Assembly (NCBI GenBank): GCA_002898355.1
Contig: BEHD01000001.1
Coordinates: forward strand, 116,680 to 180,679
Origin: an archaeon HR01
Lineage (GTDB): Archaea; Thermoproteota; Nitrososphaeria_A; Caldarchaeales; Caldarchaeaceae
Reading direction: 5' to 3'
DNA: 64,000 bases
Numbering within the stretch: position 1 is the first letter of the stretch; each line of letters opens with the position of its first letter. Of this stretch, positions 1-64,000 are shown piece after piece. The notes beneath the pieces are model-generated. The model searched no databases and was not told the origin of the DNA. It was given only the letters and a program-made list of their open reading frames with translations. The position numbers were made by a program, and so were the translations under genes.

Positions 1-471
1 CCCCTCAGAAAGCCTCACGTATATCCCGCTAACATTCTCCGGCATCCTCTCCCTTATGAGGGCTGCTATATGGGCTGAAATATTCTCGGAGGTGGACTCG
101 GAGTCTATCACATATATCGAGGCGACAGGTGTCTCTATCATATATTCGCCGCCTATACCCCTAAAACTGATAGAGGCCCGGCCGTCCTGAATCTTCACAT
201 ATTTTCTTGAGACGATTAGCTTGTGATCCATCATATTAATGATGGACCTCAATATATCTTTCAGCTCACCAAACTCTACAACCATATCGTCGACAAGACG
301 GCCCGTAAGCCCCACCCTCACGCTGGCTGTATGTCCGTGGAGGACACCGCATTTGGGGGAGCTGGGGAGAAAGTGGGCGTAGTCAAAGTTAAGTGAGCTG
401 CCGCCGACCTCAACCACCCTCCTCGCAAGAGATCTTCCATCGGCCTTAGGGGATGTTACCACAGCCATCAT
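1..471 (-). CDS. 6-pyruvoyl-tetrahydropterin synthase / QueD-like protein (3' end outside window)
   Basis: Read on the minus strand from ATG at 471 (a second ATG follows at 468), the frame stays open to base 1, so the C-terminus lies outside the window. The translation shows the PTPS/QueD pattern: a His in AHFL, a Cys a few residues later in KCGVLHGHT, and the HGH zinc ligands. The family makes 6-carboxytetrahydropterin for 7-deazaguanine (archaeosine/queuosine) synthesis, or acts in pterin/folate synthesis; the sequence alone does not separate these roles. It starts 16 nt after the stop of the ThyX-like gene, so the two are probably cotranscribed. A TGT gene for archaeosine lies at 54.7 kb, which makes the deazaguanine role reasonable but unproven. 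Confidence 0.8.
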   Translation of the reverse strand, partial: MMAVVTSPKADGRSLARRVVEVGGSSLNFDYAHFLPSSPKCGVLHGHTASVRVGLTGRLVDDMVVEFGELKDILRSIINMMDHKLIVSRKYVKIQDGRASISFRGIGGEYMIETPVASIYVIDSESTSENISAHIAALIRERMPENVSGIYVRLSEG

Positions 472-487
472 ACGATGGCTCCCGCTA

Positions 488-1891
488 TTAGAGGTTTCCC
501 TGCTGGAGCTTGTGGATTTCATCGCTGTACCTATGATATTTGAGTATTATCGGGCACCAATCCTTCTCAGGACAGTAGCCCAGGTAGCGGCATTTCTCAC
601 CCATGTGTCTAGCGGTATCTGGATAGGTCTTCTCCAGCTCCCTCCATATCTTATAGGCTATACCCCTCTCCTCCCACTGGGTGTAGCTGCATGTCCTTGT
701 GCCTATGAAGCCCTGGGGGTAGAGAAGGTTGTAGCCGTTATAACACCTGACAACGTATAATCTCAGGGCCTGAGGGAGTATGTAGCATGCTGCCGACGGC
801 TTGACACCCATCGACACCAGCTCCTCATACGTATTCAACGCATCTAGGACTGCGTCGATATAGTGGGTTTTCAGCCTCTCATCCTTCTTGATGGTGGGTG
901 GTGTGACGATGTTCTCCTGGGGGGATTTTAAAGCCCTCTCAGCCGCTGTATAGATGGATTCCACAGCTGTAGGCACTGTCCTATGTCTGACAGCTTGATG
1001 ATAGGCCACCAGTGACATGGGTTCAAGGGTTGTGGCCGATATAAGCGGGTTCACCGAATCCAATACCTCCTTCAAGTCCTCGGAGAACGGCGGTAAATCA
1101 CCTATGAGGTTGACATGGTTGAGGATGACGGGCTCCTGCGGCATCCCCGCATTCCTCACGATCTTCTCCAACAATATGTCGTGTGGTTTGAACAACAGCG
1201 GGTATGGGTAGGAGGTCAGCCTATTCCTAAACGACATGCGGGCACGATATAGCTGCGGCGCTATCTCAGCTATTTTGCCGCCATAGACCTCTGCGAACGC
1301 GTGAACTTCTGCAGGTAGATAGCCCGACTTCTCAGAGCATAGCTGAAGCAGCCCCACATAGTTTTCGAAGCTGGAGCTTATGAAGAGGGATGTGGCAGTG
1401 CCTAGGGGGAGAAGATATCTAGCATCCTCCAGCTCAACACCCGCCTCCAAAAGCTGGTCATAGGTTTTGAGAAGCTTCTGGAACATCTTCCAATATAGCT
1501 GCCTACCATCGCCCAAGTCTAGCGGCTCGACAGCGTCATCTAATGTCACCCTGCTACGTCTCTGGGATTCTTGGAGATAGGAGCCGAAGATGGGTGCCAC
1601 CAGAACAAGGGATAGGGCCCGGCTACATTTTAGCACCTCCAGCTCTAGGTGGAGGGATGTGGTGATTGATGCATGTCCTCTACGGGTGGATTCGGAATGC
1701 ATCCGCAGAGTCGTCTTTCTCAAGTCCTTGCCGGAGGAGAGCAGAGCGCCTATCTTAGCCTCCACGTCTAGCCCTCCAAAGGTTCCCAGACCTTCAGCCG
1801 CTAGGAATTCATCGGGCCCCACATCTACATTCTTTCCGTCAACCGCTATGCTAGCCCTTGGCCCGTATCCGTAGAACTTGACCCTAAACAT
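488..1891 (-). CDS. Tandem ThyX-like (FAD-dependent thymidylate synthase family) protein
   Basis: A 467-residue protein when started at the ATG at 1891, giving MFRVKFYGYG. A longer frame begins at 2020 but would overlap the divergent carS gene. The protein looks like two ThyX-related halves. The first has QRRSRV near residue 110 followed by a helical DARYLLPLGTATSLF segment. The second has the ThyX-type RHR at 302-304, then PSAACYILPQALRLYVVRCYNGYN and a Cys-rich tail (CRYLGYCPEKDWC). Canonical ThyX reads RHRxxSxNExSxR; here it is RHRTVPTAVESIY, so substrate-binding residues have changed. ThyX proteins are usually 220-250 residues and act as tetramers, so a fused double-length form is unusual. 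It may be an active thymidylate synthase or a diverged relative. It lies upstream of the PTPS-like gene. Confidence 0.65.
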   Translation of the reverse strand: MFRVKFYGYGPRASIAVDGKNVDVGPDEFLAAEGLGTFGGLDVEAKIGALLSSGKDLRKTTLRMHSESTRRGHASITTSLHLELEVLKCSRALSLVLVAPIFGSYLQESQRRSRVTLDDAVEPLDLGDGRQLYWKMFQKLLKTYDQLLEAGVELEDARYLLPLGTATSLFISSSFENYVGLLQLCSEKSGYLPAEVHAFAEVYGGKIAEIAPQLYRARMSFRNRLTSYPYPLLFKPHDILLEKIVRNAGMPQEPVILNHVNLIGDLPPFSEDLKEVLDSVNPLISATTLEPMSLVAYHQAVRHRTVPTAVESIYTAAERALKSPQENIVTPPTIKKDERLKTHYIDAVLDALNTYEELVSMGVKPSAACYILPQALRLYVVRCYNGYNLLYPQGFIGTRTCSYTQWEERGIAYKIWRELEKTYPDTARHMGEKCRYLGYCPEKDWCPIILKYHRYSDEIHKLQQGNL

Positions 1892-1953
1892 GTGCCAAAG
1901 CCTTGCTCTAGATAGCTCATACCCTAAATTTAAGCCGGCACCCACATGTATGG

Positions 1954-2478
1954 ATGGTTTTGGAGTCTTTTCTCCTGGGACTGGCCTATATCTTCCCAGC
2001 CTACGTGGCCAACGCCACACCTGTGGTAGCAGTAAAGATTCTGGGAAGAGCCCATCCGATAGATTGCAGGACAGTGATGATCGATGGGAGGAGGGTTCTA
2101 GGTGACGGTAAGACTTGGGAGGGGCTTATAGCGGGTGTAGGATTCGGGACCTTCACGGGTTTTGTCATGAGCCTCTTCATACCTTACCTGTTCAGGTCGA
2201 TGGCCGAAGTGTTTACGCTTTCTGCTGGTGCGCTGCTAGGCGACATCCTAGGAGCCTTCATCAAGAGGAGGGTCGGCCTACCCACAGGCTCGCCAGCCCC
2301 ACTCCTCGACCAGCTGGGATTTCTAATCATCGGGCTTCTCTTGGTTCACATCATCTTCACCCTCCCACCATGGATAGACGCCACCACGATAATCCTCCTA
2401 ATGGTCTTCACCTTCGCCATGCATATCGGAACAAACCTCTTCGCATACCTCGTAAGGCTCAAGGACAGATGGTATTAG
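1954..2478 (+). CDS. carS: CDP-archaeol synthase (CDP-2,3-bis-(O-geranylgeranyl)-sn-glycerol synthase)
   Basis: A 174-residue integral membrane protein with about five hydrophobic segments. It activates unsaturated archaetidic acid with CTP, the step before polar head group attachment in archaeal lipid synthesis. Supporting sequence includes the polar loop LGDGKTWEG (about residues 49-57), GDILGAFIKRR and the following LLDQLGF, all typical of the CarS/CdsA superfamily. The length matches archaeal CarS (about 170-180). The gene diverges from the ThyX-like gene at 1891, leaving about 60 nt for both promoters. It converges on the exonuclease-like gene that ends at 2498. Confidence 0.93.
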   Translation: MVLESFLLGLAYIFPAYVANATPVVAVKILGRAHPIDCRTVMIDGRRVLGDGKTWEGLIAGVGFGTFTGFVMSLFIPYLFRSMAEVFTLSAGALLGDILGAFIKRRVGLPTGSPAPLLDQLGFLIIGLLLVHIIFTLPPWIDATTIILLMVFTFAMHIGTNLFAYLVRLKDRWY

Positions 2479-2497
2479 GATGGCCTGCCCCGCATTT

Positions 2498-3010
2498 CTA
2501 AAGGGCCAGCTCAGGGTTTGTCCTTCTCAGGAGGGGTAAAAGCCTCCGAAACAAAGCGTTTATCTGGGCTAGCTCCTGTAGGCAGAGTTGTGTATCGGAA
2601 GACCTCGCTTTATCGTCTTTCACGGCCCTGTGAACGCCTAGAAACCTAGACACTGTTGTGATGTCGTGTTCTTCGAACCCCATTTTTTCACGGGCATATC
2701 TCTGAAGGTCTAGATGGATTGCCTCGTATAGGGGTGACGGGTCGAGCTTATGATAGAGTGATCGGGCGGTGATGAATGGGATGCCCAGCCTCATGCCAGC
2801 CCAAGTGACCAAAATATCCGCATAATGGATGGTGTGAAGGGCTGTCTTCAAAACCTTCTTCTCATCCTTCACATTCTTGACCTTGAAAACTTTGGGTTCT
2901 CCATCGTACTCCATGACGCCCAAGGCAGCTATCCTGCAGGTGACCGCATCCCATCCTGAAGACTGGATGCTCAGCATGAGGACGGTGGGTGCTAGCCTGC
3001 TCCTGTCCAC
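2498..3010 (-). CDS. RNase H-fold 3'-5' exonuclease-like protein with degenerate active site
   Basis: A 170-residue protein. Its layout resembles the DnaQ/PolB-type exonuclease fold: a first strand VLMLSIQSSGW where active enzymes have D-x-E, then ADILVTWAGMRLGIPFITARS where active enzymes have a G-x-N-x-x-x-F-D-x-P-x-L segment, and a C-terminal helical region with VSRFLGVHRAVKDD. The expected acidic residues are absent from the first two motifs, so catalysis is doubtful and it may be a non-catalytic nucleic-acid-binding relative. An internal Met at residue 12 is an alternative start. It converges on carS, and its start faces the TIM-barrel gene at 3116. The family assignment is from pattern only. 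Confidence 0.45.
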   Translation of the reverse strand: MDRSRLAPTVLMLSIQSSGWDAVTCRIAALGVMEYDGEPKVFKVKNVKDEKKVLKTALHTIHYADILVTWAGMRLGIPFITARSLYHKLDPSPLYEAIHLDLQRYAREKMGFEEHDITTVSRFLGVHRAVKDDKARSSDTQLCLQELAQINALFRRLLPLLRRTNPELAL

Positions 3011-3115
3011 AGCTTTATACAGGAGATGCCTTTAAAAAAGATAACACTCAAATAGGAATATCCGCCGCCTTTCCGGTGAGGTGTGGATATTGGCTGGTGA
3101 TGGCCTTCCAGAAGG

Positions 3116-3928
3116 GTGGATGTCTTCCAGTCCGGCCTAGCTGTTAAACCCTCCCACTTGGGAGCTGGCCAGAAGGAGAAGCTGGACAACCTAGTAAAGC
3201 TGGCAAATCATCTATTCCGGGAGAAGATGAAGTTTCTAGTCATAGATTCGGAGAGAGAAATGGATGATATAACACCATCCACATACAACCTGTTGTTAGA
3301 GAAGACCGCACATCTAAACTTTACACCGGTCCTCACCTTGCCTGTGAGAAGGTCAGATTTTCACGACCGTCTCACGGAGGTGTTGGATGTGGTTGCATGT
3401 GGTGGGGGAGGTGTCTGCCTTGTGGCCGGCAACCCCGCATATCTGGATGAAGATGAGAGGAGGGTGAAGGCTGGCCATCAGATCTTGGCTGCTGCAGAGA
3501 TGTTGAGGTTGAAGGCGCCCAAAACCCTTCTGCTGGTGGGGACTGAGAAGATGGTGAGGCCGGCGTTGGAGGCTTCGAGAAGATATGGAGCCATACCCTT
3601 CACCTTATATGGTGTAGATATGGGGTGCGAGTTGAACCGGCTGGTAGAGCTTTCAGATAACTCCGTCGCAGTCTACACACCCTACTTTATAGGGCCATAC
3701 CTTCCAAGGGAGGCGTTGGATGTTCTCCGGGGCTATGTCTCAAGAAGGGGATATCAAGGAGACGGGATGGCTTTAGGGCTTGAGAGACTAACACTCGCAG
3801 GTGGTATAGAAGAGATACGTGAAAAGGTTAGAAGGCTTTGGAGCAGCGGGGTGAATATTGTGGTCGGCTATCCAGCACTGCTGAGTCCTGAGCAGATTTC
3901 AGCGTTGGCTAGAGCTTTGGAATTCTAG
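3116..3928 (+). CDS. TIM-barrel luciferase-like protein of unknown function
   Basis: A 270-residue protein starting at GTG 3116; an in-frame stop at 3098 rules out a longer form. Alternating hydrophobic strands and GG/VVGYP motifs suggest a beta/alpha barrel, and CLVAGNPAYLDEDER and NIVVGYPALL resemble an archaeal family related to luciferase-like F420-dependent enzymes. That resemblance is from memory and not verified. No flavin- or F420-binding residues can be named with confidence. Its 3' end overlaps the convergent gcvT by 20 nt. An independently encoded LLM-type oxidoreductase lies at 14.5 kb. No function is assigned. Confidence 0.6.
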   Translation: MDVFQSGLAVKPSHLGAGQKEKLDNLVKLANHLFREKMKFLVIDSEREMDDITPSTYNLLLEKTAHLNFTPVLTLPVRRSDFHDRLTEVLDVVACGGGGVCLVAGNPAYLDEDERRVKAGHQILAAAEMLRLKAPKTLLLVGTEKMVRPALEASRRYGAIPFTLYGVDMGCELNRLVELSDNSVAVYTPYFIGPYLPREALDVLRGYVSRRGYQGDGMALGLERLTLAGGIEEIREKVRRLWSSGVNIVVGYPALLSPEQISALARALEF

Positions 3929-5003
3929 GCTTGACAAATGGCCCAAGCCTGATCTTAGCCCTACGCTTCCTTCCCCTAATGTCTACGGTGACATCCACAT
4001 CTTCACCGACATGCTGTCTCTGTATGTAGCCTAGGGCTATCCCTTTCCCGAGGGAGTAGGAGTATCCTCCACTGGTCACATATCCTATCGTGTCATCGTT
4101 TCGGCTGAGAACCCTGTAGCCGTGCCGTGGTATGCCCTGCTCCTCCATCTCCAGCCCAACCAAGAGTTTAGAAGGCCCCACCCTCTCCAGCTCAAGATAC
4201 CTATCCCGGCCTATGAAAAACTCGTTATCAAGCCTAACCGCCCATTCCAGCCTAGCCTCCAGAGGTGTTGTTCTCTCATCCATGTCCTGCCCGTAGAGAG
4301 GATAGCCGGCCTCAAGCCTCAGTATATCCCTGCAGGCAAGCCCGCACGGCTTCACACCAGCCCCTGTGAAACGCTCAAATATTTTCACGTAGTTTTCTTT
4401 GACACCGCAGAGGATGCATATCTCGAATCCGTCCTCCCCTGTGTAGCCGCTCCTAGTGACCAGTACAGTGCAGCCCCCGAAGTTTGTGATGCGTCCGCTA
4501 AACCATTTCATCCCTGACACATCTTCACCCAGCCATTCGGAGACATGTTTAGAAGATGCGGGGCCTTGTACGGCTAGTAGTGCTGTGGACTCGGTAACAT
4601 CCTCCACCATCACATCACCTACGGCATGCTCCAACATCCACGAGACCACCCTCTCCCTAGTTGCAGCGTTGGATACCACTAGGAAGCTGTCGCCCGCCAC
4701 CCTTAAAACGGTCACATCATCGATGATTCCCGCATCCTCATTCAAGATGAGGCAGTATTTCATCCGCATCTCTTTAAGGGTGGATACGTTGTATGAGGTT
4801 ATCCTTGTGAGGAGTTTTCCAGCATCCCCACCCCTCACCACCGTCCTAGTCATGTGGCTTATGTCAAATATGCCGGCGCCGTCTCTGACAGCCCCATGCT
4901 CCTGTCTAACCCCCTCAAACCAGAGTGGGCTGGCCCATCCGGCGAAATCTCCTATCTCAGCACCCAGACTTTCATGGAGGCTGAGTAGTGGTGTCCGCCT
5001 CAA
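3909..5003 (-). CDS. gcvT: Aminomethyltransferase, glycine cleavage system T protein
   Basis: A 364-residue protein that transfers the methylene group from the aminomethyl-lipoyl H protein to tetrahydrofolate (or an archaeal pterin), releasing ammonia. Evidence: N-terminal SLHESLGAEIGDFAGWASPLWFEG, the NEDAGIIDDVTVLR segment carrying the conserved catalytic Asp, TRSGYTGEDGFEI and LRLEAGYPLYGQDM, all typical of GcvT; the length fits too. The start codon lies inside the 3' end of gcvPB (32-nt overlap), indicating translational coupling. The order gcvPA-gcvPB-gcvT is the two-subunit P-protein arrangement common in archaea and Gram-positive bacteria. No gcvH is visible in the window. Confidence 0.95.
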   Translation of the reverse strand: MRRTPLLSLHESLGAEIGDFAGWASPLWFEGVRQEHGAVRDGAGIFDISHMTRTVVRGGDAGKLLTRITSYNVSTLKEMRMKYCLILNEDAGIIDDVTVLRVAGDSFLVVSNAATRERVVSWMLEHAVGDVMVEDVTESTALLAVQGPASSKHVSEWLGEDVSGMKWFSGRITNFGGCTVLVTRSGYTGEDGFEICILCGVKENYVKIFERFTGAGVKPCGLACRDILRLEAGYPLYGQDMDERTTPLEARLEWAVRLDNEFFIGRDRYLELERVGPSKLLVGLEMEEQGIPRHGYRVLSRNDDTIGYVTSGGYSYSLGKGIALGYIQRQHVGEDVDVTVDIRGRKRRAKIRLGPFVKPRIPKL

Positions 5004-6525
5004 GTCTCCTCATCCTATATACTCGCCAGCTGGGTGTTAAGGTTCTTGGATGGGAAGCCCTCGCCTCGTCAATCCTTGAGACCGATGTATTATGGGGGGC
5101 TGACCTAACCAGCTCCGGCGTGTTATAGCATTCCTCGATAACAGCCTCGAAGGCCTTCACATATCTATCCAGCTCCTCCTTGGACTCGGTCTCTGTCGGC
5201 TCCACCATAAACGCCTCATCCACAATCAGTGGGAAATAGATGGTTGGAGTGTGGAAGCCGTAATCTAGGAGTCTCTTCCCCACCTCTAGGGCCCCCAGAC
5301 CAGTCTCCCTCCTAAGCCTGGACAGGCTGAGGACAAACTCATGTTTTCGATGCTGTCCACGTCCGTAGGGCACTGATACACCTCTAACCATCGACATCTT
5401 CGAAAGCATGTAGTTGGAAGCTGTAACCGCCGCCATCGCAGCCCGCCGCAGCCCCTCGCCACCCATAGAGACAATATAGGCATATGCCCGCAGGAGGACG
5501 CCGAAGTTTCCATAGAACATCTTGACAGGGCCTATGGAGCCGGGCCTATCAAGAACAAGCCTGAAGATTTTTTTCTCTTCATCATACTCTATAAGCGGCG
5601 GCGGCAGATACTTCACCAGCCTCTCCACAACTCCAACAGGTCCTGAGCCTGGCCCACCACCTCCATGGGGGGTGGAGAACGTTTTATGCAGGTTTAGGTG
5701 GATGATGTCGAACCCGAGGTCTCCAGGCCTCACAACACCGGCTATGGCGTTCATGTTGGCGCCGTCATAGTAGAGTAGGGCGTCGTAGCTGTGGACAATC
5801 TCCACTATCCTGCCGATGTTCCTCTCGAATAGGCCTAGGGTGTTGGGGTTCGTAAGCATCAGCCCAGCCACATCATTATCCATAGCCTTCTCCAGAGAGT
5901 CCAAATCCACACATCCATCCCTACCGGTGGCAACCTCCTCCACCACGAAGCCAGCCATAGCTGCGCTCGCAGGATTTGTTCCATGGGCAGAGTCAGGCAC
6001 CAGTATCCTCCTCCTCTCACGCCCTTCCTTCTCACGATGGTATGCCCTCATAATCAGACAGCCCACCAACTCACCGTGGGCACCAGCCGAAGGCGCTAGG
6101 GAGAAGCGGGCCATCCCAGTCAGGGCGATAAGATTCCTCTCAAGCCTGTAAAGGATTTCTAGACAGCCCTGAACCGTCTCCTCCGGCTGGAGGGGGTGTA
6201 TGTTCGATGCCAGCTCAAGCCCAGCCAGCCTATTATTCACTACTGGGTTATACTTCATCGTACAGCTACCCAGCGGATAAAATCCCGTTGATATGCTATA
6301 GTTCATCTGGCTAAGCCTCGTAAAGTGTCTGACCACCTGAGGCTCAGAGACCTCCGGAAGGTCTAGACTATCTCTGACAGCTTCTTCAGGGAGATGCTTG
6401 AAGTATCTCTCAGAGACAGACCGTATATCGTCATCGATGGGTGGAGGTGTGAAGCCTACAAGCCCCGGCCTGGAGAACTCGTATATCAGCCCTTCATTCC
6501 ATGAGGCCTGCCTATACCCTCCCAC
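4972..6525 (-). CDS. gcvPB: Glycine dehydrogenase (decarboxylating) subunit 2
   Basis: A 517-residue PLP-dependent beta subunit of the split P-protein, which decarboxylates glycine with the H-protein lipoamide as acceptor. The PLP-lysine motif is visible as LNLHKTFSTPHGGGGPG near residue 280, preceded by the cofactor-contacting YYDGANMN; SAHGTNPASA and the C-terminal PHNTSVSRIDEARA also match. It overlaps gcvPA upstream by 14 nt and gcvT downstream by 32 nt, so the three genes form one coupled operon. Length and motif order agree with the family. Confidence 0.95.
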   Translation of the reverse strand: MGGYRQASWNEGLIYEFSRPGLVGFTPPPIDDDIRSVSERYFKHLPEEAVRDSLDLPEVSEPQVVRHFTRLSQMNYSISTGFYPLGSCTMKYNPVVNNRLAGLELASNIHPLQPEETVQGCLEILYRLERNLIALTGMARFSLAPSAGAHGELVGCLIMRAYHREKEGRERRRILVPDSAHGTNPASAAMAGFVVEEVATGRDGCVDLDSLEKAMDNDVAGLMLTNPNTLGLFERNIGRIVEIVHSYDALLYYDGANMNAIAGVVRPGDLGFDIIHLNLHKTFSTPHGGGGPGSGPVGVVERLVKYLPPPLIEYDEEKKIFRLVLDRPGSIGPVKMFYGNFGVLLRAYAYIVSMGGEGLRRAAMAAVTASNYMLSKMSMVRGVSVPYGRGQHRKHEFVLSLSRLRRETGLGALEVGKRLLDYGFHTPTIYFPLIVDEAFMVEPTETESKEELDRYVKAFEAVIEECYNTPELVRSAPHNTSVSRIDEARASHPRTLTPSWRVYRMRRLEADTTTQPP

Positions 6526-7873
6526 CGGCCAACACCCCAGCGTATTTCAAGATATCCTCTTTGGAGTGGACCTCGGTGACACATGTAAGTATGGCATCGC
6601 CCAACTCTGGGAAAGCACGGCGGAGCGGTATCCCACCCACAATCCCTGACGCCAGAAGTTTCTCAAGGATTTCCCCGTTTCTCCAACCCTCCATCCTGTA
6701 GGTGAACTCCATGTAGTGGGGCGCATCCACCAGAGGCACTTCGACACCATTTTTCGAGAGGACCTCGATCATATACGCAGTCTTGGCGAATATGTGGCGG
6801 GCCAACTCCTGCATCCCCCTCTTTCCGAGGATGGATAGATAGGCGGCGGCCGCTATGGCGCAGAGGGCTTGATTCGTGCATATGTTGGATGTCGCCTTGT
6901 GGCGCCGTATATCCTGCTCCCTAGTCCTCAGTATCATGGTGAAGGCCCTTCTATCCCTATTCAACGTCTCTGTGAGCCCTACCAGCCTTCCAGGCATGAC
7001 TTGGAGGAGGCGTCTATCCATCTTACACCCTAGAATACCCATGAGCGGGCCGCCGAAGCTCATGGGCAGCCCCAGCGGCTGGCCCTCACCCACAACGATG
7101 TCAGCCCCATATTCTCCGGGCGGCCGTAAAAGACCTAGACTGGTCGGCTCTGCGCCAACCACAAGAAGACTGCCGGCATCGTGAACAACCTCCGAGACAG
7201 CCCTAAGACCTGACATTATATTACCTAGGAAGGTCGGGTTCTCAACATATACTGCGGCCACATCCCTTCCCAACCTCTCTTTCAAGGCCTCCACATCCAG
7301 CTCCCCATCACTATTATGCGGTATCTCCTCCAGCTTCAGCCCTGCGGGTGCGAGGTATGTCCTCGCCACACCCAACCTAACTGGCGAGACATATCTGGCG
7401 CATAGCACTCTATGACCCCCACGATATCTATGGGCCATAAGAAACGCCTCAGCTACTGCTGTGGCCCAGTCATACATCGAGCTGTTGACCACATCCACAC
7501 CGTAGAGGTCTGCCACCATACTCTGAAACTCGAAGAGGGCTGTCAAGACACCCTGAGATGCCTCGGGCTGATATGGCGTATAGCTGGTTACATATTCGCT
7601 CCTCGAGACAATCTCCGTCACAGCCGCTGGGATATAGTGGGGCCATACCCCGCCACCCACGAAAACCTTCAACCCTGAACGATTCTTCGACAGTATATTC
7701 TTCACATGCTCGTAAAGCTCCATCTCCGTCATCGGCCCCTCCAAATCAGGAGGCCTCGGTAGAATGTATCTTCCATCTATATCCGAGTATAGCTCCCAGA
7801 TATCGGAGACCCCAATCTCGCGGAGCATTTCAGAGATTGATTGATCGGTGTTTGGGATGTAGCGGTGGGACAT
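6512..7873 (-). CDS. gcvPA: Glycine dehydrogenase (decarboxylating) subunit 1
   Basis: A 453-residue alpha subunit of the split glycine decarboxylase and first gene of the gcvPA-gcvPB-gcvT operon. Typical family sequence includes MSHRYIPNT at the N-terminus, FVGGGVWPHYIPAAV, YTPYQPEASQGVL and ATSNICTNQALCAI. The alpha subunit has the fold of the beta subunit without the catalytic lysine and forms an alpha-2/beta-2 P-protein. It diverges from the triosephosphate isomerase gene at 7959, leaving an 85-nt shared promoter region. No glycine riboswitch was seen; that class is bacterial. Confidence 0.95.
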   Translation of the reverse strand: MSHRYIPNTDQSISEMLREIGVSDIWELYSDIDGRYILPRPPDLEGPMTEMELYEHVKNILSKNRSGLKVFVGGGVWPHYIPAAVTEIVSRSEYVTSYTPYQPEASQGVLTALFEFQSMVADLYGVDVVNSSMYDWATAVAEAFLMAHRYRGGHRVLCARYVSPVRLGVARTYLAPAGLKLEEIPHNSDGELDVEALKERLGRDVAAVYVENPTFLGNIMSGLRAVSEVVHDAGSLLVVGAEPTSLGLLRPPGEYGADIVVGEGQPLGLPMSFGGPLMGILGCKMDRRLLQVMPGRLVGLTETLNRDRRAFTMILRTREQDIRRHKATSNICTNQALCAIAAAAYLSILGKRGMQELARHIFAKTAYMIEVLSKNGVEVPLVDAPHYMEFTYRMEGWRNGEILEKLLASGIVGGIPLRRAFPELGDAILTCVTEVHSKEDILKYAGVLAGGRV

Positions 7874-7958
7874 AGGCTCACAATAGCTGCAACAGGCCCA
7901 CTACTTATGTCTGAATAGCCTCCAACGGTTAATAGAAACCCCTACCGTAGGGAATGCC

Positions 7959-8627
7959 ATGAAATATCCTGTGATAGTCCTTAACTTTAAATGCTATCTT
8001 GAAGCCCTCGGCGAGAACGCATTACGTCTCTCCCAGATGGCTGAGAGAGTGGCCGGCGAGACAGGTGTAGAGATAGTGGTCTGCCCATCCACCCTAGACC
8101 TGGAGATGGTTGCCTCGAAGGTGAGGGTTCCGGTATTCGCCCAGCATGTTGACCCGGCACCGCCCGGCCCATACACAGGCTCCATACCCGCCGAATCCCT
8201 AAAACTTAAAGGATTAGCCGGCTCGCTTCTAAATCACTCTGAGAAAAGGCTTCTCCTCCAAGACATATCCGCAGCCGTTGCCAGGCTCAGGGATAACAGC
8301 CTACTCTCCATCTTATGCACAGGTGACCAAATCACCAGCATGGCGGGGGCGGCTCTCCAACCAGACATGATAGCGGTCGAGCCTCCAGAGCTCATAGGCA
8401 CAGGCATAGCTGTGTCAAAGGCGAAGCCTGAAATCGTTAAGGAAGCGGTGGAGAAGGTTAAGAAAGTAAACGATAAGGTGCATGTATTATGTGGGGCAGG
8501 GATATCCGGGCCGGAGGATGTAGCCGCAGCATTAAGGCTTGGGGCCGAGGGGGTCCTGCTCTCCAGCGCCTATGTAAAGAGTAAGAACCCTGAAAAGCTT
8601 TTGAGGGATATGGCGGAGGCTGTCTAA
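7959..8627 (+). CDS. tpiA: Triosephosphate isomerase (archaeal type)
   Basis: A 222-residue enzyme interconverting dihydroxyacetone phosphate and glyceraldehyde 3-phosphate. Catalytic residues are present: Asn-x-Lys in VLNFKCY near the N-terminus, the electrophilic His in LLNHSEKR, and the catalytic Glu in VEPPELIGTG. Phosphate-binding glycines are seen in LCGAGIS and GAEGVLLSSA. The short length (about 220 rather than 250) is characteristic of archaeal TIMs, which lack some bacterial/eukaryotic helices and form tetramers. The last 4 nt overlap the convergent JAMM gene. Confidence 0.96.
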   Translation: MKYPVIVLNFKCYLEALGENALRLSQMAERVAGETGVEIVVCPSTLDLEMVASKVRVPVFAQHVDPAPPGPYTGSIPAESLKLKGLAGSLLNHSEKRLLLQDISAAVARLRDNSLLSILCTGDQITSMAGAALQPDMIAVEPPELIGTGIAVSKAKPEIVKEAVEKVKKVNDKVHVLCGAGISGPEDVAAALRLGAEGVLLSSAYVKSKNPEKLLRDMAEAV

Positions 8628-9004
8628 ACAATCTCAAGCTCTACAGGCTCTCCGTCCGCTGTGTATGCGTATATGTCATTCTCATCCCTGTAGGGTGCGG
8701 CCACTATCAACATGATACGCCCCATGGCATGGTTCAGGTCTTCGACTGATGGCTCACCCACCCCCGATGGATGGGAGTGGGCCGTACCGAGGAAAGTCAG
8801 GTCTATCGGTAGCTGATAGGGGTTGAAGGAGGCGAAGCCTTCACCATAAACCGATTGGGGAGCCAGCAATATCTCGGAGATTCGCAGAACATCTCCAGAC
8901 TTGCCACCGTGGAGGAGGGCGATAACCTCCCTAGGATGGAGCTCCCTGGCCATCAATAGGAGAAGCTCCATCTCCCTCCTTGGCAGCTGGACCTTTACCA
9001 TCAA
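8624..9004 (-). CDS. JAMM/MPN+ domain metalloprotease-like protein
   Basis: A 126-residue single MPN domain. The JAMM zinc motif is complete: Glu26 in HPREVIALLHGG, then His76-x-His78-Pro, Ser86 and Asp89 in AHSHPSGVGEPSVED. Proteins of this size in archaea include desampylases that cleave ubiquitin-like modifiers (SAMPs or urm1-like) from targets, and relatives of Rpn11/Pad1. The substrate here is unknown, since no ubiquitin-like protein, E1 or E2 gene lies in the window. The gene is monocistronic by position, convergent with tpiA and divergent from proS, with a 101-nt shared promoter region. Confidence 0.85.
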   Translation of the reverse strand: MMVKVQLPRREMELLLLMARELHPREVIALLHGGKSGDVLRISEILLAPQSVYGEGFASFNPYQLPIDLTFLGTAHSHPSGVGEPSVEDLNHAMGRIMLIVAAPYRDENDIYAYTADGEPVELEIV

Positions 9005-9072
9005 TTCTGTGCTGGATTATACCTAAATAAACTATACATCGCCACTATCAGATTGGGTGCCGCCCTTAAGTC

Positions 9073-9082
9073 TTTTTATATA
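9073..9082 (+). promoter_or_regulatory. TATA box of proS, consistent with a leaderless transcript
   Basis: The run tttttatata is centred about 28 nt upstream of the proS ATG at 9106. Archaeal transcription usually starts 22-28 nt downstream of the TATA centre, so the mRNA would begin at or within a few bases of the start codon. No purine-rich ribosome-binding site precedes the ATG. Confidence 0.6.
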
Positions 9083-9105
9083 CGGCTGTTAAGTGTTTAA
9101 GAGAT

Positions 9106-10539
9106 ATGGCGGCGGTTACGGCGCTCAACAAGTTTAGGAACTTCAGTGAATGGTTTGACAAGCTGGTTTTAGATGCGAGGATTGTGGATGACAGGTTTCC
9201 GGTTAAGGGCTTCGCCGTATATCTTGAGAACGGCTCCTTCATCCTTAGAAGGTTGAGGAACCTTCTGGAGGAGGAGCTGGAGGCCACGGGGCATAAGGAG
9301 ATGCAGTTCCCCCTAGTTACTACCGATGAGTTATTCGGAAGGGAGGCCCAGCACATTAAAGGCTTTATGGCTGAGGTCTTTACGATAGAGAGTGCTGGTA
9401 ACACCAAGCTCGAAAGGAAGCTGATAATAAGACCGACATCCGAGACGATAATGTATCCGATGTTTAAGCTCTGGATTAGGAGCCATGCAGACCTCCCCCT
9501 CATGGTTTACCAAAGTAACAACGTCTACAGATATGAGACCAAGGCTACCAGACCCTTATTCAGGGTCCGGGAGATACCTTGGAATGAGGCGCATACGGTC
9601 CACGCCACGGCATCGGAGGCCGAGGACCAGGTGAAGAAGGCCGTGGAAATCTATAGGAAGGTTTTGGATAAGGTGTGCATAGGGTATCTCATACTGAGAC
9701 GGCCTGACTTCGACAAATTTGCGGGAGCCAAATACTCCATCGCCTTCGACGCATGGACACCGGACGGTAGGGTAAACCAGGTCGGCACAGTTCACAACCT
9801 GGGTAAGAATTTCTCAAAGGTCTTCGAGATAGAATTCGAATCAAAGGATGGGAAGAGGGAGAACCCATACCAGCTATGCTATGGATTTGGGTACAGCAGG
9901 GTGTTGGCGGCCATAATAGCCCAGCACGGAGATGATAGAGGACTCGTCCTTCCATCGGAGGTAGCTCCAACACAGGTGGTGATCATCCCCATATACTTCA
10001 AGGGGCAGGAGCAGACCATCCTGGATTATGCTAGGCGGGTGGCTGAAAATCTCAAGCCTCTGAGAGTTTTTGTGGATGAGAGGGATGACATGACTCCTGG
10101 TGAAAAGTTTTACCGCTGGGAGATGTTGGGGGCCCCGGTTAGGGTTGAGGTGGGTCCTAGGGAGGTTTCCGAGAACAAAGCCACTGTATTCCGAAGGGAC
10201 ACCCTGGAGAAGGAGCAGGTTGATTTCGAAACACTGAACAGCTACGTGAAAGAACTCCTCCGCAAAATAGATAGCAACCTGTCGCAGAGAAGCAAGAGAA
10301 TCATGGAGCAGATGATAACGGATATAACAGACCTTCAGAAGGGCCGGGAGGAGATTTCAGCAAGGAAGATTTTGAGGGTTGAATGGTGTGGAAAGACTGA
10401 CTGCGCTGAAAAGCTGAAGGAGGCTGTGGGAGGCGAGATTCGGGGCACACTTTACGATATTACAGAGATACCTACAGGCTCATGTATTGTATGCCAGCAG
10501 CAAGCCAGAGAGGTAGTCTACGTGGCGAGAGCCTACTAG
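9106..10539 (+). CDS. proS: Prolyl-tRNA synthetase (archaeal/eukaryotic type)
   Basis: A 477-residue class II aminoacyl-tRNA synthetase that charges tRNA-Pro. Class II motif 2 is visible in VYRYETKATRPLFRVREIPWNEAHT, the TSE-containing IRPTSETIMYPMF segment is present, and the C-terminal region has the zinc-binding cysteines (WCGKTDC and GSCIVCQQQ) and ends in Tyr, as usual for the archaeal/eukaryotic ProRS type. The length is normal and no editing domain is inserted. It is transcribed alone from the TATA box at about 9077. Confidence 0.96.
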   Translation: MAAVTALNKFRNFSEWFDKLVLDARIVDDRFPVKGFAVYLENGSFILRRLRNLLEEELEATGHKEMQFPLVTTDELFGREAQHIKGFMAEVFTIESAGNTKLERKLIIRPTSETIMYPMFKLWIRSHADLPLMVYQSNNVYRYETKATRPLFRVREIPWNEAHTVHATASEAEDQVKKAVEIYRKVLDKVCIGYLILRRPDFDKFAGAKYSIAFDAWTPDGRVNQVGTVHNLGKNFSKVFEIEFESKDGKRENPYQLCYGFGYSRVLAAIIAQHGDDRGLVLPSEVAPTQVVIIPIYFKGQEQTILDYARRVAENLKPLRVFVDERDDMTPGEKFYRWEMLGAPVRVEVGPREVSENKATVFRRDTLEKEQVDFETLNSYVKELLRKIDSNLSQRSKRIMEQMITDITDLQKGREEISARKILRVEWCGKTDCAEKLKEAVGGEIRGTLYDITEIPTGSCIVCQQQAREVVYVARAY

Positions 10540-10541
10540 GT

Positions 10542-11501
10542 CTAGCCAACACTATAGGATGGGATGTAGTTGTCCAGGTGTCTTAGACGCTTAGCCGGGT
10601 GGGGATGAGTGCTGAAAATCTCCATGGCCAGGCTGGGCTTGCTATTCTTAACCTCTTCCACCAGTCTGTCTATGTCGCCGTATGCCCTTATCGATGTGTC
10701 AGGGTCCACTATGAAGAAGGCCTTGAACTGGTCGAAGTGGGCCACTTCACTCTTGGGTAACCTGCCCGTAAGCGTCATAATCCTGACAAGGCCCCTCTGT
10801 AGATGTCTAGCACCATCCGGAACCACCTTGGCGGCGTGATAGTCTGCGAAGTATTCCCGGAGCCTGCTCATATAGAAGACGAATAGGTTGAAGACAAAGC
10901 TTGCAGCTATTAATGCTATGCCTATCAAGGCGGCGCCGCCACCCCTATCCCTGCTGCTGGAAAATAGGAGCGAGTAGCCCAGATAGTAGACTATAGCTGG
11001 GATGATGCTGATCATCATCATCAAGGCTACGTCCTTATGCTTGATGTGGCCTATCTCATGCCCTATGACGGCCTCTATCTCCTCTCTCGGGAGGCTGTTG
11101 ACAAGCTTTCTGGTTACAGCGACTATAGGGCCTGTCAGAGGGCTTCCATAGGCGAAGGCGTTGGGTATGTCTATCTCGGCGATCATAGTCTTCGGAGGCC
11201 GGTCTATGCCGCTGGCCGCTGATATCCTAGCCACGGACTCGGCCAGCCAGCCCATCTGCCCCTCCACCGGCCTAACCCTGTATATGGCCCCCACGATATA
11301 GGGTCCGAGCAGCCACTGGATGATGTGGAAGAAGACCACAAAACCGATGATGCTGTAGACGCTGAGGAAGGAAGACCCGATATAGGATAGTACGGCGGCG
11401 AATATGAGGGAGGCTAATGCTGTAACGGCCGCCCATGTCCCCAGCATCGCCAGCCTAAGCTTGATTAGTGATACACGGCCCCTCTCCGACATAGGTATCA
11501 C
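10542..11501 (-). CDS. htpX: HtpX-like M48 family membrane metalloprotease
   Basis: A 319-residue membrane zinc endopeptidase involved in quality control of membrane proteins. The catalytic motif HEIGH is at residues 148-152, with a third zinc ligand Glu in SRLREYFADYHAA. There are two N-terminal transmembrane segments (about 18-42 and 48-70) and a second hydrophobic pair after the active site (about 158-210), the classical HtpX topology. Met4 (MSERGRV) is an alternative start. The gene converges on proS (2-nt gap) and lies downstream of the eS26 gene on the same strand. Confidence 0.92.
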   Translation of the reverse strand: MIPMSERGRVSLIKLRLAMLGTWAAVTALASLIFAAVLSYIGSSFLSVYSIIGFVVFFHIIQWLLGPYIVGAIYRVRPVEGQMGWLAESVARISAASGIDRPPKTMIAEIDIPNAFAYGSPLTGPIVAVTRKLVNSLPREEIEAVIGHEIGHIKHKDVALMMMISIIPAIVYYLGYSLLFSSSRDRGGGAALIGIALIAASFVFNLFVFYMSRLREYFADYHAAKVVPDGARHLQRGLVRIMTLTGRLPKSEVAHFDQFKAFFIVDPDTSIRAYGDIDRLVEEVKNSKPSLAMEIFSTHPHPAKRLRHLDNYIPSYSVG

Positions 11502-11550
11502 CCTAATCTTCGGCAGGTGCCTCTCCCTAATAAACCAATTCCAAGAACCC

Positions 11551-11835
11551 TTAAAAGAACTGTTCCGGTTTCCTCTCCTCCCTAGCCCTCACCTTGAGGA
11601 CTCCGTAGTGGATTGCACAGCTTATGCATAGGTTTTTCACCACCACATTCTCGGCAAGATAGGCACCGGCCTGCTTCAGCTCCCTAGCCAAGTCACCCTT
11701 CACAAGGGATACACGTCGGGTAACCCGTTGAACCTTGCTTCTCGGAACGTATGCACCGCAGTTATCGCATTGGATGGTGGACTCCTTACCCTTGGCTCCC
11801 TTTGCCCTGCCCCTGCTCTTCCTCTTGAATGGCAT
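11551..11835 (-). CDS. rps26e: Small ribosomal subunit protein eS26
   Basis: A 94-residue protein starting MPFKRKSRGRAKGAKGK at the ATG at 11835; the open frame upstream to 11907 lacks family features and was trimmed. Zinc-binding pairs CDNC and CISC are present, as is the basic N-terminus that binds rRNA near the mRNA exit channel. eS26 occurs in eukaryotes and in Crenarchaeota, Thaumarchaeota and related lineages but not in Euryarchaeota, which informs the taxonomic inference. A TATA-like cttattaaat lies about 25-30 nt upstream on the minus strand (about 11858-11868), implying a very short leader. Confidence 0.93.
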   Translation of the reverse strand: MPFKRKSRGRAKGAKGKESTIQCDNCGAYVPRSKVQRVTRRVSLVKGDLARELKQAGAYLAENVVVKNLCISCAIHYGVLKVRAREERKPEQFF

Positions 11836-12171
11836 GCATAATACTACTATCCTATGATTTAATAAGTTTATGGATGGTGTAGCGGTATCCAGGTGACACA
11901 CCAGCAAACCCCCGACCAGACCTAACGTCTAGTGTGTTGATAACGCACACCAAAGCTTTCAGGCTGAACACATACCATCCGCCCACCTAGCCGCAAGAGA
12001 GGGCTGGAAAACCGAGGCAGTGATGTATCTCTCCCTATCCGGCCAGCACTCGCCCTTGAAAAACCCTTTATAAAGGCTCTGATGAATGGGTAGTCTTTCT
12101 GTCGGTTTTTAAAAAGGGTTTGCAGCGTGATTACAAATAGTTATATATATTTATTTGCAATGATGTTGCAA
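11836..12171. promoter_or_regulatory. Divergent intergenic region with promoters for eS26 and the ATPase gene
   Basis: A 336-nt region without a gene. Near the left end is the eS26 promoter. Near the right end, TTTATAAA at 12067-12074 is the core of a perfect 12-bp palindrome (CCTTTATAAAGG, 12065-12076). A 9-bp inverted repeat pairs AAACCCTTT (12061-12069) with AAAGGGTTT (12113-12121). A second TATA-like stretch, ttatatatattta, lies at 12141-12153. No tRNA, snoRNA or coding frame is convincing in the middle of the region. Confidence 0.45.
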
Positions 12172-12173
12172 AT
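12153..12173. promoter_or_regulatory. Operator-like inverted repeat over the ATPase start codon
   Basis: Perfect 8-bp arms ATTTGCAA (12153-12160) and TTGCAAAT (12166-12173) are separated by the 5-bp spacer TGATG. The repeat directly follows the TATA-like stretch at 12141-12153 and covers the expected transcription start and the ATG at 12172. A bound protein would block initiation there. Confidence 0.5.
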
Positions 12174-13431
12174 GGAGCGGTGGAACCCTTGGTGGAGAGG
12201 GGAGCCAGACCCCACCTATCTAGCTTGGGCTAGTCTTCCTGTTAAGTGGGTGCCGGATGAGGTTGACATGCTTCCGTTGGAGCCGTTCGCCCTAAATTTT
12301 GTTCACGGACCCAGGCAGGTGGGCAAGACCACCATGTTGAAACTCCTCATCAATAAACTCTTGAATAGGGTGGAGCCGAGAGCTATACTCTACCTGTCAT
12401 GTGACGAATTCTCCGACTATGAGGAGCTGGGAGAGGTGTTGGATGACTATCTAAGGGCGAGGCTGGCTTGGGGTATTTCCCACACATACATCTTCCTCGA
12501 CGAGGTTACTTTTGTTAAGGAATGGTGGCGTGCCATTAAGGCGAGAATAGACGACGGCTCGCTACGTGGCTCGGTGGTAACGGTGACCGGCTCAGCAAGC
12601 ATGGAACTTTTGAGACAGAGAGAGTATTTTCCAGGAAGGCGGGGGAGAGGAAGGGACATAACCATGATGCCGTTGGGGTTTCATTCATACATGAAAAAGA
12701 TTCACGGGCTTGAGCTTATGACGGTGCACCACCTAGATGAAATTGATAAAGTTATGGCCGGTAATAGAATTTATGGCGAAAGCCTATCCAAGCATTTTAA
12801 TGCTTATCTCGAGACGGGCGGATTCCCGCTAGCCATAAGGGAGATGAAGGAAGTTGGGAGAGTTAGTGAAGGGGCTAAGAAGACTCTCCTAGATGGCTTT
12901 CGGAGTGATTGGTTAAGAATTGGTAAGAGTGAGTCAGCTATGAAGGAGGTGATAGCCTACTTGATTAGGGCCAGGGCAGCTCCCATAAGCTGGCTCTCCA
13001 TCTCCAAGAACACATCCCTATCCTCCCCGCATACAGCACGAAGTTATGTCGAGGTTCTTGAGAACCTTATGATAGTCACCACCCTCAACTTCCTCGAGCC
13101 CGGAGGTAGGGTTGTGTATAGGAAGAATAAGAAAATCCATTTCACGGACCCCTTCATATATAGAACGCTCGCAGAATACTGCCAAGCCAGAGTTGATGAG
13201 GACGCATTAGTTGAGGGCGTTGTCGCATCACACCTCTCCCGGAATTATAGGATATACTACTGGCGGAACTCCACGGAGGTTGACTGTCTGGTGGACGAGG
13301 ATGGTGAATACTACGGTTTTGAGGTCAAGTGGGGAGTGAAAGAAGGGCGTAAGCCACGCTGGCCCAGACACGTCACACTCCTTACCAAAGATACGATACC
13401 CCTTTTTCTTTCCTCTCTCCCCTTCGCCTGA
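12172..13431 (+). CDS. AAA-type ATPase with C-terminal DUF4143/nuclease-like domain
   Basis: 419 residues from the ATG at 12172, which is chosen because it sits about 25 nt after a TATA-like stretch; GTG 12127 and ATGs at 12160 and 12163 are in-frame alternatives. Walker A GPRQVGKTT spans residues 46-54, and Walker B-like YIFLDEV follows. The C-terminal part has the DUF4143 architecture, with FTDPFIYRTL and then STEVDCLVDEDGEYYGFEVKWG, a PD-(D/E)xK-like D..E-x-K pattern. Such ATPases are common in archaea and bacteria, often in poorly conserved genomic locations, and their role is unknown. The palindrome over the start suggests autoregulation or repression. Neighbours are unrelated. Confidence 0.8.
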   Translation: MERWNPWWRGEPDPTYLAWASLPVKWVPDEVDMLPLEPFALNFVHGPRQVGKTTMLKLLINKLLNRVEPRAILYLSCDEFSDYEELGEVLDDYLRARLAWGISHTYIFLDEVTFVKEWWRAIKARIDDGSLRGSVVTVTGSASMELLRQREYFPGRRGRGRDITMMPLGFHSYMKKIHGLELMTVHHLDEIDKVMAGNRIYGESLSKHFNAYLETGGFPLAIREMKEVGRVSEGAKKTLLDGFRSDWLRIGKSESAMKEVIAYLIRARAAPISWLSISKNTSLSSPHTARSYVEVLENLMIVTTLNFLEPGGRVVYRKNKKIHFTDPFIYRTLAEYCQARVDEDALVEGVVASHLSRNYRIYYWRNSTEVDCLVDEDGEYYGFEVKWGVKEGRKPRWPRHVTLLTKDTIPLFLSSLPFA

Positions 13432-13495
13432 GAAAGTGGGTTCATCTCCGCCCGGCGGTTAGGACATCCGGCATGGAGGCCGAGGATTTGTAGAG

Positions 13496-14557
13496 GTGTT
13501 GCATTATGAGATGCGGGGATGGTTTAATATTTTGGCATGTCATCGGAGACTTGTGTGGCGGGTCTTTCTCCTCGCACCGGCTCTGGCATCCCTCTTGATG
13601 GGGCTTTTTGGAGGGCTTGCCAGAATGGGTTTAGTGGGTCCTGCTCCGTCACACATTCTCCTGGGGCATGGTGTGTTGATGATGTTGGGTTTTATAGCAT
13701 CCCTCATAGCTCTTGAAAGGTTTGTAGCCCTAAGGAGTTGGTGGAGCCTACCAAGCTATCTCCTCCTAGCTGTGGGAGGGGTTTTTGTTGCTGCCGGCTA
13801 CCCGTCTCCGGGTGTTTTCCTACTGGTTTTGGGTTCAGCAGCCTTTTTGGCTCTACATCTATGGATTCTGTTGAGACATCGGCAGGGCTACCTAGTATTG
13901 ATGTCTGTCTCATGCCTCCTCCTCTTTATAGGGAATCTGAAGCTATTTTTCGGCCTTCCCATATTCGAGGCTGCTCTCTCATGGATAGGTTTCCTCATTC
14001 TCTTTATAATGGGTGAAAGGATGGAGATGGCAAGGCTTAGAGGTTTTAGATATCCGTTCTCAGCCCCCGCATATATTGCAGCATTCCTCCTACTGGCTGC
14101 AGGCGTATACACCCCGGTAGCCGTTGAACTCGCTTCATCCGCTGCGTTAATCCTCCCCTTCGCCGTGGCCAGATTCGACCTAGGATTGAGATTCATACGA
14201 GGCCATGGATTTCAGAGATATCTTGCCAGCGGCCTAGTGTGCGGATACATCTGGCTTGGATTAGGAGGCCTACTCATGCTCCTGAGGGGGTATCACGACT
14301 CCGCCCTACACGCCATATTCTTGGGGTTCGCAGGCACTATGATAATGACTCACGCACCTGTTATCTTCCCAGTAATTATGAAGACCAAACATCTTTACGC
14401 CAAGAACCTATACATCCCCCTCGGGCTACTCCAGGGCTCAACCATTCTGAGGGCGCCAGGGTTATTAGATCTCTGGAAGATCTCGGGGATTCTCACAACG
14501 GCATCTGTAGCCTCGTTCATGATCCTCACATTTTACAACCTGAGGCGGATTTCATAG
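13496..14557 (+). CDS. Polytopic membrane protein, NnrS-like
   Basis: A 353-residue protein, almost entirely hydrophobic, with about ten to eleven transmembrane segments. Conserved-looking histidines lie in SHILLGHGVLMMLGF (near residues 51-57) and in DSALHAIFLGFAGTMIMTHAPV (near residues 265-285), the pattern seen in NnrS and related heme-copper oxidase-like membrane proteins. NnrS is linked to nitric oxide and nitrosative stress in bacteria; no denitrification genes are nearby, so function is open. It starts 64 nt after the ATPase gene and overlaps the convergent F420-type oxidoreductase by 6 nt. Confidence 0.5.
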   Translation: MLHYEMRGWFNILACHRRLVWRVFLLAPALASLLMGLFGGLARMGLVGPAPSHILLGHGVLMMLGFIASLIALERFVALRSWWSLPSYLLLAVGGVFVAAGYPSPGVFLLVLGSAAFLALHLWILLRHRQGYLVLMSVSCLLLFIGNLKLFFGLPIFEAALSWIGFLILFIMGERMEMARLRGFRYPFSAPAYIAAFLLLAAGVYTPVAVELASSAALILPFAVARFDLGLRFIRGHGFQRYLASGLVCGYIWLGLGGLLMLLRGYHDSALHAIFLGFAGTMIMTHAPVIFPVIMKTKHLYAKNLYIPLGLLQGSTILRAPGLLDLWKISGILTTASVASFMILTFYNLRRIS

Positions 14558-15430
14558 TGATGGGATTACATCGGATATGAAGGCCCGCATATGGGCCAGA
14601 TACTCCTCAACCTGTCTGTCTCCGAAATAGCATACGAAGTAGGAGACGCCTGTGGAGGCATATTGTTTAATCATGTCCACGACCTCGCCGTGTTTTCCTG
14701 ATAGCATCTGTCTTACTTCGCCCAGTGGTGAACGTGTAACCTTGGGCGTCCTCCCTGTCAGGTCCACCGTGAAACGGCCTGAAATCGTAAAGCCGTTTGG
14801 CGGCCGCTCAGTCGAGAGACGGGTCCTAACATCTTCGGGGGGAAGCCCTGTGAAATGCCATCCAACACCATAATGTAGCGCCCGTCTGTAGGCCCTTAAC
14901 GAGTTGCCCCCAACCCATATCGGCGGCCCATCCTTCTGGGCAGGCCTAGGGTCCGACAGAGCCTCCGACACCTTGTAGTAGCGGCCAGCAAAAGAAAATC
15001 TGTCCTCCCGCCACATAGTCTTGACGAGCTCTAACGCCTCATCAAACCTCCTGCCTCTATCATGGAAGCTGGCACCGAGGTTTTCAAACTCTTCTTGAGC
15101 CCATCCAGCTCCAAAGCCCGCAATCACACGTCCCCCGCATAGGCTGTCGAGTGTTGACAGCGTCTTCGCAGTTATCACAGGGTTACGCATGGGCAGTATG
15201 ATGACTGAGGAGCCAATCATGACCCGCTCAGTCAAGGGGGCGGTGTAGGCCATTACCGTTAAGGGCTCGAATATCCTGCCATAGGGATAGCTGTATTTAG
15301 GCGGCAGTGCCAAATGGTCTGTAGCCCATATGGAGTGGTATCCTAGCCTCTCTGCGTTTTCAGCCACCAGCCTTATGGCGCTTGGTGAAGAGTTCTTCCC
15401 AAAATTGGGTAGGCATACACCGAAAAACAC
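14552..15430 (-). CDS. LLM-class (F420-dependent) oxidoreductase
   Basis: A 292-residue luciferase-like TIM-barrel enzyme. Family features include FGVCLPNF at the N-terminus, AENAERLGYHSIWATDHLALP, PVITAKTLSTLDSLCGGRVIAGFGAGW and the GRRFDEALELVKTMW helix with the following FAGRYYKV, all hallmarks of the F420-dependent class. The substrate cannot be deduced. The gene is divergent from the glycosyltransferase gene at 15547 and convergent with the NnrS-like gene. Confidence 0.85.
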   Translation of the reverse strand: MFFGVCLPNFGKNSSPSAIRLVAENAERLGYHSIWATDHLALPPKYSYPYGRIFEPLTVMAYTAPLTERVMIGSSVIILPMRNPVITAKTLSTLDSLCGGRVIAGFGAGWAQEEFENLGASFHDRGRRFDEALELVKTMWREDRFSFAGRYYKVSEALSDPRPAQKDGPPIWVGGNSLRAYRRALHYGVGWHFTGLPPEDVRTRLSTERPPNGFTISGRFTVDLTGRTPKVTRSPLGEVRQMLSGKHGEVVDMIKQYASTGVSYFVCYFGDRQVEEYLAHMRAFISDVIPSL

Positions 15431-15503
15431 GTGTGGAAGAGCTAATAAGGTGAATATGAGCGTTAATGGATAGGAGTGGCTTTGGCTTGAAGACGTTTAC
15501 ACC

Positions 15504-15532
15504 ATACCTGTACATGCATTTATACAGGGTAT
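15504..15532. promoter_or_regulatory. Imperfect palindrome around the TATA box of the glycosyltransferase gene
   Basis: ATACCTGTA (15504-15512) is mirrored by TACAGGGTAT (15523-15532), complementary apart from one extra base. The TATA-like atttatac lies between and within the arms, with its centre about 24-26 nt upstream of the ATG at 15547. This fits a leaderless promoter overlapped by a possible operator. Confidence 0.4.
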
Positions 15533-15546
15533 GAGGTCAACTAGAC

Positions 15547-17160
15547 ATGTATCGGCAGGAGGAGACCGCATTTCATGATGTTGGCATCCCTCGAGACAGG
15601 AGTATGAGGATATCGGCCGCCTGGGTGTTGGCCGGCCTTCTGGTGGGGTTGATGGCGGCTTTTCTCTACTTTCCTCCGGCCCTTGTTAATGAGGCCCCAT
15701 TCCATGACGACAAAGCCTACATCAACAACGCGTTGATAGCCAGCGGCAGGGTTACGGCTGAGCTGGTAAGGGGGCCTTACGCTGAGGAGAGGCAGCCGCT
15801 CTTCTGGTGGCTTATCACCGGGATTCTCATCCTAGGCGCTCCAGTTGAATCGGTTAGATGGGTCTCCCCCCTCATCACATCAATAGGCGTTGTCGGCATC
15901 TATTTTCTGGCCAGCAGACTATTCAACGACTTCCGTGTTGGATTACTCTCCGCAGTATTCATATCCCTCTCCGATTTCTTCGTCCTGACTACATCCTATA
16001 TCCTCACCGATAGCATGGGCTCTGTTATCGCTGTGCTGGCCATACTCTGCTTCTCGCTCGGATTGAGAGACGGCGTCTTTATGTGGCTCGCAGGCCCCCT
16101 CGTAGCCCTCTCAATCATTGCAAGGGACCAGAACCTGCTCATCGTCCCGGTCATCATTCTATCCCTTGTATGGATGTCGAGGCTGGGGTTAGGGAGGAAG
16201 ATAGCAATACTCGCATTGCTGGGAGTGGCTCTTGCACCAGCCTTAACCCTCCCACAGGATAGGATACTTCAGATAGTTTCTGATATTGTCACTCCCATCT
16301 TCAGAGACCCCTCATATCTCCTCATACTAATCATCTACGTAAGTTTTATGGGGGCTGTGGTGTATAAGGTGGCTATTCAGAGGAACCTGATATCAAGGAG
16401 GTCCAACGTAGGTGAGAGAATCTTTGACGTAGGGTTTGCTTTAGGGCTTGCACTCCTCATCCTACATCCGTTCTTCATTGACAACATCAGGCTCGGAGAT
16501 ACATTCCAGATTGCTGGGAAGGGAATACTTTCAAGGCCTGTAGCCCATGCAATAATGGTGGCTAGAGAGCTGGGAATCGGCTCAGAGCTACCGTTAGCCA
16601 TTAGGGTTTCCACATGGGTGTGGGAATCGATCAAGCTACTGACCATACCCTTGCTTATGCTCTCGGTTTTGGGAGCTGTGACGCTGTTGTGGAGGGGTGT
16701 GAGGATGGCTAGGCCTCTCATTTTATGGGGCTTCCTATCCCTCCTATATGTGATACTGTTTACACATCTCGAATATAGGTTTCTAGCCCAGGCCCTTCCT
16801 CCGCTGGCCATCTTAGCGGCCTACACCATCGTAAGGCTGTGGAAGATCAGCAGAGTCTTCCCAGCTATACTTATACCCCTCACAATTCTCTTCCTACTGT
16901 TCCCATCCCAGCCCCTATACCCCATCCCGGAGCTCTCGACTCCTAGAACAGTTCAGAGTTTGATGGCTGGGCCGACACCAGACGGCTGGCTGACCCAATA
17001 CATCGCATACTTGGAAACCTTGACGCCGGCCGGCACAATATCCATAAACCCGATATACCCGGTGGTGGGCCTAGCCACCATTCCTGTATTGCTAGTATCC
17101 GTATATGTAGGTCTGAGGAGAATAGCCATACCCGATGAGGCGGATTCCGGCAAAGCTTAA
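15547..17160 (+). CDS. Membrane glycosyltransferase, GT-C (GT39/PMT-like)
   Basis: A 537-residue membrane protein with about eleven to thirteen transmembrane helices. The first large extracytoplasmic loop carries acidic residues (PFHDDKAYINNALI) followed by EERQPLFWWLITGIL, the GT-C signature in which Asp residues coordinate the lipid-phosphate sugar donor. Such enzymes transfer sugars from dolichyl phosphate to proteins or glycolipids on the outer face of the membrane. Acceptor and donor are unknown. The gene ends 26 nt before the substrate-binding protein gene, a Thr-rich and probably glycosylated surface lipoprotein-like protein; a functional link is only suggestive. Confidence 0.75.
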   Translation: MYRQEETAFHDVGIPRDRSMRISAAWVLAGLLVGLMAAFLYFPPALVNEAPFHDDKAYINNALIASGRVTAELVRGPYAEERQPLFWWLITGILILGAPVESVRWVSPLITSIGVVGIYFLASRLFNDFRVGLLSAVFISLSDFFVLTTSYILTDSMGSVIAVLAILCFSLGLRDGVFMWLAGPLVALSIIARDQNLLIVPVIILSLVWMSRLGLGRKIAILALLGVALAPALTLPQDRILQIVSDIVTPIFRDPSYLLILIIYVSFMGAVVYKVAIQRNLISRRSNVGERIFDVGFALGLALLILHPFFIDNIRLGDTFQIAGKGILSRPVAHAIMVARELGIGSELPLAIRVSTWVWESIKLLTIPLLMLSVLGAVTLLWRGVRMARPLILWGFLSLLYVILFTHLEYRFLAQALPPLAILAAYTIVRLWKISRVFPAILIPLTILFLLFPSQPLYPIPELSTPRTVQSLMAGPTPDGWLTQYIAYLETLTPAGTISINPIYPVVGLATIPVLLVSVYVGLRRIAIPDEADSGKA

Positions 17161-17186
17161 AAGCTTTCGATAAGTTGTTTTAGGTC

Positions 17187-18596
17187 ATGGAAGAGGAAAA
17201 AGAGGTTAGAAGGTATACTCGAAGGCAGGCCATCAGCAACGTGGCGGCGGCTGGGGCTATAGTCGGTGTCGGTGTTGTGGCTGGTCTGGGCGGCTACTTT
17301 GCCGGCGGTATGGGTGGTGGACGGGTTGAAACCATAACCCAGAGGGAGACCGTTACGGTGGGAGGGCAGACGGTGACTGTGGGCGGTCAGACAGTAACAG
17401 TTACACAGCCCACAACCATAACCCAGACACAGACCCAGACCGTTACAGGGGGCAGGACACCGCCGAGGGACAAGATACTGATAGGTGGGTCGATAAGCTT
17501 GACAGGCGGGCTGGCAGGCTTCGGTACAGAGGAGAAATGGGCCCTAGAGGAGGTTGCGCGGCGGGTCAACGAGCAGGGCGGCGTATATCTTCTAGGATAC
17601 GACCGTCGTCTCCCAGTAGAGCTCATCATATACGACTCCAAAAGCGATATTCCCACAGTCCTCGCCAACCTCGAGAAGCTCATAAACGTGGACAAGGTGG
17701 ATTTACTAGTGGGTGAGACAGGAAGCCATATAGGACTGGCGATAGCCCCTGTGGTGGAGCAGGCTAAAACCCCTATCGTAGGCGTGCTGGCTACTACCGA
17801 GAAGATTTTCATACCGCCCACCTACCACTACCTATTCTCCAACTTCCATCTAGCCCGTGACGAGGTCTGGATATACTACGACTACATGAATAACCTGCCC
17901 GCCGGCGTACGGCCTAGAACCATAGTCATATGGGAGGAGGCTTCAGACCTAGGCGCTGACAACGCCAACTGGTTCGAGACATATGCGAGACAGTATGGCT
18001 ACGAGGTTCTGCTGAGGGAGAAGTATACGCCCGGCTCAGATTTGACAGCTCTGGTCACCAAGACGAAGGCTCTCAACCCGGACGTGGTGGGGGGCATACC
18101 TTCACCGCCGGATGCCATCAACATGATTAAGATAAGCAAGGAGCTGAGGTTCTCTCCCAAGATATGGGCTTTCACTAGGGGGACTGCGACAGGGACATTT
18201 GGGGCTAACCTCGGAGCCGACGCCGAGTTTGTGACAGCCTCTTTCGTATGGCATGAATCCCTACCGGGAGCCGCAGAGATCGTCCAGAAGTATAGGCAGG
18301 AGACGAACAGGCCGCCTACACTGCTGGGGATATACTATTCAACAGGCCAGATAGCCATACAGGCGGTCGAGTGGGCTGGCCTACTCGACAGGGAGAGAAT
18401 TAGGAATGCTCTGGCGAGTCTACAGTTCGATACTGTGATGGGCAAGATAAGCTTTGGAGAAGGCGGTAAGATGAACAACACCGACAAGTTCATACTGCTG
18501 ATGCAGTGGCGTAGTGGAAAGCTTGAAATAATATGGCCACGGGCCAAGGCTACGGCAGAGCCGGTCTACCCATTCCCCTCATGGGAATCCCGGTGA
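17187..18596 (+). CDS. ABC transporter substrate-binding protein, branched-chain amino acid/amide type, with Tat-like signal
   Basis: A 469-residue type I periplasmic-binding-fold protein of the Leu/Ile/Val-amide-urea class. The N-terminus has a twin arginine (RRYTRRQAI) followed by a hydrophobic segment, suggesting Tat export and a membrane anchor. Residues about 50-90 are a Thr/Gln/Gly-rich linker with an imperfectly repeated VTVGGQT unit, typical of a glycosylated stalk. The ligand domain begins near KILIGGSISLTGGLAGFGTEE. The permease and ATPase genes are on the opposite strand, converging on this gene with a 24-nt gap, so the transporter is split over two transcripts. The ligand is not deducible. 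Confidence 0.9.
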   Translation: MEEEKEVRRYTRRQAISNVAAAGAIVGVGVVAGLGGYFAGGMGGGRVETITQRETVTVGGQTVTVGGQTVTVTQPTTITQTQTQTVTGGRTPPRDKILIGGSISLTGGLAGFGTEEKWALEEVARRVNEQGGVYLLGYDRRLPVELIIYDSKSDIPTVLANLEKLINVDKVDLLVGETGSHIGLAIAPVVEQAKTPIVGVLATTEKIFIPPTYHYLFSNFHLARDEVWIYYDYMNNLPAGVRPRTIVIWEEASDLGADNANWFETYARQYGYEVLLREKYTPGSDLTALVTKTKALNPDVVGGIPSPPDAINMIKISKELRFSPKIWAFTRGTATGTFGANLGADAEFVTASFVWHESLPGAAEIVQKYRQETNRPPTLLGIYYSTGQIAIQAVEWAGLLDRERIRNALASLQFDTVMGKISFGEGGKMNNTDKFILLMQWRSGKLEIIWPRAKATAEPVYPFPSWESR

Positions 18597-18620
18597 CCCC
18601 AGCCACCAAACCCTTTTTAT

Positions 18621-19538
18621 TCATATTATGCTCACCCTCTTGATACGTAAAGTTCTGATGAACAGCGTCTCTATCACCCCCTGAGGCATGAACTTTATTA
18701 TCAGGACCACCACAAGCCCGAAAGCCAGCAGGCTTATCTCCGTCAACGTGAACTGTAGGACGTAGTATATCCCGAGGTATATGAAAGAGCCTATCAAAGG
18801 CCCTGTCAAGGTTCCCCTACCACCTATCAGGACCATGAAAAGCGGTATTATGGTCCATTCGATGGAGAAGACATGCTCGGCCGGGATATAGAGGAGGTTG
18901 TATCCGTATATTCCGCCGGCGATTCCTGTGAAGACGCCGCTCAACAGCAGGGCTATGACTCTGTATTTTAACGGGTTTATGCCGCTGGCGTTGGCTAGAA
19001 CCTCATTCTCCCTTATTGAGACGAGGGCGAGCTTGAGCCTCGACCTCTGTAGGAGGTAGGTGGTGGCCCCAACCGCAACTAGGACAGCAGATACAAAATA
19101 GTAATTCTCCACTCTGCCCAATCCCTCGTAGGAGGTGACCCTTATACCGTATGCATGGATGTTCAGGACAGCCACTTTTATCGCCTCTGCGAGACTTAGA
19201 GTGCCGATGGCGAAGTAGTCCCCCCTAAGCCTTAACAGAGGAGACATCAGGAGACCTAACCCGACAGCGGCCAGTCCGCCTGCCATCACCCCTATGTAGG
19301 GGTGTATGCCTGCACCGGTTGATAGGGCCAGAGTGTAAGCTCCAACACCGAAGAAGGCTGCATGCCCTAGATTCAGCATGCCTGTATATCCTCCCACAAT
19401 GTTCCATGCGAGGGCGAGTATTATGTAGACGGAGAAGATGAAGCCCAGAGTTATTACAAAGTTGTTCCCAGCTGCGATGATAGGGATGCTGAGAAGTATG
19501 GCCACCGCTACGGCGGCGAGTATGGCTCCAGCCTTCAT
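18621..19538 (-). CDS. livM: Branched-chain amino acid/amide ABC transporter permease (LivM type)
   Basis: A 305-residue membrane protein with about nine to ten helices. The family motif AWNIVGGYTGMLNLGHAAFFGVGAY and the later LSGVFTGIAGGIYGYNLLYI are clear LivM hallmarks, and its partner LivH overlaps it by 4 nt. It is the last gene of the nitrilase-livG-livF-livH-livM operon. It forms the membrane channel with LivH and is driven by LivG and LivF. Confidence 0.93.
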   Translation of the reverse strand: MKAGAILAAVAVAILLSIPIIAAGNNFVITLGFIFSVYIILALAWNIVGGYTGMLNLGHAAFFGVGAYTLALSTGAGIHPYIGVMAGGLAAVGLGLLMSPLLRLRGDYFAIGTLSLAEAIKVAVLNIHAYGIRVTSYEGLGRVENYYFVSAVLVAVGATTYLLQRSRLKLALVSIRENEVLANASGINPLKYRVIALLLSGVFTGIAGGIYGYNLLYIPAEHVFSIEWTIIPLFMVLIGGRGTLTGPLIGSFIYLGIYYVLQFTLTEISLLAFGLVVVLIIKFMPQGVIETLFIRTLRIKRVSII

Positions 19539-20422
19539 ACCTCCCTCACCGCCCTGCCCCCAAACAGCCCTCTGGGCCTTGCGAGAAGTAAAATTATAAG
19601 CATGGCGTAGGCGACAACATTTCTTAGCCCTGAGCCTAGGAAGAAGGAGCCGTATGATTCCCCTATTCCGAGGATGAGGCCGCCGGCAATAACCCCGGGT
19701 ATGTTGCCCACTCCCGCAAGAGCCAGAACCACGAATGATTTAAGCAGGAACTCAGGTCCGAAGGTTGGCTGAAAGCTTAGAAGCAGGGCTACTAGACCTC
19801 CCGAGATCCCGGCCAAGACGGTGCTTAGGACGAATGTGAAGGTCTGTATCTTCTGCACCGGTATACCCAGGGTGGCTGCTGACTCGCTATCCTGTGAGAT
19901 AGCTCTTATCGCCCTCCCCAAATACGTCTTGCTAAGAAATATGTATAGAAGGGTTAGGATTGTTATAGAGACTGCGAAGGCGATCAGACGGATTATTGGC
20001 AACAGAACGGGGCCAACATGTATGCTCTCGGCTGTGAATGGTGTTACTATGCTTCTAGGGTCTCCGGTCCAAGCTATCAGCATGCTGGCCTGCATAATGA
20101 GGAGAAGGCCAAAGCTGGAGACAATTGGTGCGTCGAAGCTTTTGGTCACTCCCCTTATCAGGAGTCTGTTGACAATGTATCCGAGGAAGGCGGAGACGGG
20201 TATGGCCAACACTATCGCCAGCAGGGGGTCTACACCCATGAGAGAGGTTATCCAGTAGGCTGTGTAGGCGCCGAATATGATGAACTCGCCGTGGGCTATG
20301 TTGAGGATTCTCATCACACCGAATATGAGGGCCAGTCCTATAGTGACCAGCGAGTAGAGCCCGCCCAGTAGTATCGCGCCCACAAGGAGCTGCCCAAACA
20401 ATACCTCTAACGGGAAAATCAT
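19535..20422 (-). CDS. livH: Branched-chain amino acid/amide ABC transporter permease (LivH type)
   Basis: A 295-residue permease with about eight to nine transmembrane helices. The diagnostic LivH segment LALIFGVMRILNIAHGEFIIFGAY is near the N-terminus, and LGRAIRAISQDSESAATLGI forms the cytoplasmic coupling loop. It overlaps livF upstream and livM downstream by 4 nt each, so translation of the operon is tightly coupled. Confidence 0.93.
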   Translation of the reverse strand: MIFPLEVLFGQLLVGAILLGGLYSLVTIGLALIFGVMRILNIAHGEFIIFGAYTAYWITSLMGVDPLLAIVLAIPVSAFLGYIVNRLLIRGVTKSFDAPIVSSFGLLLIMQASMLIAWTGDPRSIVTPFTAESIHVGPVLLPIIRLIAFAVSITILTLLYIFLSKTYLGRAIRAISQDSESAATLGIPVQKIQTFTFVLSTVLAGISGGLVALLLSFQPTFGPEFLLKSFVVLALAGVGNIPGVIAGGLILGIGESYGSFFLGSGLRNVVAYAMLIILLLARPRGLFGGRAVREV

Positions 20423-21162
20423 CCTCCACCAACCTTGCCGCCCTGCTCTAGATAGAGCCAGCCCCTGATGAGGTCGGAGAGCGACGCGGATAGCTCCATC
20501 TTACTCCCCCCACCTTTCACCTCGCCCAGCTCCAGAACATACAGATAGTCGGCCACCGAGAAACACTGCTGGATATTCTGGTCTACAAGAAATATGGTTA
20601 TTGAAAGGTCTTTCAGCTCTTTTATATGTCTATAAACCAGCTTCACCATTAGAGGCGACAACCCTGCTGAAGGCTCGTCAAGTAAAAGGACCTTGGGCCG
20701 TGTCATGAGAGACCTAGCTATCTCCAGCATCCTCTGCTGACCTCCGCTGAGGGAGCTGGCTTTGTCGTCTAGCCTTGGCTTGAGGTCTGGGAACAGGTTT
20801 ATGACTTCGGAGAATGTATCTTCGAAAAGCCTCTGGTCCCTCCTAATCCTCCACCCGCCCAGTTGCAAATTTTCCCTAACGGTAAGCTGTGGGAAGACAC
20901 TGCGCCGCTGCAGAACAACTGCCAGCCCATGCTTAACCCTTTCATCGGGCGGTAAATCGTTTAGTCTAACACCGTCTAGATAAATGTCGCCGTGCTTAGG
21001 CTTCAAAAGCCCGGATAACGTCTTCATAAGTGTTGATTTTCCCGCGCCGTTCGGCCCTATCAACGCTGTAACAAGGCCCTTCTCAACATTCAGAGAGACA
21101 TTTCTTAATATCTCGATGTCACGATGATATTCCACTGTTAGATTACGCACCTGCAGAGACAT
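20419..21162 (-). CDS. livF: Branched-chain amino acid/amide ABC transporter ATP-binding protein (LivF type)
   Basis: A 247-residue ATPase. It has Walker A GPNGAGKST, signature SLSGGQQRML and Walker B KVLLLDEPSAGL. The PEDRVKHG-like segment is replaced by PPDERVKHGLAVVLQRRSVF, still the LivF pattern. It starts 3 nt after livG ends and overlaps livH by 4 nt. With LivG it powers the LivH/LivM channel. Confidence 0.93.
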   Translation of the reverse strand: MSLQVRNLTVEYHRDIEILRNVSLNVEKGLVTALIGPNGAGKSTLMKTLSGLLKPKHGDIYLDGVRLNDLPPDERVKHGLAVVLQRRSVFPQLTVRENLQLGGWRIRRDQRLFEDTFSEVINLFPDLKPRLDDKASSLSGGQQRMLEIARSLMTRPKVLLLDEPSAGLSPLMVKLVYRHIKELKDLSITIFLVDQNIQQCFSVADYLYVLELGEVKGGGSKMELSASLSDLIRGWLYLEQGGKVGGG

Positions 21163-21165
21163 AGG

Positions 21166-21885
21166 CTACACACCCAGATATGCCTCCACAACCTTGCTTG
21201 ACCGCCTAACCTCATCAGGGTCTCCCACCATGAGGATAGAGCCCGCATTCATGAAAGCCAGCCGGTCCACCATCCTAAGTATAGAGGGAATGTCATGGCT
21301 CACCACCATCAAGGTCTTGCCATCACGGCGCAGCCTATCCACTACCTCAATAATCTTCTCCTTGATGATGGGGTGGATACCTGCTACAGGCTCATCCAAC
21401 ATCAATATCTCAGGTTGTGGAAGAAGGGCTCTAGCTATGTCAACGAGTTTCTGCTGCCCTCCAGAGACATTGCCGGCCAGCTCATCCTTCAAATTTCGTG
21501 GAAGCCCCACCAAGTCCATAATCTCCAACGCTCTAGACCTCAGATTTTTCCTCTCCTTCATCCAGACACCCTGTGCCATGATATTCTCCAACACGGTCAT
21601 GTTCTTGAATACGTTGGTGACCTGGAATACCCTGCCAACACCCATGCGGCTTATCCGATGGGGAGGCAGCCCATCTATCCTCCTCCCGAATATCATCACC
21701 CTCCCGTCTTCAGGCCTGTAGTATCCGTTAATCACGTTTAGTAGTGTTGTCTTCCCTGAGCCGTTGGGCCCTATTATACCCAGGGATTCACCTTTTTCAA
21801 CTCTCAGCGTACACCTATCTAAAGCTCTGACACCGTCGAAGGTGATAGATACATTCTCAACCTCTATAGCCGCCGTGTCCAACAT
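21166..21885 (-). CDS. livG: Branched-chain amino acid/amide ABC transporter ATP-binding protein (LivG type)
   Basis: A 239-residue ATPase. Walker A GPNGSGKTTLLNVINGYY is followed by the LivG-type RVFQVTNVFKNMTVLENI, then signature VSGGQQKLVDIA and Walker B EILMLDEPVAGI. It begins 3 nt after the stop of the nitrilase-family gene, so that hydrolase is very likely part of the same transcript. Confidence 0.93.
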   Translation of the reverse strand: MLDTAAIEVENVSITFDGVRALDRCTLRVEKGESLGIIGPNGSGKTTLLNVINGYYRPEDGRVMIFGRRIDGLPPHRISRMGVGRVFQVTNVFKNMTVLENIMAQGVWMKERKNLRSRALEIMDLVGLPRNLKDELAGNVSGGQQKLVDIARALLPQPEILMLDEPVAGIHPIIKEKIIEVVDRLRRDGKTLMVVSHDIPSILRMVDRLAFMNAGSILMVGDPDEVRRSSKVVEAYLGV

Positions 21886-21888
21886 AGA

Positions 21889-22953
21889 CTATTTTTCAGG
21901 CCTCCTCCAAATCCCCATATCAAACATCCTCTTGATATTTGACCGTATAACCTTCTCCTCATATTCCTTATGCTTCATAGGCATCCTATTCATCCAGAGA
22001 TTCTTAGGGTAGAGCTCCCTATCATATATTATCTGGATTATCTCGGTTCTCAAATCCTTCATCCAGTTAGCCCATAGCGACCTGGAACGAAAATCCCTCA
22101 AGGCGTCTATATCTATTACACCAGCGCAATATGATGAGCCTGCACCGTATTCATGCTTGCCGATTATCCTTCCCTTGTAGTCGACTATCATCGATTTGCC
22201 TCCGAAGGTGTCTATGGGTACAGGCGACTCGGTGGTGAGGTAGTAGGTGCCTGTATTCGGAGCCACTAGGTATATGTTGTTGTCCAGAGCCCTGGCCCTG
22301 TTCTGTATCTCCCAGAACTCGTTCTGTGTATGGGGGTGGGGGTAGCTGGGCCTGTAGACTACTTCGGCGCCGTTCATAGCCAACCCCCTTATATACTCCG
22401 GGTAGGACCCCTCATTAGCCAACGCACATCCCAACACACCTATCTCCGTCTCAACCACCGGGAAGAAGGCGTTGAGGTTCCGGCCATGTATACGGACCCA
22501 TTCATCATATATATCGTGTGGACAGACGGAGTGCTCCACGGGGAAGAGGGGCGAATTCTTGTAATGCCTGAGAATTATTCGGCCTTGGGGGTCTATGATG
22601 AAGGCGTTATTGAAGAATCTGTTGGGAAACCTCTCGTCTACAGCCTTAGCCTGCGCAATAAGATACGCCTTATACTGTTTAGCAATCTCGGCGAGACGGT
22701 CCGTCTCCTCACCGGGGATTTCTATGGCGATATTCAACGCATATTCCACATGATCCATGTCAAAGACCTCATCTGTGAAGCCTTGGAGGGCTCCCTCAGG
22801 TATTGCTATTAGCCTAACAGGAAGGTCGAGGCTGCTAAGCCACGATGCAGCAGCTACCACCTCATGGAGATGCTCTATGTTTTTCAGGATTTCCCTTCTC
22901 TTCCTAACACCCCAAACCGTGGATGATATACCGACTGCAGTATAGGGCTCCAT
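21889..22953 (-). CDS. Carbon-nitrogen hydrolase (nitrilase superfamily)
   Basis: A 354-residue enzyme with the Glu-Lys-Cys triad in context: Glu in RLIAIPEGALQGF, Lys in ILRHYKNSPLF, and Cys in GVLGCALANEGSYPEYIRGLA. The length exceeds the usual 260-300 because of a C-terminal extension (about residues 290-354). The family cleaves amides, carbamoyl amines or nitriles. As the first gene of a liv-type transporter operon it may hydrolyse the imported compound, for example a short amide; this is inferred from position. It diverges from the PaaK-like gene across 66 nt. Confidence 0.85.
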   Translation of the reverse strand: MEPYTAVGISSTVWGVRKRREILKNIEHLHEVVAAASWLSSLDLPVRLIAIPEGALQGFTDEVFDMDHVEYALNIAIEIPGEETDRLAEIAKQYKAYLIAQAKAVDERFPNRFFNNAFIIDPQGRIILRHYKNSPLFPVEHSVCPHDIYDEWVRIHGRNLNAFFPVVETEIGVLGCALANEGSYPEYIRGLAMNGAEVVYRPSYPHPHTQNEFWEIQNRARALDNNIYLVAPNTGTYYLTTESPVPIDTFGGKSMIVDYKGRIIGKHEYGAGSSYCAGVIDIDALRDFRSRSLWANWMKDLRTEIIQIIYDRELYPKNLWMNRMPMKHKEYEEKVIRSNIKRMFDMGIWRRPEK

Positions 22954-23019
22954 GGCTGTGTTATGCGGCTACGGGAAAGCTTATAAGATTTGAGGTCTGG
23001 CCACGGATTCGGCTCCATC

Positions 23020-24330
23020 ATGAAGGTGGATAGATTTTATAACAGGGTGGCGGAGACTATGGATAGGTCGGAGATCAGGAGAATCCAGGAGAAAAGGCTC
23101 CGCCAGACTGTTGCATGGGCCTATGAGAGGGTCCCTTTTTACAGGAGAAAACTCGAGGAGAGGGGGCTTACACCGGAAGATATTAGGGGTCTGGACGACC
23201 TCCAACGCCTGCCGTTCACCACAAAGGATGAGTTGAGGACACTCTATCCATACGGCGCTCTAGCCGTACCAACCTCGGAGATTGTGGAGATCCACGCCAC
23301 ATCAGGGACAACAGGTACTCCAACCCTCGGCTTCTATACCTCCAACGACATAGAGGCCTGGGCCGAGGTAGCGGCCCGCTCCCTCACCATGGCGGGCATA
23401 GCCAAGGATGATGTCTTCCAGATAACCCCCAGCTTCGGAATGTTCACAGGCGGTTTCGGCTTCTACCATGGGGCAAGGAAGATAGGTGCTATGATAATTC
23501 CGACTGGTGCAGGATTCAGCAGGAGACAGATACAGTATATGATTGATTTCGGAACCACGGCGGTCTGTGCCGTAGTCTCGTATATCCTCAGGCTTACCGA
23601 GACCGCCCGTGAGATGGGCATAGACCCTGCTAGGGATACGAAGGTGAGGAAGGGCATCTTCGGCTCGGAGATGTGGACAACGGAGATGAAGAAGAAAATA
23701 TCCCAGATATGGGATATGGATGTCTACGACATCTACGGCTTTACGGAGCTCTGTGGCCCGGGAGTGGCCAACGACTGCTATATACATGATGGATTACATG
23801 TCTGGGAGGACCACTTCCTAGTCGAGGTTGTAGACCCCAGGACAGGTGAGGTTTTAGAGCCTGAAGAGAGGGGTGAGCTGGTCTTCACAACTCTTACCAA
23901 GGAGGCGGCGCCTCTACTGAGATACCGGTGTAGGGATATCTCATACATCTATGATGCGGCCGTATGCGAATGTGGAAGAACCCATAGGAGGCTGGGTTGG
24001 ATAAGCGGCAGGATAGATGATATGATAAAGGTCTCCGGTGTCTCGGTTTGGCCGAGCCAGGTGGAGTCGGTCCTACTCCAACATCCGGAAGTAGGCCAGG
24101 AGTACCAGATAATAGTGACTAGGCAGGAAGGGTTGGATAGGCTCAAGATAGTGGTTGAGTCCCGGCATAAGCTTGAGAAACACGAGGCCGACCGCATGGC
24201 CCTTAAGCTGGCTAAAAATCTCCGGGACGCGCTGATGACCAGTGTCGAGGTATCTGTGGTTGATCCTATGTCCCTCCCCCGTCAGGAGGTTGGGAAGGCC
24301 AAGCGGGTTATTGACGAGAGAGGTGTCTAA
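23020..24330 (+). CDS. Phenylacetate-CoA ligase (PaaK)-like AMP-forming enzyme
   Basis: 436 residues from the ATG at 23020; an in-frame TTG at 22990 lies inside the promoter and was rejected. The adenylation P-loop HATSGTTGTPTLGFYT, DVYDIYGFTELCGPG and the hinge LGWISGRIDDMIKVSG match PaaK-type aryl-CoA ligases. Homologues activate phenylacetate or other aromatic acids, but many archaeal members have unknown substrates. A TATA-like cttataag sits at about 22979-22986. The ornithine cyclodeaminase-like gene follows after 3 nt, so they are cotranscribed. Confidence 0.88.
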   Translation: MKVDRFYNRVAETMDRSEIRRIQEKRLRQTVAWAYERVPFYRRKLEERGLTPEDIRGLDDLQRLPFTTKDELRTLYPYGALAVPTSEIVEIHATSGTTGTPTLGFYTSNDIEAWAEVAARSLTMAGIAKDDVFQITPSFGMFTGGFGFYHGARKIGAMIIPTGAGFSRRQIQYMIDFGTTAVCAVVSYILRLTETAREMGIDPARDTKVRKGIFGSEMWTTEMKKKISQIWDMDVYDIYGFTELCGPGVANDCYIHDGLHVWEDHFLVEVVDPRTGEVLEPEERGELVFTTLTKEAAPLLRYRCRDISYIYDAAVCECGRTHRRLGWISGRIDDMIKVSGVSVWPSQVESVLLQHPEVGQEYQIIVTRQEGLDRLKIVVESRHKLEKHEADRMALKLAKNLRDALMTSVEVSVVDPMSLPRQEVGKAKRVIDERGV

Positions 24331-24333
24331 AAA

Positions 24334-25317
24334 ATGGTTCTGGTACTGTCGGGGAAAAACCTGAGGGGATGGCTTACTATGGCCAAATCCATCGAATTGG
24401 TGGAAGGGTTCTACAAATCCTTCAGCTCTGAAGACTATATCATGCCGCCCCGGGAGATGATGCAGATACCCGAACTCGACGCTGTATATGTCTTCATGCC
24501 CTCCTACTCCCATACGGTAGGCTCATTCACACTCAAGCTGATCAACGAGTATAGGAGAAACCTATCCCTATATGGTCTGAACGTGGCAAGCGGGTTAATC
24601 CTTGTCTTCAACCTATCCACCGGCCAGCTGGAAGGCTTGATGGACTCGGTCTATCCAACGGCGATGAGGACAGGTGCGATAGGCGGTGTGGCCGCCAAAT
24701 ACATGGCTAGTAGGGATAGTGAAGAGGTTGGTTTGCTGGGGAGCGGAAACCAGGCGTGGACCCAGCTTGAAGCCGTTGGAACAGTCCTCCCCGTTAGACG
24801 TGTCAAGGTCTACAGCCCTAATAAGAAACATCGGGAAGACCTGGCGCGTAAAGCCTCGGCGGAGCTGGGAATAGAGGCTAAAGCCGTCGACTCCGCCAAG
24901 GAAGCTGTGGAAAACGTTGACATCCTGATAACAGCCACCAACTCAGCTGAGCCTGTTCTCTCAGGTAGTTGGCTAAGTGAAGGCGTCCACATCAACAGCC
25001 TAGGAGCTCTAGCGACACGCCGGGAGCTGGATGAGATAACCTTCCATAGATGCTCGGTGGTTGTGGCTGATTACAAGGAGTCTGTGGTCAGGGAGGCTGG
25101 AGACATCATAGACGCGTTATCGAAGAATATAATAAAGATTGATGAGATAGTAGAGCTTCACGAAGTTGTTAAAGGATTGAGGGAGGGGAGAAGGGGCAGC
25201 CGGGAGATAACTCTTATGAAGTCGGTGGGCTTCGCATCGCTGGACCTCTTCTTCGCAACAAGCCTCTACAAAATGGCACGGGAAAAATCACTCGGGGTTG
25301 AGATAGATATTCATTAA
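24334..25317 (+). CDS. Ornithine cyclodeaminase / mu-crystallin family protein
   Basis: A 327-residue Rossmann-fold protein. Evidence: the substrate-domain segment DSVYPTAMRTGAIGGVAAKYMA, the NAD(P)-binding GLLGSGNQAWTQLEAV, and ILITATNSAEPVLSG. The family includes ornithine cyclodeaminase, archaeal alanine dehydrogenase and ketimine reductases, so the exact reaction is uncertain. It is translationally close to the PaaK-like ligase, suggesting they act on the same compound or stress response. Confidence 0.85.
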   Translation: MVLVLSGKNLRGWLTMAKSIELVEGFYKSFSSEDYIMPPREMMQIPELDAVYVFMPSYSHTVGSFTLKLINEYRRNLSLYGLNVASGLILVFNLSTGQLEGLMDSVYPTAMRTGAIGGVAAKYMASRDSEEVGLLGSGNQAWTQLEAVGTVLPVRRVKVYSPNKKHREDLARKASAELGIEAKAVDSAKEAVENVDILITATNSAEPVLSGSWLSEGVHINSLGALATRRELDEITFHRCSVVVADYKESVVREAGDIIDALSKNIIKIDEIVELHEVVKGLREGRRGSREITLMKSVGFASLDLFFATSLYKMAREKSLGVEIDIH

Positions 25318-25424
25318 GGGTTACGCTTTGAAGTAATATAAACTTAAGGGGGAGAAAAATTCAAACATAAGTATGATGATAAAATTTAGGAAAATAACTT
25401 GGATATAAGCATTATGTTAATTTT
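25318..25424. other. AT-rich intergenic stretch between convergent genes
   Basis: The 107 nt between the cyclodeaminase-like gene and the AhpD-like gene are markedly A/T-rich compared with the rest of the window. T-rich runs on both strands could terminate the convergent transcripts. No hairpin, RNA gene or open frame was convincing. Confidence 0.4.
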
Positions 25425-26198
25425 TTAAGCAATAAACCTTCGTTTTAGCTCTTGCCACCAATCATCTGGAGGTTCCTTAAAGTTTAGTCCAGTCGTGTGG
25501 ACGTTATTCTTTTGAAATGTGTGGACTACGTGCAACGCCTCCATTAGCTGGGGCATGTTTACTCCTTCCCGCTTTGCGGCAGCCCAGTGGGCTTTAAAGA
25601 GGTCGCCAGCCCTGTATTTAGCCAGTATCGCTAGTGCGATTATCCGCTTTGTAGTAGCGTCTATTTTGCCCTCGTTCATTATCGCCTTCTCACGCTCCCA
25701 CGTTATCTTCAAGTAGTCTGGGTCTGCAACCATTATGCGATACACCTTCGGAACACGCCCAAGGCTGCCCTCAATATCTTTAAGTGTATCTGCTGTGGCT
25801 TTTGGTATATCTTCATCACTTAACAAGCTGTAGGCGTTCTCAAGAACGCCTAGGGCGCTGAAGTGGGCTGTTAGCTGAGTGAGCTCGACGAGTTCCTCAT
25901 CTCCGAAGTTAAAATATGCCTTCAACACCCCAGCATGTGAAACTGTGCAGTATGTGCATGAGTTAGTCATGGAGACGGCAGTAGCAATCATCTCCTTCGT
26001 CTTTCTTGGAAGCTCACGTGTCATCATTATGTGCAGGTGCTCGTCAGCCATGTTTTCAAGCAGGCGTGGCTTGTAGCTGAGGCTGCGGGTGTACGAACCT
26101 ATGACGGGAACCTTAATGTAAGACTTTATCTTTGTCTCGAAGAGACGCTTAACCTCGTCACTCAACTCATCATCTGCAGGCAGACGAATAAGGACCAT
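25425..26198 (-). CDS. Carboxymuconolactone decarboxylase / AhpD-like protein
   Basis: A 257-residue protein. Its first half holds the AhpD core, with the redox pair and downstream His in NSCTYCTVSHAGVLK; the second half (about residues 150-230) looks like a second alpha-helical AhpD-type repeat lacking cysteines. Such proteins act in peroxide defence or as decarboxylase-fold proteins of unknown role. The gene seems more A/T-rich than its neighbours and sits next to the mobile-element region at 26.3-27.9 kb, so it could be a later acquisition; this is only suggestive. Confidence 0.75.
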   Translation of the reverse strand: MVLIRLPADDELSDEVKRLFETKIKSYIKVPVIGSYTRSLSYKPRLLENMADEHLHIMMTRELPRKTKEMIATAVSMTNSCTYCTVSHAGVLKAYFNFGDEELVELTQLTAHFSALGVLENAYSLLSDEDIPKATADTLKDIEGSLGRVPKVYRIMVADPDYLKITWEREKAIMNEGKIDATTKRIIALAILAKYRAGDLFKAHWAAAKREGVNMPQLMEALHVVHTFQKNNVHTTGLNFKEPPDDWWQELKRRFIA

Positions 26199-26353
26199 AG
26201 TTTGTGATTATTATTAAGTCGTATAAAAATTTTAGGAGGTTACAAACGTGTCGAAAAATTCTTGGCCTAATCAGTTTTTCGTTATGATGGGATGGGGTTA
26301 CTGCCTAGGTGGTCCGCCGAGGTTGAGGCTCTATGTGAGCTTATGTCAAAATA

Positions 26354-26842
26354 GTGTTGGAGGTTTCTTCTAGGTATGTTGGGCTGGTGGTTAGGTTTAG
26401 GGGTAGGAGGCCTTCTAGGGAGGTGAGGAAGTATATAGCTATCGTCGTGGTTAAGGAGGGGGTTAAAGGTTCTCTTAGGTTTGCGGAGGAGTTGTCCTAT
26501 GAGATATTTGGGGAGGGGGTTGATCATAGTGTTATACATTATCAGGAGGTTAGGCTTAGGGAGGCTCCTCATGATGGACAGCTACTACGACTCGAATAAA
26601 GCAATTGGGATAGCTATGGAGATGGTGTATGCTCCATTAGTAAGACCCAACACTAGGAGGGATAGGGGATACTTTAGGAAGAAGTCTAGGAAGGTATTCG
26701 GAGTACTGGCCGATAACTACAGGTATAGGCCTAGGGGAAGTCAACGAGTTCGGCGACAGGATGAAGACCAGGAGATACGATACAACAGCAACCAGGATAA
26801 TAGCCAGGCTCATAGCACACGCAGCAAAAAATACTAATAAGG
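26354..26842 (+). pseudogene. Decayed IS4/IS5-like transposase
   Basis: No single frame is intact. One frame gives SREVRKYIAIVVVKEGVKGSL from 26354 and stops at 26599; an overlapping frame then gives DSYYDSNKAIGIAMEMVYAP and RRDRGYFRKKSRKVFG; a third frame continues as GEVNEFGDRMKTRRYDTT and ATRIIARLIAHAAK. Joined, these resemble the C-terminal half of an archaeal DDE transposase, whose last catalytic Glu would lie in the NEFGDRMKTRR segment. At least two frameshifts are needed. Element ends could not be defined. Confidence 0.5.
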
Positions 26843-26879
26843 ATAAAGAAGGCAATAATGGAATTTTTAGACACGCTCC

Positions 26880-27098
26880 GAAAACCCTCAAAGGTTTAAA
26901 CAGCCTAATTGTGCGAGGAGGGATGGTTTCTGCTCACGTTGCGGGGAGGGTTATAAGCTCAAACACCTTCCAAGAGCCTACTGCCCGTTCTGCGGTAAGA
27001 AGCTGAGAACCCGAGGAAAGGGGAGAGGGAAGAAGGATGTTAAGAGGATAGATTTGGATTTCGACGGCTCGGATTCCCAGAATGGAGGACAGGCTTAA
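26880..27098 (+). pseudogene. Truncated copy of the zinc-ribbon gene found at 63 kb
   Basis: Reading from GAA at 26880 to TAA at 27096-27098 gives 72 residues that align with residues 121-194 of the protein encoded at 63093-63677. Shared stretches include DGFCSRC, LPRAYCP, KGRGK, DVKRIDLDFD and DSQNG. The nucleotide match is also high along the whole stretch. An in-frame TAG lies 9 nt upstream and no N-terminal part is present, so the copy is 5'-truncated. All four zinc-ribbon cysteines are kept. It is flanked by the decayed transposase and by an intact IS element. Confidence 0.8.
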
Positions 27099-27181
27099 AA
27101 CCCCTCTTTTTATGGCCTTATCTGGTCTTATTCGGCTTTTTCAACTGTTTCTATATATGACCCAGCAGTTTCTAGACGGTT

Positions 27182-27189
27182 ATTTGGAT
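27182..27189. repeat. Left 8-bp target-site duplication (ATTTGGAT)
   Basis: Identical to 27921-27928 and immediately outside the left terminal inverted repeat. Eight bases is the duplication length expected of IS6-type transposition. Confidence 0.85.
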
Positions 27190-27920
27190 GGGTCCGTTAA
27201 CTTGGTATTACTCAATCTTGATCACCCCTACTAGTCTTCTTAACATCTCCTTCACCCATTCTTCTTGGAATAGTATTCTTAGCTTCATCCAGCTCCATAT
27301 GTGTTCTAGCATGCAGTTCTTCCTCCTACACGGAAAATAGTTATCGAATACTCTAGTCATGTCCTTTATTTTTGTGCAGATTACGCTCTCTATCACCTCG
27401 TGCATCCAGCTACCGAATCTGTATACCCTATGTTCTAGGCCTAGGCTCTTACATGCAGCCAAGTAATGACTCCCACCATCAGTATATACTGGGTGCCTCC
27501 CAAACCTCCTGACAAGCTCCCTCAGGAACTTCTCAACTACCAGCTGGTTCTTGGTCCATGAGAGCCACATGCCTAGAATCCTCCTCTCGAATGGCTCATA
27601 TGCTATAAAGAACCAAGCACTAGAACCACCTATCTTCACCTCGGTATCGTCTATCAGGAATAGTGATACCCTACATCTAGATGCGAAGACGTCTCTAAAG
27701 CCCCATAGCCTCTTCTCCCAGAGCCAGACAGCAACATGACTCACCAAGATGAAAGGCTCTAAAGCCTTAGCGACCTTCCTAAGGCTGTTACCCAAATACC
27801 TGAGGCATAATGCATAGAGGACGACAGGCACCGGAGTCCTAAGACCATCAAGAAAACCCATAAACAAAGAACAAGAGAACCAGGCCATAAACAAAACCAT
27901 AAAAGCAACTTAACGGACCC
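27190..27920 (-). mobile_element. IS6-like insertion sequence, 731 bp, apparently intact
   Basis: Ends are inverted repeats: GGGTCCGTTAACTTG at 27190-27204, and the reverse complement GGGTCCGTTAAGTTG at 27906-27920, with 14 of 15 positions matching. Perfect 8-bp direct repeats flank the element. One transposase gene fills nearly all of it. The size, 8-bp duplication and GG-starting ends are those of the IS6 family. It lies between the truncated zinc-ribbon copy and the methyltransferase gene. Confidence 0.88.
27208..27900 (-). CDS. IS6-like DDE transposase
   Basis: A 230-residue transposase. Candidate catalytic residues are Asp84/85 in LFLIDDTEVKIG, Asp141 in PVYTDGGSHY and Glu171 in VIESVICTKIKDMTRVFD, followed by the family's FDNYFPC motif. 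The N-terminal helix-turn-helix region has LRYLGNSLRKVAKALEPF. The frame is uninterrupted and fills the 731-bp element, leaving 18 and 20 bp to the ends, so the element may still be active. Confidence 0.88.
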   Translation of the reverse strand: MVLFMAWFSCSLFMGFLDGLRTPVPVVLYALCLRYLGNSLRKVAKALEPFILVSHVAVWLWEKRLWGFRDVFASRCRVSLFLIDDTEVKIGGSSAWFFIAYEPFERRILGMWLSWTKNQLVVEKFLRELVRRFGRHPVYTDGGSHYLAACKSLGLEHRVYRFGSWMHEVIESVICTKIKDMTRVFDNYFPCRRKNCMLEHIWSWMKLRILFQEEWVKEMLRRLVGVIKIE

Positions 27921-27928
27921 ATTTGGAT
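27921..27928. repeat. Right 8-bp target-site duplication (ATTTGGAT)
   Basis: Direct repeat of 27182-27189, immediately outside the right terminal inverted repeat. Its perfect identity suggests a recent insertion. Confidence 0.85.
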
Positions 27929-27989
27929 AAGGATAGCCTTCATATAGCCTGAGAAAAATATTAAAAAAGGTTCTGGGGAAACCTATCTG

Positions 27990-28463
27990 ATGCAGAGGGT
28001 ACGGTGTAGGACGGTTCCATTCGTGCCCTCACCCCAAGACGTTGTGGATAGGATGTTAAGCCTAGCTGAGCTAGATGAGGGAGAGAAGGTATATGATCTG
28101 GGATGTGGTGATGGGAGGATACTCTTCACAGCAGCCCGCAAGTATAAGGCCACAGCTGTGGGCGTAGACATAAGGACATCGCTGGTCCACCACGTCCAGA
28201 GCAGGGCTAGGATTCTCAGACTCGATGATAGAGTAGCAGCTTTAAACGCAAACATGTTCTCCACACCGTTGCAGGATGCGGACGTGATAACCCTCTACCT
28301 AACCACCGATATGCTGGAGAAGCTTAAGCCAAAACTTCTGGCAGAGCTTAAGCCCTCAGCCAGAGTCGTCTGCCACGACTTCCCCATACCCGGATGGCGA
28401 CCGATACACTGGGAGAGATTCAACGGCCACACGATATACCTTTACAGAAGACCTGATAGCTAA
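27990..28463 (+). CDS. SAM-dependent protein lysine methyltransferase, aKMT-like
   Basis: A 157-residue class I methyltransferase. The layout matches archaeal aKMT: VPFVPSPQDVVDRMLSLA at the N-terminus, SAM motif I VYDLGCGDGRI, then VITLYLTTDMLEKLKPKL, VVCHDFPIPGW and a final HTIYLYR strand. aKMT of Sulfolobus methylates lysines of many chromatin and cellular proteins with broad specificity. The assignment to that role rests on recalled similarity. The upstream IS6-like element ends 69 nt before the ATG, so the insertion may have altered the promoter. Confidence 0.75.
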   Translation: MQRVRCRTVPFVPSPQDVVDRMLSLAELDEGEKVYDLGCGDGRILFTAARKYKATAVGVDIRTSLVHHVQSRARILRLDDRVAALNANMFSTPLQDADVITLYLTTDMLEKLKPKLLAELKPSARVVCHDFPIPGWRPIHWERFNGHTIYLYRRPDS

Positions 28464-28500
28464 GTCACCGTCGGATTTGATTCAGCTCCTACTCCGACCT

Positions 28501-29478
28501 CTAGATATTGGCCATTTTTCTAATCCTTTCTCCCACCTTCTCTAGTGGATGTTCCGCCATCTTCTTCATGAGCTGTTCTAAAGTTTCATAGGCTTTGGGA
28601 TTCCCTGTCCAGCTCTCCACAAACTCTCCGCTACGAATCTTCTGGAGGACCTCCTCCATATTCCTTCTGACATGGGAGTCGATCACCTTGGGTCCGACCG
28701 TCAGCCCTCCATACTTGGCTGTGTCGGAGACTGACTTCAGCATCTTAGTCATCCCTCCCTCGTATATCAGGTCTACTATCAGTTTCATCTCATTGCATAC
28801 CTCGAAGTATGCCAGCTCTGGCGGGTAGCCGTTGTTCACTAAAACTTCGAATCCGTTTCTTATCAGCTCCATGACACCTCCGACTAGGACTGTCTGCTCG
28901 CCGAAGAGGTCTGTCTCCGTCTCATCTTTGAATGTTGTCTCTATCACGCCAGCCCTCGAGCATCCTACGGCCTTAGCCATGGCCAGTGCGGTGTCGAGAC
29001 CCCTGCCGCTTGCGTTCTGGCCGACGGCCACTAGGGCGGGAACACCCTTGCCCTGTATGTAGAGCTCCCTCATCCTCGGGCCTGGAGCTTTAGGCGCCAT
29101 CAGAACTACGTCGACGTCTGGCGGTGGAGCGATGGTTTTATAGTGGATGTTGTAGCCGTGGGAGAAGCCTAGGGTTTTTCCCGTTTTCAGCGCCTTTTTT
29201 ATCTGTCTCTGGTATACGGATGGCTGCTCGGGGTCTGGGATAAGGATGTGGATTATGTCCCCTTTCTCGGCTGCCTCTTCTATCGTCAAGGGCTTGAAAC
29301 CGTCCTCTAAAGCCCTCCTCCACGAGCTGCCCCCCTCACGGAGTCCAACCACAACCTTAACCCCGGAGTCACGCATGTTGAGAGCTTGGGCTCTACCCTG
29401 GCTCCCATAACCTATTACAGCGACTATCTTATCCTCGAGAGGGCTCATCGAAATATCCTGGTCATAGTAAACCTTCAT
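28501..29478 (-). CDS. ilvC: Ketol-acid reductoisomerase
   Basis: A 325-residue class I KARI, which converts acetolactate to 2,3-dihydroxyisovalerate in valine/leucine/isoleucine synthesis. The cofactor-binding loop is [19 protein letters not shown], followed by [10 protein letters not shown]; the C-terminal knotted domain includes the Mg ligands in [17 protein letters not shown] and [16 protein letters not shown]. It is the last gene of leuA-ilvB-ilvN-ilvC, 36 nt after ilvN. Confidence 0.96.
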
Positions 29479-29514
29479 GCGCGGGTCATCTTCAAGCCAT
29501 GATAAAACTCTTCA

Positions 29515-29769
29515 CTAGGCCTCCGGCTCGCTCAGCTTGAGTAGACGGGTTTTGTGAAAGTATGGGAAGTTGAGAAGCTTCCGCGCCAGCCATTCACCCT
29601 TCTCCTCCCTGCCCACTAGAGTGAGTGTGGCAGACAGTCTCTGCCCTCCATCCATGCTGTTGATGCTGATGTTCTCCAATGAAAGACCTCCCTGCTTCAC
29701 CGTCAGCATTAATTTAGCGACTGCGTCTAGGCTGTTCATAAGCTCCACGTATAGGAGTAGCCTCATCAT
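29515..29769 (-). CDS. ilvN: Acetolactate synthase regulatory subunit (short ACT-domain form)
   Basis: 84 residues from the ATG at 29769, overlapping the ilvB stop as ATGA; a longer frame up to 29841 lies inside ilvB and was rejected. The sequence MRLLLYVELMNSLDAVAKLM reads as an ACT domain, the valine-binding regulatory module. The bacterial small subunit has about 160 residues with a second domain, so this is the minimal form. Identification leans on position between ilvB and ilvC. Confidence 0.75.
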   Translation of the reverse strand: MMRLLLYVELMNSLDAVAKLMLTVKQGGLSLENISINSMDGGQRLSATLTLVGREEKGEWLARKLLNFPYFHKTRLLKLSEPEA

Positions 29770-31496
29770 CAGAACCTTTCCATACTCAGAACACGGGCAC
29801 CTATCTCGAAGCCGGGCGGTAGCTTGACATCCGTAAGCCATCTCCCAGGAGGCACCATAGGAAACACTAGCTCACCCCTGTCCACCGGAACATCCACAGT
29901 GAGCGCTTGGTTGTTTCTCAAGGCACGCTTAACAGCCTTTAAGAGCTCATCATATGACTCGGCTCTAATGGCCTCAACCCCAAAGGACTCGGACAGCTTC
30001 ACCAGGTCAGTTCTATCCGTATAATCCACATCCTTGTATCTTTTATTGTAAAACATATCCTGCCACTGCCTCACCATTCCCAGAGCCCTGTTGTCAAAGA
30101 TAACTGTAATGACTGGAAGGTTGTAATCGACTACGCATGCAAGGGTTTGGCAGGTCATGATAAAGCTTCCATCCCCGTCTAGGTCTACAACGGGCCTGTC
30201 AGGGGCCGCTGCCTTGGCTCCCAGGGCTGCGGGTAGGCCGAAACCCATGGTTCCCAGCCCGCCGCTCGTTATCCACGTACCAGCCATCCTTGACTTCCAG
30301 AAGAGCTGAGCCCACATCTGATGCTGTCCCACCCCCGTTGTTACTATCGTCTCAGGCGGAAGCCCACGGCTTAGAAGATCCACAACTTTCCAGCTATGTA
30401 ATGTCTTGCCGTCGTCCATGGAGAGCATATATTCCTCGTATGCAGCCCCTATCTCCCTCAATCTCTGGACAAACGGCGATTCAGGCCTCTTCGCAGCGAC
30501 GTGTTTAAGGTATTCTACGAGCTCTCTCAGAACGCGGCGGGCGTCTCCGGGTAGAGCGATGGTGGGTTTTGCGTTCTTGCCGAATTCGCTTGGGTCAATA
30601 TCTATGTGGATGATCTTACGGTTGCGCTCAAATTCTTTAGCCGGGCCGACAGCCCTGTCAGAGAGTCTAGACCCTACACAGATTATGAGGTCTGACTCCG
30701 TAACAGCCAGGTCCGCCTCAACCCTTCCATGCATCCCAACAACCCCGAAGACCAGCGGATGGTTCTCCGGCACCGAGGACTTGCCCATAGTAGTAGTCAC
30801 TATGGGACATGCTAGATGCTCAGCCAATTCCAGGACCTCGGCGGAGGCGCCGCTGTATATAACCCCGCCACCACATAATATCACTGGTTTTTCCGCCTCA
30901 ACCATCAGCTTCACCGACTCCATTATCGCATCTAGGGGTGGCTCCGGCGGGGTTGAATAGAAATAGGGCTCTGGCGACAGAGGCTTGAAATCGTCCTCCA
31001 CCTCCTCCTGTTGTACATCCCTAGGAATATCGAGGAGGGTTGGGCCCGGCCTATTGCAGACTGCTATGGAATAGGCGTTGACAAACTCCTGGGATAGACG
31101 ACGAGAATCTTTCACAGTCACAGCGTATTTTATATGGGGTAGGACCATCCCTACAATATCGGCCTCCTGGAAGGCGTCGGTACCCATGAATGCTCTAACC
31201 ACCTGCCCTGTTATCGCCACCACAGGAACGCTGTCCATTGCTGCATCAACAAGCCCGGTAATCAGGTTGGTGGCTCCAGGGCCTGAGGTCCCGCTACATA
31301 TCCCCGGCCTTCCCTTTATCTTGGCATAACCCTCTGCGGCGTGGGCGGCCTCCTGCTCATGCCTCACCAAGATGCTGGTGATATCGGAGTTGATGATTGC
31401 ATCGTAGAAGGGCATGTTGGCGCCGCCAGGAATCCCGAAGATGACCTCAACCCCCGAGGCCCTCATCTGCTTTACGAGATGGTCTGCGCTTCTCAT
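29769..31496 (-). CDS. ilvB: Acetolactate synthase large subunit
   Basis: A 575-residue ThDP-dependent enzyme that condenses two pyruvates, or pyruvate and 2-oxobutyrate. The catalytic Glu lies in VRHEQEAAHAAEGYAK, and the ThDP-Mg motif is LDGDGSFIMTCQTLACVVDYNLP. FAD-domain features such as HIDIDPSEFGKN are also present. It starts just after the leuA stop (1-nt gap) and overlaps ilvN by 1 nt. Length and domain order are standard. Confidence 0.96.
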   Translation of the reverse strand: MRSADHLVKQMRASGVEVIFGIPGGANMPFYDAIINSDITSILVRHEQEAAHAAEGYAKIKGRPGICSGTSGPGATNLITGLVDAAMDSVPVVAITGQVVRAFMGTDAFQEADIVGMVLPHIKYAVTVKDSRRLSQEFVNAYSIAVCNRPGPTLLDIPRDVQQEEVEDDFKPLSPEPYFYSTPPEPPLDAIMESVKLMVEAEKPVILCGGGVIYSGASAEVLELAEHLACPIVTTTMGKSSVPENHPLVFGVVGMHGRVEADLAVTESDLIICVGSRLSDRAVGPAKEFERNRKIIHIDIDPSEFGKNAKPTIALPGDARRVLRELVEYLKHVAAKRPESPFVQRLREIGAAYEEYMLSMDDGKTLHSWKVVDLLSRGLPPETIVTTGVGQHQMWAQLFWKSRMAGTWITSGGLGTMGFGLPAALGAKAAAPDRPVVDLDGDGSFIMTCQTLACVVDYNLPVITVIFDNRALGMVRQWQDMFYNKRYKDVDYTDRTDLVKLSESFGVEAIRAESYDELLKAVKRALRNNQALTVDVPVDRGELVFPMVPPGRWLTDVKLPPGFEIGARVLSMERF

Positions 31497-31497
31497 C

Positions 31498-33042
31498 TCA
31501 GCTCACCCTTATTGATGATTGGGAGACGAGTATCTGGTGGACTGCACTGGTCACCGCGGAGACCACCGCCTTGGCTGGGTCTATGTCCAGCCCACGTCCT
31601 ACAGCCTTCACATCCTTCACCAATACCTCCACCTCAGCCTCTGCTGGATGTCTATCATCATGGGTTGAGTAAATTTTCACATCCAAAAGCTCGACATCGG
31701 CCAGTTTCCTAACAGCATCGAGTACTGCTGAGAGAGATGCAAGCACGGCTGTCTTCCCAGACCCTCCGCCTTTCACCTGCTCGCCCGCTATTGAGATGTC
31801 ACAGAAGGCTTCATACTCGCTGTCGGCTTTCGCAATTCTAAGACCTAACACTTTAGATCTCTCAGGACTCTTAGAGCCGTAGACCTGGTCAGCTATGTTG
31901 AGTACTGTCTCCTCTGAAACTTTACCACCCGAGTCTCCGATCTCCTTTATCAAAGACAAAACCCTGCCTATCTTCTCCCTTTCGATGTTGAATCCGTATT
32001 CCCTAAGTAATGCCTCCACCCCATGTATTCCAGAGTGCTTTCCATAGACTATGCGTCTTCTGCGGCCGAAGTTTTCAGGCATCACCGGCTCATATGTCAG
32101 CGGACTTCCTAGAACCCCGTGGACATGGATGCCGCTCTCGTGGGCGAATGCGTTGTCTCCAACTACTGCCTTATTTTTGGGGACCGTAATTCCTGTAAGC
32201 TTCTCCACAAGCCTTGATGTCTCATATATCTTCTCGAATCGTATATTGGTCTCCAAGCCGTAAAGGAATTTAAGAGCAGCCACGATCTCTTCAAGGCTGG
32301 CGTTGCCGGCCCGCTCTCCAATACCGTTGATTGTAGCGTGTACTATCTCGGCTCCTGCCTCCACGCCTGCTAGGGAGTTGGCTACTGCTAATCCGAAGTC
32401 ATCGTGGCAGTGGACCGCTACGGGGATCTTAACCGCCTTCTTAACCTCTGCCACTATCCGTTTCATAATGTGTGGGATGGCGGTTCCTACGGTATCCGGT
32501 ATGTCTAGGCTGTCAGCCCCCGCCTTCTCCACCTCCTGAAAAACTTTGATGAGGAAGGGGAGGTCAGTCCTTGTCGCGTCTTCAGCCGAGAAATGCACTG
32601 TGAATCCATGGGATTTAGCATACTCAACCATCGAGACAGCCCTCTCCAACACCTGCTCCCTGGACATCATCAGCTTATACTTCAGATGTATATCGGATGT
32701 GGCTATGAAGACATGTATCCACTCCGAACCTACGTCTATTGCTGCATCGATATCCCCTTTGTCGCATCTGGCTAGGACGCATATTTTGGAGCCGAGCCCC
32801 ATCCTCGCTATCTCCTTTATTGCTTCCATCTCCCCCTTTGAGACACGTGGAAAGCCTGCCTCTATGATGTCTACGCCCAGCTGGTCCAGCGCCTCGGCCA
32901 GCCTTATCTTGTCCTGTGGCTTCAGAGCCGCCCCCGGTGTCTGCTCACCATCCCTCAGTGTCGTGTCAAAAAGATAGACCCGATGGGGGAGGTGGTATTC
33001 GGTTTGGAGAAGTTTTTGCCACGCCATCGCCATCACCCACAT
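31498..33042 (-). CDS. leuA: 2-isopropylmalate synthase
   Basis: A 514-residue acetyl-CoA condensing enzyme at the start of leucine synthesis. The catalytic barrel begins FDTTLRDGEQTPGAAL, the metal-binding HCHDDFGLAVANSL follows, and HESGIHVHG marks the end of the barrel. A C-terminal regulatory dimer domain is present (about residues 385-500), with SGKTAVLASLSAVLDAV. Citramalate synthase is the main alternative. Start alternatives at Met4 and Met6 exist. It is the first gene of the leuA-ilvB-ilvN-ilvC operon, divergent from 33217. Confidence 0.9.
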   Translation of the reverse strand: MWVMAMAWQKLLQTEYHLPHRVYLFDTTLRDGEQTPGAALKPQDKIRLAEALDQLGVDIIEAGFPRVSKGEMEAIKEIARMGLGSKICVLARCDKGDIDAAIDVGSEWIHVFIATSDIHLKYKLMMSREQVLERAVSMVEYAKSHGFTVHFSAEDATRTDLPFLIKVFQEVEKAGADSLDIPDTVGTAIPHIMKRIVAEVKKAVKIPVAVHCHDDFGLAVANSLAGVEAGAEIVHATINGIGERAGNASLEEIVAALKFLYGLETNIRFEKIYETSRLVEKLTGITVPKNKAVVGDNAFAHESGIHVHGVLGSPLTYEPVMPENFGRRRRIVYGKHSGIHGVEALLREYGFNIEREKIGRVLSLIKEIGDSGGKVSEETVLNIADQVYGSKSPERSKVLGLRIAKADSEYEAFCDISIAGEQVKGGGSGKTAVLASLSAVLDAVRKLADVELLDVKIYSTHDDRHPAEAEVEVLVKDVKAVGRGLDIDPAKAVVSAVTSAVHQILVSQSSIRVS

Positions 33043-33216
33043 ACTCTAAGAATAGCCCTAGTCGAGGGCCCTTCCAGACATATGAAGCCTAGGCTGGATG
33101 GAGCAATAATCTCACTCCTCTGCGTTCTGTCATTCTGTAGTGGATATATTTAAATGTTGTAGAACACCACTGTTCTAGAAAATAGCGTTATCAGCCAGAG
33201 CTCTTTTAGGAAAACC
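33043..33216. promoter_or_regulatory. Divergent promoter region of leuA and the membrane protein/biotin ligase pair
   Basis: 174 nt without a gene. A TATA-like atatatttaaa lies at 33143-33153 and can serve the rightward genes. A perfect inverted repeat, TAGAACA-CCAC-TGTTCTA, spans 33160-33177, directly downstream of that TATA box near the expected start of transcription. Either direction could be controlled. Confidence 0.5.
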
Positions 33217-33492
33217 ATGTATAGGACGGTATTCATGGCTGTCTGGGTAGTTCTGACGGTTTTGGGGCTTTCATGGGGGGTGCTATATGAGTGGCCTGAT
33301 AACGTCCACATAGACTATGGATTCCCCCTTGTCTGGGCGACCCACACGGTAGTTACGTTTGTAGGCGCCGCCGATATATGGAGGGTTGAAATGACAAGCC
33401 TTGTGTTTGACCTTGTTTTCTGGCTTGGCCTCATGATTTTGGGCGCCCATATGGTGGATTGGGCCATTAAGGGGAGAAAAAGTAAAGCATAA
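33217..33492 (+). CDS. Small membrane protein of unknown function
   Basis: A 91-residue protein with two to three hydrophobic segments (about residues 5-22, 35-50 and 60-80) and a short basic tail ending KGRKSKA. No family is recognised. It is 8 nt upstream of the biotin ligase gene and probably cotranscribed. The upstream region contains the TAGAACA inverted repeat. Confidence 0.6.
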   Translation: MYRTVFMAVWVVLTVLGLSWGVLYEWPDNVHIDYGFPLVWATHTVVTFVGAADIWRVEMTSLVFDLVFWLGLMILGAHMVDWAIKGRKSKA

Positions 33493-33500
33493 TTGTCCAT

Positions 33501-34274
33501 ATGTATGATGTATATTGGTCTGTTTTGGGTCAGAGGCTCGAAATTAGGGTTGTGGAGCTGGGCGATGTAGGCTCGACAATGGACGAGGCTAGGAATCTAG
33601 GGGCTGTGGATGAGATGACGGTTGTTGTCGCTAGAAGTCAGGCGGCCGGTGTAGGGAGATTTGGTAGGAGGTGGTATTCGCCGCCGGGTGGGCTATGGTT
33701 CACAGTAATCACCTATCCCCGCCAGAGCGCCACAGCCTCACCACTCCTAACATTATCCACCTCCCTCGCAGTATGCAGGGGAATATCCAAAACAACAGGG
33801 CTACAGCCCAGTATTAGATGGCCCAACGACATCTATCTAAACGGGAGGAAGGTGGGAGGGGTCTTGGCTGAGATGGATGTTGTGGGAGACACCATCACCC
33901 GCGCCTTACTCGGCGTAGGTGTCAACGCCAATTTTGAGGTGGATGAACTACCAGAACAGGTAAGAGCTGAGGCTACGACCTTACGCCATGAGCTAGGGTC
34001 GGAGATAAGCCTTCAGCAACTGCTATCCAACATACTTGCCGAGCTGCGAGACCTCTATGAATCTTTCAAGGCTGGCTGGAGGCTTGAAATCCTGCGGGAC
34101 ATCAAAGAGGGTATGGAGATGATGGGTGAGCCGGTAAGCATCCACCTCTCCCAGGGAACTCAATTAATAGCGGTCCTCGAAGATTTAGATGAGCTGGGCA
34201 GGATAGCTGTTAGACTAGAGCAGGATAGGATATTCCTGTCGCCGGGTGACATCGAAAGGATTACACCACTCTAG
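33501..34274 (+). CDS. birA: Biotin--protein ligase
   Basis: A 257-residue enzyme that attaches biotin to carboxylase carrier domains through biotinyl-AMP. The N-terminal substrate region GDVGSTMDEAR, the nucleotide-binding loop GVGRFGRRWYSPPGGLWFTV (the usual GRGRxGRxW pattern with modest change) and the biotin-binding WPNDIYLNGRKVGGVLAEM are all present. It has the C-terminal cap domain but no N-terminal helix-turn-helix, so it is not a BirA-type repressor. No biotin carboxylase gene lies in the window. Confidence 0.92.
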   Translation: MYDVYWSVLGQRLEIRVVELGDVGSTMDEARNLGAVDEMTVVVARSQAAGVGRFGRRWYSPPGGLWFTVITYPRQSATASPLLTLSTSLAVCRGISKTTGLQPSIRWPNDIYLNGRKVGGVLAEMDVVGDTITRALLGVGVNANFEVDELPEQVRAEATTLRHELGSEISLQQLLSNILAELRDLYESFKAGWRLEILRDIKEGMEMMGEPVSIHLSQGTQLIAVLEDLDELGRIAVRLEQDRIFLSPGDIERITPL

Positions 34275-34308
34275 AAATGTTTTTGAGTAGGTAGTAAAGC
34301 TTCAACCC

Positions 34309-35019
34309 ATGCAGCAGCCGCAGCATCTCAAGGCAAAGGAGGTAGCTGCTAGGGCTATCGTGGCAGGCGACCCAGCACGTGTTGTACAGCTCTCCAAAAT
34401 GCTTGAGGACGCCAAGCTGGTAAATGAGAACAGAGGCTTCATTACATACAATGGCTCATACCGCGGGGTGCCTGTCACAGTTGCTTGCCATGGTGTGGGA
34501 GGGCCGTCACTCGGTATTGTTTTCGAGGAACTGGCCATGTTGGGGGCGCGTGTAATAGTCAGGTTGGGCTCAACGGGCGCCTTCTTGAAGGGTATGAAGA
34601 TTGGTGAGGCCGTTATCCCCACAGGCGCCGCATATATTGGCGGGACGCTACAACAATACATTCCCGACGCCCACATCACACCGGTGCCTAGCTTTGATGT
34701 AACAACGGAGCTTGTCAACGCCGTAAAGAGCGAGGGGCTGAAATACTATGTAGGTCCTGTATTCTCCAGCGACGCCTTCTACGCTGAAGACCCACAATTC
34801 GTCACTAAATGGGTCTCCCGTGGATATATAGCTGTGGAGATGGAGTGCGCAACGCTTTTCGGCCTCGGCATGATGAAGGGTGTGAAAACTGGGTCTATCC
34901 TACTCATCAGCGACAACTTGGCCGAGATGACGCCTATGGTTGATGCTGAATATCTTAAACCCTATGTTGAGAGGGCTGGCCGTGCGGTACTCCAAGCCAT
35001 TACAAAAGTAGAAGTCTAG
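34309..35019 (+). CDS. Nucleoside phosphorylase (PNP/UDP/MTAP family)
   Basis: A 236-residue phosphorylase of the hexameric class. Evidence: phosphate-binding GDPARV near the N-terminus, RLGSTGAFLKGMKIGEAVI, and the ribose-binding VEMECATLFGLGMMKGVKTG, followed by the catalytic-Asp region LLISDNL. Archaeal members include 5'-methylthioadenosine phosphorylase and purine nucleoside phosphorylase; the base cannot be decided. It begins 34 nt after the biotin ligase gene. Confidence 0.9.
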   Translation: MQQPQHLKAKEVAARAIVAGDPARVVQLSKMLEDAKLVNENRGFITYNGSYRGVPVTVACHGVGGPSLGIVFEELAMLGARVIVRLGSTGAFLKGMKIGEAVIPTGAAYIGGTLQQYIPDAHITPVPSFDVTTELVNAVKSEGLKYYVGPVFSSDAFYAEDPQFVTKWVSRGYIAVEMECATLFGLGMMKGVKTGSILLISDNLAEMTPMVDAEYLKPYVERAGRAVLQAITKVEV

Positions 35020-35076
35020 AGATTCTAGAAAAGTATTCTATTCACCCTTAATAACGGATTAAACCAGCCCCCCATC

Positions 35077-35919
35077 GTGAAGGCCCAGCTGGCAATAATC
35101 GCGTTGATAGTTTTCGGAGCCGGCCTAGTGGTATTAGGGTTTGTAAGGCTGCCCTACACCGTAGTGGATGAGGAGGAGGCACTTATACAGACATCCACCA
35201 CCAGCCTAGCTACGTTAACAGAAGTAGTTACGACAACCCAGACCCATATCGACTCCACATCTATTACGACCGCTGTCCACTCGGTGGTGACAGAGACAGT
35301 TACATATACATCAACCACTACCTCGAAAAAGAGTTTAGAAGCCTTCACCGATCTAACATTTGGGACATCCAACCCTATACTATTTGGCCCTTATACGCTG
35401 GACCCTAACACAGCATTAGAACTTTACTGGAATGGGAGTGGGTTTCTCGATGTTTATCTACTGTTATCGGATGAGCTGCCTAATGATGGCAGACCCCTTA
35501 CATGGCGTGCCTTTGAATCGTCTAGTCAGGGCAATATCACTTACAGGCCCTCCACATCTGAGGCTATACATGTCCTCATCTATCCTCGGGAGCCTGGCGT
35601 ATTTGTTAGCTCCCTAGTGGCTAGCCAGCTGAGTTTCATAACATCGGCGGCTACCACCACCCGCTTGACCTCCATCGCCACAACAAGCTTATACACAACA
35701 ACATATCCCGTCTATGAAACTGTAACGGCTACTACCACACGGGTTGAGCCTACGAAAATACTCTACACCACCCAAATTACGACGGTCTTCACAGAGACAC
35801 GTTATTCAGAGCTTACCTTCGCAGCCTTCATGGGCTCGTTTCTCATCTTCGTAGGTATTGTGTTGATGGCCCTCCTTCTCCGTGTTCTTCCGAAGATCCC
35901 GCAGGAAACTAAAAAGTAG
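35077..35919 (+). CDS. Thr-rich membrane-anchored surface protein
   Basis: 280 residues from GTG 35077. There is an N-terminal hydrophobic segment (about 3-24), an extracellular region rich in Thr/Ser/Val with two repetitive Thr-Thr-x stretches (about 40-90 and 190-245), and a C-terminal transmembrane helix (about 250-272) followed by a short basic tail. The Thr-rich stretches look like O-glycosylated stalks around a small central domain (about 90-185). No family is recognised. Similar stalks occur in the ABC binding protein at 17 kb. Confidence 0.65.
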   Translation: MKAQLAIIALIVFGAGLVVLGFVRLPYTVVDEEEALIQTSTTSLATLTEVVTTTQTHIDSTSITTAVHSVVTETVTYTSTTTSKKSLEAFTDLTFGTSNPILFGPYTLDPNTALELYWNGSGFLDVYLLLSDELPNDGRPLTWRAFESSSQGNITYRPSTSEAIHVLIYPREPGVFVSSLVASQLSFITSAATTTRLTSIATTSLYTTTYPVYETVTATTTRVEPTKILYTTQITTVFTETRYSELTFAAFMGSFLIFVGIVLMALLLRVLPKIPQETKK

Positions 35920-35945
35920 GCATGTGATGGCTTTCTTGAGGTGTT

Positions 35946-37313
35946 TTGACCGATAAGACGTTACAGGCGATAGCTGAACTCGCCCTCTCGGGTCAGCCCG
36001 ATCCCAAATCGCTTCACGAGGTTAAGAGGAGGGTATTGGACAGTTTGGGATGCTTTTTCGGGGCTTGGATGGAGAGGTCGGCTTCTACGGCTCGTGAATC
36101 AGCCTGTATATATGGCCGATGCTTAGATGGTGCCACGGTGTGGGGACATGGATGCAAGGCCACCCTCGACTGGGCCTCATTTGCAAACGCTGTTGGTGTC
36201 AGAGCTCTGGATTTTAATGACACCTATCTCTCACTCGAACCCCTTCACCCCAGCGATATAATACCCTCTGTGATGGCTGTGGCTGAGTATCTAAAGGCCG
36301 GTGGGAGAGAGTTTCTTGAGGCGGTAGCGGTAGGCTATGAGATTGGATGCAGACTATGCGATTCGGCGACGCTTCGGAAAAGAGGGTGGGACCATGTCAA
36401 CTACACAATGATAGCAGCGGCCTCAGCCCTCTCAAGACTTCTAAAACTAACTCCTGAGCAGGCCCGGAACGCCATATCGCTATCCATAGTACCGCATGTA
36501 GCCATGAGGCAGACAAGGGCTGGAGAGCTGTCCATGTGGAAGGGGGCTGCTGCCGCTAACGCATGCAGAAACGCTGTCTTCGCCACCCTACTGGCAAAAA
36601 ACGGTATGAGCGGGCCAGACCAGCCCTTCGAAGGTGAGATGGGGTTTTTCAAGCAGGTCTCGGGAACCATCTTCCCATCAGAAAAATGGTCCGACCCCTA
36701 CAGATGTGACGCCATTCTGAAAACCTACATCAAATATCATCCGGTGGAATATCACGCCCAATCCGCAGTCGACGCCGCCGTAGCTGTTTTTTCAGAGGTG
36801 GGAGGTCCTCATAACATAGAGAGGGTTAGGGTTGAGACCTTTGAAGCCGCATACACAATCCTCGTTAAAGATAGGGAGAAATGGGACCCAAAGACACGGG
36901 AGACAGCAGATCATAGCCTCCCATACATAGTGGCGGCATCGCTACATGACGGCGAAGTATGGCTGGACACCTTCTCACCAGAACATCTCAGAATCCATGG
37001 AATAAGAAGGATAATGCAGGTGATGGAGATTGTGGAGGATAGAGAACTTACCATGCGGTATCCTAGGGAGATACCCAACCGCATTACCGTCAAAACAGTT
37101 GATGGGCGGACAGTGATCAGAGAGGTTGGCGTCCCTAGAGGCCACGCCCTCAACCCTATGACCGATGAAGAGGTGGAAGCCAAGTTCCACCGCCTCACAT
37201 CAAAGATATTGAATGATGAGGCCAGGAAGTCCATAGTGGACACGGTATGGAGGCTTGACAAACTTGATAATCTGGATGAACTATTGAGCCTGCTGGGAGG
37301 TGTGGGGTATTGA
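35946..37313 (+). CDS. MmgE/PrpD family protein (2-methylcitrate dehydratase-like)
   Basis: 455 residues from TTG 35946, preceded by gaggtg as a possible ribosome-binding site. Family features are DFNDTYLSLEPLHPSDIIPSV, MWKGAAAANACRNAVF and KYHPVEYHAQSAVDA. Members dehydrate 2-methylcitrate or related acids such as cis-aconitate/itaconate precursors. The adjacent citrate synthase gene overlaps it by 4 nt, suggesting methylcitrate metabolism of propionyl-CoA. The lyase PrpB is not in the window. Confidence 0.88.
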   Translation: MTDKTLQAIAELALSGQPDPKSLHEVKRRVLDSLGCFFGAWMERSASTARESACIYGRCLDGATVWGHGCKATLDWASFANAVGVRALDFNDTYLSLEPLHPSDIIPSVMAVAEYLKAGGREFLEAVAVGYEIGCRLCDSATLRKRGWDHVNYTMIAAASALSRLLKLTPEQARNAISLSIVPHVAMRQTRAGELSMWKGAAAANACRNAVFATLLAKNGMSGPDQPFEGEMGFFKQVSGTIFPSEKWSDPYRCDAILKTYIKYHPVEYHAQSAVDAAVAVFSEVGGPHNIERVRVETFEAAYTILVKDREKWDPKTRETADHSLPYIVAASLHDGEVWLDTFSPEHLRIHGIRRIMQVMEIVEDRELTMRYPREIPNRITVKTVDGRTVIREVGVPRGHALNPMTDEEVEAKFHRLTSKILNDEARKSIVDTVWRLDKLDNLDELLSLLGGVGY

Positions 37314-38416
37314 GCTACTCGCCCGGGCTCGAGAACGTTCCAGCGACAGAGTCATCCATATCCACCATAGACTTGGAGGCTGGCAAGATATGGATTAGGG
37401 GGTATAGCCTGGAGGAGCTGGCCATGGAATGCACGTATGAGGAGGTAGCCCACCTACTCATCTATGGCCACCTCCCTGACACCCGTGAACTAAATGAATT
37501 CAGAAGAAAACTCGTTGACGAAAGTTTGGCGCCTAAGGAGGTCCTCGATATTCTCGGAATGCTGCCCAAGGATATGCATCCTATGGACCTTCTAAAGACT
37601 GGAATAGCGGCCCTTTCAGGGTTCGACCCAGAACTAGAAAACTCAGACATAGAGGCCAACAGGAGGAAATCCGTCAGGATTCTGGCCAAGACAGGCTTCC
37701 TAGTGGGGAATCTCGGGAATATACGTGAGGGAGGCTTTAGATTGTTTAGATCTGATTTAGGACATGCCGCAAACCTACTCTACGCCATCATTGGTAGAAG
37801 GGCTGAGTCATGGGAGCTTAAAGCCTTCGAGACAGCCTTCATACTCTACGTAGAGCATGAGCTGGCCGCATCAACCTTTGCTGCGAGGGTTATTGCATCT
37901 ACAATGGCTGACATATATGGTGCGGTTGTTGGAGCCGTCGCAGCTTTGAAAGGGCCGCTTCATGGCGGGGCAAATGAGAAGGCTCTTGAAATCTTTCAAT
38001 ACGATGTCGAAGGTGCTGAGAAGTTTGTTAGGGAGAGGCTTGCGAGAAAAGAGAGGGTGATGGGGTTCGGCCATCGTGTATACCGCCGCGGTATAGACCC
38101 TAGGGCTGAGGTTATGAAAAACGTGCTGGCCGAACTATGTAACCGCATAGGTGATGATAGGCTTTACCGTGTAGCCGTTCGGGTTGAGGAGCTGATGGCC
38201 AACGAGAAGAACCTCTACCCCAACCTAGACTTCTACGTGGCCCCAGTCTACAAGCTCTTGGGGATATCTCCCGGACTCTTCACACCGATATTTGTAGCAT
38301 CGAGAGTAGCAGGTTGGTGCGCCCATGTTATTGAACAACAGGCAGCCAACAGGATTTTCAGGCCTAGAGCCATATACACAGGGCCGAGGGGGCAGAAAAT
38401 ATCAGGGAGGGGGTGA
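37310..38416 (+). CDS. Citrate synthase family protein (possible 2-methylcitrate synthase)
   Basis: 368 residues from TTG 37310, overlapping the PrpD-like stop (TTGA). The catalytic residues are in context: His in GPLHGGANEKA, His in MGFGHRVYRRGIDPRAEVM, and Asp in NLDFYVAPVYKLLGI. The length is that of the archaeal dimeric type. Coupling to a PrpD-family gene favours a methylcitrate synthase role, but archaeal enzymes often accept both acetyl- and propionyl-CoA. Confidence 0.92.
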   Translation: MSYSPGLENVPATESSISTIDLEAGKIWIRGYSLEELAMECTYEEVAHLLIYGHLPDTRELNEFRRKLVDESLAPKEVLDILGMLPKDMHPMDLLKTGIAALSGFDPELENSDIEANRRKSVRILAKTGFLVGNLGNIREGGFRLFRSDLGHAANLLYAIIGRRAESWELKAFETAFILYVEHELAASTFAARVIASTMADIYGAVVGAVAALKGPLHGGANEKALEIFQYDVEGAEKFVRERLARKERVMGFGHRVYRRGIDPRAEVMKNVLAELCNRIGDDRLYRVAVRVEELMANEKNLYPNLDFYVAPVYKLLGISPGLFTPIFVASRVAGWCAHVIEQQAANRIFRPRAIYTGPRGQKISGRG

Positions 38417-38491
38417 AACCCCACATTAAAACCCCTGCAGAACCTCATTAATCTAACTATGATAACTCCCTAATACATACTGGTATGAGTG

Positions 38492-38509
38492 CTAGCCATA
38501 TATAGCTAG
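38492..38509 (+). promoter_or_regulatory. TATA box embedded in a near-perfect palindrome upstream of the sugar kinase
   Basis: CTAGCCATATATAGCTAG has 5-bp arms (CTAGC/GCTAG) and an ATATAT core with one mismatched pair. Its centre is about 28 nt upstream of the kinase ATG at 38529, fitting a leaderless start. A repressor binding here would compete with TBP. Confidence 0.5.
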
Positions 38510-38528
38510 AACTCCCAAGTATAGTTAT

Positions 38529-39935
38529 ATGGCGGGCGATAAGAGATGTTTAATCGGCCTCGATGTAGGGACGTCTTCTGTTAAGGCGTTGGCCGTAAAT
38601 CTTGAGGGTGTGCAGGTTGCGGCCTCAAAAGCCCAGCTAACAATCCACTCACCATCAAGAGACCTATACATACAGTATGCAGATGAGATGCGTGAGTCAA
38701 TTTACCGAGTCCTCAATATGCTTACCCACAGCCTTGGCGGATGGCGGATTGAAGCTGTCGGCGTTACGGGTCAGAGTATCTCACCTGTGGTCATGGATAA
38801 GGAAGGTAACCCAATCCATCCAGTGATCAGCCATCTAGACACCAGGTCGGTCTTGGTTGCCGATGAGCTTTCTGAAACTGTGGGTCGGCTGGGATATGTG
38901 GGGACCAAGCTGGTGGCTAATCTGGTATGGCTGAGGAGGAGTAGGCCTGACCTCTGGAAGAGAATAGAGATGGTGGCAGATGTTAAAGAGTATGCAGGAT
39001 ACCTTCTGACAGGGAAAAATACAAGCGACCAAATACTCTATCTTATTGAAGATTTGGAGAGACTCTGTAGAGAGCTGGATATTCCGTTGCACTGGTTCGG
39101 CGAAAAACATTCCTTCAAAGACGTGGTAGGCTATATTACCGCTGAAGCGGAGAGGGAGACGGGAATACCGGCCGGTACTCCTGTAATAATAGCTCTGGGC
39201 GATAGTCTGGCAAGTCCCTTAGGCTCGGGGGTGGCTAGGGCCGGCGACATGGCCGACGTCTGCGGTGCCACAGAAATAATGTCAGCAGCAACATACGAGG
39301 CTAGAGATGTTCTCACATTTCCCTATCCAATTAACGGTTTAAAGATTACATCACATTCGCCGCCTATAGGGCTTGCCCACAAGTGGATTGTGGAGAGGAT
39401 AGCCGAGATATCCGGTGTGGAGAGGGAGAAAGCGTATAAGGTTTTCGAGGAGATGGCGGAGAAGGCTGGCCCAGGTGCTGGTGGCCTAGTATTTCTTCCA
39501 GGCTCATTCAAAACATTCCCTAAGAGGTTTGATGCGGCATTCGCCGGCATTACGTATTTCCACGACCTGAGACATTTTGCCAGAGCCTTCTACGAAGGCG
39601 CCGCTCTAGAGCTGAGGAAAACGGTCGAAGATTTCGAGAGGGCAGGCGCTAAAGTTGACAGAATAGTTGTCAGCGGAGGCGGAGCCACATCGTTCAACTG
39701 CCAGCTCAAGGCGGATATCCTAGATAGAGAGATAGATGTCCCGGAGATTAAGGAGACAGGGTGTATGGGTGCAGCCCTTATAGCTGGATACGCCCTCGGC
39801 ATATATTCAACTCTTGAAGAGGCCGTCTCCACCGTTAAGATTTCTAAAAAATTTTTCCGGTCATCCAACCATGACTATGGCAGGGAATACAGCAAATACC
39901 TTGAACTAAGGGAGCTGTGCGGTAGGATTCTCTAA
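38529..39935 (+). CDS. FGGY-family carbohydrate kinase
   Basis: A 468-residue sugar kinase of the xylulokinase/glycerol kinase superfamily. The N-terminal phosphate loop is LIGLDVGTSSVKALAV, the sugar-binding segment is AVGVTGQSISPVVMD, the catalytic Asp probably lies in VIIALGDSLASPLGSGV, and IVVSGGGATSFNCQLKADIL is the adenosine motif. The substrate is unknown. The gene stands alone with its own palindromic promoter, consistent with substrate-induced expression. Confidence 0.87.
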   Translation: MAGDKRCLIGLDVGTSSVKALAVNLEGVQVAASKAQLTIHSPSRDLYIQYADEMRESIYRVLNMLTHSLGGWRIEAVGVTGQSISPVVMDKEGNPIHPVISHLDTRSVLVADELSETVGRLGYVGTKLVANLVWLRRSRPDLWKRIEMVADVKEYAGYLLTGKNTSDQILYLIEDLERLCRELDIPLHWFGEKHSFKDVVGYITAEAERETGIPAGTPVIIALGDSLASPLGSGVARAGDMADVCGATEIMSAATYEARDVLTFPYPINGLKITSHSPPIGLAHKWIVERIAEISGVEREKAYKVFEEMAEKAGPGAGGLVFLPGSFKTFPKRFDAAFAGITYFHDLRHFARAFYEGAALELRKTVEDFERAGAKVDRIVVSGGGATSFNCQLKADILDREIDVPEIKETGCMGAALIAGYALGIYSTLEEAVSTVKISKKFFRSSNHDYGREYSKYLELRELCGRIL

Positions 39936-40010
39936 CATGAAGTCACACATGGGCGGGCCTGTTCCAAGACTATGGACTGTTGAAAGCTTGAATCCGTGAG
40001 AAAGCAGTAG

Positions 40011-40841
40011 TCATATCATCCCGATATTAGATGTTAATAGGAAATAGATGGCAGTCCCAAAAAGCGCCAGAGTGGCCAATATCAACGCCTTATCCAGTGG
40101 AGACATCTCCAGCTGTCTTACCGGTGTGTACTTTCCGGCGCCGAAGGCTCTTATCCGGGCGGCGGTATTGACTTCATCAATCATCTTGACTAGTGTACGA
40201 ATCAGGGAGAAGGCTAGAGGGAGAAATCTTTGGAAGACTATTCTAGGGTTGCGAGATGATACATCCCACCCCCTGAGCCTTAGGGCCGTAATTATTGTCA
40301 TCGTCTCCCTCACTGTTATAGGTACGAATCTGTAGGCTACCATCAGGACGAAGAGGAGCTGGTATGGAATACGGTATCTGCTGAGGGCGTTGACCAGGTC
40401 GTTGAATGATGTAGAGTAGATGAAGGGGTATATGCAGAGGAGAATTATCGGTATTCTGAGTTCGAAGGCTAGACCCCACAGTAGCCCTCCCCAGGTGACA
40501 CCTACCTTCCCGATAATGGGGAGCTCCAAAGCAAAGAATTCCTGAGAGACAAGCTCTCTCGGATAAACCCTGAAGAGGAGGGGGTTAACTTGGGTCACGA
40601 CACCTATCACGAGGAAAGGGATTAGAAAGATCATAATACCCAATATTGCGAGAAACCATCTGGTTGGCACCTTCGAGATATATGATAGAGCTAAACCCAA
40701 CAATCCTATAGGGGCTAAGAGCCTCAAATCCCAGTATAGGCCCGCCAATATGAAGAGGGAGAGAGTGATAACCATTTTTGTTAGTGGATGCAGCCTGTGA
40801 TATATCGTGTTCCGGTACTGATATTCAAAGAATACGGCCAT
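40011..40841 (-). CDS. ecfT: ECF transporter T component
   Basis: A 276-residue membrane protein with about five to six helices. The characteristic EcfT coupling motif is visible as ALRLRGWDVSSRNPRI near the middle, followed by a second Ala-Arg motif at DEVNTAARIRAFGAG. It couples the ATPases to substrate-binding S components for vitamin or metal uptake. The gene follows the ATPase gene by 2 nt. No S component is encoded next to it, so the module may be shared by S components elsewhere (group II arrangement). Confidence 0.85.
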   Translation of the reverse strand: MAVFFEYQYRNTIYHRLHPLTKMVITLSLFILAGLYWDLRLLAPIGLLGLALSYISKVPTRWFLAILGIMIFLIPFLVIGVVTQVNPLLFRVYPRELVSQEFFALELPIIGKVGVTWGGLLWGLAFELRIPIILLCIYPFIYSTSFNDLVNALSRYRIPYQLLFVLMVAYRFVPITVRETMTIITALRLRGWDVSSRNPRIVFQRFLPLAFSLIRTLVKMIDEVNTAARIRAFGAGKYTPVRQLEMSPLDKALILATLALFGTAIYFLLTSNIGMI

Positions 40842-40843
40842 GT

Positions 40844-42565
40844 TTACATGCTCAGCCTCCTGAAAACACCAAGAGCCTCCTCAAGGGAGAGAACACTCAG
40901 CTGCGATAGTGCTGGCACATCCTTGAATAGGCTCATTATTTGTGGTGGCCTAAGGTTGGCCTTTGCCATTATCTCCTTGTCGGAGAATATCTTGCGGGTC
41001 GGGCCATCGGCAATTATATTTCCTGAATCCATCACCACCACCCGTCTACAATAACTACCCACCAACTCCATGTTATGAGAGATTAAGACTATGGTCAGCC
41101 CCTCACGGTTTAGACGATGGAGAATTTTCATCACCTTCTCAGCTGTCCCCCTATCCAGTCCAGTGGTGGGCTCATCAACCATGATGATGGATGGCCTTGT
41201 GGCCAATACGCAGGCTAGGGAGAGGAGGCGTTTGATGTTTCTTGGGAGATAGAAGATGTAGCTGTCGGCGTATTCTCTAAGCCAGAATAAATCCAGCATC
41301 TCATCCACAATTTTAGCCGTCTTATCTTTACCAAACCCCATCATTTGGGGTGCGAAGGCTATCTCATCCACAACCTTCTCTTGGAAGAGCATGTTATCAG
41401 GTAGCTGGTATACATAGTTGATATGTTTGATTATCTCCTTTATCTTCATCTTCCTAGTGTCATGGCCCATCACAATTACTCTCCCATCTGGGTTGGTGGG
41501 TTTAAGAACACCCACCGCGTGCATGCATAGAGTTGTTTTACCGGAGCCGTTGCTACCAACTATGCCCACCATCTCACCCTGATATATCTCGAGGCTGACC
41601 CCTTTCAAGGCTTCCACACCGGTAGGATAGACATGTCTAACATTCTCCATTTTTAGGACCGGCTCGCCAGCATGGATATGATGATTCTCATGGATGGGTT
41701 CCACAGACCTACCGTCCACAATCTCAGCCAGCATGGAGGCCGCAATATTGATGTCGAGTGTAGGCTTGACTGGATATTTTTCTGACTGCAGCCTCCTCAT
41801 AAATGTGGTTACCTGGGGTTCTCCAACACCTACCCTCTCCAATATTCCTGAATACACTATCTCCTCAGGGCTGCCATCAGCCACAACCTCGCCATTCGAT
41901 AACACTATAACCCGGTCGAAGTATGTAAGGGTAACCTCCAAATCAGAGCCTGACTCTGTCATTATGATAGTTCTTTTTCTCTCCTTAGCAATGGAGCGGA
42001 GGAGTGTCATTACGGTCTCTTTCCCAACAGGGTCCAGCATGCTTATCGGCTCATCCAAGGCCAGTACAGGCGGGTCCATGGCCAGGACCCCCGCTATCGC
42101 CAGATTCTGCTGCTCCCCACCTGAAAGCTGGAGAGGGTTTCTAAGCTCTTTGCCTTTCAGACGGGAGACCTCCAAGACGTGCTCAACACGCCGTAGAATC
42201 TCCGTACTATCTAGCCCAAGGTTAGATGGGCCGAATGCAATATCGTCAAAAACTGTGGACGCCAGTAGCTGGGTGTCCGGCGTATCCAAGACAACCCCCA
42301 CATGTCTCGCCATATCCGTCACATCATGCTCCATCACGTTGATGTTGTTGACTGTAATCCTGCCCTCCTGTATCGCCGGCATGTCGTTCGGAATGACGCC
42401 ATTCAGAGAGAGTAGTAGGCTGGTCTTACCCGCACCAGTTGCCCCCAAAATCCCCACTACCTCACCCTCCTTAACCTTTATGTCGATATTTCTTAATGCC
42501 TTCTCCGTCTGACCTAAAAAAGTGAGTGAATAATTATCTATCTCGACTATATACCTCTCATCCAT
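40844..42565 (-). CDS. ECF transporter ATPase, two ABC domains fused in one chain
   Basis: A 573-residue protein with two ATP-binding domains. Domain 1 (about 1-240) has Walker A GATGAGKTS, signature LSGGEQQ and Walker B VLALDEP. Domain 2 (about 300-540) has Walker A GSNGSGKTT and Walker B IIMVDEPTTGL, but the signature position reads YLPRNIKRLLSLA instead of LSGGxxQ. The ECF-type Q-loop segments DTPDTQLLASTVFDDIAFGP and QLPDNMLFQEKVVDEIAFAP are both clear. The fusion replaces the usual EcfA1/EcfA2 pair. One composite ATP site may be weakly catalytic. Confidence 0.88.
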   Translation of the reverse strand: MDERYIVEIDNYSLTFLGQTEKALRNIDIKVKEGEVVGILGATGAGKTSLLLSLNGVIPNDMPAIQEGRITVNNINVMEHDVTDMARHVGVVLDTPDTQLLASTVFDDIAFGPSNLGLDSTEILRRVEHVLEVSRLKGKELRNPLQLSGGEQQNLAIAGVLAMDPPVLALDEPISMLDPVGKETVMTLLRSIAKERKRTIIMTESGSDLEVTLTYFDRVIVLSNGEVVADGSPEEIVYSGILERVGVGEPQVTTFMRRLQSEKYPVKPTLDINIAASMLAEIVDGRSVEPIHENHHIHAGEPVLKMENVRHVYPTGVEALKGVSLEIYQGEMVGIVGSNGSGKTTLCMHAVGVLKPTNPDGRVIVMGHDTRKMKIKEIIKHINYVYQLPDNMLFQEKVVDEIAFAPQMMGFGKDKTAKIVDEMLDLFWLREYADSYIFYLPRNIKRLLSLACVLATRPSIIMVDEPTTGLDRGTAEKVMKILHRLNREGLTIVLISHNMELVGSYCRRVVVMDSGNIIADGPTRKIFSDKEIMAKANLRPPQIMSLFKDVPALSQLSVLSLEEALGVFRRLSM

Positions 42566-42716
42566 GCTGCCGTGTCAATATGATGTATCTCCGGTATTTA
42601 TCCAATGTGATGGCGGTTCCGTAGAAAGGCTTCGTAAGAGATTTTAAGCGACGTTTCTGGCCCTATATATAATACCCGGTGGCTGACTTGGGAGCCTTGA
42701 CTGGTGACTGGCTGTG

Positions 42717-43190
42717 ATGGTCTCCCTCAGGGAGAAGATAGAGATGATGCGGCAGGGGATTATCCATCGGTATGTCATACCTATGCTGGAGCTTAGAGGT
42801 TTTATGGTATCGGACTGGAAGAGACCTGTATCCTTGGAGGACCAAGTACTGAGGGATGAGGGGTGGATACCCCTCTACACACCCTACACCACTTGGGAGA
42901 CCTATACACGGGACGCGCCATTACACGTATACTTCAATACCTTCTATGGTGATGTCTACGAAAAAGCCTACAAACACTGTTTTGTCGAATTTATACTCCG
43001 GAGACATAATCGCAGCCTGCCCCCAGAGGTTACAGGTATCTTCACACGGCTCAACGTCTCCGATGGCTATTACTGGAAGCATAGAATACCAGTATCTCTT
43101 GACATCCCGGAGTCGGTGGTGAAGGATATAGATAGCAAATATGACGAGCTACTGCTTCTCTTAAGCCGTGCTAAAGCGTTGGAGTCTTAG
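42717..43190 (+). CDS. Hypothetical protein
   Basis: 157 residues from the ATG at 42717 (GTG 42714 is one codon earlier). It is mixed polar and aromatic with no transmembrane segment or Cys cluster. The sequence FMVSDWKRPVSLEDQVLRDEGW and HVYFNTFYGDVYEKAYK suggest a compact alpha/beta domain. No family is recognised. A TATA-like ctatatataata at 42662-42673 precedes it. Its 3' end overlaps the convergent Lrp-type regulator by 20 nt. Confidence 0.6.
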   Translation: MVSLREKIEMMRQGIIHRYVIPMLELRGFMVSDWKRPVSLEDQVLRDEGWIPLYTPYTTWETYTRDAPLHVYFNTFYGDVYEKAYKHCFVEFILRRHNRSLPPEVTGIFTRLNVSDGYYWKHRIPVSLDIPESVVKDIDSKYDELLLLLSRAKALES

Positions 43191-43617
43191 ATGGTTTGAG
43201 ATGCCGTAGGATTATGGACGTGTTGGTGTCTCTCACCCCAGGTATATGTCTTATCTCCTCTATGCCTTTGTTCAATTCAACCATATCTGAGACCGCCAGT
43301 AAAGCCACCACGTCATACTGGCCGGTTATCTCATAGATGTCCTCTACTCCGTAGACCTTTCTGAGTGCTTCAGCCACCTGGGGGGTTGGGGTTGAAGGGT
43401 TAACCGAGACAAAGGTAAAGGCCTTCACCATATACCCCCTTTCCACATCAATCGTGAATGATTTGATGACACCCTTATCCACGAGGTTTTTTACACGTCT
43501 TCTGACAGCCCCCTCCGAAAGCCTCAGCTCTTTCCCAATATCGGTGAAGCTTCGACGGCCATCTCTCATCAATATCTTGATTATAGCCCTATCTACTTCA
43601 TCCACCACAGCCTTCAT
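43171..43617 (-). CDS. Lrp/AsnC family transcriptional regulator (LysM-like)
   Basis: A 148-residue protein with an N-terminal winged helix-turn-helix (VDEVDRAIIKILMRDGRRSF, then DIGKELRLSEGAVRRRVKNL) and a C-terminal RAM/ACT ligand-binding domain (about 65-140) that includes GVEDIYEITGQYDVV. It is divergent from lysY with 61 nt between start codons, the position of LysM, the lysine-responsive Lrp regulator of Sulfolobus lysine genes. It is therefore likely to control the lysY-lysZ-lysW-lysX-lysJ cluster; this is inferred from position. Confidence 0.88.
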   Translation of the reverse strand: MKAVVDEVDRAIIKILMRDGRRSFTDIGKELRLSEGAVRRRVKNLVDKGVIKSFTIDVERGYMVKAFTFVSVNPSTPTPQVAEALRKVYGVEDIYEITGQYDVVALLAVSDMVELNKGIEEIRHIPGVRDTNTSIILRHLKPSKTPTL

Positions 43618-43678
43618 TTATAATCTCATACACGACGGGGTTTATCTATATTATTGTCTTGGTTGGAGGGGTATCGGG
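43618..43678. promoter_or_regulatory. Divergent promoter between the Lrp regulator and lysY
   Basis: 61 nt containing the TATA-like tttatctata (43641-43650) for the rightward lysY operon, and ggagggg (about 43665-43671), a ribosome-binding site at normal spacing from the lysY ATG. It is the natural place for regulator binding. Confidence 0.5.
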
Positions 43679-44734
43679 ATGACTAGGGTAGGCGTTGTGG
43701 GTGCCTCTGGATATACCGGTGGCGAGCTTTTGAGGATTTTAGCCACCCACCCAGAGGTGGAGGTGTCCTACGCAACCTCTAGAGAGTATGCTGGAAAACC
43801 CTTGACCGCCATACATCCACATTTTAGAGGCTTCTTCGAGAAGCTCAAATTCTCACAGCTATCGCTGGATACGCTAGCAAGTCAGTGCGACCTCGTATTC
43901 GTCAACACACCTCACGGTGTTTCATCCAGCCTAGTTCCAAAGATTCTAGATATGGGCCTGAAGGTTATAGATTTGAGCGCTGACTTCAGGTTGAAGAACC
44001 CCGCTGATTATAGGGTGTGGTATGATATGGAACATCCCGCACCGGACCTGCTAGCTAAGGCTGTCTATGGACTGCCGGAGCTTCATAGGGAGGAGATTAG
44101 GACTGCGCAGCTTGTGGCATGTCCTGGATGCAACTCCACCGCCGCACTGATAGCCCTCCTACCGGCCGTTGAATCCCGCATTATAGAGCTGGAGCGGATA
44201 TCGGTCGATGTTAAGGTGGGGAGTAGCGAGGCTGGAATTAAGGCAAGCCTAGGAACACATCATCCGGAAAGGGCCAACGTAATCAGGCCCTATGATGTGA
44301 CGGGACATAGGCATGTGGCCGAGATTGAGCAGGAGCTGCAGGCGTTGGCCGGTAGGAAGATAGCTGTCGGGATGGTGCCCCATGCCGTGGGGAGTGTGAG
44401 GGGTGCCCTGGCCACGGTTCATGCCTGGCTATCAGGAGACGGGGTAGATGAGCAGGAGGTCTGGAGGATATACGCCCGCCGATACGGCCGTGAACCCTTT
44501 GTTAGAATTGTCAGAGGCGCGCCGTTTAGATATCCCGACCCAAAATATGTGTTGGGCAGCAATTTTGCGGATGTAGGTTTCGGTGTCGAGTCCCGTATCG
44601 GTAGGGTGGCCCTGATGGCTGCTATTGACAACCTGATGAAGGGGGCTGCAGGCCAGGCGGTTCAATGCATGAATCTCGTCTTGGGTCTAGACGAAACCAC
44701 CGGTCTCAGATATCCTCCCCTTAGACCCGCATAG
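43679..44734 (+). CDS. lysY: [LysW]-L-2-aminoadipate/glutamate 6-phosphate reductase
   Basis: 351 residues from the ATG at 43679; the frame extends upstream to 43454 but that part is antisense to the regulator. The NADP-binding N-terminus is RVGVVGASGYTGGELLRIL, and the catalytic Cys lies in VACPGCNSTAALIALLP. It reduces the acyl phosphate on the LysW carrier to the semialdehyde, in lysine and/or arginine synthesis. It is first in lysY-lysZ-lysW-lysX-lysJ and homologous to ArgC. Confidence 0.92.
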   Translation: MTRVGVVGASGYTGGELLRILATHPEVEVSYATSREYAGKPLTAIHPHFRGFFEKLKFSQLSLDTLASQCDLVFVNTPHGVSSSLVPKILDMGLKVIDLSADFRLKNPADYRVWYDMEHPAPDLLAKAVYGLPELHREEIRTAQLVACPGCNSTAALIALLPAVESRIIELERISVDVKVGSSEAGIKASLGTHHPERANVIRPYDVTGHRHVAEIEQELQALAGRKIAVGMVPHAVGSVRGALATVHAWLSGDGVDEQEVWRIYARRYGREPFVRIVRGAPFRYPDPKYVLGSNFADVGFGVESRIGRVALMAAIDNLMKGAAGQAVQCMNLVLGLDETTGLRYPPLRPA

Positions 44735-44745
44735 GTGATGGCTGG

Positions 44746-45543
44746 ATGATCGTTGTTAAGGCTGGCGGGAGAGTCTTGGAGACCAACATGAGGAACATCC
44801 TTGACTCGGTAGCTAAAAGAAGAGATGGCGGGGTTGTATTCGTCCACGGCGGGGGAGATATAGTCTCCAAGTATGAGAAGATGCTGGGGATAGAGCCCAA
44901 GATAGTTACATCGCCGTCAGGGATAAGGAGCAGGCTTACAGATGAGAGGGAGCTAGAGGTTTACAATATGGTTATGGCCGGTAAGCTGGGTAAGGAGATG
45001 TCGGCCTACCTAAACCATCGTGGGGTAAAGGCCGTAAGCCTTAGCGGTGTAGACAGCGCACTCATAAGAGCCACCAGGAAGAAGCGTATAGTGATAGTGG
45101 ATGAGAGAGGTAGGAAGAGGGCCATAGACGGCGGCTACACAGGCACAATATCCGCCGTAGACACCTCCATTATCACAAATCTTACAGAGATGGGTTACGT
45201 CATAGTAGTCTCCCCCGTCGCATTGGGAGACGAGGGTGAGATGCTGAACGTGGACGGCGACACAGCTGCTTCCGCCATCGCATCGGCCCTCAAAGCCGAG
45301 AAACTCATCCTCCTTACAGATGTAGAAGGTGTTTTACTTGATGGAAGGCTTGTAGAGTCGCTGACGGTTGGGCAGGCTCAGCAGCTGCTGGAGCAGATCG
45401 GCGCTGGGATGAACAGGAAGCTTATGGCCGCAGCTAAGGCCGTTGAGAACGGCGTGGTAAAGGCCTATATCTGTTCGGGGATGGGTGAAGACCCTCTTAA
45501 AAGGGTTGAGGGGGGCAAGGCCACAATCATAACCGGCTTGTGA
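44746..45543 (+). CDS. lysZ: [LysW]-aminoadipate/[LysW]-glutamate kinase
   Basis: A 265-residue amino-acid kinase family protein homologous to ArgB. Evidence: VVKAGGRVLETN at the N-terminus, VVFVHGGGDIVSKYE, VNVDGDTAA-like LNVDGDTAASAIASAL, and ILLTDVEGVLL. It phosphorylates the side-chain carboxylate of the carrier-bound aminoadipate or glutamate. It begins 11 nt after the lysY stop. Confidence 0.92.
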   Translation: MIVVKAGGRVLETNMRNILDSVAKRRDGGVVFVHGGGDIVSKYEKMLGIEPKIVTSPSGIRSRLTDERELEVYNMVMAGKLGKEMSAYLNHRGVKAVSLSGVDSALIRATRKKRIVIVDERGRKRAIDGGYTGTISAVDTSIITNLTEMGYVIVVSPVALGDEGEMLNVDGDTAASAIASALKAEKLILLTDVEGVLLDGRLVESLTVGQAQQLLEQIGAGMNRKLMAAAKAVENGVVKAYICSGMGEDPLKRVEGGKATIITGL

Positions 45544-45557
45544 AAAGCGTCAAGATA

Positions 45558-45577
45558 CTACGTCTTTCGCAACGTAG
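45558..45577 (+). promoter_or_regulatory. Hairpin between lysZ and lysW
   Basis: A perfect 6-bp inverted repeat CTACGT/ACGTAG with an 8-nt loop lies just after the lysZ stop. The AT-rich aatttttatac (45589-45599) follows and is TATA-like, about 40-50 nt upstream of the lysW ATG. It could terminate some lysY-lysZ transcripts or mark an internal promoter for lysW-lysX-lysJ. Confidence 0.4.
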
Positions 45578-45638
45578 CCAGATAAAAGAATTTTTATACG
45601 GCCATTTACCGTTGTGATACGAAACTGGTGTATTGTAG

Positions 45639-45815
45639 ATGCCTGAGTTGGAATGTCCTGTCTGCGGTGGAAGGCTACAGATACCTGAGGACTCCCTACC
45701 TGGGGAGCTCTTCGAACATCAGGACTGCGGAGCCAATCTAGAGTATTTCCAAGATGAGAAGGGTAGACCAGCTCTCAAGGTCGCCGAGGAAGTGGCGGAG
45801 GACTGGGGACAGTAA
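45639..45815 (+). CDS. lysW: LysW amino-group carrier protein with C-terminal Gln
   Basis: A small gene of 58 codons starting at ATG 45639. The protein has a zinc ribbon (CPVC near residues 6-9, and the EHQDCG region near 26-31) and the acidic C-terminal tail EEVAEDWGQ. It carries aminoadipate or glutamate as an isopeptide during lysine/arginine synthesis. In characterised LysW proteins the last residue is Glu (EDWGE) and its side-chain carboxylate is the attachment point. Here the last sense codon is CAG, so the terminal residue is Gln. It lies 3 nt upstream of lysX. Confidence 0.93.
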   Translation: MPELECPVCGGRLQIPEDSLPGELFEHQDCGANLEYFQDEKGRPALKVAEEVAEDWGQ

Positions 45816-45818
45816 TAG

Positions 45819-46664
45819 ATGAGATTAGGCCTAGCCTATGATATGGCGCGATTTGAGGAGAAAGCCCTCCTCCAAGCCGCTAGAGAGCTAGGCCATGATG
45901 TAGTCCCTATAAACGTAAAAGACGCCGAGTTCTGGATAACAGAGCCTTCGTCAAACAATCTTGACTTTGTGATACAACGCTGTGTCAGCTACTACAGAGC
46001 TTATGCCTCAACCATAGCCCTCGAGAGAAGCCAGATAATGGTTGTTAACAGCCTTCAGGTTCTCAGAGACTGCGCCGACAAGCTTGTAACAACTAGTAGA
46101 CTATCTGCTGCCGGAATCCCTGTACCTCAAACGGCCATAGCCTTCAGGCGTGAGACCGCTCTCCAAGTTGCTAGGAAGATGGGGTTTCCTGTGGTGGTGA
46201 AGCCCATACAGGGTAGCTGGGGCCGTATGATTGCAAGAGCGATGGATGAGCAGACCTTCCAAGACATCATCGAGCTAAGAGAGAATATGCCTAACCCGCA
46301 GCTTAAAATCCACTATATCCAGCAACACATAGATAAACCTGGGAGAGATATCCGGGTCTTCTATGTTTGGGGTGAGGTCCCCGTAGCTATCTACAGGGTG
46401 AGTAAGAATTGGAAGACCAATACAGCGCTGGGTGGGAAGGCTGTCCCATGTGCAGTAACCGATGAACTGGAAGATATTACATTAAAGACTGGGAGGGCGA
46501 TGGGGGATGGAGTTTTGGGGATAGACATCCTCGAATCCGGTGATGGGGGGCTAATGGTGAATGAGGTTAACGCCGTGATAGAGTTTAAGAACACTGTTCT
46601 GCAGACTGGGTACAACTTGCCCAAGAAAATAATTGAAGAAACCGTGAAGGTGCTGAAGAGATGA
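45819..46664 (+). CDS. lysX: LysW--L-2-aminoadipate/glutamate ligase
   Basis: A 281-residue ATP-grasp ligase of the RimK/LysX group. The ATP-grasp features are FPVVVKPIQGSWGRMIARA, the later YIQQHIDKPGRDIRVF, and the Mg-binding end GLMVNEVNAVIEFKNTV. It joins the amino group of aminoadipate or glutamate to the LysW tail. It is 3 nt downstream of lysW, and its stop overlaps the lysJ start. Only one ligase is seen here, so it may serve both lysine and arginine synthesis. Confidence 0.93.
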   Translation: MRLGLAYDMARFEEKALLQAARELGHDVVPINVKDAEFWITEPSSNNLDFVIQRCVSYYRAYASTIALERSQIMVVNSLQVLRDCADKLVTTSRLSAAGIPVPQTAIAFRRETALQVARKMGFPVVVKPIQGSWGRMIARAMDEQTFQDIIELRENMPNPQLKIHYIQQHIDKPGRDIRVFYVWGEVPVAIYRVSKNWKTNTALGGKAVPCAVTDELEDITLKTGRAMGDGVLGIDILESGDGGLMVNEVNAVIEFKNTVLQTGYNLPKKIIEETVKVLKR

Positions 46665-47827
46665 GGCCCTCCCTCCTCCCTTTCATCCAGCAGAGGGGTC
46701 TTAAGATATCTAGGGCTGAGGGCCAGTATGTCTGGGATCAGGAAGGCCGCAGATACCTCGACTTCTACATGGGGTATGGGGCAGCATTCCTCGGCCACCG
46801 CCACCCTAAGATAGTGGAGGCCCTAAAGGAACAGCTAAGCAAGTTTATGACTGTTACACCTGCCTTTGAAACCGATGTGCGGGAGAAATGCTTAGACCTG
46901 CTCGGAGAGATATTGCCCGTGCACCTTGACATGGTGTATTTTCTCAATAGTGGGTCGGAGGCCAACGAGCTAGCCCTCAAGATTGCACGAAAGATTACTG
47001 GGAGGAAGAAGATACTGGCCTTCATCAACTCTTTCCACGGACGCACACTGGCCACCTTAGGTGTCACATGGAACCCCAAATACCGGGAGGGCTTCGACCC
47101 CTTCCCATACGAGGCCACATTCACTCCTTACAATAATGTGGAGGCTGTGGAGAAAGCCCTCAATGAAGAGTATGCCGCGGTTATTGTGGAGCCTGTACAG
47201 GGTGAGGGTGGAATAATCCCTTCCACCCCCGAATTTCTCAAGGCCCTCGAGAGAAAATGTAGAGAATGTGGAGCACTTTTAATAGTCGACGAGGTGCAGA
47301 CAGGTTTTGGCAGGACAGGGTATATCTGGGCCCATCAAAAGGCGGGTATAAGGCCGGACATTATGGTGGCTGGGAAAGCAGTTGGAGGAGGCTTTCCAGT
47401 CAGCTTTGTGGCAGTGTCGGGCGAGGTGGGCGAGAACTTGAAGGAGGGTGATCACGGCTCAACCTACGGGGGGAACCCGCTCGCCCTCGCAGCGGTTTCC
47501 GCAGCAGTTGAAGTCCTTATCTCTGAAAATATCCCCGCTCAGGCAATGGAGAAGGGTTCGGCCCTCAGTGAAGCTCTTAAAACAGTTTTGGAGGAGAACG
47601 GCAAGATTTTCAGGGGTTTGAGATCCGAGGGCCTCATGATAGGGATGGATATGAGGAGTACGCCGGGCCCGTTTATCAGGCTCCTCCAGAGCAAGGGGCT
47701 TCTCGCATTCAAAGCAGGGTTAACAGTACTCAGATTTCTACCCCCCTATCTCATTACAGAGCGTGACATAGTAGATGCCGCCGAGATTTTAAGGAATGCG
47801 GCCTCAGAATATGAGGTAAGGGCTTAG
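46661..47827 (+). CDS. lysJ: [LysW]-aminoadipate semialdehyde/glutamate semialdehyde transaminase
   Basis: A 388-residue class III PLP aminotransferase of the ArgD/LysJ group. Evidence: [36 protein letters not shown], and the PLP Lys in [17 protein letters not shown]. It aminates the carrier-bound semialdehyde to lysine or ornithine. It overlaps lysX by 4 nt and the convergent P-loop gene by 4 nt. Confidence 0.93.
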
Positions 47828-49172
47828 TCCTTAATCAGCCCATATCTGTCCAGGATGTCTCTTAGAAGGGTCTGTCCGAAATCGTCCAGCTCATACCGCA
47901 CCCGGTAAACAGGCTTGTCCACCTTAACTATCCTAGTGATGTCTGTGGGCGTCCCTGAAACTATGGCATCGCATTTAACCCTCAACAACGTCTCCTCCAG
48001 GTCCCTGACCTGTCCGCTGGTATATCCCAGCGCCGGCACCACCTTACCTATGTGGGGGTAGGACTTGTAGGCTTCGGCTATAGAACCCACGGCGAAAGGC
48101 CTGGGGTCAACTATTTCTGCTCCAGCCTTCATGGCTGACATATATGCTATCCCCCAGCTCATACCTCCATGTGTGACGGAGGGGCCGTCCTCCAACGCAA
48201 CAACTTTCAAGCCAGACAGCTTCTCTAACCCTTCCCCAGCAACCCTGGTGCCAGCGGTCATAATAGCCGCATCTGGGTTGTGGTTCATGATAACAGACTT
48301 TATTGCGTCTATGTTGGCTGGAGGCGAAGTGTCTGCCTTGTTGATGATGAAGAGGTCTGCATTCATGAGGTTTACGATGCTCGGATAATGGGTTAGCTCT
48401 TGACCAGGCCTATGGGCGTCGAGGACCATTATCCATATGGTGGGTCTTATGAAGGGGAAGTCGTTATTGCCCCCATCCCAGACGATAACATCGGCTTCAC
48501 GCTCGGCCTCCTCCAAGACCTTTGCGTAGTCAACACCGGCATAAACTACATTCCCCGCCTCTAGATGTGGTTCATATTCTTCCCTCTCCTCTATCGTGCA
48601 TTCATACCTGTCCAAATCTTCATATTTTTCGAATCTCTGAACAACCTGCCTCTCCAACACGCCGTAGGGCATAGGGTGACGAATCACAACAGCGTTCACA
48701 TTCTCCTCCTTGAGAACCCGCATCACGTAGCGGGTTACCGTGCTTTTGCCGGCCCCAGTTCTAGATGCTGTCACCGCTATTACAGGTTTCCTTGCCTCCA
48801 AGAATGTAAAACTGGGCCCGAGTAGCATGAAGTTAGCCCCAGCCACCATGGCCCTAGAAGCTTTCTCCATCACCTCCTGGTGGGAGACGTCGCTGTATGA
48901 GAATACGGCTAGGTCGACCCTCTTCTCCCTTATGACATCCTCCAAGAGTTTTTCAGGGTATATCGGTATTCCCTGAGGATAGAGGCTTCCTGCGAGACTT
49001 GCTGGATATGTTCTCCACTCTACACCCGGTATCTGGGCTGCGGTGAAGGCCACCACCTCATATTCTGGGTTGTCTCTAAAGAAGACGTTGAAGTTGTGGA
49101 ATTCGTGGGGTATCTATCCTATACCCTATCACGTCCAGCGGCTCCCATGATAACAACCCGCCTCGGTCTCAT
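47824..49172 (-). CDS. Cyclic 2,3-diphosphoglycerate synthetase-like P-loop protein, interrupted by a 26-nt intron-like segment
   Basis: The gene is best read as two exons on the minus strand: 49172-49128 (15 codons, MRPRRVVIMGAAGRD) and 49101-47824 (425 residues, starting FHNFNVFFRDNPEYE), 440 residues in total. The unspliced frame from 49172 meets a TAG within the 26 nt 49127-49102, and the downstream frame has no plausible start that includes the conserved N-terminus. Joined, the two parts give GRDFHNFN, which is typical for this family. The Walker A SRTGAGKST falls at about residues 128-136. Relatives include cyclic 2,3-diphosphoglycerate synthetase, which makes a thermoprotectant in methanogens; many archaeal homologues have no proven role. 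Only 63 nt separate it from the lysK start. Confidence 0.85.
49102..49127 (-). other. Predicted 26-nt bulge-helix-bulge intron in mRNA
   Basis: Read on the minus strand, the boundaries form a complete BHB motif. The outer helix is UGGA (49137-49134) with UCCA (49100-49097). The central 4-bp helix is CGUG (49133-49130) with CACG (49107-49104). The 3-nt bulges are AUA (49129-49127) and AAU (49103-49101). The inner helix is GGGUAU (49126-49121) with AUACCC (49113-49108), with a 7-nt loop. Cutting after the second base of each bulge removes exactly 49127-49102 and rejoins codons GAU and UUC in phase 0. The segment contains an in-frame TAG and is not a multiple of three. Confidence 0.85.
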
Positions 49173-49235
49173 ACATTGATGGGGCAATACCTAAAATGTA
49201 ACTTTTTAACCATGAATCATAAGACGGAAAGACAA

Positions 49236-50321
49236 ATGTATGCCCTGGACCTAGATAGGGACCTAGCGGTTACGACGCTCGTCCAGCTGCTGGAGGTATA
49301 CACCCCGCCGGGTGAGGAGAGGAGGCTGGAAAGAACCTGGAGTAGGATTTGCATGGCTCTGGGCTATAACAAGTTCTGGAGGGATGAGGTGGGGAATTTC
49401 TTCGCATCCATCGGCCGTGGCGGCCGGGCCATATACCTAGTCAGCCATGTGGACACAGTTCCGGGCGAGCTGAGAGTGCGGGTTTCTGAGGGAAAGATAT
49501 ACGGTAGAGGCGCTGTAGACGCCAAAAGCTCAGTAGCGTCGATGCTTCTAGCAGGCCACATCCTACACAACAGACTCCAGAACTCGATGCTGGTGGTAGC
49601 TGGGTTGGTGGATGAGGAAAACCGTGGGCGGGGGGCCAAGAAGCTCGTGGATGAAGGTATCAGCGCAGACCATATCATCATAGGAGAGCCCACAAACCTC
49701 GTAGGCGTGGCCACGTCCTACCGGGGTAGCATCAGTATAAAAGTCAGAGCCACCGCCAAAGGCGGCCACAGCTCAGCTCCATACATGGCAGAATCGGCCC
49801 TAGAGAAGATTCTCAACCTGTGGAGCCAAGTGAGGCAGGAATACAATGGCTCACGCTATGAAGAGATAACGTCAGCCCTTACAACACTTCACGGCGGGGA
49901 CTGGGCCAGCCGTCTACCCGATACAGCCGAGGGGACGATAAACATACGATTCCCACCCCCATATGTGTCCAGCAATATCTTGGAGAAGCTGAACGAGTAT
50001 GCAGCCCGATATGATTGTAGGCTGGAACTTCTGGATGTCACAGAGCCGGTGTCAGTGAACGCTTCAAACCCTGTAGTCAAGGCGTTAATCAGGTCGATGC
50101 TGCGTCTCGGCCTCAGACCCAAGATAGTTAAGAAGACAGGGACCAGCGATATGAACACTCTCTACAATATCACCACAAGTATTGCCGCGTGCGGTCCGGG
50201 CAACTCACTGCTAGCCCACACTGAGGGAGAGTTTGTTACGGTGGAGGATTTGCTTAACGCCGTCAAAATATATGCGGGAGCGGCTTTGGAGTTGGACAGA
50301 CTCAGCCCAGCAGACGGCTGA
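49236..50321 (+). CDS. lysK: [LysW]-lysine/[LysW]-ornithine hydrolase
   Basis: 361 residues from the ATG at 49236, chosen because the T-rich TATA-like stretch at 49203-49209 lies about 28 nt upstream; in-frame starts at 49176 and 49212 exist, but the first would leave almost no divergent promoter. An M20 metallopeptidase: the metal ligands are in IYLVSHVDTVPG, GRGAVDAKSSVASML, GLVDEENRGRGAKKL (catalytic Glu-Glu) and IIIGEPTNL. It releases lysine or ornithine from LysW. It is separated from the lysJ cluster by the intron-bearing gene. Confidence 0.9.
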   Translation: MYALDLDRDLAVTTLVQLLEVYTPPGEERRLERTWSRICMALGYNKFWRDEVGNFFASIGRGGRAIYLVSHVDTVPGELRVRVSEGKIYGRGAVDAKSSVASMLLAGHILHNRLQNSMLVVAGLVDEENRGRGAKKLVDEGISADHIIIGEPTNLVGVATSYRGSISIKVRATAKGGHSSAPYMAESALEKILNLWSQVRQEYNGSRYEEITSALTTLHGGDWASRLPDTAEGTINIRFPPPYVSSNILEKLNEYAARYDCRLELLDVTEPVSVNASNPVVKALIRSMLRLGLRPKIVKKTGTSDMNTLYNITTSIAACGPGNSLLAHTEGEFVTVEDLLNAVKIYAGAALELDRLSPADG

Positions 50322-51750
50322 GGGCCCTCCCCCATTCTTCTCTTCTCCTCGCAGCCCACTCTCTCTCGACGGCCACCCTACCCAAGGCCAGCTCGGCTGT
50401 CTCAACAACTTTCGATGGATTGGCTGAGCCGACACCCACATAAGCCTTTACCGCTCTTCTAGGCTCCATAACCTCCAAAATCTCTTCAACAGAGAGTGTC
50501 AAGTCCAGTCCCAGCTCTGACACCGTCTTAGCCAATGTGTCTCGGCCTAGCCTATCCTCTGCGATAAGCCTGCTAATTCTACCTGCGAGGCCGTGGGCCT
50601 TCCTGAAAGGTAAACCGTATCTCAACGTGATGTAGTTGGCTAGAAAAACCGCCGCTGTGGGAGGCATGCAGGCCTTGTAGGCCCTCTCAACATCCACCTC
50701 CACCTTCTCAACCATTTTAGAGAGAAGTCTCAGGCTTTCCACCACTTCATCCAGAGCTTGCCAGACCTTAGGGGTTACCTGCTGTAGGTCAAGGCTGTAG
50801 CCGCTGGGCTGTCTGGCCAGAATAGACGAAACCGCGGCGACATGGCCGAGAGTCTCGCCGGCCTTCGTCCTCATAATCTCGGCCACAACCGGGTTACGTT
50901 TCTGGGGCATTACGCTACTGGTGGCCGCCAGCTCATCCGGCATTTTGAGGAGGCCAAACTCTTCAGAGCTGTAGATAACCATCTCCTCCGCTATGGATGA
51001 AAGTATCAAGGCTATAGCATGTGTCACACCAAGTGCTGAGAGAATGAAGTCCCTCGACGCCGTAGACTCGAGAGCGTTCAGGCTTACACGTTCAAACCCC
51101 AGCATGTCAGCGAGACGGCGCCTGTTAAGTATGATGTCGGTCCCAGCAGCTGCCGCCGAGCCCAGAGGAGACTCGCTGCAGAGATCTAAAACATGTTTTA
51201 GCTGCGGGGTTGTTTTTATGAGTCTCAGGGCGTAGCTTGCTAGTACAAAGCCGTAGGTGGCGGGCATAGCCCTCTGTAGATGGGTGTAGACTGGGAAGAT
51301 AGTCTCAGCCTCCCGTATACACCTTTTTAACAGTGTCTCAGCGGCTTTGAGTAGCTCCAGATACAGCTCCAGCATCCTCTCCCTAAGTCTGATCTTGACA
51401 GCGGCCACAACAGCATCATTTCTGCTCTTCCCGAAAGAGAGCATTGCTGCCACGTCAGGGTATCCCTGGGATAGGTGCCTCTCCACAGCTATGTGAATAT
51501 CTTCCTCGTCGCTGACGGTGATAGGCTTGTCCAGAAGCTCTGCAAGTGTTTTCGCAGCCTCCAAGGCAGTGCTGGGTTCTAGATAGTTCGCCGCCGCCAG
51601 CTCTTTGATGTGGGCAACATTAACATAGATAACAGCCTTCATGATCTCTGTGTCAAACTTGATGGAGGATGTATATCGGATGGCGTCTAAATCCATCTCC
51701 CTGGTCATTATGCCCCTCCTATGAGGGGTCTCCCCTCCGTTGGAAGCCAT
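50302..51750 (-). CDS. argH: Argininosuccinate lyase
   Basis: About 482 residues from the ATG at 51750; the frame is open to 51813 inside argG, and Met at 51708 is another candidate start. The catalytic flexible loop is ATSSVMPQKRNPVVAEIMR and the THLQRAMP segment holds the general acid/base His; LSFGKSRNDAV is also typical. It cleaves argininosuccinate to arginine and fumarate. It follows argG (start just inside or after its 3' end) and overlaps the convergent lysK by 20 nt. Confidence 0.92.
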   Translation of the reverse strand: MASNGGETPHRRGIMTREMDLDAIRYTSSIKFDTEIMKAVIYVNVAHIKELAAANYLEPSTALEAAKTLAELLDKPITVSDEEDIHIAVERHLSQGYPDVAAMLSFGKSRNDAVVAAVKIRLRERMLELYLELLKAAETLLKRCIREAETIFPVYTHLQRAMPATYGFVLASYALRLIKTTPQLKHVLDLCSESPLGSAAAAGTDIILNRRRLADMLGFERVSLNALESTASRDFILSALGVTHAIALILSSIAEEMVIYSSEEFGLLKMPDELAATSSVMPQKRNPVVAEIMRTKAGETLGHVAAVSSILARQPSGYSLDLQQVTPKVWQALDEVVESLRLLSKMVEKVEVDVERAYKACMPPTAAVFLANYITLRYGLPFRKAHGLAGRISRLIAEDRLGRDTLAKTVSELGLDLTLSVEEILEVMEPRRAVKAYVGVGSANPSKVVETAELALGRVAVEREWAARRREEWGRALSRLLG

Positions 51751-51761
51751 GGTAGGCGATA

Positions 51762-52952
51762 CTATCCTCCTTTCCTCTCTCTTAGACTGCTGAGAAGTGT
51801 CTCGAGGGCCCATATCTTTGAGAAGCCTTCCCCCGCCTTCTGGTCGAAGATGCTCTCCCTAGAATAGGTTATCGCCTCCTTGGAATACATCGGATTAACT
51901 CCCCGACGGCCTACAATCCTCATCGTCCCCTTGAATAGCCGGATTTTCACCTCACCATCTACTCCTCTCTGGGACATATCGATGAAGCTGTCCAAGGCTT
52001 TCCGGAGTGGGTCGGCCCAGAGCCCAGAATAGACTAGGTCGGCCCAGGCGGTGTCCACAATCTGTTTAAAGGCCTGAAATCTTCTCCCGAGGAAAAGCTT
52101 CTCCAAATCTCTATGGGCCTTTATCAGTATGAGGGCTGCGGGAAGCTCGTAGACTTCGCGTGACTTGAGACCGATGACCCTGTCCTCCACATGGTCCACT
52201 AGCCCGTAGCCGTGTCTACCCCCAATGTGGTTAAGCTCCCTTACAAGGTTCAGCATATCCATCCTTGTCCCGTTAAGGGAGACTGGAACACCGTTCTCAA
52301 AACCTATTACAACCTCCTCAGCTTTGTCGGGGGTTTTAGATAGTGGTGTTACTAGCTTGTAGGCTTCCTCGGGGACCTCAACCCAAGGGTCCTCCAGCTC
52401 ACCCGCTTCTATGGAGCGGCCCCAAAGGTTCTCATCGACGCTGAACCTACTCTTCCTAGGGTTGATGGGTAGATTATGCTCGAGAGCATACTCTATCTCA
52501 TCATCTCTGTTCATGTTCCACTCCCTCACGGGAGCAAATATCTTGAGATGTGGAGCTAAAGCTGCGAATGTCGTATCAAACCGTAGCTGGTCATTACCTT
52601 TTCCAGTACATCCGTGGGCTACAGCGTCACAGCCCTCCCTCAACGCTACCTTAACAACCTCTTCAGCTATCAGAGGACGGCTGAGGGCGGAGGATAACGG
52701 ATATTCACCCTGGTATAATGCGTTGGCTTTAATCGCCCGACTGACATACTCCTCTGCGAACCTCTCTTTAGCGTCTACATTGGTATGGGTTGAGGCCCCG
52801 CTCTTGTAGGCTTTTTCGGCTATCTCCTCAAAATCCTCCTCCTGCCCAACATCCACAGTTACGGTGTGTACTTCAGCCTTATACCGGTCTTTCAGCCATC
52901 TTATCATCACCGTAGTGTCCAGTCCCCCACTATATGCCAGAGCTATCTTCAC
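51762..52952 (-). CDS. argG: Argininosuccinate synthase
   Basis: 396 residues from GTG 52952, giving MKIALAYSGGLDTTVMIRWL; the frame is open upstream to 53009 but the family starts at the P-loop. The ATP-binding PP-loop is AYSGGLDTT, and AHGCTGKGNDQLRFD and the SxDENLWGRS-like SVDENLWGRSIE segment are diagnostic. It joins citrulline and aspartate. The presence of argG-argH shows that the LysW pathway here feeds arginine synthesis at least in part. Confidence 0.94.
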   Translation of the reverse strand: MKIALAYSGGLDTTVMIRWLKDRYKAEVHTVTVDVGQEEDFEEIAEKAYKSGASTHTNVDAKERFAEEYVSRAIKANALYQGEYPLSSALSRPLIAEEVVKVALREGCDAVAHGCTGKGNDQLRFDTTFAALAPHLKIFAPVREWNMNRDDEIEYALEHNLPINPRKSRFSVDENLWGRSIEAGELEDPWVEVPEEAYKLVTPLSKTPDKAEEVVIGFENGVPVSLNGTRMDMLNLVRELNHIGGRHGYGLVDHVEDRVIGLKSREVYELPAALILIKAHRDLEKLFLGRRFQAFKQIVDTAWADLVYSGLWADPLRKALDSFIDMSQRGVDGEVKIRLFKGTMRIVGRRGVNPMYSKEAITYSRESIFDQKAGEGFSKIWALETLLSSLRERKGG

Positions 52953-53044
52953 ACCGCTCCCTCCAACAGGGTGGTTCTTAAGCGTTCTCCGGAGAATTTT
53001 AACACTCACCCCGAAGTAGGACCAGAGGCCGGCAAAACTTGTGG

Positions 53045-53467
53045 CTATCCCTGTTCTCCACCCGTCTCGGAGGATTTTCTGGTTTTAAACTCATCAAGAG
53101 TTTTTCTCACGAAGTCTTTACCCAAAATTCCCGCCTCAAGCAAGTTGACCACAGAGTTAGGCGAGGCCTCACCCACCAGCCTCCCAAAATTCCCCCTTGT
53201 CTGCCTCCACCGAAGATCGGTGTTCCCGCTCTTAGAGCGGTATATCACGCCGAGGACATCTGCCACCTTAACAAACTTCACATCCCTCATCTGCTTCAGC
53301 TCTATCTTGGAGGCAGCCTCCACGTATATGGTGCCCTCTTTGGAATCCCTCTCGGGGAAGATGGTTTCATCGTGAAGATATCCTGATGGGATGTATGATG
53401 CGCAAGTGTTCAATATAATGAAGTGTCTAAACTTCTCTAGTGGTGTCTTAGTATCTATCTGGACCAT
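53045..53467 (-). CDS. Hypothetical protein
   Basis: 140 residues from the ATG at 53467; a TTG at 53485 is upstream in frame. No transmembrane segment or metal motif is seen. The C-terminal third (VNLLEAGILGKDFVRKTLDE) looks helical, and the tail is rich in Lys, Ser and Glu. The family is not recognised. It lies 33 nt after the PDCD5 gene and 92 nt before argG, and it may be cotranscribed with PDCD5. Confidence 0.6.
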   Translation of the reverse strand: MVQIDTKTPLEKFRHFIILNTCASYIPSGYLHDETIFPERDSKEGTIYVEAASKIELKQMRDVKFVKVADVLGVIYRSKSGNTDLRWRQTRGNFGRLVGEASPNSVVNLLEAGILGKDFVRKTLDEFKTRKSSETGGEQG

Positions 53468-53500
53468 GTGCCCTACGCCCACCAATGGTTAGTAGATGAC

Positions 53501-53839
53501 TCATAAATATCCTGTAGACCTCCTCTCTATCTTCGTCTCCCTCTTCTTGGGGATTATCCTATCAAGGAGGAGTTTAAGTGTGTCATCGTCGATGGGGGTG
53601 TTGATTTGGCCTGTCTGGGCGGCCTGCATAAGATAGGTCTCAACTCGCTCAGCTATCTCGGGCCTTACAAGCTTAAGGTTGTTCAGCCTCTGCCGTGCGT
53701 CAGGTGTTAATATAGCCCTCATAAATGCGGCCCTCTCCAGCTCCCTCTGCCTCCTAGCCTGCTCCTCAGCCGCCCTAGCCTGGAGCTCAGCCATTTTCTG
53801 CTGTCTTATCCTCTCTAACTCCTCGTCCTCACCTGACAT
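53501..53839 (-). CDS. PDCD5-family DNA-binding protein
   Basis: A 112-residue protein typical of archaeal PDCD5/TFAR19 homologues. It has an acidic-basic N-terminal helix (ELERIRQQKMAELQARAAEE), the conserved core ILTPDARQRLNNLKLVRPE, and the C-terminal helix ending in a basic tail. Archaeal members are small three-helix-bundle proteins reported to bind DNA; the cellular role is unclear. It lies between the PAC2-family gene and the hypothetical gene at 53467. Confidence 0.93.
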   Translation of the reverse strand: MSGEDEELERIRQQKMAELQARAAEEQARRQRELERAAFMRAILTPDARQRLNNLKLVRPEIAERVETYLMQAAQTGQINTPIDDDTLKLLLDRIIPKKRETKIERRSTGYL

Positions 53840-53889
53840 TTACTGCATCTCCGAATTTCTAAGCCGTATATTTAAGCTCTGACCCTCTT

Positions 53890-54588
53890 CTAGGCCTCCA
53901 AAACCTGGAGGCTCTGCATATAAACCCGGGAAAGCTCGTCAAGTGTTGGGATCTCCAGCCCAAGGTCCAGAATATTATTCACAGCCTCTATAGCTCTTCT
54001 CGCGGCCTGGAAGTCGGGGGTCATCTCCCCTGCTTCAACCAACATCGAGAAGTTTCTTAGCCCAGCCTCAGCAGCTAGAACTGGGAGCAACCCCGCAGCA
54101 CCCACTATTTGGCCGACGTAGTAGATGCCATTTATCTTCCTCATCCACTCCTCCAACAGAGCGGAGTCGGTTGACGAGCAGTAGATCTCCCTCCTCTCCG
54201 AAACTACCTCTTTCCCATATCCTCCTATCGTGATGACGGTTCTGCAGCCGAGCTGTTTGGAGAATAAGATGATTTTCTCGCAGAAGTCATACTGGCCGTA
54301 GCTTGTTGAGGGCTGTGAGTTTCCGTAGAGGAAGAGTATGGGCGGTCTGCTATCGGCGTAGTATATGTCGGCGAAGCTGAATACCAGTCTCCCCTCGGAT
54401 ACATATCCCAGACTCGGGAAATGCGGTGAGAATATCCTGCACACACGTTTTACTCTCATACGGCTCAGCATGTAAGCCACGGCAACCTTAGCCACTAAGC
54501 CGATTCCTGGCAGGCCCTCCACCAAGACGCCGTCCTCGAGCTTAAGGTCTGCGGCCCCGTCCTCCAGCAAAATCTCGGTCTCAAGCAT
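53890..54588 (-). CDS. PAC2-family protein (proteasome assembly chaperone-like)
   Basis: A 232-residue protein with the family signature LVEGLPGIGLVAKVAVAYML near the N-terminus and the later VITIGGYGKEV and GAAGLLPVLAAEAGLRN, typical of archaeal PAC2/DUF75 proteins. Eukaryotic relatives assist assembly of the 20S proteasome ring; the archaeal function is not settled. It is divergent from tgtA with 87 nt between starts and upstream of the PDCD5 gene. Confidence 0.9.
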   Translation of the reverse strand: MLETEILLEDGAADLKLEDGVLVEGLPGIGLVAKVAVAYMLSRMRVKRVCRIFSPHFPSLGYVSEGRLVFSFADIYYADSRPPILFLYGNSQPSTSYGQYDFCEKIILFSKQLGCRTVITIGGYGKEVVSERREIYCSSTDSALLEEWMRKINGIYYVGQIVGAAGLLPVLAAEAGLRNFSMLVEAGEMTPDFQAARRAIEAVNNILDLGLEIPTLDELSRVYMQSLQVLEA

Positions 54589-54675
54589 GCTATCTGGTAG
54601 GCATTACCCATTATAAGTGCTTTCCCATTATCCAACGTTAAGACATTTAATATCTCCCGTGGAGGGCCGGGCCGT

Positions 54676-56238
54676 ATGAGGGTGTATTTTGAGGTCAAGC
54701 ATAAGGACCTGCTAGGTAGGATTGGCCGCCTAACCCTGGATGGGAAGACTGTTGAAACACCTGCATTCGTACCTGTTATTAACCCGATTCACCAGCTAAT
54801 ACCCGCATCACAGATTAAGAGGGATTTTGGCTGTAACTTTGTAATCACCAACGCCTACATCATGTTTAAGAGGCTTGGTAGGGATGCCGTGGAGCGGGGA
54901 GTCCATAACATAATAGGTTTTGACGGTGTGGTGGCCACCGACTCCGGGGGCTATCAAGTACTCATCTACGGTGATGTGGACGCCAAACCACTGGATATTG
55001 CTAGGTTTCAGGAGGAGATTGGGACAGATATTGCGATTCCACTGGACAGACCCACAGGACTTTCCGGAAGACGAGAGGCAGAAAAGACGGTGGAGGAGAC
55101 TATAGCCAACGTCAAATCCACCATGGCTTATCTCGGAGCCAGCCGGAGGGCTGCATGGGCAGCTCCCATACAGGGGGGAATATACAGCGACCTTATCAGG
55201 AGATGTATCAACGAGTTTTCCAAGTATGATTTCGACCTCTACTCGCTGGGGAGCCCCACACCCTTTATGGAGTCCTATCTATACGATAGGCTTGTCTCCA
55301 TGATATCCACCGTGCGGCAGAGTATAACGTCTGGCAAACCACTCCACCTTTTCGGCGCGGGCCATCCTATGATATTCGCTTTGGCCTCAGCCCTTGGATG
55401 CGATACCTACGACTCGGCAGCCTATATCCTATTTGCTAGAGAGGACCGGTACATGTTGACGGAGGGTACCTTTAGGCTTGACCAGCTGGCCTACCTCCCC
55501 TGTGAATGCAGGATATGTAGCAGCATGTCGCTGGATGAGTTGAAGAGTTTGGAGAAGGATGAGAGGGTTAAAGCCCTAGCCTATCATAATCTTAGCGTCT
55601 GTTTCAGGGAGGTGAACACAGTTAAGCAGGCGATATGGGAGGGGAGGCTCTTCGAACTCCTTGAGCGACGGTCTAAATCCCACCCCTCCCTCTACCAGGC
55701 TTTTCAGAGGATGATATCGGACCAGCCCCTCATGGAACTTGCAGAGAGGAACACACCAGCCACCAAAAGACGGGGCTTACTACTATTTGACAGGCAGAGC
55801 ATGTATAGGCCGGAGTTGGTGAGGGCTTTGAAGGCCCTTGATAGGCTGGATATGAGGCGGGATGGCTATTCTTCAGCGGTTCTAATCCCCCGCAGGGTGG
55901 TGACTACCAAGAGCTATGAAGCCATAATGCATAAAGTAAGGAAGGTTACAGGCCTGGACCAATTCTCCGTTTTCACTTATGGGACACCCTACGGCGTTAT
56001 ACCTCTCGACCTCTCATACACCTATCCCTTCTACCAGACCGTTTTCCATCCATTTCTGCTGGAGTCGCTTGAGGGTTGGATATTTCAACGTGTAACCGAG
56101 ATGTTGAATAGATGTGGTTTCCGCAGGGTTGTTATTCTGAGATGGGGGCGTGAAGTGGTTAGAGGGCTGGCCAGAAGGCTTCAGGCCCATCTCTCATCAG
56201 CGTTGGAGGGTGTTGAGGTCCAAGTGATAGATGTCTAA
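54676..56238 (+). CDS. tgtA: Archaeosine tRNA-guanine transglycosylase, apparently without a PUA domain
   Basis: A 520-residue enzyme that exchanges guanine-15 of tRNA for preQ0 on the way to archaeosine. Catalytic Asp and the substrate loop are in VVATDSGGYQVLIYGDVDA, with IAIPLDRPTG following. The zinc site is CECRICSS (about residues 276-283). Full-length arcTGTs such as that of Pyrococcus are about 580 residues with a C-terminal PUA domain; this protein ends soon after LRWGREVVRGLARRLQAH. The PUA domain is therefore missing or encoded elsewhere. Partners for preQ0 synthesis include QueD-like proteins such as the one at the left edge. Confidence 0.93.
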   Translation: MRVYFEVKHKDLLGRIGRLTLDGKTVETPAFVPVINPIHQLIPASQIKRDFGCNFVITNAYIMFKRLGRDAVERGVHNIIGFDGVVATDSGGYQVLIYGDVDAKPLDIARFQEEIGTDIAIPLDRPTGLSGRREAEKTVEETIANVKSTMAYLGASRRAAWAAPIQGGIYSDLIRRCINEFSKYDFDLYSLGSPTPFMESYLYDRLVSMISTVRQSITSGKPLHLFGAGHPMIFALASALGCDTYDSAAYILFAREDRYMLTEGTFRLDQLAYLPCECRICSSMSLDELKSLEKDERVKALAYHNLSVCFREVNTVKQAIWEGRLFELLERRSKSHPSLYQAFQRMISDQPLMELAERNTPATKRRGLLLFDRQSMYRPELVRALKALDRLDMRRDGYSSAVLIPRRVVTTKSYEAIMHKVRKVTGLDQFSVFTYGTPYGVIPLDLSYTYPFYQTVFHPFLLESLEGWIFQRVTEMLNRCGFRRVVILRWGREVVRGLARRLQAHLSSALEGVEVQVIDV

Positions 56239-56330
56239 AGACTAAAAAAGTAGTATTTCACCAGTTTTACCTGGAATAGTTACCGGCGTTAAGATGGTGT
56301 ATTACGTTAAATGATTGAGGCGTGCAGTAA

Positions 56331-57584
56331 ATGGAGATAAAATTTCTGGGAGGAGCTAGAGAGGTAGGTAGGTCGGCTATACTAGTATCATATAGGGATA
56401 CACGTCTACTCCTAGACTATGGCGTGATGCTGAACGACCACCCACATTTCCCGTTAACCGTAGAACCCAAGAAACTCAATGGGATACTTCTAACCCACTC
56501 CCATCTAGACCATTCTGGCTCTATACCGCTACTATACGTCAGCCATAGACCTAAACTATACGCCACATCAATGACGCGGCAGACCACCACACTACTGGTG
56601 AATGACTTTCTCAAGGTCTCCGGCTACTATCTACCCTTTGAGAGGCCGGAGGTGGAGGCTATGCTGAGAAGCTGTATAGAGGTAAACTATAGGGAGCCTT
56701 TCATGATAAGGGATGTGGAGGTGGAGTTTATAGATGCCGGCCACATACCGGGAAGCGCCCAAATTCTCATAAAAGGGGATAAAACTCTAATCTACACCGG
56801 CGACTTCACAACTATCCGCTCAAAGATGTTAGAAGGTGCGGATACAGGCTTCGGCGATGTTGACGGAGTTGTTATCGAATCTACATACGCACTGGAGGAA
56901 CATAAGCCGAGGCAAGAGCTGGAGAAACAGTTTGTAAACGCGTGTAGGGAGGTGGTGGAGGGTGGGGGCCGTGTCCTAGTGCCAGCCTTCTCTGTAGGCA
57001 GAGCTCAGGAGATTCTCTGCATTTTAGTTTCTCATGGCTTCAAACCTCCTATCTGGCTGGACGGCATGGCCCGGAAAACCCTTGAACACTACCTGTCGGA
57101 TAGACGGTTTGTGGATGGATATGATATTTTGGAGCGGGCCAGCAGGAAGGTCAGGATTGTTAACGGTAGAAAGAGTCGGGAGGCGGCGTTATCCGAGCCC
57201 GGCGTGATAATAACTCCTGCGGGGATGCTGAAAGGCGGGCCCGCACTTCACTACGCTCCACACATCGTCTCAGACCCGAGTTCAGCTGTTTTTCTAGTCA
57301 GCTTCCAGATACCTGGAACCCCTGGGGAGATACTCCTCAATAAGAGGATTTTGAAAGCCGATGGCCTGGAGAGAGAGGCTGTCTGCAGAGTTGAACAGTT
57401 CAGGTTTTCAGGACACGCCGGTAGGGCTGAGCTCCACAACTATCTAAGGCTTGTGGAGAACGATGCCCTAGTTTTCACCGTCCACGGAGAGGAGAGGTCG
57501 TGTGAGACCCTGTCGGCGTGGGCGTCGTCTGAACTCTCCCTGAAGGCCAACGCCCCTAAAAACGGGGAATCCTATAAAGTCTAG
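56331..57584 (+). CDS. Archaeal CPSF-like beta-CASP ribonuclease (aCPSF2-type)
   Basis: A 417-residue metallo-beta-lactamase/beta-CASP protein. The zinc motif is THSHLDHSGSIP, followed by DAGHIPGSAQ, YTGDF, and beta-CASP motifs PAFSVGRAQE and FRFSGHAGRAEL. It lacks the N-terminal KH domains of aCPSF1, so it belongs to the shorter aCPSF2-like group, with endo- or 5'-3' exoribonuclease activity on RNA. A TATA-like ttacgttaaatg lies at 56302-56313, close to the ATG. It overlaps the convergent winged-helix gene by 4 nt. Confidence 0.87.
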   Translation: MEIKFLGGAREVGRSAILVSYRDTRLLLDYGVMLNDHPHFPLTVEPKKLNGILLTHSHLDHSGSIPLLYVSHRPKLYATSMTRQTTTLLVNDFLKVSGYYLPFERPEVEAMLRSCIEVNYREPFMIRDVEVEFIDAGHIPGSAQILIKGDKTLIYTGDFTTIRSKMLEGADTGFGDVDGVVIESTYALEEHKPRQELEKQFVNACREVVEGGGRVLVPAFSVGRAQEILCILVSHGFKPPIWLDGMARKTLEHYLSDRRFVDGYDILERASRKVRIVNGRKSREAALSEPGVIITPAGMLKGGPALHYAPHIVSDPSSAVFLVSFQIPGTPGEILLNKRILKADGLEREAVCRVEQFRFSGHAGRAELHNYLRLVENDALVFTVHGEERSCETLSAWASSELSLKANAPKNGESYKV

Positions 57585-57862
57585 CTACCGCCCCCTATTT
57601 GCTTGAGCTGTGAATACATACTTACCAACGTTCTGGTTAGGGGTGTCTCAGGCCTTAAGAATATGAGCTTAACGTTTCCCAGGTTCTGCTGGTCAGCTAT
57701 TCCAAGCTTCTGTAGATTGTTCACCACCAACCCCACCGTGGATGGAGAGAGCCCTGTAACCCTCGCTATATATCTCTGGCTAAACCCCTTACCAAGGTTC
57801 TCTAGGAGAAAGTCCAGAATGCGTGCGTGAGCCCTAGAGGGGAAAACCTCCTCCAGATTCAT
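57581..57862 (-). CDS. Winged helix-turn-helix transcriptional regulator
   Basis: A 93-residue protein that is essentially one DNA-binding domain. The helix-turn-helix is visible in FSQRYIARVTGLSPSTVGLVVNNL, followed by a wing and a short C-terminal helix (TRTLVSMYSQLKQI) that may dimerise. The spacing resembles MarR/ArsR-like archaeal regulators. It follows pyrH by 33 nt and may be cotranscribed. The target is unknown. Confidence 0.8.
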   Translation of the reverse strand: MNLEEVFPSRAHARILDFLLENLGKGFSQRYIARVTGLSPSTVGLVVNNLQKLGIADQQNLGNVKLIFLRPETPLTRTLVSMYSQLKQIGGGS

Positions 57863-57895
57863 GGCAGCAACATCCTTGCCGCTGTAATAATCTTT

Positions 57896-58573
57896 CTACC
57901 CCTCTACCACTGTGCCAGCGCCTCGGCCTAGGAGAGCATCACGCACCCTCTCGGGGTAGGCACCGTTCACATAGTAGAGAGGTATTCTAGCCCTCCTGAG
58001 AAGAGTGAGGCCTACCAAATCCATGAGAGGATATTCGCCAGCTCTCTGGGACGTGTGCTCCACCAGCCTAGAAAGCTCATCGAAGGTCAGCCTCGGGATT
58101 AGCCTGGCATCCGCCGATACTTTGGGGTCTGCGGTGTATACGCCATCCACATCAGTAGCCACCACAATCCTCTCCGCCTTGATGGCGGCTGCTACTATCG
58201 CTGAGACCGCAATCGTGGACTGACCGGGTTGCAGCCCGCCTGTCACAACTATCTTTCCCAAGCCCATAACTGCTAGAAGCTCCTCCAATGTTGTTGGAAT
58301 GGTTTGGACGGCCAAATCACCCAAGCAGCTGGCCATGAGATACGCGTTTACACGGGTAATCTTGATGGCCAGTAGGTCGCAGCTCGCTTCATCCAATCCC
58401 AGCTCTCTCGCCCCATTAACATATTGGCGCGCTATCGAGCCGCCACCTACCACCACAGCCCATCTCCCTCCATCGAAGACATCGGCCAACATCTCACAAT
58501 AGCGTCGCAGAAGTCCCGTATTGGTCCTTTCACTAAAAATCAAATGCCCGCCCAGCTTCAGCACAATATTCAT
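57896..58573 (-). CDS. pyrH: Uridylate kinase (archaeal UMP kinase)
   Basis: A 225-residue amino-acid-kinase-fold enzyme that makes UDP from UMP. Evidence: VLKLGGHLIFSE at the N-terminus, VVVGGGSIARQYVNGARELG, VVTGGLQPGQSTIAVSA, and VVATDVDGVYTADPKVS, with length matching archaeal PyrH. It overlaps the upstream P-type ATPase gene by 4 nt, so it is translated from the same transcript although the functions differ. Confidence 0.93.
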   Translation of the reverse strand: MNIVLKLGGHLIFSERTNTGLLRRYCEMLADVFDGGRWAVVVGGGSIARQYVNGARELGLDEASCDLLAIKITRVNAYLMASCLGDLAVQTIPTTLEELLAVMGLGKIVVTGGLQPGQSTIAVSAIVAAAIKAERIVVATDVDGVYTADPKVSADARLIPRLTFDELSRLVEHTSQRAGEYPLMDLVGLTLLRRARIPLYYVNGAYPERVRDALLGRGAGTVVEG

Positions 58574-61335
58574 ACCGTTAACGCCTCAGATACAACGTAT
58601 TTATCTTTAGATTTCAATCCCCTGCCATGGGCTATAGCCTTCATCAGCTCAATAGAGGTGGACAATGTAATACCGCCTCCGAGAATCCATGCCAAATCCT
58701 CGGTGTTGGGTGGCTGCAGCCTGAGAGTTTCAGCACCGCCGGGTAGAGCCATGATAGTGGATATCAACGCTATCTCCCAAACTATGGCGAGCACCAGCCA
58801 TTTATGTGGCTTCGCTTTGAAGATGGTATGGGTTAGTGAGCGGCAGTTTATTGCCAGTAGGAGCTCGTTTGCAATAAACATGAAGAAGAGTCTTGACCTA
58901 GCATCCTCCACTCCATGCTCTAAAGCTGTGATATATCCTAGGAGGTAGATGGGTGTAGCGACTAGCAGGACTGTGTAAAGGAAGTTTCTAACCTCACGGC
59001 TGAAGATAGGCTCATGCCTCGGTATCGGTTTTCTCTTCATAATGTCCGGGTCTGGTGGGCTGAACCCGAGAGCTATGGCTGGCAGCCCATCTGTCGCCAA
59101 GTTTATGTAAAGTATGTGAACCGGTAGCAGTGGTAGCGCCTCCTCTCCCTGTAGTCCTAGAACCCTGGCTATAACCAGCGCGACAGAGCTTATCACAGCG
59201 ATCTCCACAAGGTTGGCCTCCAGAAGATAGGCCAAATATTTTCTAACATTTTCATATATCCAGCGCCCCAGCTCCACAGCCTTAACAATTGTGGCGAAGT
59301 TGTCATCGGCTAGAATCATGTCCGAAGCCTCTTTAGAGACATCAGTTCCAGTAATTCCGGTGGCTATTCCTATATCCGCACGTTTTAGGGCTGGAGCATC
59401 GTTCACTCCGTCGCCTGTCATAGCCACAACATATCCACTCCTCTGCCATGCTTCTACAATACGCAGCTTATGCATGGGCGATATTCTGGCATAAACCGTC
59501 ACATCCTCCACAACCCTGTCCAGTTCTTCATCGGACATTCTGTCCAATTCCTCACCTGTTAGAATCAAATCTCCCTCACGGTATATGCCCACCTCCCGAG
59601 CCACTGCAATAGCCGTCAGTTTATGGTCCCCTGTAACCATCACAGGTTTCATACCTGCCTCTCTAGCAGTCTTGACTGCGTTCAACGCCTCCGGCCTAGG
59701 AGGGTCCATCATACCCACCAAGCCCAGAAATATCAGCTCCTTCTCCACCATCTCCGGCTTCACCTCATCAACCTCCTTATACGCTACGGCTAACACCCGC
59801 AAAGCTTTCCCAGCCATCACCTCAGCTTCCCTCATAATATTTCTACTGTCTTCATCGTTTATGGGACGTATCTGGCCTGACTCAAATATGGCCGAACAAA
59901 TCGCCAAGACCTTTTCCACAGCACCCTTCGAATACACCGTTAAGGTCCCTTGGGGTCCTTGGTGTACAGTACTCATTAGTTTCCTCTCAGATGTGAAGGG
60001 TATCTCGTAGACACGTCTAAAAATCCTCTTCACATTCTCCACATCGACGCCGAGTTCTTCAGCTAACAGTAGTAGGGCGCCCTCTGTGGGGTCTCCACGG
60101 ACTATAGGGCCACCGCTCTCCCTAGAAATTGAGGCGTCATTACATAGGGTAACCGCATTTAGAAGCGTCTGTAGTCCGGCATCGTTAGATGATTTAAGCT
60201 CCGACACCTTATAATGACGGCCGTACAGACATACTTCTCTCACAGCCATCTGGTTGAGGGTTAGCGTGCCAGTCTTGTCAAAGCATATGACCTGAGTAGA
60301 GCCTAGCGTCTCAACGGCCGGCATTCTTCTCACTAGGGCGTTTCTCCGCGCCATTATCCCCATACCTATCGCAAGGGTGGCTGTTACAATCCCGGGGAGC
60401 GCCTCAGGGACAACGGCTACGGCCAGAGCGACAGCGAAGAGAAGGACTTCCACAAGGAACGATAGCGAGAGGACACCTGACCAGAGCTCAGTAGTAAGTT
60501 CCACCAAGAATATTACGGCTATTACAACGCCTGCTATCAATGCAAATCGCTTACCTACCTCATCCATCCTGACCTCCAGAGGTGTCCGCTCCTCGGATAC
60601 GGCGGACGCCTCACCGGCTATCTTCCCAAACTCCGTCCTAGACCCAGTCGCAACCACCACGCCTTTTCCTCTACCATAAGTGACCACAGTCCCCGCATAA
60701 GCCATGTTAAACCTGTCATGTATAGGCGTCCTCTCGGGAAGGGGCTCTACTATTTTGCTGACAGGTGTAGATTCGCCTGTGAGGGTTGCCTCATTTACTT
60801 GGAGGTTAACTGTCTCTATCAGTCGGAGGTCTGCAGGGATTTTAGACCCTGTGTAGAGTATAACTATGTCACCCGGCACCAAATCCTTTACGGCTATCTC
60901 CTTTTCGACACCGTCCCTCACGACAACAGTCGTGGGGGACAACATCTTCTTCAAGGTCTCAAGGGTTTTCTCCGCCCTATACTCCTGGACAAATCCTATA
61001 ACCGCGACAAAGAAAACTATCACACCTATAACAATAGCATCTATCAGCTCGCCTAGAAGCCCTGATATAACGAGGGCTGCGATAAGAAGCCCCACCATTA
61101 TATTGGCGAATTGTTTTACGAAGATCTTAAAGGCTGACGGCCTAGGTATAGGCTGCAATATATTGGGCCCGTATCTCTCTAATCTTTTTCCAGCCTCTAT
61201 GGAGGAGAGCCCCCTCTCGCCGTCAGTCTTAAGCCTTGCGAGGACATCATCTATAGATAGGCTGTGCCAGGGTGTCTGGTTTACAGTGTTTTCTTGGACC
61301 AACTTTTCGGGGGAAATAGGATGGGGGGATATCAA
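58570..61335 (-). CDS. P-type cation-transporting ATPase (P2-type, Ca2+-like)
   Basis: A 921-residue ion pump. The dephosphorylation motif TGES is at 187-190, and the phosphorylated Asp lies in the DKTGTLT motif at 353-359. The hinge MVTGDHKLTAIAVA and GDGVNDAPAL follow. Membrane segment M4 reads VVPEALPGIV, M5 has YLLEANLVEIAV, and M6 has NLATDGLPAIALGF, a pattern like P2A calcium pumps; Na+/K+ or Mn2+ transport cannot be excluded. The N-terminal domain HSLSIDDVLARL is the cation ATPase N-terminal module. It diverges from the aRF1 gene across 111 nt. Confidence 0.93.
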   Translation of the reverse strand: MISPHPISPEKLVQENTVNQTPWHSLSIDDVLARLKTDGERGLSSIEAGKRLERYGPNILQPIPRPSAFKIFVKQFANIMVGLLIAALVISGLLGELIDAIVIGVIVFFVAVIGFVQEYRAEKTLETLKKMLSPTTVVVRDGVEKEIAVKDLVPGDIVILYTGSKIPADLRLIETVNLQVNEATLTGESTPVSKIVEPLPERTPIHDRFNMAYAGTVVTYGRGKGVVVATGSRTEFGKIAGEASAVSEERTPLEVRMDEVGKRFALIAGVVIAVIFLVELTTELWSGVLSLSFLVEVLLFAVALAVAVVPEALPGIVTATLAIGMGIMARRNALVRRMPAVETLGSTQVICFDKTGTLTLNQMAVREVCLYGRHYKVSELKSSNDAGLQTLLNAVTLCNDASISRESGGPIVRGDPTEGALLLLAEELGVDVENVKRIFRRVYEIPFTSERKLMSTVHQGPQGTLTVYSKGAVEKVLAICSAIFESGQIRPINDEDSRNIMREAEVMAGKALRVLAVAYKEVDEVKPEMVEKELIFLGLVGMMDPPRPEALNAVKTAREAGMKPVMVTGDHKLTAIAVAREVGIYREGDLILTGEELDRMSDEELDRVVEDVTVYARISPMHKLRIVEAWQRSGYVVAMTGDGVNDAPALKRADIGIATGITGTDVSKEASDMILADDNFATIVKAVELGRWIYENVRKYLAYLLEANLVEIAVISSVALVIARVLGLQGEEALPLLPVHILYINLATDGLPAIALGFSPPDPDIMKRKPIPRHEPIFSREVRNFLYTVLLVATPIYLLGYITALEHGVEDARSRLFFMFIANELLLAINCRSLTHTIFKAKPHKWLVLAIVWEIALISTIMALPGGAETLRLQPPNTEDLAWILGGGITLSTSIELMKAIAHGRGLKSKDKYVVSEALTV

Positions 61336-61446
61336 AATACCTTACTCAAAACCTATTTTATGTGGGCTTAGCGGTATATTGTTGGCTTCCTTGGATGGAG
61401 TATCCTACAACTCGTAGTAAGTAGCTGTCTCGGAGAGGGTCTAGAT

Positions 61447-62706
61447 ATGAGTGTTTCGGAGAAGGATTCGGTGACGATATATAGGTTCCGTCGCATGATC
61501 GAGTCTATAGAGAAGCTTCAGGGGAGGGGGACTGAGCTTGTTACGCTTTATATCCCGCCGGATAAGTCCATCTCGGATGTCATCAACTATCTTAGGCAGG
61601 AATATGCTACGGCCGCCAACATAAAGTCAAAGCAGACAAGGAAGAATGTTCAGGACGCAATAGAAAGCGCAATTCAGAGGCTTAAACTGTTTGATAAGCC
61701 CGGGCCTACAGGTCTGGTGATATTCAGCGGCGCAATACCGCAGAACGGCCCTCAGACGGAGAAGGTTGAAGTATACCATCTCATACCACCGGAACCCATA
61801 TCCACCTTCCTCTACCGCTGTGATAGCCGTTTTCATGTTGAGGCGTTGAAAGACCTCCTCAAGGAGAAGGCAGTTTATGGAGTGATAGCGATAGATAATG
61901 AGGAAGCCTCCATAGCTGTTGTTAAGGGCCGTCATATCTCCAACCTCAAAACATTTACGTCAGGGGTTCCAGGCAAACATCATGCAGGTGGGCAGTCGGC
62001 CCGCCGTTTTGAGAGACTTAGGGAGATGTCCCTCAACGAGTTCTATAAACGTGTGGCGGAGAAGGCCAACGAGCTCTTTCTCCAATACCCCAATCTGAAA
62101 GGTGTGATAATTGCGGGGCCAGGACCCACCAAGGAGGAGTTTGCCCAAGGTGATTACCTGCACTATACTCTGCGGGATAAACTGCATATAGTGGATACGT
62201 CATATTCGGGTGAGAGCGGTGTCCGGGAGGCTGTAAGCAAATCCTCCGACTATCTAAGGGAGATTAGAATGGTTGAGGAGCAGAAGCTTATACAGAAGCT
62301 TATGAGCGAGGTCTCCAGAGAGGATAGCAGGGCTGTCTATGGTGAGAGGCAGGTGCGGGAGGCGCTGGCTAAAAACATGGTTGAACTCCTCCTCATCTCG
62401 GAGGAGCTTGACCTTATAGAGGTGAGGATAAGATGTCAAAACTGTGGGTATGAGGAAAAATTCACCATAAGACAGGAGGAGATGCAGGCCGAGATCCCCA
62501 AAAGGCTGGCCGAGAAATGTCCCCAATGCCAGAATCAGACACTATCACTGGCAAGCTCCGAAATGTTGATTGACGTGTTGATATCCGAGGCTGGGAGGGT
62601 GGGGGCTAAAGTTGAGCTCATATCTCCCGAACATGAGGAGGGGGAGATGTTTAAACGGGCTTTTCAGGGGATTGCGGGATTCCTGCGGCATAGAGGTGGG
62701 TTCTAG
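61447..62706 (+). CDS. prf1: Peptide chain release factor aRF1
   Basis: A 419-residue release factor that recognises all three stop codons. NIKS in the N-domain (ATAANIKSKQTRKN), GGQ in the M-domain (GKHHAGGQSARRFERLR) and the zinc-ribbon cysteines in the C-domain (CQNCGYEEKF, CPQCQNQ) are all present. The length is that of archaeal aRF1. The upstream region has a weak TATA-like ctattttatg (61353-61362). Confidence 0.96.
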   Translation: MSVSEKDSVTIYRFRRMIESIEKLQGRGTELVTLYIPPDKSISDVINYLRQEYATAANIKSKQTRKNVQDAIESAIQRLKLFDKPGPTGLVIFSGAIPQNGPQTEKVEVYHLIPPEPISTFLYRCDSRFHVEALKDLLKEKAVYGVIAIDNEEASIAVVKGRHISNLKTFTSGVPGKHHAGGQSARRFERLREMSLNEFYKRVAEKANELFLQYPNLKGVIIAGPGPTKEEFAQGDYLHYTLRDKLHIVDTSYSGESGVREAVSKSSDYLREIRMVEEQKLIQKLMSEVSREDSRAVYGERQVREALAKNMVELLLISEELDLIEVRIRCQNCGYEEKFTIRQEEMQAEIPKRLAEKCPQCQNQTLSLASSEMLIDVLISEAGRVGAKVELISPEHEEGEMFKRAFQGIAGFLRHRGGF

Positions 62707-62708
62707 CC

Positions 62709-63056
62709 ATGGAGAGAGAATATATTTCTGAGGCTCCTCCAACTGTCAGGGTTAAGCTCATATATGTGGAGGAGGCAAAGGCTGAGGTAAGCCTTTCGGA
62801 CTCGGAGCTGGCCCGGCTTCCAGAGCTGGCTAAAGCATTCGAGAGAGCTAGGGAGGAGAGTCGTACGGGAAGATATCCCGCCCAGTTTGAGAGGCTTAAC
62901 CCAGAACCCACCATCTTGAACCTCGACATCGAAACTGCCTCAGAATTTGTTGAGCTGATTAAAGAAAAGGGCGGAACGTCTCTCTATGAAAAAGCCGTCA
63001 CGCTGGAGACCTCCCTAGGTAAATATATTGTAGCTGTTGAGCACTCATGTGGATGA
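62709..63056 (+). CDS. Hypothetical protein
   Basis: 115 residues, beginning 2 nt after the aRF1 stop, so it is translated from the same mRNA. It is acidic, with beta-like segments (TVRVKLIYVEEAKAEVSL) and a helix in ARLPELAKAFERAREE. No family is recognised. The Cys near the C-terminus (VEHSCG) is isolated. Confidence 0.55.
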   Translation: MEREYISEAPPTVRVKLIYVEEAKAEVSLSDSELARLPELAKAFERAREESRTGRYPAQFERLNPEPTILNLDIETASEFVELIKEKGGTSLYEKAVTLETSLGKYIVAVEHSCG

Positions 63057-63092
63057 GTGGACTAGGGAATCCAGAATTTTTATGGATTTTGT
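63057..63092. other. Short convergent intergenic gap
   Basis: 36 nt between the hypothetical gene and the zinc-ribbon gene. It contains tttttatggattttg, a T-rich stretch that could end the rightward transcript. Confidence 0.35.
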
Positions 63093-63677
63093 TTAATTTG
63101 ATTGCTCCCCATTCTGAGAGTCTAAGTCGTCAAAATCCAAATCTATCCTCTTAACGTCCCTCTTCCCTCTCCCCTTCCTCGGGTTCTCCCTAAGCTTTAT
63201 ATTGCATTCTGGGCAGTAGGCTCTTGGGAGGCGTTTAAGCTTGAACCCGCTCTCGCAACGTGAGCAGAAACCATCCCCCCTCTCATAATTGGGCTGTTTA
63301 AAGCTTTGAGGGTTTTCGTAATAGTCTATCCTATCGTCTGGCTTGTAGGCCATGTATAGCATGCCGTCCTCAACCCATAAATCCACCTCAACAGCCTTCA
63401 CCACCTCACCATTATTCTCGCACCCATCTCCGTTGAATAGGTATGCATAGTGGTTAGGTATCCTGAGTCTCAGCCCAGCCGTAGTATCATATCTGCTCTT
63501 AAACTTCTCCCCCCTCACAACAGCCTTGAAATCACCTTTATCTGGCAATCCAAGCTCTTTTGCAACCCTGCTACTCACCTTAAGGCGGACAGTCCCAGAC
63601 GCCTCGTGGACAACCTTCGCCTCGCACTTACAAGCCTTCTCTGGCACGAAATCATCTATACGGTGCTGGTGAGCCAA
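63093..63677 (-). CDS. Zinc-ribbon protein, paralogue of the fragment at 26.9 kb
   Basis: 194 residues from TTG 63677. The C-terminal zinc ribbon uses Cys138, Cys141, Cys155 and Cys158 (FCSRC and YCPEC), followed by a basic linker (ENPRKGRGKRDVKR) and an acidic tail (IDLDFDDLDSQNGEQSN). The N-terminal half has CKCEAKVV and a beta-rich domain with VEVDLWVEDGMLYMAYKP. No family is recognised. The fragment at 26880-27098 matches residues 121-194 closely. The start codon lies within an inverted repeat (63665-63692). Function is unknown; a nucleic-acid-binding role is only a guess from the zinc ribbon and basic stretch. Confidence 0.7.
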   Translation of the reverse strand: MAHQHRIDDFVPEKACKCEAKVVHEASGTVRLKVSSRVAKELGLPDKGDFKAVVRGEKFKSRYDTTAGLRLRIPNHYAYLFNGDGCENNGEVVKAVEVDLWVEDGMLYMAYKPDDRIDYYENPQSFKQPNYERGDGFCSRCESGFKLKRLPRAYCPECNIKLRENPRKGRGKRDVKRIDLDFDDLDSQNGEQSN

Positions 63678-63902
63678 AATCCACCCACCAGCGTAATCTC
63701 TGCCACAGAATCACATATAAGCGTTGAACAAACCATGAAAACCAGAAATTCTGACTCTCCATAGCTTAGAAAGCCGAAAATTTGAGAAAAAACTTAGCGT
63801 AAACCCTATGGCCACAAAAACGCAAAATTCCGCCTCCCTACGCCGTAAATCGCCAAGATAAAAATAAGGGTTTTAGCATGGATAAAAGCCAATAAAGCCA
63901 TG
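63678..63902. promoter_or_regulatory. AT-rich upstream region of the zinc-ribbon gene
   Basis: 225 nt without a convincing gene. On the minus strand a TATA-like cttatatg is present at about 63716-63723, some 40 nt upstream of the zinc-ribbon start. The inverted repeat GCTGGTG (63665-63671) and CACCAGC (63686-63692) straddles the start codon. No RNA gene was found. Confidence 0.35.
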
Positions 63903-64000
63903 TCATACCTCACTCTTCTCCGTCTTTGCCTTCTCCTCGATAAGGTCTGCGATACGTTTCAGGAACTCGGCGTCTCTCTCGTCCAAGGGCATCCAGCTCT
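63903..64000 (-). CDS. C-terminal part of an unidentified protein (5' end outside window)
   Basis: On the minus strand a frame enters at the right edge and ends in TGA at 63905-63903. It reads as MPLDERDAEFLKRIADLIEE followed by KAKTEKSEV, a charged helix typical of a protein tail. A Met lies within this stretch, but the true start may lie beyond the window. No family is recognised. Confidence 0.4.
   Translation of the reverse strand, partial: SWMPLDERDAEFLKRIADLIEEKAKTEKSEV

Follow-up and report, generated by a model that had tools for sequence, protein, structure and literature searches.

A candidate bulge-helix-bulge intron in the coding sequence of a cDPGS-like gene of the archaeon HR01 (Caldarchaeales)

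Introns of the bulge-helix-bulge (BHB) type have been described in the cbf5 pre-mRNA of Desulfurococcales and Sulfolobales, with lengths of 16–44 bp in the accessible text of that report (PMC2738675). A study published in 2020 presented a case in a 5′-UTR, and the available part of that study names the cbf5 mRNA as the only additional archaeal BHB intron reported (PMC7714728). As far as we found, cbf5 is the only archaeal gene for which a BHB intron within coding sequence has previously been reported. The (alpha-beta)2 splicing endonuclease has a broad substrate range, according to the accessible part of a review (PMC6379350).

In this study, we analysed a 26-nt insert in the gene of a cDPGS-like P-loop protein, which a preliminary description had read as a BHB intron and had held to be undescribed at such a short length in this gene. 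No report of an intron in the cDPGS-like gene was found in the literature consulted, which was mostly non-subscription, and an earlier mention is possible. On this literature, the novelty with respect to the gene stands, but 26 nt is not unusually short, as shown by the published cbf5 range in the accessible text of PMC2738675 and by the 13-nt intron in cbf5 of the same genome.

The interrupted gene, its fold and its product

The window, a stretch of 64,000 nt, sits in contig C1 of a draft genome of 1.76 Mb in 32 contigs. The cDPGS-like gene runs on the minus strand from an ATG at 49172 to a stop ending at 47824, and is flanked by a class-III aminotransferase gene and an M20-peptidase gene, both on the plus strand; argininosuccinate lyase and synthase genes are located near it. 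The unspliced frame from the ATG reads MRPRRVVIMGAAGRDRV and terminates after 17 codons at the TAG inside the insert. Deletion of the 26 nt yields a 440-aa protein in which GAAGRD-FHNFN is joined and which reaches the stop ending at 47824. The 26-nt insert between the cDPGS-like exons is a confirmed observation: the coordinates originally given are exact, the in-frame stop is present, the reading frame is broken, and removal restores GRD-FHNFN through a joint that keeps the frame in all five genomes with an insert. The features are listed in Table 1.

Table 1. Positions and properties of the features discussed (window coordinates unless a contig is named)
Feature	Position	Strand	Details
Exon 1	49128..49172	-	ATG at 49172; 15 codons, MRPRRVVIMGAAGRD; ends GAT
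Predicted BHB intron	49102..49127	-	26 nt; in-frame TAG; predicted cuts 49128/49127 and 49102/49101
Exon 2	47824..49101	-	Starts TTC (FHNFNVFF); 425 codons + stop
Segment around the BHB aligned across five genomes	49087..49143	-	Given as 59 bases; alignment A1
BHB, outer helix to outer helix	49097-49139	-	Inside the aligned segment 49087..49143
Insert lengths in the five genomes			Source genome 26, G002 27, G005 27, G007 24, G006 23 nt
BHB-like cbf5 intron of the source genome	G000:C22:15955-15969 (L116)		13 nt

The base pairs of the BHB are as the preliminary description gave them: an outer helix UGGA/UCCA, a central helix CGUG/CACG, bulges AUA and AAU, and an inner helix GGGUAU/AUACCC with a 7-nt loop, all Watson-Crick and contained in the minimum-free-energy fold of a 61-nt segment. 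Two 3-nt bulges on opposite strands flank the 4-bp helix, as in introns of the cbf5 kind, and cuts after the second bulge base restore the conserved frame in all five genomes. At its end, exon 1 supplies the 5′ sides of the outer and central helices as well as two nucleotides of the 5′ bulge, and the start of exon 2 supplies the final nucleotide of the 3′ bulge and the 3′ side of the outer helix.

The fold energy of the 61-nt segment is unremarkable (z −1.81), with 8 of 200 shuffles folding equally well or better. Strict BHB shapes occur twice in the window on both strands, and ten single-strand shuffles contained three, so that about 0.6 are expected for both strands. An all-Watson-Crick BHB, defined by an outer helix of 4, a central helix of 4, an inner helix of at least 5 and an intron of 18–40 nt, was found at two of 20,010,460 position-length pairs in 436,354 bases of the source genome; one is the cDPGS-like site, and the other, L140:11502-11530, was rejected as an intron, sitting within an unbroken open frame. 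BHB shape alone was discarded as evidence, being too common in relaxed scans and shuffles. The rarity lies in a BHB placed at exactly the bases that homology demands, not in the BHB shape itself. The earlier argument that the agreement of structure and homology makes chance unlikely is upheld in that form, and does not extend to fold energy or BHB shape taken alone.

The host protein was compared by fold and sequence. The two best fold matches of the model of an intron-less homologue are Methanothermus fervidus cyclic 2,3-diphosphoglycerate synthetase (cDPGS) 8oru and 8ork (Foldseek E 4.2e-18 and 3.0e-17), at about 15% identity over the fold and a TM-score of about 0.5 over the chain. A weak sequence match to the deposited cDPGS 9sxb (E 4.7e-6) covers one stretch, and a cobW (Pfam) match is slightly below its cut-off. 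The 410-aa exon-2 frame matched no NCBIfam family. For the cDPGS-like identity first proposed, cDPGS provides the best fold matches and a partial sequence match, but at about 15% identity. We use "cDPGS-like" as a label only, taken from this distant relation, for a protein whose enzymatic role is putative. Homologues are often named "cyclic 2,3-diphosphoglycerate synthase", a name used in some databases, and "GTPase" in other records, and the former name may cover a broader GTPase-like family. Homologues of the protein were also found in many bacteria.

Relatives, covariation and codon selection

The cDPGS-like gene was found in seven of the eight family genomes searched, and in five of these seven an insert of 23–27 nt that contains an in-frame stop occupies one and the same codon boundary. 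Four of the carriers, namely, G002 (a single contig of 1,680,938 bases), G005, G006 and G007, form one genus, different from that of the source genome. The insert is absent from two gene-bearing family genomes of a third genus, including G001, in which the sole stop reported inside the match is the gene's own stop at its end. When 44 genomes of the order were searched, the insert pattern matched five, once each and at the five known sites, and a backwards control matched none.

Alignment of homologues with and without the 26 nt had been suggested as a check in the preliminary description, and its outcome agrees with the proposal. By alignment count, 104 of 110 homologous loci (30 of 37 matches plus the best 80 of 592 relatives, at least two records seemingly being counted twice) are uninterrupted across the site, five have the insert, and one is ended by its contig end; the rows of the seven matches without a locus show no inner stop. 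Insert-free homologous genes thereby exist, as for introns of the cbf5 kind. The motif GAAGRDFHNFN is invariant in 23 aligned homologues, and FHNFN has variants such as FHVFN among the wider homologous loci. In view of this invariance and of the 104 loci that read through, the interruption probably does not reflect the real structure of the gene. An assembly or sequencing error, for which the draft state of the genome in 32 contigs might speak, has a negligible probability in our judgement, given that four other assemblies hold different inserts at the same boundary with the pairing preserved.

Pairing is retained in 94.3% of the cells of the five-genome alignment, and falls to 34–54% when partners are slid by 1–3 columns. 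Four pairs changed on both sides, compared with a shuffled mean of 1.2, and the value of 4 was reached by 1 of 500 shuffles; the covariation score was reached by none of 500. The compensatory changes affect three inner-helix positions and the central helix, where UA is replaced by CG in G006. G005 and G007 each have an outer helix of 3 bp and lack one inner pair, and unconstrained folding gives the BHB in three of the five genomes. The covariation appears good but not overwhelming, coming from five sequences, four of them from one genus.

Codon use on both sides of the joint bears on whether the gene is in decay or has its true start further downstream (GTG 49056, for example), with the upstream part as a relic. 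Database proteins are indeed called in this manner, as in the 410-aa P0001, which is without the upstream part. Over the last 11 codons of exon 1, pairwise differences among the five genomes are 40 synonymous to 18 non-synonymous in frame, and 5:48 and 0:50 in the other two frames. From this selection, translation of exon 1 appears to use the very frame that runs on into exon 2 once the insert is gone, and codon-level selection in the five genomes extends to the opening codons of exon 2. The predicted structure of the intron-less P0021 (mean pLDDT 91.4) places the joint at the start of the first helix (its first two residues), right after the first strand, and a protein started at GTG 49056 would be missing this strand, this helix and a portion of the second strand. 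Codon-level selection in both exons, the invariant motif across the joint and the structural loss make a downstream start very unlikely.

Lengths of 27, 27 and 24 are multiples of three, and those of 26 and 23 exceed a multiple of three by 2; hence no single readthrough or frameshift rule serves all five genomes, and removal does. Another translational explanation is that the ribosome bypasses the 26 nt through hairpin-aided take-off after GAT and landing before TTC. Known bypassing, such as that of T4 gene 60, has a general layout with a hairpin and a nearby stop codon that the locus resembles, and the first two bases (GA) of the take-off and landing triplets agree in all five genomes. Nevertheless, these triplets are cognate (both Asp) in only two of the five, the landing triplet being a Glu codon in three, including the window, and bypassing makes no use of the exact 3-4-3 geometry of the BHB. 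The accessible text of PMC8037382 limits established recoding in Archaea to Sec/Pyl readthrough and one −1 frameshift. We consider bypassing highly improbable.

The remaining alternative is a remnant of a self-splicing or homing intron. Homing introns often sit in highly conserved motifs, and such a motif is interrupted here, but 23–27 nt leaves no room for a ribozyme or an encoded nuclease. No Rfam intron family was matched over 48600–49600, where the sole match at E up to 1 is MAT2A_D (E 0.17), below its gathering score and on the other strand. An origin of this type is scarcely credible.

The history of the BHB intron was examined using a gene tree, on which two changes of intron label are needed and the intron-bearing copies are not all grouped. 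After five metagenome proteins were added, a single clade of intron-bearing and likely intron-bearing genes is not rejected (AU p 0.318); the history may have been one gain with loss or two gains. The metagenome proteins P0002, P0004, P0005, P0006 and P0010 (66–82% identity) are called from VVAFTAAQ or MAFTAAQ, like the window's own. P0003 (71%) starts with MPHDFHNFN, in which PHD is the translation of the 3′ end of the insert in G002 and G005. The genes of P0002–P0006 and P0010 are likely to be further intron carriers.

Splicing genes, cbf5 and scans for further introns

Two EndA-domain genes are present in the source genome. The product of one matches tRNA-splicing endonuclease chains nearly over its full length (3p1z_B, E 9.2e-50), and the second gene is a diverged paralogue (best match 5x89, E 8.5e-27); the two products would represent the catalytic and structural subunits. 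Two EndA genes occur in seven of the eight family genomes and one in G007. RtcB was detected in seven of the eight, and that of the source genome is split over contigs C27 (G000:C27:5435-7834) and C6. As with introns of the cbf5 kind, the host thus has genes for two putative endonuclease subunits and for RtcB, the latter in pieces.

Several observations were made beside these genes. RtcB, the likely exon ligase, holds an intein in G002:C1:46552-49290 (L161:6552-9290; Pfam Intein_splicing, E 1.1e-12), and the same kind of gap in the RtcB match occurs in G005 and in the source genome. In the intron-less G001 (C10:8082-10036) and G004 (C81:740-2684), the cDPGS-like gene adjoins the second EndA-domain gene in divergent orientation; in the source genome the two are on different contigs. 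The 23S rRNA match of the source genome spans 4,697 bases against a model of 2,987 positions (L135:6703-11399; G000:C1:26703-31399), and a further match to the end of the large-subunit model lies 1.9 kb downstream (L135:13299-13434; G000:C1:33299-33434), a span and separate end piece that suggest large rRNA introns.

The cbf5 gene is interrupted by BHB-like introns at the published site in all eight family genomes (loci L113-L120), with lengths of 13, 14, 14, 14, 14, 23, 22 and 21 nt. The 13- and 14-nt introns are below the published range in the accessible text of PMC2738675. Across the order, the same break was found in 27 of 44 genomes, with 14 unbroken and 3 unscorable, according to a table reading in which the DNA was inspected for eight.

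A search for BHB motifs inside broken reading frames, proposed in the preliminary description, was run on about a quarter of the source genome (436,354 bases, made up of the window and other stretches totalling 372,354 bases). The relaxed scan gave 2,032 frame-restoring candidates, 74 of which reach a pair score of 11 with an inner helix of at least 4, and three score above the cDPGS-like site. Two further requirements, closure of both frames near the junction and attainment of a minimal coding score, left 213 candidates, among which the cDPGS-like site ranked first. Three relaxed-scan candidates were individually inspected: the runner-up, L148:11201-11223, was rejected as an overlap of two adjacent membrane-transport-type genes, L147:14214-14266 as the natural end of a 657-aa gene, and L140:11502-11530 as noted above.

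A collinear scan gave 3,877 relaxed BHB candidates joining open frames, including 229 whose two flanks were found in collinear order within 400,000 bases of G002. Ranking was limited to candidates for which G002 has either a matching BHB at the corresponding position or a seamless joint; of the 28 rows listed, 14 are in L135. The cDPGS-like site had the top pair score of 14 (15.3 in G002), followed by cbf5 with 13.3 (12.3 in G002), and all others scored 10.9 or less, the next at 10.9; the stretches of both genomes were hand-chosen and include both known sites, so that the scan tests ranking rather than genome-wide discovery. When the ORFs of about a quarter of the source genome were compared with 400,000 bases of G002 in both directions, two split matches were obtained, and both were judged spurious frames, one in L135, the stretch with the 23S rRNA gene, and the other apparently antisense. 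The proposed search placed the cDPGS-like site and cbf5 on top, and no further protein-coding intron was established in this quarter of the genome by the split-ORF search and the collinear BHB scan.

Proposed splicing and comparison with known BHB introns

With a probability of about 0.93, we consider the 26 nt to be a BHB intron in the cDPGS-like mRNA, whose predicted removal by the splicing endonuclease and rejoining of the exons would give a 440-residue protein. A BHB intron in coding sequence, as originally proposed, is the best reading in view of the comparative and codon evidence, the endonuclease genes and the cbf5 intron in the same genomes. We infer that splicing acts at the RNA level. 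The transcript would fold, as predicted and supported by covariation, in such a way that exon bases make up the outer helix and one strand of the central helix. In each 3-nt bulge, an (alpha-beta)2 splicing endonuclease would cleave behind the second base, and an RtcB-type ligase would join the GAT end of exon 1 to the TTC start of exon 2, thereby giving GAAGRD-FHNFN. An unspliced mRNA would give a 17-residue peptide, and any regulatory role would be speculation.

If true, this would be a second coding-sequence intron, located in an unrelated gene and kept through divergence in two genera, and protein genes other than cbf5 could acquire and retain such introns. The origin, persistence and expression control of BHB introns would become testable with two introns per genome. 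It is conceivable, though doubtful, that endonuclease-type splicing is a routine part of protein-gene expression in these archaea, with the unrelated Cbf5 and cDPGS-like enzyme both needing it in the same cell. Gene callers shorten such proteins, as in P0001 and its relatives, which constitutes a blind spot; other cases may therefore hide among archaeal genes labelled "truncated" or "frameshifted".

The BHB introns of archaeal pre-tRNA and pre-rRNA share the motif with the cDPGS-like intron and probably the same enzymes; they differ in that here a messenger is interrupted and removal restores a reading frame. The intron of Haloferax HVO_1309 is likewise an mRNA intron with a flanking BHB, but it lies in the 5′-UTR rather than in coding sequence, and was demonstrated by circRNA-seq and in vitro cutting in the accessible text of PMC7714728.

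The closest counterpart is the cbf5 intron. For cbf5, spliced cDNA is known, whereas the cDPGS-like intron is predicted from DNA sequence. The cDPGS-like intron falls between codons and that of cbf5 within an Asp codon, and the former has a canonical BHB with a full inner helix, whereas most cbf5 structures are called unconventional in the accessible text of PMC2738675. The two are alike in being short, in coding sequence and of the BHB type, in their expected cleavage between bulge bases two and three, in interrupting an invariant motif, and in occurring in a lineage with a hetero-oligomeric endonuclease (PMC2738675).
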